From a virus: a DNA stretch of 30,919 bases. The notes beneath the pieces are model-generated. The model ran no database searches, was not told the DNA's origin, and saw nothing but the letters and a program-made list of their open reading frames with translations. The position numbers were made by a program, and so were the translations under genes. The stretch is taken from IMG/VR virus record IMGVR_UViG_3300024335_000032, positions 1 through 30,919 of that record; one strand, 5' to 3'. Every line of letters begins with the position of its first letter. Within the stretch, counting starts at the first letter, position 1. This document shows, in pieces, positions 1-30,919 of this stretch.

Positions 1-206
1 GAACGTTTGTTCCGTCCTCTCTGAAGAACTCAACGTTAATTCCATCACGAACCCAAAGTTGTGTTCCAACGCCAAAGTTCCCAATAAGGAAATCGCCGGC
101 CGGAATTGCAGTATTTAGAACAACTTTCACGCCCATAAATACCGGTTGAAGACCGTTGTAAACTTGATCTTTAAGGTAATTATTTTGTGAATCTTTTAAT
201 AAAAGG
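1..206. repeat. Left copy of terminal redundancy (assembly overlap)
   Basis: These bases recur at 30714-30919 with an offset of 30713. Only two positions differ: 77 (G here, A at 30790) and 80 (C here, T at 30793). The repeat lies inside the major capsid gene and both reading frames join seamlessly, so I read it as the overlap of a circular assembly, not as a biological repeat or attachment site. Confidence 0.93.
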
Positions 207-1069
207 ATTTTGTGGAAATCTGAAGGGTTTAACAAAATACAATCAGCGTTGTAGTTAGAACCGGCCAATTGGTTAAGCGCCGCAACAATTACGTCAAAGT
301 CATTTGCTTCGTCAACTGAATCAGCTAAATCACCCGCAGCGAATGCAGTTGCATCAGTAATAATTCCGCTTAATTGCGCACCAGAACCCGTTCCGCTCAA
401 AATTTGTGTGTCCTCAACTTCTAAAAGTTTTTCCGGCGCACGCGCTGAAAGGTAACTTGTCAATTGTGGCGTATCTGCCAACATTTCTTCAGAAATACGG
501 AAATAAGTTCCGATTTTTCTAACGTTAGCATCGGCCGCAGTCATATCGAAATCCGATTGCGTCAATGTAGTACCTTCAGCAGTTGCCGCAGCACCGTTTG
601 AATATCCGCTCTCTTTTACGAAACGAACAACATCACTTTGTGTTGAACCTTGTGCCAATAACTGACGAATATGCGTCGGTCTTGTTGGATCAAACTTATA
701 CCCTGGTACTCTATCCGCCGGAATTACTTCGCCGGTGAAATCAGCACCAACAGTCATGTCCGCTTTGATTTCAAATGATGCGCTTCTTGAATTTCCTTTT
801 GCAAGGCTTTCAATTGCACCACCTTCAAATGCTTCGTTTAAAGCGCCTTTGAATGTCATTCTTTTTTTAGCGCTGAACATTTTTTTGTTAGATACTTCAA
901 TCGCATCTAATCTCTCGTTTAATTTTGTCGCCATTTCTGAAACTTCAGACTTAACGATTTCGTTTGCCTTAACAACAACGTTTTCAACAACTTCGTTGTT
1001 AGACTTTTCGATTTTTGAATCAATAGCAGTATTGAATTGATCCAATTGGTTTTTTAAATTTTCTTCCAT
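1..1069 (-). CDS. Major capsid protein, HK97 fold (N-terminal part; continues at 30713)
   Basis: The gene starts with ATG at 1067-1069, two bases after the protease stop, and runs off the left edge in frame. Joined with 30713 down to 30598 it gives about 394 residues, normal for an HK97-type capsid protein. The first ~55 residues are charged and helical (MEENLKNQLDQFNTAIDS...), matching the N-terminal scaffolding delta domain usually removed by the prohead protease. Next come a basic stretch (KKRMTFKGALNEAFEGG), GEVIPADRVPGY and an HK97-like core (FRISEEMLAD, DTQILSGTGSGAQLSGI). It forms the icosahedral shell. Its position after portal, head protein and protease fits the HK97 gene order. Absence of the usual start of the C-terminal half from this piece is only a window effect. 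Confidence 0.93.
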   Translation of the reverse strand, partial: MEENLKNQLDQFNTAIDSKIEKSNNEVVENVVVKANEIVKSEVSEMATKLNERLDAIEVSNKKMFSAKKRMTFKGALNEAFEGGAIESLAKGNSRSASFEIKADMTVGADFTGEVIPADRVPGYKFDPTRPTHIRQLLAQGSTQSDVVRFVKESGYSNGAAATAEGTTLTQSDFDMTAADANVRKIGTYFRISEEMLADTPQLTSYLSARAPEKLLEVEDTQILSGTGSGAQLSGIITDATAFAAGDLADSVDEANDFDVIVAALNQLAGSNYNADCILLNPSDFHKILLLKDSQNNYLKDQVYNGLQPVFMGVKVVLNTAIPAGDFLIGNFGVGTQLWVRDGINVEFFREDGTNV

Positions 1070-1071
1070 TT

Positions 1072-1761
1072 TTATATTTTTAAGGAATTTATTAAATAAT
1101 TGAACACTTCGGAATCATTGTTTTTTACCTCAACATTCGGCGAAGTGATTTCATCAACCGGCTTCGTGAACTCAATAAATAATGATTTTAGTTTTTGTAT
1201 TTCGGCTTCAATGGCAAACCCCATTTCGTCCGATATTTCGCCTTTGCGAATTAATTTTGTTAGGTTGTCGTAACGCTTTGAAAGTTTATCAACGTCGATA
1301 TTACCTTTTACGTCTAATATTTTGGCCTGGTCATTTGCTGCTAATGTAACGGCGCTTATTTCGTACAGTTTAACTTCTGTTATTTCTCTGTAATCGCCTT
1401 TATTGTTTTTTTGCATTGGCATAATACCAACTGAATTTTCGGTAATTACACCGGATTTCATTAACTCGACAACGTCTTTTCCTAATTGTGTTTTAGCAAT
1501 TTCCGCCACGAATACCAAACCTTTTTCGTCCTCGTACAATTCAGTCATTTTTCCAATTGGTTGGTTCATATCGTGCTGATATAAATACTTGACGCGTTCA
1601 CCGTTTTCGGCAATAGTCTTTTTATACGCGCCTTTCATAATAACGTCATTGTCGGAATCTTTATTCCCGAAATAACTCCCGTAACCTTTTATAATTCCGG
1701 CCTTTTCGTCCGCATCGATTAACTCACCAACCGGCGCCGCTTTGTAAAGAATTGTATTCAT
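1072..1761 (-). CDS. Prohead protease, HK97 family (peptidase S78)
   Basis: This 229-residue protein should cleave the capsid N-terminal domain and itself during head maturation. I chose the ATG at 1761 because residues after it (MNTILYKAAPVGEL) begin the family fold. A longer reading from 1881 adds 40 hydrophobic residues that overlap the upstream gene. The S78 signature is visible: YLYQHD with His63, ITENSVGI with Ser110 as likely nucleophile, and KLYEISAVTLAAN with Glu134. The last ~70 residues are charged and helical and probably act in scaffolding or self-cleavage. It sits directly upstream of the capsid gene with a 2-base gap, implying translational coupling. Family assignment is firm; the exact catalytic triad is inferred. 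Confidence 0.9.
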   Translation of the reverse strand: MNTILYKAAPVGELIDADEKAGIIKGYGSYFGNKDSDNDVIMKGAYKKTIAENGERVKYLYQHDMNQPIGKMTELYEDEKGLVFVAEIAKTQLGKDVVELMKSGVITENSVGIMPMQKNNKGDYREITEVKLYEISAVTLAANDQAKILDVKGNIDVDKLSKRYDNLTKLIRKGEISDEMGFAIEAEIQKLKSLFIEFTKPVDEITSPNVEVKNNDSEVFNYLINSLKI

Positions 1762-1789
1762 AAGAAAAATTTTTGTAAATATACGATTT

Positions 1790-2626
1790 TTAAAAATTAT
1801 TAAATCCACCACCGGCAACACCAAAACCAATGGTTGAAATATCACCAACAGTTTGCGCACCTTCAATTGGGAAATATGCAACAGAACAACGGCAATTGAT
1901 ACATTCCGCAGCGCCGCCCGCGGGATCGCCTGGAAACATCATTGGTTGGCCACCAACTAAAAAAGTATTGTTAGCCATTACAATTTGACCGTCGGCCTCT
2001 GAATGTGTGTCGCGCGTTCTGTCGTCAAAACTTGCAATCCATTCCTTTTGCATTTGTTCCGGCGGGAAAATAGTTTGTGCGGCTTGCGTTTGTGCAAAAT
2101 TAGCCGCTGCCGTCGCTTCAGTACGAACCAAACGTTCGGATTGCCATTGTGAATACTTATTGAATTGGTTTCGTAATATACGCCCACGTTCAACCGCGCC
2201 CAATGTCATAAACTCCGAATCGCGCATCAATTGTTGTGTTATTTTAGTTAACGTTTGTTTTGCCGTTCCGCTTACTAATGTGACGCGTTGCGCACCAACT
2301 GCCGAACCATAAGAACCAAACGCATTGCGCCAAATATCATCGACGTCGGACGTGTCAACGGCTTTTTTTATAAATCTATTTATATTGTTGACGTACCATT
2401 TGGCGAATCTCATTCCAATATCGGTATATAAATCACGATATATTTTTAATAAATCTTTGTCGTCAAATAATAGTTGGAAATTAGTTTGGCCGTCTGCAAT
2501 AAACGATTCAATGCCTTTGTTGTATTCACGTTTATACAAACGCTTTACAATGGCGATTTGTTTTTTTTCGGCAATGTCCAATTGCTTTTCGAACGCCGAT
2601 TGCCATTTGTCTTTGTCTATTGCCAA
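1790..2626 (-). CDS. Head morphogenesis protein, SPP1 gp7 / Mu F-like
   Basis: This 278-residue protein carries the Mu F / SPP1 gp7 domain at about residues 150-253. Diagnostic segments are WQSERLVRTEATAAAN, EWIASFDDRTRDTHSEADGQ and the cysteine motif CINCRCSVAYFP. In SPP1 and Mu this minor head protein binds the portal and helps in early head assembly or DNA ejection. The N-terminal ~145 residues are helical with no recognisable domain. It starts one base after the portal stop and ends just before the protease start, so it belongs to the same head operon. The glycine-rich C-terminus (GFGVAGGGFNNF) is flexible. Confidence 0.9.
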   Translation of the reverse strand: MAIDKDKWQSAFEKQLDIAEKKQIAIVKRLYKREYNKGIESFIADGQTNFQLLFDDKDLLKIYRDLYTDIGMRFAKWYVNNINRFIKKAVDTSDVDDIWRNAFGSYGSAVGAQRVTLVSGTAKQTLTKITQQLMRDSEFMTLGAVERGRILRNQFNKYSQWQSERLVRTEATAAANFAQTQAAQTIFPPEQMQKEWIASFDDRTRDTHSEADGQIVMANNTFLVGGQPMMFPGDPAGGAAECINCRCSVAYFPIEGAQTVGDISTIGFGVAGGGFNNF

Positions 2627-2627
2627 A

Positions 2628-4670
2628 CTAATCGTTTATTTGGTTCAGTTTTTTATTTACCCAATCACGCATTGCAGTTCCACCCCAAAGATTCCAGGAA
2701 ACAAAACCATTGTCGCGCCATGGTGTTTCCTTGTAACGGTCCGCAATTGTTTGGTTGCCTTCGTGACGTGCAAAAAATGATTTAATGCGGTTAAGCATTT
2801 CAATCGTTAATGGTTCGCGGTTTGCTAACATTGACGCACGACGCCAACCCGTAGGCGTTCCCGCGCGTACTTCATCACCGTATTTTTCGCGCCATTCTAA
2901 CATTCGTTTTGCGTTATTGGTTGCGGTCTGCGGGTATGTTGTAAACGTTTCGTTTTTTTCTGTTGGTTTGTCTTTGCTGCTCATTGGGTGACCTTCGGGC
3001 AATAAATCGGTGTCGTGTTTGCCACCTCTAAATTTACCGTTCTTTAACGCATATAAGAATGAATTAACGCGGGCCATTGCCCATTGTTGCGGTGATGATA
3101 CTGAAGGTCGTACACTTGACGGATTTGTTCTATATGCACCAATACCGCGTTCGTAAACCTCAAACAATATTGAAACGGTTGTCCGTTTGTCTTTGTCGTC
3201 GCCAACTTCGTCGTTGTGTTCGTCGATTTTGTTTTGTAACGCTACTTTAAGGCGTTCCGAAATCTCTTTTTTTTTTGGGGTTTCGCCTTTGTTTAAAAAC
3301 TTATTGACGTCAACGTCTATATTTTCAACGGGCATTTCAACGTCATTAGATTGCACCGGAATAAGATTTGCCGGAATATAATAATCATCTAATTGTGTGG
3401 TTTCTTCGTCTTTTCCGTAATTCATTGCCGCACGCTTTTCGTTTGGTGTGATCCACCACGCCTTTGACAATTGGTCAACAACTTTGTCGGTTTCTTCTTG
3501 TAACTCTGGAATAACTGAAAAATCAAATTCAATACAAAGTTTGTCACCGTATTTTGGCGCCAACCAACGATTTAATTCGTCTTTAATCTTTAACAGTTCC
3601 GGAATAACACAATTTTGATACAACGCCTTTTTCGCCTCTTTCATATTGTTATATGACGACGATTCGGTGTTGTTTAGTAGTTGAACCGGCACGTTGTAGA
3701 TATTACATAAATCCTTAATACTTGCGTTGTATTGCTCAATCAATGAAACGTCCGCAGCATTCAATCCAAAGTTAACCCATGACAATTTCTTCGGTGTTAT
3801 AATTACGTCACCGGCATTGTCTGAACCCTGGAATTGTTTTCTGAACTTATCCTTTAATTGTTGTGCTTGAACTTCATTAATGTCGCCCTCATCACTCATT
3901 AACAAACCACGCGCCGTTTGATTTTGTAGATACTTAACACCCGTTTGAACCGCTTCATTGTTTGTTGTTAATGAACGTAAACCCGCACGCAATGGCGATT
4001 GACCATATAAATGTGAACCCGTTCCATCATAATAAGGGTTAAAATCTTTTATGTGGCAAATTTCTTCAGCCGGTATTTCAAACGTTCCGTTGTATTCTAT
4101 TTTGTATTTTGAAACCGGCTTCATTATACCGCCGGAAACGATTTCCATAATTTGCGACGGCATCACATAGAGTTCAGTATATTTTCCAACATTGGCGCCG
4201 GTGTCCGGTCCTATTCCGTAGATATAACGGTTTCCCGTTAATTTACCAAATGCGATTAATTCACCGATAAATGAATTGTAAGATTGCGCCGGGTTTGGCC
4301 GTTCCAACAACTGATGCAGTTCGGTGTCTTGTAACTCAACCAACGAACGTTTTTGTAACATTGCCGCCTTGTGTATTGTTGATGCGTCAAACGTTCCGGA
4401 CGTCATCGCCTTATATCTTTTATAATCGTTTTCGTTTGTCTTTTCGTAAACTTGAAACGGAATTGTTGTCGCCGCTTTTGTTATTAAATTAACCAACGCG
4501 TAAATCGTTGAATTTTTTCTGTAACCCTCTGTAATATAGGAATCGTCATTTTCCGGATTCCAAACGATTGATTCGCCCAACCAATTGTAAATTGCGTTAT
4601 TATATTGTTGTGCGGTTTGTTGTGCGTTTTTTGAAATTATAGACTTAAAGCGGTCGAGTAATGATGCCAT
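2628..4670 (-). CDS. Portal protein with ~230-residue C-terminal extension
   Basis: The first ~445 of 680 residues are an HK97-type portal, the dodecameric ring at the packaging vertex. Recognisable parts are TIYALVNLITKAATTIPFQVY near the N-terminus, SPLRAGLRSL, the wing/stem region LKDKFRKQFQGSDNAGDVI and PVQLLNNTESSSYNNMKEAKKALYQ split by the usual loop. HK97-family portals are normally 400-500 residues. Here a charged linker (residues 455-500) leads to two further blocks: one centred on VYERGIGAYRTNPSSVRP with WAMARVNSFLYALKNG (505-565), and one with RMLEWREKYGDEVRAGTPTG to the end, containing WNLWGGTAMRDW (585-680). I recognise this pair as recurring in other phage head-region proteins but cannot name its function. 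There is no frameshift; it is one continuous reading frame. Confidence 0.9.
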   Translation of the reverse strand: MASLLDRFKSIISKNAQQTAQQYNNAIYNWLGESIVWNPENDDSYITEGYRKNSTIYALVNLITKAATTIPFQVYEKTNENDYKRYKAMTSGTFDASTIHKAAMLQKRSLVELQDTELHQLLERPNPAQSYNSFIGELIAFGKLTGNRYIYGIGPDTGANVGKYTELYVMPSQIMEIVSGGIMKPVSKYKIEYNGTFEIPAEEICHIKDFNPYYDGTGSHLYGQSPLRAGLRSLTTNNEAVQTGVKYLQNQTARGLLMSDEGDINEVQAQQLKDKFRKQFQGSDNAGDVIITPKKLSWVNFGLNAADVSLIEQYNASIKDLCNIYNVPVQLLNNTESSSYNNMKEAKKALYQNCVIPELLKIKDELNRWLAPKYGDKLCIEFDFSVIPELQEETDKVVDQLSKAWWITPNEKRAAMNYGKDEETTQLDDYYIPANLIPVQSNDVEMPVENIDVDVNKFLNKGETPKKKEISERLKVALQNKIDEHNDEVGDDKDKRTTVSILFEVYERGIGAYRTNPSSVRPSVSSPQQWAMARVNSFLYALKNGKFRGGKHDTDLLPEGHPMSSKDKPTEKNETFTTYPQTATNNAKRMLEWREKYGDEVRAGTPTGWRRASMLANREPLTIEMLNRIKSFFARHEGNQTIADRYKETPWRDNGFVSWNLWGGTAMRDWVNKKLNQIND

Positions 4671-4722
4671 ATTTTATTGATGTATAAAATTTTCGTAAAA
4701 ATACAAAATTTAAAATTGTTTT

Positions 4723-5901
4723 TTAGACAACAAAAAAATCAGTTCTGTTTTTGTATTTAGAATAAACGGCGTATCGCAATGCGTCCATCAAATGGTTGTT
4801 GGCGTCAATAGGTTTGTTTATAATCGTTTCGTCTTTTAATTGCTGCCAATAATATGTGTGTTGTTCGCGTTTTAAATTGTTTGATTCGTTACTGACAAAA
4901 ACTTCGTGTTCTTTTATTAAACTAATTCCGGCGTTAATTGATCCGGCGCCCTTGACCGCGCCTTTTGCCAATATACCCATTTGTCGAAGTTCAACAATTG
5001 ATTTTGGTTCTGCTGAATCACAATAAGCCAACACGTCCGCCTTGCCTATGTTTTTTAAGAAGTTTGCAATGTCGCGGTTTGTCATTCCTTTTTTATACAT
5101 TAACTCATTGATATATATTTTATCTTTTATTTTGCCGACTTCTAAAATCGCCAATTCGTCATTAGTAAATCCAAAGTCAATACCGATAACCGTTTCGTCG
5201 AACTCCGGAAATTCAGCTAATGGAATATATTTCCAATTCGTAAAGATTTGACGGTTTGAAAATTGTGCGCGTTGACCTTCACCGTATACGCGCCAATAAT
5301 CCGGATCACGTTCCTTAATGCGTTCGATTTCCTGGACCAATTCCGACGGCAAAAATTTATTGTCTTTGTACGTTGTAATAAATAAATCGCAATCGTCGCG
5401 TTCAATAACTTCATTGTAAAGCCAATGTATCGGGTCCGATGGATTGAAATCAATAATCATTTCGCCGACTGTTCTCATGTTTAATTGGCGGAAATCTTCA
5501 AAGTTTAATTCATTGCTTTCATTCAAAAAACAAATGTCGTGTTTGGCGCCTCGTATCTTTTGCGGATCGTCTGTTGAAATGAATTGAACCATTGAACCAT
5601 TGTATCGAAATACGTTTTCGGCTTTATTGTGTTCACCTTTATAGTAAACGCCTAACTTTGTGGCAATAGAAACAAAATCACGCAATACGGAACGTTTTAA
5701 CGCCGGTAACGTTTTACGGACAATTGATATTGTCAACGGTTTTTTTGTTGTTGTTAGTTTATAAATTAAGTACTGACAAATCGCATAGGTTTTGCCGGAA
5801 CGTGTTCCGCCTTGATGTACTTTAATTCGCGCCGTTGAATTTAATGTTTGATAAAATTGAACGTTGCAAAATTCTTTTATTTGTCCTTTGCCGGTGTCCA
5901 T
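4723..5901 (-). CDS. terL: Terminase large subunit
   Basis: This 392-residue protein is the packaging motor ATPase and headful/end nuclease. Walker A is GGTRSGKT at residues 31-38. Walker B with catalytic Glu is DICFLNE at 122-128, followed by a coupling-type segment (VGEMIIDFNPSDP). The RNase H-like nuclease shows acidic residues in GIDFGFTND (Asp242), YCDSAEPKS (Asp295) and NNHLMDALRYA (Asp373). The fold resembles the PBSX/XtmB-type terminases. Its start overlaps the small subunit gene by 25 bases, a common terS-terL arrangement. The length is on the short side but all catalytic motifs are present. Confidence 0.95.
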   Translation of the reverse strand: MDTGKGQIKEFCNVQFYQTLNSTARIKVHQGGTRSGKTYAICQYLIYKLTTTKKPLTISIVRKTLPALKRSVLRDFVSIATKLGVYYKGEHNKAENVFRYNGSMVQFISTDDPQKIRGAKHDICFLNESNELNFEDFRQLNMRTVGEMIIDFNPSDPIHWLYNEVIERDDCDLFITTYKDNKFLPSELVQEIERIKERDPDYWRVYGEGQRAQFSNRQIFTNWKYIPLAEFPEFDETVIGIDFGFTNDELAILEVGKIKDKIYINELMYKKGMTNRDIANFLKNIGKADVLAYCDSAEPKSIVELRQMGILAKGAVKGAGSINAGISLIKEHEVFVSNESNNLKREQHTYYWQQLKDETIINKPIDANNHLMDALRYAVYSKYKNRTDFFVV

Positions 5902-6227
5902 TCAATGATTTTAGATTCGATACTACCGTCCATTTGTATTTCCTGGCGTTCAACGAATCCGCGTTTTTTTCCTTTTGTTTTCAAATAAAATATTGTTGCA
6001 GTTGTATTGCCGTCTTTGATTTGTTTGTGCAATTGTGATTCGACAAAATCCAAAGTGAAGTTTTGCAACTCATCAACCTTTGATTTAAACGCCTCATCTT
6101 TGTTGTAATATTCATAAAACGTTGACCGCGCGCAGCCTACTTTTTTACAAGCCGTTGTGACAATTCCCAATGATTGTTCCAACGCTTCAATCAAATTGTT
6201 TTTTAGTATGTCTGATTTTGTTTGCAT
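5877..6227 (-). CDS. terS: Terminase small subunit (DNA-recognition subunit)
   Basis: This 116-residue protein should recognise phage DNA and load it onto the large terminase. Residues ~10-45 form a helix-turn-helix (IVTTACKKVGCARSTFYEYY) like the homeodomain-type small terminases. The middle (FTLDFVESQLHKQIKDGNTTATIFYLKTKGKKRGFVER) is a segment shared by many small terminases of Gram-negative and Firmicute phages. It lies directly upstream of and overlaps terL. A TAACTTTG box only 4 bases before the ATG suggests its own promoter and perhaps a leaderless message. Confidence 0.88.
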   Translation of the reverse strand: MQTKSDILKNNLIEALEQSLGIVTTACKKVGCARSTFYEYYNKDEAFKSKVDELQNFTLDFVESQLHKQIKDGNTTATIFYLKTKGKKRGFVERQEIQMDGSIESKIIEWTPAKDK

Positions 6228-6231
6228 AACG

Positions 6232-6239
6232 CAAAGTTA
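6232..6239 (-). promoter_or_regulatory. Candidate promoter -7 box for the terminase operon (TAACTTTG)
   Basis: The minus strand reads TAACTTTG, an exact match to the Bacteroidota -7 consensus TAnnTTTG. It ends 4 bases before the terS ATG and lies just downstream of a hairpin terminator, which is where an operon promoter is expected. No clear TTTG -33 element is seen. If used, the transcript would begin at or next to the start codon. Confidence 0.45.
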
Positions 6240-6254
6240 ATTAAATTAAAAGAC

Positions 6255-6288
6255 ATAAAAAAAACCTCTCATTTCTGAAAGGTTTTAA
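6255..6288 (-). terminator. Rho-independent terminator between small-gene cassette and terminase
   Basis: On the minus strand AAAACCT pairs with AGGTTTT around a TCAGAAATGAG loop and is followed by a run of eight Ts. It lies after the 6343-6495 gene and before terS. Confidence 0.65.
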
Positions 6289-6342
6289 TTAAATAATTCG
6301 TTAAGGTTGTCTTATTTGAATTATTCCAACGCGTCCGTTGTT

Positions 6343-6495
6343 TTAATAAGGTTTTAAATGCTCATAGTCATTTTCAAGGTAGTTTAAAATTATTTTACGT
6401 TTTTCTAATAGTTTTCTATCATCTATTTTTTTTGCATAATTAGTTAAGTCATCTAATTGGCTTTGAATATCACCGAATATAAAATTTAATTTCAT
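6343..6495 (-). CDS. Small hypothetical protein (50 aa)
   Basis: An ATG at 6495 opens a 50-residue frame (MKLNFIFGDIQSQLDDLTNYAKK... ending YEHLKPY) with a TAA stop. It is rich in Lys, Asp and Leu and predicted to be a helical, possibly coiled-coil protein. It starts about 10 bases after the preceding gene's stop and is followed by a terminator, so it closes the small-gene cassette. I do not recognise it; host-takeover or regulatory roles would be guesses. Confidence 0.6.
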   Translation of the reverse strand: MKLNFIFGDIQSQLDDLTNYAKKIDDRKLLEKRKIILNYLENDYEHLKPY

Positions 6496-6505
6496 AGTTT
6501 TTTTT

Positions 6506-6718
6506 TTAATCCCAAACGTTTCGATTTAAATATCTGTAAACATTTAAACTATTGATTTTTTTTGTTTCTAAATAAACTCCAACACAATTTCGTGAATCGA
6601 ATTCTTTTTTGGCAATTTCAATAGTCTTATAAAACGTTCCTTCACCTTCAATAAAAACGTGATTTTCTTTTACAAATTTATTAGTATTGTATTGTTTTAA
6701 GTTTTCAAATGTTGTCAT
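6506..6718 (-). CDS. Small hypothetical protein (70 aa)
   Basis: The frame begins MTTFENLKQYNTNKFVKEN and ends YLNRNVWD. No domain is recognised; the composition suggests a small alpha/beta protein. Its 5' leader shares 19 identical bases (6722-6740) with the leader of the neighbouring upstream gene (6969-6987), so both genes probably use the same type of AT-rich ribosome-loading sequence instead of a Shine-Dalgarno. It belongs to the cassette driven by the promoter at 7006-7013. Confidence 0.62.
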   Translation of the reverse strand: MTTFENLKQYNTNKFVKENHVFIEGEGTFYKTIEIAKKEFDSRNCVGVYLETKKINSLNVYRYLNRNVWD

Positions 6719-6721
6719 AAT

Positions 6722-6740
6722 ATTGTTTTTTTTAATGGTT
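6722..6740 (-). repeat. 19-bp leader repeat, copy upstream of 6718 gene
   Basis: The minus-strand sequence AACCATTAAAAAAAACAAT just before the 6718 start codon is identical to 6969-6987 in front of the 6967 gene. Its first 11 bases are also present at 30405-30415 before the 30395 gene. The position close to start codons suggests a translation-leader function. Confidence 0.7.
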
Positions 6741-6754
6741 AATTGTTTTCTTTT

Positions 6755-6967
6755 TTATGCAAGACAATCCCCAAATGTGTAATCAACGCCGCCGATGTTT
6801 TTAACTTCTAATTCAAATCTATTTCTTAAATCTAACATTCTTTTTGTTGCTAAAAAATCGCAAAACAAAACGTTACCTTTGTAACTTCTTGCCGTATGGT
6901 TTTGAGCCGCGGCAATTATTCTATCTATTTTTTTACTTGTCTTGACTCCGTATTTGTTAATATACAT
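6755..6967 (-). CDS. Small hypothetical protein (70 aa)
   Basis: The frame starts MYINKYGVKTSKKIDRIIAA and ends GGVDYTFGDCLA. It is basic at the N-terminus and contains two cysteines, but no family is recognised. It is the first gene after the 37-bp promoter/leader that also precedes the 30395 gene. In both places that element introduces short unknown genes next to the packaging/head block, which suggests co-regulated accessory functions. Confidence 0.62.
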   Translation of the reverse strand: MYINKYGVKTSKKIDRIIAAAQNHTARSYKGNVLFCDFLATKRMLDLRNRFELEVKNIGGVDYTFGDCLA

Positions 6968-6976
6968 AATTGTTTT

Positions 6977-7013
6977 TTTTAATGGTTTGTTTGTTTCTTA
7001 CAGTACAAATATA
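6977..7013 (-). promoter_or_regulatory. Duplicated 37-bp promoter/leader, copy 1
   Basis: These 37 bases are identical to 30405-30441. On the minus strand the upstream end is TATATTTG (7006-7013), an exact Bacteroidota -7 box TAnnTTTG. It is followed by TACTGTAAG and the leader AAACAAACAAACC leading to the 6967 start codon. A TTG about 18 bases upstream of the box may serve as the -33 element. Identity through both box and leader suggests the whole unit is functional. Confidence 0.7.
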
Positions 7014-7082
7014 AAACTTTTTTTTCAATTACAAGCATAAATTGAAAATTTTTTTTAATTTTTTACGAAAACTTTACGAAAA

Positions 7083-7520
7083 TTATTTTCCGCACAACTC
7101 GCAAACGTCTTTGTCGTCGTCGTTTTCTTTTGGTTGTTCATCGTCAATAGGTAAATCAAACACCGGTAAATCAACCCCCCAATCAATTAGTTGTTTGGCG
7201 TCCCATTCATTCGCCAAAATATCCCAATCCCATTCACCGAACCCCGAATTGTCTTTGATTATGAATTCTCGCTTTTGCGCCTCTGTCAAACCCTTTTGAA
7301 TATATATTGGAACCTCAAACAAACCCGCAGCCATACACGCACGCAAACGCATATTGCCGCCTAGTATTGTCATTGTTTCGTCAACAACAATTGGTCGAAT
7401 TTCCAACATTTGCGGAAACTCTTTTATTGACTTAATTAGTTTTTTGAATTTTGCGTCTTTGATTAAACGCGGGTTGTTCGGCGTTTGTTTTATTTCCTTA
7501 ACGCTGACAATTTTACGCAT
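7083..7520 (-). CDS. ParB/sulfiredoxin-like domain protein, possibly a truncated ParB-methyltransferase
   Basis: The 145-residue protein begins like phage ParB-like nuclease domains: VSVKEIKQTPNNPRLIKD, then LEIRPIVVDETMTILGGNMRLRACMAAG with the GGxxRxxA box, and VPIYIQKGLTEAQKREFIIKDN. In many phages this domain is fused to a DNA N6/N4 methyltransferase through a linker like the WDWDILANEWDAKQLIDWG seen here. This one stops after an acidic stretch and a lone CELC knuckle (CELCGK) with no methylase domain or remnant following. It could act in DNA binding, nicking or regulation; which is unknown. Confidence 0.8.
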   Translation of the reverse strand: MRKIVSVKEIKQTPNNPRLIKDAKFKKLIKSIKEFPQMLEIRPIVVDETMTILGGNMRLRACMAAGLFEVPIYIQKGLTEAQKREFIIKDNSGFGEWDWDILANEWDAKQLIDWGVDLPVFDLPIDDEQPKENDDDKDVCELCGK

Positions 7521-7703
7521 TTACTTTTCTGAATACCAAATAAAAGAAATACCAAAAATAAAAAAATGTAACTCCAAACAATGTTCGTTTTGGTCTTCAA
7601 TAGGGGATTCAATGACAACGTGATCCATTTTAGAATCCCAATAATTAATGCCGATTAAACAACCGTAAATTGGGTAAATAATAGTGTTAAAATTTATGCG
7701 CAT
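7521..7703 (-). CDS. Small hypothetical protein (60 aa)
   Basis: I chose the ATG at 7703 (MRINFNTIIYPIYGCLIGIN), which overlaps the upstream gene by 10 bases, over a longer start at 7748 that would overlap by 55. The N-terminal and C-terminal ends are hydrophobic (TIIYPIYGCLIGI and LHFFIFGISFIWY) with an acidic middle (ESPIEDQNEHC). It is probably membrane-associated or a compact core protein. No family is recognised. Its stop abuts the ParB-like gene. Confidence 0.5.
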   Translation of the reverse strand: MRINFNTIIYPIYGCLIGINYWDSKMDHVVIESPIEDQNEHCLELHFFIFGISFIWYSEK

Positions 7704-7924
7704 TTCTTGAAATATTTTTTGTAAATATACAAATATATTTCCCAACACTTATTGTTGGCCTCAACCTTATTGTACGTTTGCGGTGACAATGTTTTTTTGC
7801 CGCGTTCGTCAATTTGCACACGCAAACCTTTTATTGTTGGATGAACTGCAACCTTTATTTCGTTTTTTAAACACCATTGTACGGCGGTCCGGTGTTCGTC
7901 TGTTGGATTGAGTATTTTCGCCAT
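7694..7924 (-). CDS. Small hypothetical protein (76 aa)
   Basis: The frame starts MAKILNPTDEHRTAVQWC and ends YKKYFKKCA. It is basic, with a central GLRVQIDERGKKTLSPQTYN that suggests a small alpha/beta nucleic-acid-associated protein. It follows the primase-helicase by 2 bases and so is probably co-translated with it. No known family. Confidence 0.62.
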   Translation of the reverse strand: MAKILNPTDEHRTAVQWCLKNEIKVAVHPTIKGLRVQIDERGKKTLSPQTYNKVEANNKCWEIYLYIYKKYFKKCA

Positions 7925-7926
7925 AG

Positions 7927-9600
7927 TTAAAAAGGTAAATCGTCTGTTATTACTTCAAATTTTTTTGTTTCCAGGTCAATGTCTTTATAAATACCGCCAT
8001 TAGTAAAATCCGGCGCGATATCGAATTCGCCTAATTGTCCGTTTTCTTTTCGCTTAACCTTTTCAACATATATTTTTACAACGTCCGATTTAAACTTTGT
8101 GCGTTCGCCAATACAACGATAAACAATCAAACCGTTATATGCTTTATTGAAAAAATCAGCGGAACCGCTAATGTCATACAATGTCGGTTTTTTATATTTA
8201 CCGTTTTCAGATTCTATTTTGCGCGGGTGAGCCACTAAAAACAAATGTGTGTTTGTCTGTTGACAAAATTGTGTTATTTCTGACAATGCGCGCCCAATAT
8301 ATGAATGGTCCTTTTGCGCTGAATGGTCTAGCATATTCCACGGATCAATCACGCAAACGTTTATACCTTTTTGAAATACTAATTCTTTAAATGCGTTTAA
8401 AATGCCTTTTAACGTTAGGTTTTCTAAATCTATTTTAACCCAAAAGAAATGGTCTTGAATAAAATCTTTTGTTTGATTTAGTTGTTCGTTGTTACAATTA
8501 ACCTCGTTTAATTTATTTGCAATGCGTTTGATATGGCCTTCGTATGGAAATGATTCCGGCGCAAACATAGCGCAACGCATATCGTACCGCGTCGCTAAAT
8601 TGCAGCATATTTGGTCCATTACGTCGGATTTACCCGAATTAGGTATTCCGGTGACAACGGACCATTGGCCTAACTCCATTTTAAAATATGTATCGGCGTT
8701 TGGTAAACCTATTGAATAGTTTTTGACGCCGTTTTCGTTATAGTTTAAAACATTATCCCAAATGTTTTCGATATTCAATACACCTTCCAACGGAAAGTTT
8801 TTAGCCGTTTTTATGACGTTTCGCAGCGCTTCGGCACCTTTTGTTGTTAATATCTCGTTAGCGTCCTTAAAATCGCCAAAATCAACGTATTTGCAACGAT
8901 ACGCACCAAACCGTCGTGACAATTCATTGCGAAGTTCGATTCCCGGATTGTCGTTGTCGGTGCAAAGTATTATTTCTGTTTTGTCTTTGAAGTATTCAAA
9001 ACAATTGTCTAAATATTCCAAACGTTGATTACCTTTTGATGCGCCATTTGGAACGCTGCAAACTGAATAGATGCCCGCTTCATGAAGTGACAACGCGTCG
9101 ATTTCACCTTCAACAATGTAAATTTTTTCCATTGTTTTAATATTGTCTAAACCGTAAAATATTAATTCAGCGCCGGAAACCATTTTAAAATTCTTTTGGC
9201 CGTCACGATATTTGACATTCACTAAATTGTTTTCGCGGTAATAATTAAAATTAATTGCGCGGCGTTTGGCGTTTACTTGTGGAAAATATTCCAATGATTC
9301 GCCTATTTTCCAATGTTGAAGTGTTGGTTCTGTTATGCCTCTATTGGCAAACCATTTTACAACGCGGTCCGTTAAATTAACTTTTATTTTTTGCGGTCGA
9401 ATGTATTCTTTTTTCTTTTCAAATTTTGTTGTCCCCGCCCAACCGCAATTGTGACAATTGAATAAACCCTTATCAATATCAACGGACAAACATTTGTCGC
9501 GTTTGTTTTTTCGCGTTGTGCTGCATTGTGGACATTGTGTTTTGATTTTTCCGGTTGACTTATTGCCGACGTCAATATTAAAATCGTGAAATGTTTTCAT
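7927..9600 (-). CDS. Primase-helicase (zinc finger, Toprim, DnaB/T7 gp4-like)
   Basis: This 557-residue protein should prime and unwind DNA at the phage fork. A CPQC...CHNC zinc site (Cys23, 26, 49, 52) is followed by a Toprim domain with VEGEIDAL (163-170) and CTDNDNPG (213-220). The C-terminal half is a RecA-fold helicase with Walker A GIPNSGKS (318-325), Walker B VCVIDPWN (415-422) and the sensor segment HLFLVAHPRK. The order is that of T7 gp4. The protein ends ITDDLPF, matching the acidic-hydrophobic tip of Bacteroidota SSB proteins and the end of the phage SSB-like protein at 13259. That tail is not a standard part of DnaB helicases and may recruit SSB-binding partners. Confidence 0.93.
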   Translation of the reverse strand: MKTFHDFNIDVGNKSTGKIKTQCPQCSTTRKNKRDKCLSVDIDKGLFNCHNCGWAGTTKFEKKKEYIRPQKIKVNLTDRVVKWFANRGITEPTLQHWKIGESLEYFPQVNAKRRAINFNYYRENNLVNVKYRDGQKNFKMVSGAELIFYGLDNIKTMEKIYIVEGEIDALSLHEAGIYSVCSVPNGASKGNQRLEYLDNCFEYFKDKTEIILCTDNDNPGIELRNELSRRFGAYRCKYVDFGDFKDANEILTTKGAEALRNVIKTAKNFPLEGVLNIENIWDNVLNYNENGVKNYSIGLPNADTYFKMELGQWSVVTGIPNSGKSDVMDQICCNLATRYDMRCAMFAPESFPYEGHIKRIANKLNEVNCNNEQLNQTKDFIQDHFFWVKIDLENLTLKGILNAFKELVFQKGINVCVIDPWNMLDHSAQKDHSYIGRALSEITQFCQQTNTHLFLVAHPRKIESENGKYKKPTLYDISGSADFFNKAYNGLIVYRCIGERTKFKSDVVKIYVEKVKRKENGQLGEFDIAPDFTNGGIYKDIDLETKKFEVITDDLPF

Positions 9601-9639
9601 TATGTTTTTGTTTTCTATTGGCTAAATTAAAAATTTATT

Positions 9640-10173
9640 TTAATATTTTGGTATATAGTAAAATAATTTTTCAATATTTTTTAAATCTGTATTTTTTATT
9701 TCAAACATTGCAGTTCTTGACTTAAATGTCGAACCGTCTTTTCGATATCTTGTTGAACCTTTTTTGACTAATGTTCCAACATTTAATAATTCTTTTTTAG
9801 TTATAAACCCGCAAATCGTTAATTCATTTTTAAGTTTGTTTAATGAACAAAAAATATAAATATCACAATCATATTTTATTTGGTGTTCAACAAAATTATT
9901 TACAAAATAGTCTTTAACGTCAACTTTTCGGCCCATTGTCTTGACGTCAATTTTAAATCCTTTATACTGAAAATCAAAACCACCGTCAAACCCTTTTTTA
10001 AATTCGTGATCAAAACCAAATAAACGTTTGACCATTATTTCGCCCACTAACCCAACAAATTGTTGTTCTTTGTTGCCGTTACCTTCAAAACGATTTCCAA
10101 TGTTATTTTCGTTTAAAAACGTCCACACGTCGTTTTTTAATTGTTTCGGTATGTTATATTTTTTATTTAACAT
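9640..10173 (-). CDS. PD-(D/E)XK-fold nuclease-like protein
   Basis: This 177-residue protein shows the core of the PD-(D/E)XK fold: FVGLVGEIMVKRLFG with Glu45, GFDGGFDFQY with Asp67, then FKIDVKTMG with Asp76-x-Lys78. A helix, acidic residue, D-x-K strand arrangement like this is typical of restriction-like or junction-resolving nucleases. The C-terminal half (STRYRKDGSTFKSRTAMFEI) is basic and may bind DNA. It lies between the initiator (overlap of 11 bases) and the primase-helicase, so a role in DNA processing or degradation of host DNA is plausible. Substrate is unknown. Confidence 0.72.
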   Translation of the reverse strand: MLNKKYNIPKQLKNDVWTFLNENNIGNRFEGNGNKEQQFVGLVGEIMVKRLFGFDHEFKKGFDGGFDFQYKGFKIDVKTMGRKVDVKDYFVNNFVEHQIKYDCDIYIFCSLNKLKNELTICGFITKKELLNVGTLVKKGSTRYRKDGSTFKSRTAMFEIKNTDLKNIEKLFYYIPKY

Positions 10174-11047
10174 TCAAAACGTATTGTTTTAATTCTTGGA
10201 ACTCGTTTGTCATCATTAAACCACGAATTTGGAATTCATGAATATCACCTTTTTTTGTTTTGGCGCCAATTTCTTTTTGACCGCTTGCCGGATTTCGATA
10301 CACAAAAAATTCAATTAGGTTTTTAATTTTAGTAAACCCAACGGGTTTTTGTTTTGCCTTATGCTGAACCATAAAACGGTCAATGTATTTAATTCCGTTT
10401 TTGTCGGTGTTTCTTAATTTAAGAATTGATAAAAAATTGTTTTGCCAAAATTCGTCATTCCTTAATTCTTTTGAAACATTGTAAACCTCGCGCAAATTGT
10501 AGCCGTCCAAACGTTCGATTTTATCCAAACAATCCAACCATTTATTTTTTTGTGCCTCTGTTTTAGGTCTATATTTTAAAGGAAATAATCCTGCAAAATG
10601 CGAAAACGCCTTTGTTGTTTTTTCTGAATATTGGCGCTTTTTCGATTTTGTACTATTATTAATATTTATATTATTATTATTAGTTAGTATATATATATCC
10701 TTTAACTTTTCTTCAATAGGGGTATTGAAGTTTTCTTCAATAGGTATTGAAGTTTTCTTCAATAGGGGTGCAATGTAAATTTGACGTTGTTTTATTTGCT
10801 TTGTTCCACGTTCATAAATCATTTTGATTTTTATAAAACCGTTCTTTTCTAAATTAGAAATCCACTTTGAAATGCTCGTTTTTGAAACGTCATAAAGATT
10901 TGAAAAATATTCATTGGACGCGAAACAAAACCCTTTGTCGTTTGACAATGCGGTCAATTCGCCATACATTAATTTTTCGTTTGCTTTTAAATCTTTACAA
11001 TAGCGCACCGGCGCCGGTATAATTGCGTAGTAGTTTTTGTTTTCCAT
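10163..11047 (-). CDS. Replication initiator-like winged-helix protein with origin embedded in its gene
   Basis: The N-terminal ~90 of 294 residues form a helix-turn-helix of the HTH_36 type found in phage/plasmid initiators: LKANEKLMYGELTALSNDKG, ASNEYFSNLYDVSKTSISKW and LEKNGFIKI. Residues ~93-133 are a low-complexity linker (KKTSIPIEEN, NTPIEEK, then Asn/Ile-rich TNNNNININNST). The C-terminal part resembles replisome-organiser domains (SKELRNDEFWQNNFLSILKL). The linker codons coincide with palindromic repeats and a very AT-rich stretch, the same layout as the origin inside the lambda O gene. Neighbours are nucleases and the primase-helicase. A helicase-loading or origin-binding role is inferred, not shown. 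Confidence 0.78.
   Translation of the reverse strand: MENKNYYAIIPAPVRYCKDLKANEKLMYGELTALSNDKGFCFASNEYFSNLYDVSKTSISKWISNLEKNGFIKIKMIYERGTKQIKQRQIYIAPLLKKTSIPIEENFNTPIEEKLKDIYILTNNNNININNSTKSKKRQYSEKTTKAFSHFAGLFPLKYRPKTEAQKNKWLDCLDKIERLDGYNLREVYNVSKELRNDEFWQNNFLSILKLRNTDKNGIKYIDRFMVQHKAKQKPVGFTKIKNLIEFFVYRNPASGQKEIGAKTKKGDIHEFQIRGLMMTNEFQELKQYVLNVK
10651..10770. other. Predicted phage replication origin
   Basis: Inside the initiator gene, 10651-10698 is almost pure A/T (runs of TATTATTAT and TATATATATAT). It lies next to a block of five alternating 8-bp half-sites at 10711-10764. AT-rich unwinding element plus binding-site array within the initiator gene is the arrangement known for lambda ori in gene O. 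No experimental support can be seen from sequence alone. Confidence 0.6.
10707..10770. repeat. Iteron array of alternating palindromic half-sites
   Basis: Three direct repeats of 24, 22 and 17 bases start at 10707, 10731 and 10753. Within them CTTCAATA occurs at 10711, 10735 and 10757, and its exact reverse complement TATTGAAG at 10723 and 10745, separated by 4, 4, 2 and 4 bases. The first full unit is CTTCAATAGGGGTATTGAAG. The 22-base spacing moves the repeat into another reading frame (CTA TTG AAG in one copy, CT ATT GAA G in the others), so conservation acts on the DNA and not on the peptide. Confidence 0.85.
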
Positions 11048-11052
11048 TCTGT

Positions 11053-11060
11053 CAAAAGTA
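11053..11060 (-). promoter_or_regulatory. Candidate promoter -7 box before the initiator gene (TACTTTTG)
   Basis: The minus strand reads TACTTTTG, matching TAnnTTTG, 5 bases upstream of the initiator ATG at 11047 in the 24-base gap after the preceding gene. It could give a separate, leaderless initiator transcript. No -33 element is obvious because that position is inside the upstream coding region. Confidence 0.35.
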
Positions 11061-11071
11061 AAAATTTATTT

Positions 11072-11317
11072 TTATAAAATCAAATTATATTTTATGTCGT
11101 CACAAAAGGAACGCAGTTCGTCGAATATCTTTTTTAACTGATCCAAAGGAATTTCGCCGTCCTCGTATTTGTACCATAGTAATTCAATTAATAAGTCGAA
11201 TTCAACACGCGTCGATTTACCTACATAGTCATAAGTAACCGCTAAATTTTCCGGCGCTGATTGTGTGAAACGGATTTTTTGGTTTTCCGCGTCAAAGTAA
11301 ATTGTGTGATATTTCAT
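11072..11317 (-). CDS. Small hypothetical protein (81 aa)
   Basis: The frame MKYHTIYFDAENQKIRFTQS... ends KYNLIL. It is acidic, with an N-terminal beta-rich half and a helical C-terminal half (LIELLWYKYEDGEIPLDQLKKIFDEL). It overlaps the VRR-NUC gene end by 4 bases (ATGA-type), indicating coupling. No family is recognised. Confidence 0.65.
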   Translation of the reverse strand: MKYHTIYFDAENQKIRFTQSAPENLAVTYDYVGKSTRVEFDLLIELLWYKYEDGEIPLDQLKKIFDELRSFCDDIKYNLIL

Positions 11318-11703
11318 TTTTTTGGTTGGTTAATTAATTCATTTTTAAAGTATTTGTCAATGATATTAACGCAATCGTCGAAATCATTGGTCCAATATAC
11401 GGCCCAATTGCAATTTTCAAGCCATTTAAGCCACTTTTTTTGGTTGTCCGTAGGTTTGTTATATTTATATTTTAATTCGACCGCTAAACCGCTAAAAACG
11501 TTGTTTGGTGTAAAAATTAATAAATCGGGAATTCCAGGCTTCGCGCCCAAATATTTCATTTTGTACTGTTCGAACTTGCTTCGTTTACCCTCATTCATTG
11601 GGTGCGTAAATATCGCGTCCGGGTATTGCATTATTAAATAATTCATAATTGCCCGTTGCAATTTATCCTCACCGCCCAAATATTTTTCGTAGGGGTTCGC
11701 CAT
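11314..11703 (-). CDS. VRR-NUC domain nuclease
   Basis: The 129-residue protein fits the VRR-NUC (PD-(D/E)XK) family: EDKLQRAIMNYL at the start, then PGIPDLLIF with Asp60, GLAVELKYK with Glu76 and Lys78, and the NKPTDNQKKWLKWL segment with Gln88. Members are standalone in many phages and act on DNA structures such as flaps or junctions. It sits between the DnaA-like gene region and the initiator in the replication block and starts by overlapping the upstream stop codon (TAATG). Confidence 0.9.
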   Translation of the reverse strand: MANPYEKYLGGEDKLQRAIMNYLIMQYPDAIFTHPMNEGKRSKFEQYKMKYLGAKPGIPDLLIFTPNNVFSGLAVELKYKYNKPTDNQKKWLKWLENCNWAVYWTNDFDDCVNIIDKYFKNELINQPKK

Positions 11704-11846
11704 TATATTATTGCGTTGTCTAATGTTTCAATAATGTTTCGTAGTTCTGCCTTTTCAAACGTTCCACTTAATTCGTGTTTGTATGTTTTAAATGACAATT
11801 CGAAATGGTCTTTTTTAACTTCTTTAATTTTAATTTTTATTTGCAT
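11703..11846 (-). CDS. Small hypothetical protein (47 aa)
   Basis: The frame starts MQIKIKIKEVKKDHFELSFK at 11846 and ends ETLDNAII, with its TAA overlapping the VRR-NUC ATG as TAATG. It reads like a small beta-beta-alpha protein. Tight coupling on both sides supports it as a real gene; function is unknown. Confidence 0.62.
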   Translation of the reverse strand: MQIKIKIKEVKKDHFELSFKTYKHELSGTFEKAELRNIIETLDNAII

Positions 11847-11847
11847 T

Positions 11848-12228
11848 TTATATTCTTTTTAATTTTTTTATTTCGTTTCTTAAAATGTCGTTTTCAATAA
11901 CTAAATTATTGTATTTGTACAACATTGATTCCGGCGTTAATTTTTCCGTTTTAAATTCAGATAAAATTTGAATTTTTAAACTTTGAAACTCTGACTTAAA
12001 AAATTCGTCAAACCTCAACCAATCATTAAAATTTCTTAAACCATAAACAACCGACGCATGATCACGTCCGACGGCTTCACCGATTTTTTTAACTGATTTT
12101 TTACTGACGTGTTTTGCAAGCCAAAAGAATGCACCCCGCGCCATGACAATATCACGTTCGCGGGTGTTTGTTTTTATATCACATTCAAAATGTTTATTTA
12201 CTTTTTTTACTAAATATTCTAATTTCAT
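11848..12228 (-). CDS. DnaA domain IV-like DNA-binding protein
   Basis: Residues ~20-68 of 126 match the C-terminal DnaA-box-binding domain: TNTRERDIVMARGAFFWLAKH, KKIGEAVGRDHASVVYGLRNF, including the GRDHxxV signature at 54-60. The AAA+ ATPase and other DnaA domains are absent. The C-terminus (~70-126) is a helical coiled-coil-like segment (YNNLVIENDILRNEIKKLKRI) that may mediate oligomerisation. It could bind DnaA boxes in the host or phage origin, or act as a repressor of initiation. Stands in the replication operon after the exonuclease. Confidence 0.8.
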   Translation of the reverse strand: MKLEYLVKKVNKHFECDIKTNTRERDIVMARGAFFWLAKHVSKKSVKKIGEAVGRDHASVVYGLRNFNDWLRFDEFFKSEFQSLKIQILSEFKTEKLTPESMLYKYNNLVIENDILRNEIKKLKRI

Positions 12229-12239
12229 TTTTTTTTATT

Positions 12240-12995
12240 TTATAATATTAAACTTCCGTCATCGTGAAAATCGTTCCAAATATAACCGGAAACAATTCCG
12301 GTGTCACAATATATTTTCCAATCGGCAAACGCACGTTTCCACGCTTTGCGACCTTGTTCAATCATTTCATCGCTTAAAGTGTAAACCTCAACCGAAAACG
12401 GATAATTGGTTTCAACCGCTATAAATTTAAAGGAATCAACGCCGCACATATCCATATAAAAAGCCGCTTGTAAATGATAGCCGTATTTATAAACGTCACG
12501 ACGAAACGCCATTGGTGCGTTGTCCTGGCACGTTTTAACGTCTGAAATAAAGTTTTCGACGCGGTTCAAACAATCGGGACGAACGCGCACGTCCAAACCT
12601 TCGTGTTTTGAATAGTGTGACAACTCGATTTCACCTTTGCAGTATTGTTGCGCCAAATCGTGATTTCGAAAGTTGTCTAATATTTTAGTAATTTTTTGAT
12701 GGTCATCAAAAGAAACTAATTTTTTACCCTCTGCCTTTTTTTGTTCAATGGCGAATTGTTCTTTTCCCGCTTTTGTTCGGCGGTCAATTTTCGGCATGAC
12801 GTGAAAATCTTTATAATACATTTCCGGTTCTAACATTGCGCAATGAACCGCAGTACCCAACGCCATCGCTGACGATTCAAACGGCTTTTGATTTAAAAAA
12901 TGATATACCGATTTTTTATATATTGCTTTTAAACCCGACGCGCTGATTCCAGGCGATGAATGATATTTTTCATTTGAATCAAATTGTGCTTTCAT
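12240..12995 (-). CDS. PD-(D/E)XK exonuclease (RecE/YqaJ-like, DUF3799 type)
   Basis: The 251-residue protein has the order of RecE-C-like exonucleases: YHSSPGISASGLKAI at the N-terminus, ALGTAVHCAMLEP (46-58), GEIELSHY with acidic residues at 122-124, VRPDCLN with Asp141, ISDVKTC with Asp152 and Lys154, and YHLQAAFYMDM (173-183). These are the conserved motifs of 5'-3' double-strand exonucleases that feed single-strand annealing. The ERF/Rad52-like gene at 13992 and the SSB-like gene lie directly upstream, forming a complete recombination module. Confidence 0.87.
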   Translation of the reverse strand: MKAQFDSNEKYHSSPGISASGLKAIYKKSVYHFLNQKPFESSAMALGTAVHCAMLEPEMYYKDFHVMPKIDRRTKAGKEQFAIEQKKAEGKKLVSFDDHQKITKILDNFRNHDLAQQYCKGEIELSHYSKHEGLDVRVRPDCLNRVENFISDVKTCQDNAPMAFRRDVYKYGYHLQAAFYMDMCGVDSFKFIAVETNYPFSVEVYTLSDEMIEQGRKAWKRAFADWKIYCDTGIVSGYIWNDFHDDGSLIL

Positions 12996-13144
12996 TGTAA
13001 TAATTTTTTCGCGTCAACATTACGGTCAACCAAAAATTGGCCGTTTAATTCTGAAATAGTCATTTCTAATTTTTCGATTTTCTTTTGCATTGCATCAATA
13101 CGCAAATACAAAAAATACATTGTTTCCATATTCATTGTTTTCAT
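12992..13144 (-). CDS. Small coiled-coil protein (50 aa)
   Basis: The ATG at 13144 gives MKTMNMETMYFLYLRIDAMQ... with a heptad-rich KKIEKLEMTISELNG and an end at DAKKLLQ. Its TGA overlaps the exonuclease ATG as ATGA, so translation is coupled. It may be an accessory subunit of the exonuclease, but that is inference from position only. Confidence 0.6.
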   Translation of the reverse strand: MKTMNMETMYFLYLRIDAMQKKIEKLEMTISELNGQFLVDRNVDAKKLLQ

Positions 13145-13202
13145 TTTTAAAATTAATTATGTAAAACTAAAAATATATTTTTAATTTACAAAACATTAAC
13201 AT

Positions 13203-13238
13203 AAAAAAAACGGCTTCATATCTGAAACCGCTTTTCGT
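13203..13238 (-). terminator. Rho-independent terminator after the SSB-like gene
   Basis: On the minus strand GCGGTTTCA and TGAAGCCG pair around an ATA loop with one mismatch, flanked by A- and T-tracts (eight Ts on the minus strand). It separates the SSB-like gene from the exonuclease group. Confidence 0.65.
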
Positions 13239-13258
13239 TTTGTTTGTCATTTGGTCGA

Positions 13259-13495
13259 TTAAAATGGCAAATCGTCGCTTGTTTCGGCGACTTGTGCCGT
13301 TTCCGGCTTAACGTATGGATCCGATAATTTAATTGAAAAGAACTTGCCTTTTGCGCCGTCCTTAACCCACGCAGCGATTTGTTGATTCGTGCCGTCTTGC
13401 AACTTAATTGAACCCGAATAATCCGGTTGGTTTTCGCTTGTCTTGTTGGTGTTTTTGAATAAACTTCCGTTTCCGTTTTTGTGTTCGTAACTCAT
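13259..13495 (-). CDS. Short single-stranded-DNA-binding-like protein with SSB-type tail
   Basis: The 78-residue protein begins MSYEHKNGNGSLFKNTNKTS and contains SIKLQDGTNQQIAAWVKDGAKGKFFSIKLSDPY, a compact beta-rich segment resembling small phage OB-fold or DUF736-like proteins. It ends AETSDDLPF, matching the acidic C-terminal tip of Bacteroidota SSB proteins, which recruits replication and repair partners. At 78 residues it is about half the length of a bacterial SSB and lacks the long Gly/Gln linker. It lies between the annealing protein and exonuclease genes. Confidence 0.7.
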   Translation of the reverse strand: MSYEHKNGNGSLFKNTNKTSENQPDYSGSIKLQDGTNQQIAAWVKDGAKGKFFSIKLSDPYVKPETAQVAETSDDLPF

Positions 13496-13506
13496 TGTTT
13501 TTGATT

Positions 13507-13992
13507 TTAGATATTAAATTTATTAATTATTTGTTCTCGGTATTCTTTTTTTATTTTAAAGCCGGCCAATACCTTTTCCGCTTGTTCTTTTGTAGCCTTT
13601 AACGTCGCGTTGAATTGCGCGTCCGTTAACCACTTTTTATTGTCGTTGTCCTGGTTTTTAACTGCGTTTTGAACCTCATTAGCTGACGCAATAGACGTGT
13701 CAATGCCAATGCCTAAATAACCCAATGCGCGGCCCAATGCTGACGTGAAACCGTTTTCAACAAACGACGTTTTATTTATATAGGACGAGTCGCGATATTC
13801 TTGTGAATGCGCTGACGCCATTTCAACGCCTTTTGTATCGCAAATTGTGACCTTAAAAATACCTTCCTTTTCGTCAATGTGGACCAACTGTTCGTTGATT
13901 TGCCAACCGTCAAATGTTGGTTCGGTTCTGAAGTGTTTTAACCTCTCGTTAACTGTAATGTAATTTTTTCCTTTGATGTTTATTGTTTTCAT
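13507..13992 (-). CDS. Single-strand annealing protein candidate (ERF/Rad52-like)
   Basis: The 161-residue protein begins with KGKNYITVNERLKHFRTE, then a beta region (FKVTICDTKGVEMASAHSQEY) and the strongly conserved stretch FVENGFTSALGRALGYLGIGID followed by ASANEV. This SALGRALxxLGIG pattern is shared by ERF-like phage recombinases, which anneal complementary single strands during recombination. The C-terminal third is a variable helical tail. The downstream SSB-like and RecE-like genes support the role. Sequence alone cannot separate ERF from other annealing-protein families. Confidence 0.6.
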   Translation of the reverse strand: MKTINIKGKNYITVNERLKHFRTEPTFDGWQINEQLVHIDEKEGIFKVTICDTKGVEMASAHSQEYRDSSYINKTSFVENGFTSALGRALGYLGIGIDTSIASANEVQNAVKNQDNDNKKWLTDAQFNATLKATKEQAEKVLAGFKIKKEYREQIINKFNI

Positions 13993-14002
13993 TTTCTAAA
14001 AT

Positions 14003-14200
14003 TTAATCGTTTATTTTTAATTCAAATTGTGACAAATTAAAATCCGCGCTTTGCAAAATAATGACCTCGCCAATTGTAAATGATTCCGGATTTTGTAGTC
14101 TTGACTTTAACGTTGGCATTGTGCATTGTAGTAATTCGCAAACGTCATAACGTTTTAAATTAAGGCGTTTCATTTCCGCCTTGAATTGGGTTTCAAACAT
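14003..14200 (-). CDS. Small helix-turn-helix DNA-binding protein
   Basis: The 65-residue frame reads MFETQFKAEMKRLNLKRYDV, then CELLQCTMPTLKSRLQNPESF, a Cro/XRE-like helix-turn-helix, and ends LSQFELKIND. It is the first gene of the replication operon behind the promoter at 14225. Its position suggests an early regulator of that operon, though operator sites are not evident. Confidence 0.68.
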   Translation of the reverse strand: MFETQFKAEMKRLNLKRYDVCELLQCTMPTLKSRLQNPESFTIGEVIILQSADFNLSQFELKIND

Positions 14201-14224
14201 TGTTTTCTTTTTTATAATTGACTA

Positions 14225-14232
14225 CAAAAATA
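14225..14232 (-). promoter_or_regulatory. Candidate early promoter -7 box (TATTTTTG)
   Basis: The minus strand reads TATTTTTG (TAnnTTTG) 24 bases before the 14200 start codon, immediately downstream of the terminator closing the tail operon. This is the only place from which the whole replication block could be read, so a promoter is expected here. A TTTG lies 12 bases upstream of the box, closer than the usual -33 spacing. Confidence 0.5.
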
Positions 14233-14264
14233 AAAAATAATTTTCAAATAAAAAAAATATTTAC

Positions 14265-14302
14265 AAAAAAACCGCCGCAATTCATAAGAAAATACGACGG
14301 CC
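14265..14302 (-). terminator. Terminator of the late tail operon
   Basis: On the minus strand CCGTCG pairs with CGGCGG (one U-G pair) across an ~18-base AT-rich loop and runs into TTTTTTTG. It follows the 14322 stop and precedes the early promoter. Confidence 0.55.
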
Positions 14303-14321
14303 GACAAACAAAGCAAATATT

Positions 14322-16913
14322 TTATTCGGTTGTCACAACAAAATTCAATGAAACGTCATCATCATCGTTTGGTATGTGTGAAGTCACTTTAAATTCAGCG
14401 TTTTTAACGTTGTATTTTAATTTGTCAATGATTGCCGGTTGCGCTTCTGAAAGTACGTTCGGCCAATCAAATAAAATTCTATTATTCAGCGCCAACGGTC
14501 GTGTTTGTGTTTCACGAAATGAACCTTCATATTGCGATACAAAATCGCGAAAATCATTCATTATGATTTGCGAACTTATTCGGTGTAAAGATTTATAAAA
14601 ATTAGTCAAACCGGCGCCCGCATTGTAATTGTCGCGCGTACGATACCAATAAAACGTTTCGGGGTTTGGAAAATTCATTCCGGTAACTTGTGGCATAATA
14701 GTGAAGCCGGTCGATGTTGAACCACTACCGCCGGAATTAAAGAAGAATTTTGTTAACTCTGTTCGAACATTATACAAGTAAGGTATTTTTTGACTTTTAA
14801 TATTTGAAACTTCAATTGATGATTGACGACGCGCCACCTCTTTAAAACTTTTGTTTAAATCCCCGACGTCATCGCCGTTTGTGTTAATTATTAAATTTGC
14901 GGGAAATCCGTTTGGCGGTCCGGAATCAAACGTTGCAATGACCGGACGTTTGTTTTCAAACGCCACGTTGTCAAAATAAATTGCTTCATAATCGGTGAAT
15001 GATGTCGGAACATTAGGGTTTAATATAAAAACTTTTAATTTTCCTATTGGTGTTTCGTAATGTGGCGCGCCGATAAAATCTAAACCTTTTAAATCAACTT
15101 TTATGTTTTGCCACGAATTAAACGTTTTAACAACTTTTGTATTTGTTTTTACTGATGTTGACCATGTTTTATTGTCGACGTCATAATAACTATTTGAATA
15201 AGTTGGTGAACCGGCGTCAATTTCAAAATAAATCCTATATCTTAAGTCAACTTGATTTGTGATCACAGTTGATTTTGACGCACTTGCTTCAACAAAATAT
15301 CCTATATTTAATTCAATCCCCATAAAATCTTCAAAATCAGTTAAAAAGGAAAATGACGGCGGAACAGAACCAATTGAGTCTAAAAAACTTTCTTGACTTA
15401 AACCAATGACGGGATAAGAATTTGACAATGTTGTGTCGTTTTGGAAACAAATAACTTCAAACGAACCCGTTGAAACTGAATCAGCAATTCGCATTGTGTT
15501 TTTACCTTGCTTTACTGTTTCGGTTGTTGACAACGCGGCGTTTGTGCCGGTTATGGTCCAACCAAATGTGCCGTATTCAAATCCTGGATTGTTGTTGTAA
15601 TTAGCAAAATTTAATTGCGTCGACGACGCTTCACGTCTATTTTCCGCCAACGGTTGTATAAACTCGCGAACCAAATCATTGTTTATTGGTACTAAATTCT
15701 TTGGCGCTATTTTTAAAACTTGTTGATTGTATAACGCCGTTTGTGACGTACCGGTTGAATTAAAAATCGTTGTTTTTAAAACCTCTCTTTTTTGATTTGT
15801 GATTTGTTTTGTAATACTTTCACGAATTCCCGTTGGAACTGTACCGCTTGATACTGAAGTTAAAATATCATCTTTTACGTTTTGGTCAAAAATATTTGAA
15901 TTTTGTACAATATACCAACGACCAAATGATTGAAAAATTCTACAATGATATAACGTCAATAACAATTCTAATTGCGTTTTGGCGTCATATAAATCGTAAT
16001 TTTTTGTAAATTCAAATTTACCGGCCGGAAATGTGATTGTATTCGGGAAAACAACTTCGCCCAAATCTTCATCACGCGCAGCAATGTCCGTTCTAAAATA
16101 CAACGGCAAATCCAAATTCAAATTTTGTAAAATTGTTGCAATTCTTTTAACGTCTGTTAAACCGGTTGTGCCGGTTGGTGTTCCGCCACTTGCGGTTTGT
16201 GGCGCCGGAACTGATAAATCATTTGTATAAATTGGCGCATCGTATTTTTTAAGCGTTCCCAAACCGTCAAAGGCTTTAAATGAAACCGGAAAAGGAAAAG
16301 ACCTTAATTTTTCCTTAAACCTATCAACAACCAAAAACCCGGTCCAATAGGTTTCAAAATTATAAACGTTTGAATCGGTTATTTCGTTTTGTACACAACT
16401 TAAACTTTCAACAATTCCGCCGTCATCAATTACGCGTTGACGATACGTTGTTGATATTATTTCAAAATTAGAAATTGCATTTGAAATACATTCCGAACTT
16501 TCAACAATTCCGCCGTCAATTTCAACGCGATCAACAAAAGAATCAATTTTACTTTTTGCATAATTAACAACCACCTTATATTCGCGTTCGTCGAATTTAT
16601 AAAAATCGTCATATTGAACGGAATCGGTGACCATAAAATTTAGAGTACAACTCGAACCAATAATCGGCGAATAAAAATCTTCCTTTGCGTTCCACGTTAT
16701 TGTCAACGGATTTCCCGTTCCAATTATAGGTAAAACATCACCCGAATAATTTTTTTTAAGAATTTGAATTTGTTTTCCGTTCCCTAAAACGTCCGAAAAA
16801 CTTAATTGGTATTTGACGCCATAAGATAAATATTCACTTTCTTCTGTAATAAAATTTTCGTTTGCACTTGAAACAATAAAATCGTTATTTTCTGTAATTA
16901 AATATTCAGTCAT
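14322..16913 (-). CDS. Large tail-tip / baseplate-type structural protein
   Basis: This 863-residue protein directly follows the tape measure with a 5-base gap, the usual place for distal tail/tip proteins. No catalytic domain is recognised. The N-terminus is beta-rich (YQLSFSDVLGNGKQIQILKK...). Residues ~130-185 hold two copies of a short motif, RVEIDGGIVESSECISNAI and RQRVIDDGGIVESLSCVQN. The middle has a carbohydrate-binding-module-like stretch around NNNPGFEYGTFGWTITGTNA and YFDNVAFENKRP. The C-terminus (FDWPNVLSEAQPAIIDKLKYN) is also beta-rich. It likely forms the tail tip and may contact host glycans. Confidence 0.72.
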   Translation of the reverse strand: MTEYLITENNDFIVSSANENFITEESEYLSYGVKYQLSFSDVLGNGKQIQILKKNYSGDVLPIIGTGNPLTITWNAKEDFYSPIIGSSCTLNFMVTDSVQYDDFYKFDEREYKVVVNYAKSKIDSFVDRVEIDGGIVESSECISNAISNFEIISTTYRQRVIDDGGIVESLSCVQNEITDSNVYNFETYWTGFLVVDRFKEKLRSFPFPVSFKAFDGLGTLKKYDAPIYTNDLSVPAPQTASGGTPTGTTGLTDVKRIATILQNLNLDLPLYFRTDIAARDEDLGEVVFPNTITFPAGKFEFTKNYDLYDAKTQLELLLTLYHCRIFQSFGRWYIVQNSNIFDQNVKDDILTSVSSGTVPTGIRESITKQITNQKREVLKTTIFNSTGTSQTALYNQQVLKIAPKNLVPINNDLVREFIQPLAENRREASSTQLNFANYNNNPGFEYGTFGWTITGTNAALSTTETVKQGKNTMRIADSVSTGSFEVICFQNDTTLSNSYPVIGLSQESFLDSIGSVPPSFSFLTDFEDFMGIELNIGYFVEASASKSTVITNQVDLRYRIYFEIDAGSPTYSNSYYDVDNKTWSTSVKTNTKVVKTFNSWQNIKVDLKGLDFIGAPHYETPIGKLKVFILNPNVPTSFTDYEAIYFDNVAFENKRPVIATFDSGPPNGFPANLIINTNGDDVGDLNKSFKEVARRQSSIEVSNIKSQKIPYLYNVRTELTKFFFNSGGSGSTSTGFTIMPQVTGMNFPNPETFYWYRTRDNYNAGAGLTNFYKSLHRISSQIIMNDFRDFVSQYEGSFRETQTRPLALNNRILFDWPNVLSEAQPAIIDKLKYNVKNAEFKVTSHIPNDDDDVSLNFVVTTE
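16404..16518. repeat. Two copies of a 22-bp direct repeat in the tail-tip gene
   Basis: The 22 bases at 16404-16425 recur exactly at 16497-16518. They encode the DGGIVES core of the two short protein motifs, so the repeat reflects a duplicated peptide module in the coding region. Confidence 0.85.
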
Positions 16914-16918
16914 TTTTT

Positions 16919-19267
16919 TTAGTATATACGTCCGGCTGTTTCGTTAGCGCGTTCTATTGCGATGAGTAAGTCTTGACCCTCTAATCGTATTTGACCGCCA
17001 ACATTTATATTTTGACCGCCACCACCAATCATTGATTGTAATTTGTTTAATGGCGCTATAACTTCCGGATTTTGTCGTGCGCCTGGATATTCACCAACTA
17101 ACCCCATTGTTGGACCGCTAACAATACCACCGTTGGCGAATGCTGACGCTTCACCACTTGCAATTTTTGGAATTACCGTTTGAATAGCTTTTGAAATTGC
17201 GATTAATGCAACACCCGCAGCGATTGCAGTTGCCGGCGATTTGAAAGCCATTTTAATAGCCTTCATTGTTAAACCAATTTTTATTGCGGCTTTACCTAAA
17301 TTCTCCGCAATTTGAGCAATTCCGCTAATAATAACACCGCCCAATGCGCCCATTAAATTACCGCCGCTTGTGATTGCGCTGCCTATTGCGCCCGACATTC
17401 CCGTAACAACATTTTGCATTCCCGCCGTCATGATTTGACCGGCTTGATGTTGAAATTCCGCCGCACGTTCTAAAAACGCCAATTGGCCTTCACTTAATAC
17501 TTGCGACTGTTCAGCTAATGCGGCCGGAATTCCGGCCGTATCGGCTTTTATAGCGCTTGTAATTGGCGTCATTAAACCTTGAGATTCTAAACCGCCACCA
17601 ACGCCCGAAACTTGTCCACGACCTTGTGTTTGGGGTTGGGTTGGCGAAACAAATGACGTTTGTTGAATTTCTTCGCGTTGTTTTATCGCTTCGCCTTCGG
17701 CTTTGGTGTTTTCTTCCAATGCCGTTTTGCGTTGTCTTAACAATGAAATTTCGTTTGTCAAACGTTCGTTCATTGCTTTTTGGGCGCTTATCGAATAACG
17801 CCGTTTGCCTTCTAATGTATCTAAATACGCCAATTCTTCTTCAGCGGCTTTTAAACGATTGTCAATTGCTTTTGAATCTAATTTCGAAACAGATGCCGCC
17901 GTCGCTTCTTTTTGTGCCTTTGTATAGCTATTTAAAGCCGTTACAACCAAAGCAATCGCGCCCGCAATTGCAATAATAGGGTTTGCAGCCATTGCCATTG
18001 TTAAAACTCGAAATCCGGTTGCGGCTATTGTTAATATTGGACCTAATGCCGAAAGGCCCGTCATTATTTTACCGAATATTATAAGCATAGGACCGGCCGC
18101 CGCTAAAATACCAGTCAATGATAAAATGATTTTTTGTGTTTGTGGCGATAAATTTTTAAATGAATCCGCTAAACCTTTTACAAATGTTGACAATTTTGTA
18201 ACCCCCTTAACAACTGCCGGCAAAATTATTTGTCCGATTTCCATTAAGGAATTTTTCATTGTTGCCATTCCTTTTGTAAATTGGAATGATGCCGATTGTG
18301 ACGTTTTTTCAAACGCTTCGTCGGTTGCGCCTAATGTATTATTTAACGCGTCAAATATTTTTTCATTATCTGCGGCGCCTTTTCCGGTTAAATCTAAAAC
18401 ACCTTTTAATGCTCGAAGATTTGGGAATATTGCCTTTGCGTCCATTCCCGTTTGTTTTAAACGGTTTGACAAATCTAACAACGTAGGCATTAATCCCTTT
18501 TGTTCTAATGATTGCGCGATTTCTTCTTGTGAAGTACCCAACGCCAACATTGCTTCGGCGCTTTGCACTGTTGGTGCTTTTATAGACGCTAAAATTGCGG
18601 TCAATTGTGTTGCACCAACTGCGGCGTTTGTTCCGGTTCTTGACATTGCAGCCAATGCCGCGCCGACTTCGTTAAATTCAACGCCCATATTTGACGCCAA
18701 CGGAATAACTCCGCCCATTGCACCGGCTAATTCTGACGCCTCTAATTTACCTTCACGAACCGATGCAACCAAAATATCGGTTGCGCTAGTAGCGTTAAGA
18801 TTTTCAACGCCATACGCGTTCATTGCGGACGTTGCTAAATCTGCAATTGTCTTTGTTTCGCCTAATCCAACGGCCGCCGCTTTTAACGACGCGCTTAATG
18901 TGTCGGTTGCGTCCGCGCCTCGTAAACCCGCCGACGTAATAAAAAACAATGCTTCTGCCGCTTCGTTTGCACTCCGTCCGGTATCTGTTGCCATTTTCTT
19001 TGCGGTTTCACCCATTTCAGAAACTTTGTCCGCCGCAATACCAACCAAAGATTCAATTTGCGTCATTGACTTATCAAAATCCAATGCCAATTTTGTAGCG
19101 GCCGCACCGGCTGCAACTATTGGCAATGTCAATTTAGTAGACATTGAACGCCCAACGCTTTGCATTTTAGATCCAAACGCTTGAAGTTTTGAACTCGCTG
19201 AACTTAACGCATTATTTAATTTCGACGAATCGCCGGTAATATTAACTTTTAAATTTGATTCGGCCAT
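16919..19267 (-). CDS. Tail tape measure protein (TP901 family)
   Basis: The 782-residue protein sets tail length and is ejected with the DNA. Its N-terminus (SSKLQAFGSKMQSVGRSM) leads into the TP901-type domain (~50-320) with FDKSMTQIESLVGI, TGRSANEAAEALFFITSAG and VPEFNE-like segments. Residues ~375-450 hold hydrophobic helices (IILSLTGILAAAGPMLIIFG, ANPIIAIAGAIALVVTAL), followed by a coiled coil (~455-530). The C-terminus shows ANGGIVSGPTMGLVGEYP and EVIAPLNKL, typical of the family. Using ~0.15 nm per residue, a tail of roughly 115 nm is expected. It follows the G/GT chaperones and a TATTTTTG box. Confidence 0.93.
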   Translation of the reverse strand: MAESNLKVNITGDSSKLNNALSSASSKLQAFGSKMQSVGRSMSTKLTLPIVAAGAAATKLALDFDKSMTQIESLVGIAADKVSEMGETAKKMATDTGRSANEAAEALFFITSAGLRGADATDTLSASLKAAAVGLGETKTIADLATSAMNAYGVENLNATSATDILVASVREGKLEASELAGAMGGVIPLASNMGVEFNEVGAALAAMSRTGTNAAVGATQLTAILASIKAPTVQSAEAMLALGTSQEEIAQSLEQKGLMPTLLDLSNRLKQTGMDAKAIFPNLRALKGVLDLTGKGAADNEKIFDALNNTLGATDEAFEKTSQSASFQFTKGMATMKNSLMEIGQIILPAVVKGVTKLSTFVKGLADSFKNLSPQTQKIILSLTGILAAAGPMLIIFGKIMTGLSALGPILTIAATGFRVLTMAMAANPIIAIAGAIALVVTALNSYTKAQKEATAASVSKLDSKAIDNRLKAAEEELAYLDTLEGKRRYSISAQKAMNERLTNEISLLRQRKTALEENTKAEGEAIKQREEIQQTSFVSPTQPQTQGRGQVSGVGGGLESQGLMTPITSAIKADTAGIPAALAEQSQVLSEGQLAFLERAAEFQHQAGQIMTAGMQNVVTGMSGAIGSAITSGGNLMGALGGVIISGIAQIAENLGKAAIKIGLTMKAIKMAFKSPATAIAAGVALIAISKAIQTVIPKIASGEASAFANGGIVSGPTMGLVGEYPGARQNPEVIAPLNKLQSMIGGGGQNINVGGQIRLEGQDLLIAIERANETAGRIY

Positions 19268-19281
19268 AAGAATATTTTAAA

Positions 19282-19289
19282 CAAAAATA
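19282..19289 (-). promoter_or_regulatory. Candidate promoter -7 box before the tape measure (TATTTTTG)
   Basis: The minus strand reads TATTTTTG, 14 bases before the tape-measure ATG, in the 39-base gap after the chaperone extension. It immediately follows a weak hairpin with a T-run. Internal late promoters of this type recur in the window. Confidence 0.38.
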
Positions 19290-19321
19290 CAAAAAAAAAG
19301 ACGCTTTTATTTTAACGTCGT
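19290..19321 (-). terminator. Weak hairpin with T-run at the end of the chaperone gene
   Basis: On the minus strand GACGT pairs with GCGTC (including a U-G pair) and is followed by nine Ts. It overlaps the stop codon of the frameshift extension. The stem is short, so attenuation is more likely than full termination. Confidence 0.35.
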
Positions 19322-19663
19322 TTTCTTTGTCATTGATTTATATTTTAATTCAAACGCTTCCATTTGTTCACGCGTTGACTTTGGTTTTGCGCGTTCAACT
19401 TTACGTTTTTGGTCTATCGGTAATTCGAACAATTTTTCCGGTTTTATCATTTGCGATTTTTTAGAACATTGAACGTTGTGAATCATTGCTGCTAAATATC
19501 GCGTTTGTTCCCAATTCAAATTTATATTGTTGTGATAATTTTCCGCCAATAGCGCATTTTCTCGCCAGGTTTGCCGCCAAAAATCATTTGGGTGTACGCC
19601 TACTAAACCAATATAATAATCGGTTAAACTTTGGAATGTTATTTGGCTTTTGACGGCTTCGGC
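19307..19663 (-). CDS. Tail assembly chaperone GT extension, made by -1 frameshift
   Basis: This frame has no convincing start of its own; the only candidate is a TTG at 19549 inside it. It is open from the GGGAAAG site onward and reads AEAVKSQITFQSLTDYYIG, then GVHPNDFWRQTWRENALLAE, ending MTKKTTLK. It adds 118 residues to the first 118 of the G protein for a 236-residue fusion, as in lambda gpGT. The T part is thought to bring tape measure and tail tube together. Its position between the G gene and the tape measure is exactly as in other siphoviruses. Confidence 0.85.
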   Translation of the reverse strand, partial: AEAVKSQITFQSLTDYYIGLVGVHPNDFWRQTWRENALLAENYHNNINLNWEQTRYLAAMIHNVQCSKKSQMIKPEKLFELPIDQKRKVERAKPKSTREQMEAFELKYKSMTKKTTLK

Positions 19664-20016
19664 TTTCCCGTTGGTTTGATTTCGCCGCTTAAACTATTAC
19701 CTAAAATTTTTGATTCTAACATTGTTTCAACAATTTTATTTATTGTTTCGGCTTGTAATTCGTCTAACCATGCGCCAACCGAATAAACATTGTAATCAAT
19801 TTCATTGCCTTGTTCTTGATCGTTTGCTAATATAGCTGAATAAATTAAAGCGCGTAAACCTTTTAATGATATTCCGTTTTGAAAAACATTTCCAATGTCT
19901 TGAAGTGAAACGCCTAATTGCTCGGTAAATTCCGACCAAAAATTCATTGAAAAGTGAAGTGTTCGTTTTTTGCCACCGACATTGATGTCGATGTAACCTT
20001 TGTGTTTGTTTGCCAT
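19639..20016 (-). CDS. Tail assembly chaperone G
   Basis: This 125-residue protein (MANKHKGYIDINVGGKKRTL...) lies between the major tail protein and the tape measure. FSMNFWSEFTEQLGVSLQDI and LRALIYSAILANDQEQG match the G-type chaperone fold. It ends GEIKPTGKPKPSKAK and TAA. The lambda-type slippery site GGGAAAG, in the proper X XXY YYZ phase, lies 22 bases before the stop, so a minority of ribosomes should continue into the -1 frame to make GT. Function is inferred from position, length and the frameshift. Confidence 0.88.
   Translation of the reverse strand: MANKHKGYIDINVGGKKRTLHFSMNFWSEFTEQLGVSLQDIGNVFQNGISLKGLRALIYSAILANDQEQGNEIDYNVYSVGAWLDELQAETINKIVETMLESKILGNSLSGEIKPTGKPKPSKAK
19663..19669 (-). 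other. Programmed -1 frameshift site GGGAAAG
   Basis: The minus strand reads G GGA AAG in the G reading frame, the same heptamer that lambda uses for gpG-gpGT. Slippage places ribosomes on GGG AAA and continues with GCC into an open frame that runs 118 codons to 19307. No strong downstream pseudoknot is obvious by eye. Confidence 0.85.
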
Positions 20017-20042
20017 TTTAATATTTGTTTGTCGTTAATAAA

Positions 20043-20078
20043 TAAAAAAAGCCACCGCCAAAAAATGACGGCGGCCAA
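20043..20078 (-). terminator. Hairpin after the major tail protein gene
   Basis: The minus strand pairs GGCCGCCGTCATTTTTTGGC-type arms: CCGCC at 20054-20058 with GGCGG at 20070-20074, followed on the minus strand by GTGGC and seven Ts. It could reduce readthrough so that tube protein is made in excess over chaperones and tape measure. Confidence 0.55.
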
Positions 20079-20098
20079 AATAATAAACTTTTAAAATT

Positions 20099-20506
20099 TT
20101 AGTTTGTTGATTTAGTAATTGCGCCGGTGATTGTAATTGAACCGGAATAAGTGACGGCCGCTTCCATTTCTGCGGACATTTCAACACTTGACAAAAAGCC
20201 TTCAGCAGTATATACCGCGTCGCCGGTTTCGGCCGTTCCAAATACACAAGTCAATTGTGTACGCGCCAAAAGGTAATCAGCAAATTCAATTGCGTTTGCA
20301 GTATCATCATAAGCAACTAAACCTTCAAATGATATTTCGCCGCCTTTTACGCCGCCGATATATTCAGAAAATCCGTTTGAATCTTTTGTTGTTGCTTCGG
20401 GTGTGTCCATTGACAAAGACATTGAACAACTTGTTGTGTGTCCAACTGTATCGCCCTCAATTGTTAAAATTAAATTTGTTCCGTTAAAAACTCCCGTAGT
20501 AGCCAT
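20099..20506 (-). CDS. Major tail tube protein (TP901-1-like)
   Basis: The 135-residue protein begins MATTGVFNGTNLILTIEGD, followed by SCSMSLSMDTPEATTKDSNG and a C-terminal SGSITITGAITKSTN. This matches the TP901-1-type major tail protein, which stacks in hexamers to form the tube: an N-terminal strand, STxxD-like loop and GEISFEGLV beta sandwich. It stands directly before the chaperones and tape measure and is followed by a hairpin, consistent with high expression. Confidence 0.9.
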   Translation of the reverse strand: MATTGVFNGTNLILTIEGDTVGHTTSCSMSLSMDTPEATTKDSNGFSEYIGGVKGGEISFEGLVAYDDTANAIEFADYLLARTQLTCVFGTAETGDAVYTAEGFLSSVEMSAEMEAAVTYSGSITITGAITKSTN

Positions 20507-20563
20507 ATTTTTATATTTTAAAGTTTATTAAATTTTTTGTAAATATACGAATTATTTATTTTA

Positions 20564-20896
20564 TTAATCCGTTATATAGTTAATGCCGGCGAACTTGTGG
20601 ACGCCTTCGTCTTGTATTGTTATTTCGTACGCGGACCAACTCGCAATCGCTGAATCGTTTTCATCGCGCCATAAAACGTCAACGCAAAATTTATCGTATA
20701 AAACCGGCGGTGTGATTTCATTGCCTTGTTCGTCGTATTGTCCAGGCGTTACAACAATATTTCCTAATTTTACTATTGCGTTTTTATGTATTGGATATTC
20801 GTTGCCGTCGTCGTCGGTTTCAACGCCTAAATTAGTAATTAACGAATAAACTATTGATTCATTTTCAAACTCGTATTTTTTAACTATATGCGCCAT
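20564..20896 (-). CDS. Hypothetical protein adjacent to the tail tube gene (110 aa)
   Basis: The frame runs MAHIVKKYEFENESIVYSLI to HKFAGINYITD. It is acidic and beta-rich, with no recognised domain. It sits one base after the LamG-like gene and upstream of the major tail protein. It could be a small tail or fibre-associated protein. A GTATATTTAC sequence in the gap downstream (20539-20549) may be a variant promoter for the tail-tube gene. Confidence 0.68.
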   Translation of the reverse strand: MAHIVKKYEFENESIVYSLITNLGVETDDDGNEYPIHKNAIVKLGNIVVTPGQYDEQGNEITPPVLYDKFCVDVLWRDENDSAIASWSAYEITIQDEGVHKFAGINYITD

Positions 20897-20897
20897 T

Positions 20898-22106
20898 TTA
20901 AAGTGTTGTTAATTTAATTGCTTCCGTTTCTGTCAATACTTTATCATAAACCCTTGTGTCGTAAACCTTGCCTTCAAAATTTCTACTTGTACCGCTTTGA
21001 CTTGCGAAGTTTAATTTATCTAATCCGGTCGGTATATCTCCGCTTGTGTCTGTATCTTTTAAAACTCCGTTATGATATACTTTAAACTGATCTTTTTTAA
21101 ACGTTATAGCTACTTTATTTCTTTCATTACCATTTACACCAGTAATAAAATAATCTTGTTGTGATGAACCATTTTCAACTGATGTTCTTATTCTGCTACT
21201 TTCATATATAAACCTCACAAGGTTACTACTGCCATCGCTTAAAGTAATCATATTATAAGCCAAATAAGGAGTACCAAAATTATTTGCATCTACAAAAAAA
21301 GTACCCTCTGTAATGTCAAATAAATCAGCATCGCCACCGTTAAAACATTCGTCTTTTAATCTTGTGGTTGTGACTCCACTATTGGATTTGATATAACTCG
21401 AAACATAATCCCCAACTTCATATTGAGCACCCCAAACATAAACAAACTCACTTCCTGTTGCAGCCCACGATTGATTAAAACTGCTATCAGTTAAATATAT
21501 ACCAAAATAAGACAAAACACTTGAAGAAGTTGTAGCGTATAATCTTATCCAACCATTTCCGTAATCCTCATAGCCTACATTAGAATAGCTTTGATTAAAT
21601 TGTAAAGTAGATAAATTAAATTCATAATCGCCTTGAGCCTTGAATATAATGTAATCGTGATTGCCTTTTTTAACAAACATTGACATAGTTACACCACTTG
21701 GAATTGTAAAAGCGTTTGTTCTTAATATCTTAAAGTTTGTGCCGCTATTTGCTTGTATTTTGTTTGCGGTAAAATTTCCGTCCGGTGCAATCGCTTCGTC
21801 TTTAGTAGCAACAACATCAATAACATCACCCCAATAACTTGTTTGTGTGTAATCCTCTGAATATGTTGTATTATTTGTGCGTTCTGCTTCAAGTAAAAGC
21901 GAAGGACAACCGCCGCCGGTGTGATCTATTCGCGGAATATTTGTTCCGACCGTTTCAATTAAAACGCCAGGATTAACCCTTGACGCGTCGCCGCTTCGTG
22001 TATATGTGAAATCGCCGTCGCCGTCCGTCGGAAATACTGAATAAACTTTTGATGTATTGTAAGCCGTTGGAATTAATAACAATTTTGCGTCGTCTGCTAA
22101 TGACAT
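20898..22106 (-). CDS. LamG/concanavalin-like tail-associated protein
   Basis: This 402-residue protein has an N-terminal module common in phage receptor-binding proteins: DGDGDFTYTRSGDASRVNPG, then LIETVGTNIPRIDHTGGGCPSLLLEAERTN. The middle is beta-rich and Ser/Tyr/Thr-rich (YGNGWIRLYATTSS). The last ~130 residues end with GKVYDTRVYDKVLTETEAI, the typical closing strand of LamG/concanavalin sugar-binding domains. It probably binds host glycans. It lies next to the S74 fibre, together forming the host-recognition block. Codon and base use shift inside the gene between the two modules, hinting at mosaic origin. Confidence 0.78.
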   Translation of the reverse strand: MSLADDAKLLLIPTAYNTSKVYSVFPTDGDGDFTYTRSGDASRVNPGVLIETVGTNIPRIDHTGGGCPSLLLEAERTNNTTYSEDYTQTSYWGDVIDVVATKDEAIAPDGNFTANKIQANSGTNFKILRTNAFTIPSGVTMSMFVKKGNHDYIIFKAQGDYEFNLSTLQFNQSYSNVGYEDYGNGWIRLYATTSSSVLSYFGIYLTDSSFNQSWAATGSEFVYVWGAQYEVGDYVSSYIKSNSGVTTTRLKDECFNGGDADLFDITEGTFFVDANNFGTPYLAYNMITLSDGSSNLVRFIYESSRIRTSVENGSSQQDYFITGVNGNERNKVAITFKKDQFKVYHNGVLKDTDTSGDIPTGLDKLNFASQSGTSRNFEGKVYDTRVYDKVLTETEAIKLTTL

Positions 22107-22122
22107 AAGTATTTGTTTTTAG

Positions 22123-22130
22123 CAAAAATA
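22123..22130 (-). promoter_or_regulatory. Candidate promoter -7 box before the LamG-like gene (TATTTTTG)
   Basis: The minus strand reads TATTTTTG 16 bases before the ATG at 22106. It lies in the short gap after the 22147 stop, so it could give independent expression of the receptor-binding gene. Confidence 0.4.
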
Positions 22131-22146
22131 CAAAAATTAAAAATGA

Positions 22147-22284
22147 TTAATCATTTGTTTTTTCTTCAACCTCAATTGATTCATTTAAGATAGCAACTAT
22201 TTGTTGCGCTTGTGACAAAACCGCAATTGGCATGTTGTTAATGACTTGGTTAACCCTTGCGATTTGTTCTTTTGAAATTTCCAT
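22147..22284 (-). CDS. Small hypothetical protein (45 aa)
   Basis: The ATG at 22284 gives MEISKEQIARVNQVINNMPI, ending VEEKTND with TAA. It is a mostly helical, acidic peptide. It lies between two fibre genes with a TATATTTG box 14 bases upstream. It could be a fibre chaperone; nothing in the sequence proves that. Confidence 0.6.
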   Translation of the reverse strand: MEISKEQIARVNQVINNMPIAVLSQAQQIVAILNESIEVEEKTND

Positions 22285-22298
22285 AATTTTGTTTTATG

Positions 22299-22306
22299 CA
22301 AATATA
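22299..22306 (-). promoter_or_regulatory. Candidate promoter -7 box (TATATTTG)
   Basis: The minus strand reads TATATTTG, an exact TAnnTTTG match, 14 bases before the 22284 start codon and just after the upstream gene begins its last codons. Spacing to the ATG resembles the other boxes in the fibre region. Confidence 0.42.
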
Positions 22307-22310
22307 TAAA

Positions 22311-22556
22311 TTATTTCGGTAAATCTTCGTAATCGTCTTGGTAATCACTCGGCAAATAACTTTCCATTTCTGTAATCTGCTCCGCGCTTAACTCATCTTT
22401 ATAAAAGTCATTTGCTAAAACAAACTTAAAATGGTCTTTAATTGCTTCTGTGTTATCATCATCAGATATTTGTGCTAATTGGTCTGGTATCTGTGAAGTA
22501 ATTACCTCTTTATGGCTTTCCTCTGTGTTTTCAGATGTTACTACGTTTCTATACAT
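22311..22556 (-). CDS. Small acidic hypothetical protein after the fibre (81 aa)
   Basis: The frame MYRNVVTSENTEESHKEVIT... ends DYQDDYEDLPK. It is strongly acidic and probably helical. It starts 3 bases after the S74 fibre stop. Small acidic proteins in this position often help fibre assembly, but there is no recognisable domain. Confidence 0.62.
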   Translation of the reverse strand: MYRNVVTSENTEESHKEVITSQIPDQLAQISDDDNTEAIKDHFKFVLANDFYKDELSAEQITEMESYLPSDYQDDYEDLPK

Positions 22557-22559
22557 TAT

Positions 22560-24644
22560 TTATGATTTTAATAATTCAACTTCTTCTTTTAACTCTTGTA
22601 TTGCTTTCACTAATATCGGCACAAGTTTTCCGTAACTCATCTCAAGTTTTTCTTCGTTTTCAGTATAAACTAATCTTAAAGTATCGTTGTCTAATTCTCT
22701 AACTTCTTGTGCTATAAAACCAAAGTCTTTTTTACCTTTGTTAGCAGAATAAAACTCTACTTGTGTTTCGTTTCCTTCGTCATCAAATTCTGTCCTTGTT
22801 TCTGGTCTGTTATCCCATACAAACTCTCTTGGTTGCAAAGCATCAATAAAAGCAAGTCCATATTCTAAATCCTTAATTTCTGATTTATCTCTTTCGTCTG
22901 ATATTGATGTTATAGATGTGACTGCACAACGTAAAGTGGCTATACTTGAATTACCTAAAGTAATCTCGTTTGATGCACTTATTCCAGAGGGTTGTGAAGC
23001 ATAACCCAGTGTAGTAACATTAGTATTGAAGTAACCTTGTGAACCAGCACTATTACCAATATAAGTACAGTTTTTAGCATCATTTGAATTTCGCCCAGCA
23101 GAAGTCCCAACAGCAACATTATAAGCATATTCTTGTGTATTATTATGTAAGGCTTCCCAACCTATTGCTACTGTGCTTCTTACATTAGTACCATTTTGTA
23201 AAGCGTCTTTACCTATTACAACATTTTGATAGCCACTTATATTGCTTTCTGCTGCACCACCACCGATAAACACATTTTTTTCTCCATACGTTAAAGAAGC
23301 ACCAGCTTCATTTCCAATAATAGTATTATCATTTGCGTTTGTTATATCTTCCCCAGCACCAATTCCAATAACTAAATTATCACTAACATTACCAGACAAT
23401 CCACTTGGAACATTTATTAAGTATGCAGAGTTTGTTGAATTGTCTATTGTAACATCACTCAATCCATTCAAATCAGAAGCACCACCACCACCAGCAGCTT
23501 GTAATTCTAATTTACCAGCACTTGAATTGAAAGTCAATACATCGCCATTACTTGCGCCACTTTGAAGACCTGGAATTCTTAATGATGTAACTGCTGTGTT
23601 TCCTAAAGTTATTTCATTTGTAGCAGTAGCTGAACTTGCATCGGCATCATATCCAATAATAGTTAAATTAGAGCCAGTTGTTACAGAGTTCCCAGCTTCA
23701 AAACCCATTAAAGTATTATTCCCTCCAGTTGTTACAGCAAATCCAGATCTATAACCCACGGCGACATTTTGTGATTTAGAGCCAAAAGCACCAGCCATAG
23801 ATTGTGAGCCAATCATTACGTTTTTAGAACTTGTACTGTCTGCGTATTGTCCAGCAGCACTACCTATTGCAGTATTGTCTGCGTTTTCTAAATATCGTAA
23901 AGCATTGTTACCAATAGCGACATTTTGCGTACCAGAGCCACTACGACTTCCACCAGCCAAAGAGCCGATAAAAGTATTTGCACCACCAGTTTGTGATTTA
24001 CCAGCTTGATAACCAAGCATAGTTCTGAAAGCGCCAGTTGTATTGCTATATCCAGCTTCAAAACCTAAATTTGTGTTATTACTTCCAGAAGTGTTTGAGA
24101 AACCAGACTGGTAACCTATTGAAGTGTGACCGGTATTTTGATTTGCTCTTCCAGCTTGAGCGCCTAAATAAGTTGCGCTTGAACTTGACGACAAACCACC
24201 GGCTTGATAACCAACACCAACTGTACTACTTCCAGAAGTTATATTTAAACATGCTAAACCAATCGCTACATTGTAAGCGCCATTTGTAATGTTATTTCCA
24301 GCTTCCCAACCTACTAAAACATTACCAGTTCCAGAATTCAAAGCAACACCAGCTTGATTACCTATCAAAGTATTACTGTTTCCATTTGTTAAAGCGGCCC
24401 CAGCATCAATACCCAAAACAGTATTTCCTTGTGGATTACCACTTAAACCGCTCGGCACTTCGCCTACATATAAAGAAGCAGTATCAACTAAACAATCACT
24501 CAAACCATTTAAGTCTGATGCTCCGCCGCCACCTAAATTAGCTGGGTCAATACGGACGTTGTCCGTTCCATCATAACCAACCAAGAAATCAACATTTGCT
24601 GAATCAGTTTTTAAGGTAAAATCACTAAATTTTTTATTCGCCAT
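22560..24644 (-). CDS. Tail fibre with YadA-like head repeats and S74 chaperone domain
   Basis: The 694-residue protein begins MANKKFSDFTLKTDSANVDFLVGYDG. Most of the rest is YadA-like left-handed beta-roll repeats of the form NTxIGxxAG (for example NTLIGNQAG, NTAIGSAAG). A module starting GGGASDLNGLSD appears near residue 38 and again near 385, each followed by similar PSGLSG and AG-repeat blocks, so the shaft is internally duplicated. The C-terminus is an intramolecular chaperone (peptidase S74): SDERDK near 582 with the Ser...Lys pair, DFGFIAQEV and YGKLVPILVKAIQELKEEV. Such domains trimerise the fibre and cut themselves off. It should be a trimeric receptor-binding fibre. Confidence 0.92.
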   Translation of the reverse strand: MANKKFSDFTLKTDSANVDFLVGYDGTDNVRIDPANLGGGGASDLNGLSDCLVDTASLYVGEVPSGLSGNPQGNTVLGIDAGAALTNGNSNTLIGNQAGVALNSGTGNVLVGWEAGNNITNGAYNVAIGLACLNITSGSSTVGVGYQAGGLSSSSSATYLGAQAGRANQNTGHTSIGYQSGFSNTSGSNNTNLGFEAGYSNTTGAFRTMLGYQAGKSQTGGANTFIGSLAGGSRSGSGTQNVAIGNNALRYLENADNTAIGSAAGQYADSTSSKNVMIGSQSMAGAFGSKSQNVAVGYRSGFAVTTGGNNTLMGFEAGNSVTTGSNLTIIGYDADASSATATNEITLGNTAVTSLRIPGLQSGASNGDVLTFNSSAGKLELQAAGGGGASDLNGLSDVTIDNSTNSAYLINVPSGLSGNVSDNLVIGIGAGEDITNANDNTIIGNEAGASLTYGEKNVFIGGGAAESNISGYQNVVIGKDALQNGTNVRSTVAIGWEALHNNTQEYAYNVAVGTSAGRNSNDAKNCTYIGNSAGSQGYFNTNVTTLGYASQPSGISASNEITLGNSSIATLRCAVTSITSISDERDKSEIKDLEYGLAFIDALQPREFVWDNRPETRTEFDDEGNETQVEFYSANKGKKDFGFIAQEVRELDNDTLRLVYTENEEKLEMSYGKLVPILVKAIQELKEEVELLKS

Positions 24645-24655
24645 AATTTTTTTAT

Positions 24656-24787
24656 TTATTCAATTATTAAATTGTCATTGTTTTCAGCCAACACAAAACC
24701 GCCGGATTCTAAAATTATAAAATCGCCTATTGGAATAGTTGCAATTTCGTCGTAAATATTATGTATTTGTAATCCTAAACCTAACAT
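24656..24787 (-). CDS. Small hypothetical protein (43 aa)
   Basis: The ATG at 24787 gives MLGLGLQIHNIYDEIATIPI and an end at NDNLIIE with TAA. It begins 4 bases after the preceding stop. It reads like a short beta hairpin protein with no family. It lies in the surface/fibre cluster. Confidence 0.58.
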   Translation of the reverse strand: MLGLGLQIHNIYDEIATIPIGDFIILESGGFVLAENNDNLIIE

Positions 24788-24791
24788 ATAT

Positions 24792-25064
24792 TTATTTTAA
24801 ATAACAAATTACTTTACCACTTGCAACAGAAACGTCGTCAAAATTTCCAAATATTATTCCGCCTTTTGTTAATGCTAATGAAGTTATTGACGTGTCACCG
24901 CCGGTTGAATCAATATCACAACTAATTGTTGAATCGTCTAACGCTTGAATGATTCCGAACGTTTCACCGGCAACAGATGTTCCGGACGCGGAAATAATTC
25001 GCAAACCGTTGTCGCCAAAAGATAATTTTTGAAAATCACTTGAATAATATAAATTTGAGGCCAT
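24792..25064 (-). CDS. Small beta-rich structural-type protein (90 aa)
   Basis: The frame starts MASNLYYSSDFQKLSFGDNG and ends SVASGKVICYLK. It is Ser/Thr/Gly-rich and beta-rich throughout, resembling small phage surface or spike proteins. Position before the S74 fibre suggests a virion surface component. It has its own TATTTTTG box upstream. Confidence 0.65.
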   Translation of the reverse strand: MASNLYYSSDFQKLSFGDNGLRIISASGTSVAGETFGIIQALDDSTISCDIDSTGGDTSITSLALTKGGIIFGNFDDVSVASGKVICYLK

Positions 25065-25090
25065 AATTTTTTTTTACGTTTTAATATTTA

Positions 25091-25098
25091 CAAAAATA
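25091..25098 (-). promoter_or_regulatory. Candidate promoter -7 box (TATTTTTG) before the fibre block
   Basis: The minus strand reads TATTTTTG 26 bases before the 25064 start codon in the gap after the 45-residue basic protein. It could drive the surface/fibre genes separately from the lysis genes. Confidence 0.42.
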
Positions 25099-25127
25099 CA
25101 AAAAATAAAATATACATTATTCTTAAA

Positions 25128-25265
25128 TTAACGGCCTTGACCTCTGTATTTTTTTCGATAATTTTTAGATGATTTAGACCTTGAATTCTTGTTTTTAGAA
25201 TGTACGCCTTTACGCTTTTTTTTAACGCGTTTAAAGTCATTTATGTTGATTTGTTTTTTTGCCAT
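25128..25265 (-). CDS. Small, very basic protein (45 aa)
   Basis: Starting at 25265 as TAATG on the holin stop, the frame reads MAKKQININD FKRVKKKRKG and ends KKYRGQGR. About 40% of residues are Lys or Arg, with Ser/Asn-rich KNKNSRSKSSKNYRKK. It could bind DNA or RNA or neutralise packaged DNA. Similar short MAKKQ-type basic proteins occur in Bacteroidota phages by my recollection, but the function is unknown. Confidence 0.65.
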   Translation of the reverse strand: MAKKQININDFKRVKKKRKGVHSKNKNSRSKSSKNYRKKYRGQGR

Positions 25266-25747
25266 TATTTTTTCCAGGTTTTGACAATCTTTTCGGCTGA
25301 TCGCGCGCCAAAGTAACCGCCATAAACTAACAACAATAAACTTGATAACAAATCAATCCATTGTGCGGCAATATTAAAGCCACCAATTGACGAATCTAAA
25401 ATTATGTAAATAAACAACGTCAACGTTAAAAAAGCCAATACCATTGGCCGAATGTTTTTTGTCATAAATGAATCCGCCGCGTTGTCTGACGTCCAACGTT
25501 TTGTGACCTCTTGCATTTCTATGACGTCAAATTCTAATTCCGCCAACAACATTTGTTTGTCGGTTTCGGACAATTTACCGTCGTTTTTTATTTTATCACT
25601 TAATAGATTTAAACTTTCAATTCCGGTAATGTTGCCGGCAATGTCTAACAATTCCGGCGCAACTTCTTTGCCCTTTGAAACCAACCAACGCAATGCGTCA
25701 CCAACGCGCGTTGTTCCGTTTCTGTCTTTGTATGATTGCTTTGCCAT
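25265..25747 (-). CDS. Holin-like protein (GTA holin 3TM family)
   Basis: This 160-residue protein has a soluble N-terminal half with the family signature VTKRWTSDNAADSFMTKNIR (81-100), followed by hydrophobic helices at ~101-119 and ~129-147 and a charged end (AEKIVKTWKK). The signature and helices match the 3TM holin family used in gene transfer agents and phages. It should form the membrane lesion that releases the M15 endolysin encoded immediately upstream (4-base gap), giving a lysis pair. Confidence 0.82.
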   Translation of the reverse strand: MAKQSYKDRNGTTRVGDALRWLVSKGKEVAPELLDIAGNITGIESLNLLSDKIKNDGKLSETDKQMLLAELEFDVIEMQEVTKRWTSDNAADSFMTKNIRPMVLAFLTLTLFIYIILDSSIGGFNIAAQWIDLLSSLLLLVYGGYFGARSAEKIVKTWKK

Positions 25748-25750
25748 AAT

Positions 25751-26137
25751 TTATTTTTTTGTGTAATCCCAACGCGCCGAATAATCGCGAATGTCAACGT
25801 GTGTAAACGTATTGTATTTGCCTATTCCGCCAAATCCTAATTGACCCAATTCGACCATTTCGCAAACTAATTCATGAACTTCGTTTGGCGTCATTCCTTC
25901 AACTACAATGTCCGCCGCTTGTCCCTTTTTATGCCTTGAATTTTTAGATCCTTTAACAACATTGTCGTTATAATTGGCGCATCTATAACCGGAATTTATT
26001 TTAATAGGTTTTTTGACTTTGTCGCGTAAAATCTGTAATTGGTCCGCCAATTTAATAAGATTGTTTTTTATATCGGCGCTAATTTTACAATTGCCGCCTT
26101 TGCATTCAAATTCGGAAATCGAAAAATTTTTAGTCAT
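25751..26137 (-). CDS. Peptidase M15 endolysin (D-Ala-D-Ala carboxypeptidase-type)
   Basis: The 128-residue enzyme starts MTKNFSISEFECKGGNC. It carries SGYRC (49-53), the zinc motif SRHKKGQAADI with His69 and Asp76, and THVDIR with His113, the third ligand. These define peptidase M15_3 lysins, which cleave peptide cross-links in peptidoglycan. There is no signal peptide, so release needs the holin encoded next. Its start overlaps the preceding membrane peptide gene by 8 bases. Confidence 0.93.
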   Translation of the reverse strand: MTKNFSISEFECKGGNCKISADIKNNLIKLADQLQILRDKVKKPIKINSGYRCANYNDNVVKGSKNSRHKKGQAADIVVEGMTPNEVHELVCEMVELGQLGFGGIGKYNTFTHVDIRDYSARWDYTKK

Positions 26138-26285
26138 TGTCTTTTTTCTTGTTTAAGTAATACCAACGTTGTGCGGTGTACCCTATTGAAACGGCCAATA
26201 ATAATATTTTTAAAACTTCGTCGATCGCAGTAAACGAAACCATAAACGAAAACGTGTTGAGCATATATAATTTAAAATCATTCAT
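26130..26285 (-). CDS. Small membrane peptide (51 aa)
   Basis: The ATG at 26285 gives MNDFKLYMLNTFSFMVSFTA with a second hydrophobic run (VLKILLLAVSIGYTAQ) and a charged tail (YYLNKKKDND). One or two transmembrane helices are likely. It overlaps the endolysin gene by 8 bases, so it may be a second holin/antiholin or lysis accessory. Small size prevents family assignment. Confidence 0.65.
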   Translation of the reverse strand: MNDFKLYMLNTFSFMVSFTAIDEVLKILLLAVSIGYTAQRWYYLNKKKDND

Positions 26286-26288
26286 TTT

Positions 26289-26879
26289 TTAAAAACTTAA
26301 AACTGTTATAACAAAATCTTCAACAACTGCCGTTGCGCCGCTTTTGTCAACTTTAATTTGAATCTTACAACCGCCGGTCAATTCACTTGTTCGAGTAAAT
26401 ATTTGCGTTGTTCTTGAATAGCGGACCAAATCACCATTGGACGCAATGTTGTCGTGTGAAAACTCAATTGTTTTCCCGGTGTCCGGAAAATATAAACGCG
26501 CATCTAATCGTGTATTTGCAGCGCCAGAAGTTACGTCAAAATCGTTTCTTATTAACAAGACTTTGTTTGCGCCAACTTTTGATGTATCAATTTTGTTTGC
26601 TGATGAATCCCACAAATCGCCACTTATATAAGACGGCAAATGTGAATGTGTACCGGTTCCGGCTTTGTCGTTTGTTAAATCGGTCCAGGTTTCCGCAGTC
26701 AAATTTATTGGTGTTCCGCTTGTTGTTGCGTCCTCGTAAAATGCAAACCCGCCCAATGTATCATAAATGTCGTTTACGGACGTTTTTATTTCATTCAAAT
26801 CGGCGGCGGTCACTTTATTTATGTCCGGCAATGCTGACGTTTGGTTGTCTGTTTTATTTGTGTAGGTTATTTTTGCCAT
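26289..26879 (-). CDS. Virion structural protein, fibre- or spike-like (196 aa)
   Basis: The N-terminus (TNKTDNQTSALPDINKVTAADLNEIKTSVNDIYD) is like the attachment segments of Bacteroidota phage fibre or head-fibre proteins. The remainder is Thr/Ser-rich and beta-rich, consistent with a jelly-roll lobe (ARLYFPDTGKTIEFSHD, IQIKVDKSGATAVVEDFVITVL). It lies between the tail completion gene and the lysis genes. I interpret it as a virion surface protein; the partner is unknown. Confidence 0.62.
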   Translation of the reverse strand: MAKITYTNKTDNQTSALPDINKVTAADLNEIKTSVNDIYDTLGGFAFYEDATTSGTPINLTAETWTDLTNDKAGTGTHSHLPSYISGDLWDSSANKIDTSKVGANKVLLIRNDFDVTSGAANTRLDARLYFPDTGKTIEFSHDNIASNGDLVRYSRTTQIFTRTSELTGGCKIQIKVDKSGATAVVEDFVITVLSF

Positions 26880-26888
26880 AGTTATTTT

Positions 26889-27374
26889 TTAAGATTGTAA
26901 ATCGTTTTGTAGTTCAGATTGTAAACCGCCAATTGGTGTTGATTGTTCTATTTTATTTGACAATTCAATGACGGCGCGAAAATATGTAAAATCAGTCAAA
27001 TCGTCTTGTAAATATTTAACGCCTTCGTTTACGCTTGTATATACATTAAAACCATTCGCGCTTAAATCAATATAATTCGCTGAACGTGTTCGTAATTTTT
27101 CTAAACATTGTGAAACCATTAAATTAGAATTTAACTCGCCGCCGTCGTCACTTGCAAATCGTGTAACACATTCAATTCGTGTTATTGTTTCGATTGTAAA
27201 CGAACTTTGGTTTTGATCCGTTTCGTCGTTTGAAACTGAATAAACTCTTATAAATGGATAAGTCGCATTTGTTGGAACGCGCCCATAAATCGGAACAACT
27301 GAACCGTCAATTGTAATGTTTCCGTTTAATTTTGCAATGATTGCCTTGCGTACATAGTGAATCGCCTCTAACAT
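26889..27374 (-). CDS. Tail completion / terminator-like protein (DUF3168-like)
   Basis: The 161-residue protein starts MLEAIHYVRKAIIAKLNGN, with IYGRVPTNATYPFIRVYSVS and RIECVTRFASDD, matching the pattern of DUF3168/gp17-like tail completion proteins that cap the tail tube at the head end. It follows the gp10-like gene with a shared base (ATG/TAA overlap), in the usual connector order. The C-terminus is Gln/Ser-rich. Confidence 0.75.
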   Translation of the reverse strand: MLEAIHYVRKAIIAKLNGNITIDGSVVPIYGRVPTNATYPFIRVYSVSNDETDQNQSSFTIETITRIECVTRFASDDGGELNSNLMVSQCLEKLRTRSANYIDLSANGFNVYTSVNEGVKYLQDDLTDFTYFRAVIELSNKIEQSTPIGGLQSELQNDLQS

Positions 27375-27817
27375 TATTTTATTGCTTTTTTAATTTCGCC
27401 ATTTAAGCGGTTCAACAAATTTTTAAATCCTATTCGCGCCGAACTAAAAAAGAACGGACGCGCCGGCAAATTAATATCTCGAATCCCTTTGCCTTTGAAT
27501 TGCGCCGCATAACTTGGCGGAATGCCTAATTGCGTCATGTCTGTTAAATCAACGCGGCCACCGGTCCCAAATTCAACATACGGCGCATAATGTGCCGCAG
27601 CTACAACATTGATTGATTTACCGCTTCGTTGTGCGCTAATTGATTGTTTTAATGCACCATTATCAACCGGCGCCGAACGTTTGGCCAACCTTACAATTTC
27701 CATTCCCGTTTTACCTAATTCATTGGACAATGTTTTAGATTCAAACGCACGCATTTTGTCTAACTTATTTTTAAGTTTATTCAAATCGCTTTGGTCAATT
27801 TTAAGGTTCACGTTCAT
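27374..27817 (-). CDS. Head-tail joining protein, HK97 gp10-like
   Basis: The 147-residue protein shows the gp10 pattern: helical N-terminus with LAKRSAPVDNGALKQSISAQ, AHYAPYVEFGTGGRVDL and LPARPFFFSSARIGF. The PVDxGxLxxSI and YVEFGTG plus ARPFF combination is diagnostic. It acts at the head-tail interface or neck. It is in the connector series and shares coding boundaries with both neighbours. Confidence 0.9.
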   Translation of the reverse strand: MNVNLKIDQSDLNKLKNKLDKMRAFESKTLSNELGKTGMEIVRLAKRSAPVDNGALKQSISAQRSGKSINVVAAAHYAPYVEFGTGGRVDLTDMTQLGIPPSYAAQFKGKGIRDINLPARPFFFSSARIGFKNLLNRLNGEIKKAIK

Positions 27818-28144
27818 TTATTCCGATTTTGTCGCCAATAGTTTTGTATAAAAATCCAAATCAAATTCGAATTTGTTGTTTATTCTAAATTTTTGCGTTT
27901 CGTTTTCCAACGTGAAAATGTCGCCTAACTGTATTAAATCAGCGGTGTTTTTACGCATTGTTATTTCAACTTGTACGTCTTGTTCGCGTTTGCCGAATTT
28001 GTCGTTTATTTCACCCTTTAATTGTGTTAAATGGCACCAAACCGTTGCAACGTCTGACAATGTTGAATTGAAACCGCCGAATTCGTCCGGTGTTTTAGAC
28101 AAACGTTTAATTGTTATTTTAGAATCTAATTTACCGGCGTTCAT
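27818..28144 (-). CDS. Head-tail adaptor (SPP1 gp16 / head closure-like)
   Basis: The 108-residue protein starts MNAGKLDSKITIKRLSKTPD and contains DEFGGFNSTLSDVATVWCHL and FTLENETQKFRINNKFE. This matches the small head-tail joining (phage_H_T_join) family: the RITI start, FGG turn and the W...L...G strands. It closes the portal channel and receives the tail. Both ends touch neighbouring genes. Confidence 0.85.
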   Translation of the reverse strand: MNAGKLDSKITIKRLSKTPDEFGGFNSTLSDVATVWCHLTQLKGEINDKFGKREQDVQVEITMRKNTADLIQLGDIFTLENETQKFRINNKFEFDLDFYTKLLATKSE

Positions 28145-28653
28145 TATATAAACATTGATTTATAAGACGTTAAAATTGATTTAGTTGATGTTGGTATTTC
28201 TGTAATATTTCCAACCATAAAATCGGCGCGGTTGTCGTAATACGTCGAAATTAATTGCAACATTGATTGTTTAATCAACGCGTCATTTATTCCCGCGGTT
28301 ATATATGTTATTTTAACGCGTTCGCCTGGACCTTGGTCCAATTCAATGGTTTCATTGTCTAAACCTAAAATTTCATAATCAGTTGTTGCGGTGCCGTCAA
28401 TGGTTATTTCCTCAACGCTTGCAATTGGTCCAAATGGCACGTCAAAAATTCCGTTGGTTGAATCTAAATAATACGTTCTATTTTTCGGCACTATGTCGCG
28501 CGATATATAGTTTTCGCACCAAATGCGCGCTTGTGTAATCATAGCCGCAATAATATTGTCGTCGGCGCTTGTATCAATACGAACGTAATCCTTTACGTTT
28601 TGAGCCGTTAACAATTCATTTCCGGTTGTGGAATTAATCTTTATTTGTCGCAT
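28144..28653 (-). CDS. Head-tail connector, gp6-like
   Basis: The 169-residue protein has LLTAQNVKDYVRIDTSADDN and MITQARIWCENYISRDIVPK, then FDVPFGPIASVEEITIDGTA, a pattern typical of the gp6/phiE125 gp8 connector family. The C-terminal ~50 residues are helical (LIKQSMLQLISTYYDNRADF). It should dock on the portal as the first connector ring. Its start overlaps the upstream small gene by 20 bases. Confidence 0.88.
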   Translation of the reverse strand: MRQIKINSTTGNELLTAQNVKDYVRIDTSADDNIIAAMITQARIWCENYISRDIVPKNRTYYLDSTNGIFDVPFGPIASVEEITIDGTATTDYEILGLDNETIELDQGPGERVKITYITAGINDALIKQSMLQLISTYYDNRADFMVGNITEIPTSTKSILTSYKSMFI

Positions 28654-28846
28654 CGTCTTTTATTTCAATATATTCAACCTTTAATTCTTTGGTTTCGATT
28701 TTTTCTTTGTTTTGCTTTTTGCCTATTTTAGACGCTAAACCTTTCGCAATCCAATTTTGTGCGATGTGATCCGGCAAATCTATTTTGTCGCCTTCATCGT
28801 AACGTTTGCCACCTCTTAAAATTGATTGTTTGATTTTTAATTGCAT
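28634..28846 (-). CDS. Small protein of the connector operon (70 aa)
   Basis: The frame starts MQLKIKQSILRGGKRYDEGD, then KIDLPDHIAQNWIAKGLASK, resembling the short SH3-like phage proteins commonly found beside connector genes. A charged tail follows (EIKDDATNKD). Its end overlaps the connector gene by 20 bases. Function is unknown. Confidence 0.68.
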   Translation of the reverse strand: MQLKIKQSILRGGKRYDEGDKIDLPDHIAQNWIAKGLASKIGKKQNKEKIETKELKVEYIEIKDDATNKD

Positions 28847-28869
28847 AACCTATAATTTTTTGTAAAGAT

Positions 28870-28906
28870 AAAAAAAAAGCGCCACATGAATTTGTGACGC
28901 CTTTTC
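28870..28906 (-). terminator. Rho-independent terminator before the connector operon
   Basis: On the minus strand GCGTCACA pairs with TGTGGCGC around AATTCA and is followed by nine Ts. An A-tract on the other side makes it look bidirectional. It follows the 28934 stop and precedes the 28846 gene. Confidence 0.75.
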
Positions 28907-28933
28907 AGAAGAATGAAAACAATAATGAAAAAC

Positions 28934-29296
28934 TTACATTGCTGCAAAGTTATTAAAATATTTTGAATATTTTTCCAAACCAACCGTAAATGATTGAATT
29001 ATTCCGTCATTTTTAAAAATAAAAAATCCCTGGCGTTCGGCTGAATAGACCGCGAAAAAATCCACGTCCTTTTTTTTGTAACCGTTTTTTTTATGGTCAA
29101 CTAAATTGATTCGGTTTCGTGTTCTGTTGTATTCGTTTATAGCTTTTATCTGTACTTTAAATAAACCATTAGGCGAATCAACAATGCAATCATATATTGA
29201 AGTATGCAGCAAAGGGAATGAAACTAAAAGACCGTTTTCCATCGCTTTTGTGGCAAATAAATATTCAGCGTAACAACCGAAAACATTAGGATTCAT
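28934..29296 (-). CDS. PD-(D/E)XK endonuclease-like protein
   Basis: The 120-residue protein has GCYAEYLFATKAMENG with Glu11, HTSIYDCIVDSPNG with Asp36, and FKVQIKAINEYNR with Gln49-x-Lys51, the helix-D-(E/Q)XK order of the PDDEXK_5/Hjc-like nuclease group. Families of this type cleave recombination junctions or unmodified DNA. It sits in the small-gene cassette after the capsid gene, flanked by terminators on both sides, unlike the other nucleases in the replication operon. Confidence 0.72.
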   Translation of the reverse strand: MNPNVFGCYAEYLFATKAMENGLLVSFPLLHTSIYDCIVDSPNGLFKVQIKAINEYNRTRNRINLVDHKKNGYKKKDVDFFAVYSAERQGFFIFKNDGIIQSFTVGLEKYSKYFNNFAAM

Positions 29297-29311
29297 TTTA
29301 TAAAGTTATAA

Positions 29312-29345
29312 AAAAAAGCCGACCAAATTAATGACCGGCTTTTTA
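29312..29345 (-). terminator. Rho-independent terminator within the post-capsid cassette
   Basis: On the minus strand AAAAGCCG pairs with CGGCTTTT around a ~14-base loop (GTCATTAATTTGGT), followed by a T-run. It lies between the 29377 stop and the 29296 start. Confidence 0.7.
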
Positions 29346-29376
29346 AAACAAACCAATATAAACTAAATTATGACAT

Positions 29377-29520
29377 TTAGTTGTCGTTTGCCAATGCAAC
29401 GCAAATTGATAGAATAAATAAAAATATCGCCGTTGGCAATTCGTTAAATACCATTATTTGTCTAATGGCAAAAGCGCTAAATAATAATGTTAAAAAAAAC
29501 TTAATAAATTTTTGCTTCAT
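29377..29520 (-). CDS. Small membrane protein (47 aa)
   Basis: The ATG at 29520 gives MKQKFIKFFLTLLFSAFAIR and a second hydrophobic run (AIFLFILSICVALA) before NDN and TAA. Two transmembrane helices with a charged N-terminus are likely. It starts 4 bases after the zinc-knuckle gene's stop. It might be a superinfection or lysis accessory, but no family fits. Confidence 0.6.
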   Translation of the reverse strand: MKQKFIKFFLTLLFSAFAIRQIMVFNELPTAIFLFILSICVALANDN

Positions 29521-29524
29521 AATG

Positions 29525-29647
29525 TTACATTTGATCAGCTATAAAACAAGTTTGTGAACAAATTCCGGCGTCCTCAAACATTGGTACACCACAAACGGCG
29601 CATTCGAATTCGGGTTCATCGCCCGGTATATAGTTTAATCCCCACAT
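29525..29647 (-). CDS. Small zinc-knuckle protein (40 aa)
   Basis: The frame MWGLNYIPGDEPEFECAVCG... ends SQTCFIADQM. The four cysteines (CAVC, then C..TC) are spaced like a compact zinc ribbon. It is coupled closely to the DUF3310 gene (2-base gap). It may be a regulatory or structural micro-protein; nothing further can be seen. Confidence 0.6.
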   Translation of the reverse strand: MWGLNYIPGDEPEFECAVCGVPMFEDAGICSQTCFIADQM

Positions 29648-29649
29648 AA

Positions 29650-29868
29650 TTAAAAATTTTTGATGTCTATTTTATTTGTTAAATGATATATTTCGCGTTC
29701 TAAATAATCCAACGCCTTTTCCAAATCTTGAATTTCATTGTCTTTGCGTCCGGCGCGAACAACGTATTTTAAAACGTTTCCGCGGTTGAAGTTTAGGTCA
29801 TAAGACGCAATAACGTCAATAAGGTCGTGTTTAAGACCGTTTTCGTAGTGTTTAGGTGTGTTGCTCAT
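29650..29868 (-). CDS. DUF3310 family protein
   Basis: The 72-residue protein matches DUF3310: PKHYENGLKHDLIDVIASYD, FNRGNVLKYVVRAGRKDN and LEKALDYLEREIYHL. The PxHY...GNxxKYxxRxGxK pattern is clear. These proteins are widespread in phages; a nucleotide-kinase-like name is used in some annotations without proof of function. It overlaps the upstream 48-residue gene by 4 bases (ATGA). Confidence 0.88.
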   Translation of the reverse strand: MSNTPKHYENGLKHDLIDVIASYDLNFNRGNVLKYVVRAGRKDNEIQDLEKALDYLEREIYHLTNKIDIKNF

Positions 29869-30011
29869 CTTTTTAAATTTAAGGCGTTTAAAACGCTTTT
29901 AAACCACGCTTCAAAATTGTTTTTGTCATTATGCTTTCGCATTTCGTTTTGTGTGTACACGTTGACGCGGTTGCCGTCGTGTATAATAGTTAATCCGGTT
30001 TTTGTTTTCAT
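29865..30011 (-). CDS. Small hypothetical protein (48 aa)
   Basis: The ATG at 30011 gives MKTKTGLTIIHDGNRVNVYT, ending VLNALNLKR with a TGA that overlaps the DUF3310 start as ATGA. It is basic with an initial beta hairpin and a terminal helix (FEAWFKSVLNAL). No family is recognised. Tight coupling supports it as real. Confidence 0.6.
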   Translation of the reverse strand: MKTKTGLTIIHDGNRVNVYTQNEMRKHNDKNNFEAWFKSVLNALNLKR

Positions 30012-30025
30012 TTGTCTAAAATTAT

Positions 30026-30043
30026 GGCCCGCCGAAACGGGCC
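30026..30043. other. GC-rich hairpin between small genes
   Basis: GGCCCG and CGGGCC form a perfect 6-bp stem around a 6-base loop in an otherwise AT-rich gap. The minus strand lacks a proper T-run after it, so it may be an mRNA-stabilising or processing hairpin instead of a terminator. Confidence 0.5.
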
Positions 30044-30059
30044 GGTTAATGTTTTTATT

Positions 30060-30395
30060 TTAATATTCTAAAACTCTATTCTCTTTTAATTCATTGAAAT
30101 TTAATCCGCCAAATTTATAGCCTTTTAATGAATAACTATTGTTTTTAAAAGTAAAGACATCGTTTTCGCTAATTATAAATCCGTCCTCGTCCTCAACCTC
30201 GCCGTCAATTAAACTGTTAACAATTAAAGTTTTTCCGTTTCTTTTAATTTCGTGTAAATACTGAATATAACAATCGCCATTTATAGAGTAAGTCAAAGGC
30301 ATTGGATCTAAACTCAATTTAAAGTTTAAACCTTTTAATTCTGATTTTGTTAATTCTTGAACGTAGTTTAAAAAATCTAAATTTGTAATTTTCAT
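30060..30395 (-). CDS. Hypothetical protein at the head of the post-capsid cassette (111 aa)
   Basis: The frame starts MKITNLDFLNYVQELTKSEL and ends NELKENRVLEY. A central beta-rich part (YSINGDCYIQYLHEI, LIDGEVEDEDGFIISENDVF) suggests a compact single domain. No family is recognised. It is the first gene behind the second copy of the 37-bp promoter/leader, so it should be expressed independently of the capsid transcript, which ends at the terminator upstream. Confidence 0.65.
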   Translation of the reverse strand: MKITNLDFLNYVQELTKSELKGLNFKLSLDPMPLTYSINGDCYIQYLHEIKRNGKTLIVNSLIDGEVEDEDGFIISENDVFTFKNNSYSLKGYKFGGLNFNELKENRVLEY

Positions 30396-30404
30396 AATGT
30401 TTAA

Positions 30405-30441
30405 TTTTAATGGTTTGTTTGTTTCTTACAGTACAAATATA
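30405..30441 (-). promoter_or_regulatory. Duplicated 37-bp promoter/leader, copy 2
   Basis: Identical to 6977-7013. The minus strand starts with TATATTTG (30434-30441) and continues with the same leader up to 9 bases before the 30395 ATG. It lies ~100 bases after the capsid terminator in a gene-free, AT-rich stretch. Confidence 0.7.
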
Positions 30442-30597
30442 TAACACATTTTAGAATTAAAAAAATATTTTCAGTTTTTTTTTAAAGTTTTTTTTGTTTT
30501 TTTTTACATTCTTATCTGTTGGACGCCTAAAAATAAAGCATAAAAAAAAGGCCCGGAAATTAATTCCAGGCCCTTAAATTGGTTGGTTAAACCTTTA
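30442..30597. other. Intergenic stretch between capsid gene and post-capsid cassette
   Basis: About 155 bases hold poly-T and AT-rich sequence upstream of promoter copy 2 and the capsid terminator. I see no convincing gene in either strand. Confidence 0.6.
30542..30579 (-). terminator. Strong rho-independent terminator after the capsid gene
   Basis: On the minus strand GGCCTGGAA pairs with TTCCGGGCC (one U-G pair) around TTAAT and runs into eight Ts; outer A-T pairs lengthen the stem. It is the best terminator in the window and should protect capsid mRNA from readthrough. Confidence 0.85.
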
Positions 30598-30919
30598 TTA
30601 TGGTGTTTCAAGCGCTGCTTTTGCAGTTGCGAAGTCACCCGTTACAAACGCATTTGGTAAGTAGTTTGTTAAAGCTACTCTCTCGCTTACTCTTACAGTA
30701 ACGAATCCATCACGAACGTTTGTTCCGTCCTCTCTGAAGAACTCAACGTTAATTCCATCACGAACCCAAAGTTGTGTTCCAACGCCAAAATTTCCAATAA
30801 GGAAATCGCCGGCCGGAATTGCAGTATTTAGAACAACTTTCACGCCCATAAATACCGGTTGAAGACCGTTGTAAACTTGATCTTTAAGGTAATTATTTTG
30901 TGAATCTTTTAATAAAAGG
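30598..30919 (-). CDS. Major capsid protein, HK97 fold (C-terminal part)
   Basis: This piece continues the capsid gene that begins at 1069. It ends with AKAALETP and TAA at 30598, just before the strong terminator. The region 30714-30919 repeats 1-206, so the unique part is 30598-30713. Recognisable C-terminal capsid motifs are VQNGLQPVFMGVKVVLN-like residues across the join, PAGDFLIGNFGVG and VRVSERVALTNYLPNAFV, all typical of HK97-type coats. Confidence 0.92.
   Translation of the reverse strand, partial: LLLKDSQNNYLKDQVYNGLQPVFMGVKVVLNTAIPAGDFLIGNFGVGTQLWVRDGINVEFFREDGTNVRDGFVTVRVSERVALTNYLPNAFVTGDFATAKAALETP
30714..30919. repeat. Right copy of terminal redundancy (assembly overlap)
   Basis: Matches 1-206 apart from A at 30790 (G at 77) and T at 30793 (C at 80). 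Both differences fall on third codon positions of the capsid gene (Asn AAT/AAC and Gly GGA/GGG), so the protein is unchanged. Confidence 0.93.

Follow-up and report, generated by a model that had tools for sequence, protein, structure and literature searches.

The 30,919-bp stretch of viral DNA analysed here (hereafter, the window) is, by its gene content (terminase, portal, tape measure, endolysin), the genome of a tailed phage. A 206-bp repeat, with 2 mismatches between its copies, occupies the two ends, which is consistent at the sequence level with a circle of 30.7 kb or with redundant ends and supports the 30,713-bp circle assumed in an initial annotation of this DNA. The terminase is closest to those of Bacteroides and Phocaeicola phages, with 38–40% identity. 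Among genome contigs, the relatives found all come from MAGs, with the labels Rhodobiaceae, Woesearchaeota and Clostridium; the first two labels, carried by the close relatives L241 and L242, are likely binning errors.

The gene of interest codes for a replication initiator (Table 1), which contains an HTH_36 domain (PF13730, E=6.5e-12; 45.5 bits against a curated cut-off of 25) and matches phrog_19658 (replication initiation protein, E=4e-28) as well as phrog_270 and phrog_428, likewise replication initiation proteins. It thus corresponds to the winged-helix initiator, with a repeat block in its linker codons, that had been read from the sequence in the initial annotation. In the AlphaFold2 model (whole-model pTM = 0.39), the N-terminal domain shows helices at residues 22–33, 45–52 and 56–68 and wing strands at 72–78 and 85–92, and the C-terminal domain is folded; the linker, residues 95–136, has low confidence and is presumably disordered. 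The best PDB matches in a fold search with the model were RepA_N initiators (4pql, 4pt7 and 5kbj) and DnaD-type proteins, all with E-values of 0.003–0.01 and none below 0.001, and a sequence search of solved structures retrieved, at meaningful E-values, only generic winged-helix regulators. Next to the initiator is a gene (9640–10173) without a confident family match, and the primase-helicase gene comes after it.

Table 1. Location of the features in and around the initiator gene
Feature	Position	Strand	Evidence
Replication initiator gene, 294 aa	10163..11047	-	HTH_36, phrog_19658, 61 viral-contig relatives
N-terminal winged-helix DNA-binding domain, residues 1–92	10772..11047	-	HTH_36 at residues 19–72; AlphaFold2
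Recognition helix, residues 56–68, with specificity residues T57, S58 and K61	10844..10882	-	Half-site information; residue-base tables
Iteron I, TATTGAAGAAAACTTCAATA, perfect palindrome, A4 centre	10745..10764	-	Sequence
Iteron II, TATTGAAGAAAACTTCAATA, perfect palindrome, A4 centre	10723..10742	-	Sequence
Iteron III, TATTGAAGAAAAGTTAAAGG, imperfect palindrome adjoining the A/T tract	10699..10718	-	Sequence
A/T-rich tract, candidate DNA unwinding element, encoding an Asn-rich linker	10648..10698	-	A/T run; low synonymous divergence
C-terminal domain, residues 142–293	10169..10624	-	DnaD-like/replisome-organiser similarity: phrog_2514, phrog_4880, phrog_2357
Exchangeable cassette, DNA-binding domain plus iterons	10697..11052	-	Homology lost in L027, L028 and L029
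Primase-helicase	7927..9600	-	phrog_239 DNA primase/helicase, E=5e-88; Toprim_2

The repeat block lies 280–350 bp inside the initiator gene. The five 8-bp half-sites listed for it in the initial annotation, separated by gaps of 4, 4, 2 and 4 bases, are exact in position and spacing (CTTCAATA at 10711–10718, 10735–10742 and 10757–10764; TATTGAAG at 10723–10730 and 10745–10752), and 5 of the 10 copies in the whole 30.9 kb are found here. This is far above chance: when codons were shuffled with the protein fixed and with phage codon usage, neither five half-sites nor four inverted 8-mers appeared in any of 20,000 draws. On the gene strand the block reads CC TATTGAAG AAAA CTTCAATA CC TATTGAAG AAAA CTTCAATA CCCC TATTGAAG AAAA GTTAAAGG, and the A/T tract comes next. 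The unit is therefore not the free half-site but a semi-palindromic iteron of ~20 bp, TATTGAAG-AAAA-CTTCAATA, with an A4 centre and repeated three times directly with periods of 22 and 24; iteron III had been mistaken for a lone half-site because its right arm has decayed. As had been claimed, one copy is read in a different frame, with iteron I encoding LLKKTSI and iterons II and III PIEENFN/PIEEKLK. Allowing up to 3 mismatches, the 20-bp iteron has only two sites in the window and none in 100 shuffles; its core CCTATTGAAGAAAA is present in exactly three copies, all of them in the block, and no further strong iteron copies were found elsewhere in the window. The adjoining A/T stretch, also pointed out before, reaches 92% A/T over 50 bp and includes 29 bp of uninterrupted A/T at 10654, the longest such run in the window.

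Other elements of the window deserve mention. A stand-alone DnaA domain IV protein (11848–12228, minus strand; Bac_DnaA_C, E=3e-12), from which the AAA+ part is absent, is encoded upstream of the initiator, within the same cluster of genes; a search for canonical DnaA boxes (TTATNCACA) found none, and two TTWTNCACA sequences, at 9278 and 2091, are away from the iterons. A protein with a ParB-like nuclease domain (phrog_620, phrog_498) is encoded at 7083–7520, on the minus strand. The only other spot that equals the iteron block in its number of repeated 8-mers is an A/T-rich, mostly intergenic block at 30421–30560, in which a 22-bp unit (GTTTTTTTTTAAAGTCTTATCT) is repeated in tandem (2.1 copies) and palindromes are absent. 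Additionally, the window contains two near-identical pairs of sequences, 11033–11076 with 9604–9645 (84%) and 30381–30452 with 6952–7022 (88%), which lie at gene starts or a short way upstream of them, are present in relatives too, and might possibly be a common expression signal.

Comparisons with relatives indicate that this DNA is itself conserved, as had been proposed from the change of frame. Among 16 near relatives, the window included, same-amino-acid codon pairs differed synonymously in 4.3% of the cases for codons 93–117 (iterons) and 6.9% for codons 118–135 (A/T tract), against 26–30% in most segments of the rest of the gene and 18% in codons 136–165, just after the tract. A search with the 3.1-kb helicase-to-initiator DNA against 50,697 phages retrieved 11 records, from Staphylococcus, Enterococcus and Acinetobacter phages among the 10 listed; these 10 all match the iteron/A-T block, at about query positions 276–391 (initiator-first) and with 75–83% identity. 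The iterons are thus the best-conserved DNA of the 3.1-kb region, because the DNA matches there even though the corresponding initiators are only ~50% identical to that of the window. In other phages and prophages, related initiator genes contain tandem iterons of their own in the corresponding place. When the collection was scanned for the palindrome, allowing any four bases as spacer, 95 stretches were retrieved, and the ones having two copies belong to near relatives of the initiator gene. Codon shuffling with 7-mers on single distant relatives was often not significant, because their iterons are few and diverged, and for this reason our case is built on the window itself, comparative conservation and covariation. 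As for the A/T tract, a AATAATACAAGTATTAATAATAC-like motif occurs directly after the iterons, together with TAA/AAT runs, in L153, L154, L157, L160 and other phages, spanning phages of Gram-positive hosts and of Fusobacterium; it could be a conserved unwinding element.

The DNA-binding domain and the iterons can also be exchanged together. Three relatives (L027, L028 and L029) share 94–96% identity with the window DNA up to 11053, which is six bases ahead of the start codon, and 92–93% from 10696, just past the iterons, with no detectable similarity in between. In its place they contain another HTH_36 domain (PF13730, E=1.4e-8 in L028) and other repeats, made of ACCGnnnCGGT units that are clearest in L040, with four copies. 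As judged from these alignments, domain and iterons are swapped as one block, and the A/T tract and the C-terminal domain are retained. Further domain-iteron types occur in L051/L052 (CCGCATAC), L053/L054 (CCACAAACGGAAAAA) and L059. In all, we noticed four other iteron types, each with a distinct N-terminal domain: ACCGnnnCGGT every 15 bp (L040), CCGCATAC, CCACAAACGGAAAAA and, in L059, GGTGAGAAAAAAACTTC.

Across 79 distinct initiators, most linkers contain tandem sites following the pattern CC/GG-TA-six bases-AAAA-six bases-TA-CC, which allowed us to compare domains with their half-sites. For 53 initiators with TTGAA, TTAAA or TTGAC half-sites, the most informative domain columns were 57, 61 and 58 at every redundancy cut-off, and the pair 57/61 corresponded to a single half-site class in all 53. 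The combination T/K goes with TGAA (16/16), as in the window, whose T57/K61 domain is accompanied by three TATTGAAG iterons of the same class; S/R, E/R and R/R go with TGAC (17); V/K, V/T, I/N, I/T, T/V and T/T with TAAA (17); and R/S, R/T and R/N with TGAA (3). At ~80% identity, computed with the recognition helix excluded, residues 57/61 differ in 64 of 64 pairs of different class and in 2 of 62 pairs of the same class. A 57/61 rule fixed beforehand on these initiators predicted correctly 37 of 45 held-out ones and failed in 8 (20,000 shuffles averaged 18 and never exceeded 28), the held-out set being new loci from two further scans plus three plasmids, mostly relatives of two query proteins, which inflates the score.

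Each residue seems to specify its own base. Among 116 initiators, 25 of the 26 with R61 have C at half-site position 7, versus 1 of 90 without it, and Val/Ile57 coincides with A at position 5 in 38/41 and Thr/Ser/Glu57 with G in 45/58, counts that are inflated by relatedness, many sequences being metagenomic contigs that are phylogenetically linked. Likewise, L269, with V57 and R61, has the half-site TTAAC, matching the expectation for independent contacts. Tree-based independent-pairs analysis of R61/C7 gave 3 supported pairs, all concordant and too few for significance. These comparisons give good support to a link between domain and site, with residues 57 and 61 predicting half-site letters. 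Moreover, relatives that lose the half-sites while keeping the linker peptide did not appear; instead, the left half-site is kept or covaries with the recognition helix.

Taking together the iterons, their conservation at the DNA level, the joint exchange of domain and sites, and the covariation with two recognition-helix residues, all of them computed, we consider it highly probable that the block is a phage replication origin inside the initiator gene, bound by the initiator and melted at the A/T tract. The initiator-bound origin of the initial annotation is hence strongly supported by conservation, cassette exchange and covariation. By analogy with known systems, we infer that the winged-helix domains, probably as dimers, would bind the three tandem iterons (10699–10764), which are about two helical turns apart, filling them on one face of the helix. 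The assembled complex would then open the adjoining A/T-rich tract, the C-terminal domain would recruit the phage primase-helicase, and the site would be used as an origin in vivo. The linker codons would be free to act as DNA sites because the linker they encode is predicted to be disordered. GC skew, which had been suggested as a check of the site, did not switch there and was dropped as an origin marker: the curve is nearly monotonic and, once detrended, has its extremes at 16301 and 25960, and it is uninformative because all major genes are on one strand.

The iterons might instead be an operator only, through which the initiator represses or paces its own transcription, with replication beginning elsewhere. 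Covariation fits this, because it indicates binding by the gene's own domain, which alone does not establish use as an origin. Against it, the block is 280–350 bp into the gene and beside the longest A/T run of the window, synonymous sites of the A/T tract are conserved as well, there are no other strong iteron copies in the window, and the same layout is an origin in lambda and in RepA_N plasmids. We therefore regard a purely regulatory role as improbable.

It is less probable still that the palindromes function as a DNA cruciform or as RNA hairpins, the alternative hairpins contemplated in the initial annotation. The block of the window does fold well as a single strand (-10.8 kcal/mol, z -5.8), but folding is generally weaker in the relatives (z -3.0 in L010, -1.1 in L016 and -4.4 in L024) and most of these have mismatched arms. 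Near relatives mostly show at least one right arm GTTAAA instead of TTGAAG (e.g. L006, L010 and L016), perfect arms in more than one iteron being limited to the closest relatives of the window, whereas the left half-site and the A-tract are constant and track the recognition helix. A direct iteron is thus a better description than a palindrome, and a hairpin function, unlikely with arms that are not conserved across relatives, was rejected. Finally, that the repeat is a side effect of protein-level selection on a repeated linker peptide has the least to commend it and can practically be set aside, since, although iterons II and III both encode PIEE-type peptides and share a frame, iteron I is read in a different one, the linker is predicted to be disordered, synonymous change is lowered about 4- to 6-fold, the codon-shuffle null was never reached, and relatives with a kept peptide and freely varying codons were not seen.

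Returning to the probable origin inside the initiator gene, it is likely, from the sequences compared, that HTH_36 initiators in general carry their own binding site within their gene, which would make the code readable from sequence: Arg61 would specify C/G at position 7, and residue 57 would specify position 5 (G with Thr, Ser or Glu; A with Val or Ile). Phages would accordingly change their type of origin by means of a ~355-bp cassette of domain plus iterons, with the A/T tract and effector domain left in place. What is new here is the recognition code, the in-gene layout of the origin being already known; we met no similar code in the open literature searched, which is no proof of absence. 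With the reader and the sequence that is read in one gene, hundreds of natural domain-site pairs can be aligned, so that initiator specificity, and possibly the origin incompatibility of co-infecting phages, becomes testable from sequence. The block also provides a group of uncultured phages with a probable origin, offers a simple route to origins in unannotated phage genomes, and extends to phages of very different hosts a type of origin known from Gram-positive plasmids and lambda-like phages.

The resemblance to the lambda origin noted in the initial annotation holds for the way the site would work and not for the protein family. In lambdoid phages, the origin sits midway in gene O and is built from imperfect inverted-repeat iterons of ~19 bp that carry A-tracts, together with an A/T tract (PMC7466680), and the window likewise has tandem inverted-repeat iterons with A-tracts and then an A/T tract in the middle of its initiator gene, with three iterons versus the four of lambda. 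Unlike lambda O, the window initiator has an HTH_36 domain: the phage O Pfam family gave no match, HTH_36 being the only one found, and matches to O-like PHROGs were weaker (best E=6e-10). No P-type helicase loader was recognised beside the initiator, and the primase-helicase gene is present instead.

RepA_N initiators (pSK41, pTZ2162) and PLE RepA are similar in their winged helix, their DnaD-like parts and their semi-palindromic repeats converging on poly-A. RepA_N iterons are mostly semi-palindromic direct repeats that converge on a poly-A tract (PMC7145576), and the window shows semi-palindromic direct repeats with an A4 centre inside the initiator gene. In plasmid pSK41, four Rep boxes are located centrally in rep and the linker is dispensable (PMC5703833), so that its origin is also in the middle of the gene, between the N- and C-terminal domains. 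Binding of the host primase DnaG by the C-terminal domain is a trait of RepA_N replicons; the phage encodes a primase-helicase of its own. However, the C-terminal domain and the partner differ, the PLE origin is in a noncoding region, and the RepA_N domain (PF06970) had no match in the window initiator up to an E-value of 0.1.

Among phages, the HTH_36 initiators of Staphylococcus phage 77, Enterococcus phage B1578, Butyrivibrio phage Ceridwen and others share about 44–55% identity in the N-terminal domain. They have tandem iterons at the equivalent place of the linker, followed by an A/T tract with a AATACAAGTATTAATAATAC-like sequence, although their half-sites have other letters (TTGAC, ATGAAC, TCACG) and their C-terminal domain is different (Phg_2220_C in 77 and Ceridwen). 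The closest precedent is the chimeric Rep of pPR9 type from staphylococcal plasmids, with an N-terminal pfam13730 HTH and the same type of cassette swap. In pPR9, a domain-plus-origin segment of ~500 bp has been swapped into the pSK41 backbone, the C-terminal domain remains otherwise >97% identical, and a mini-replicon is functional and compatible with the parent type (PMC5703833). It differs in being a plasmid and in its C-terminal domain, and is compared here by its HTH and by the swap.
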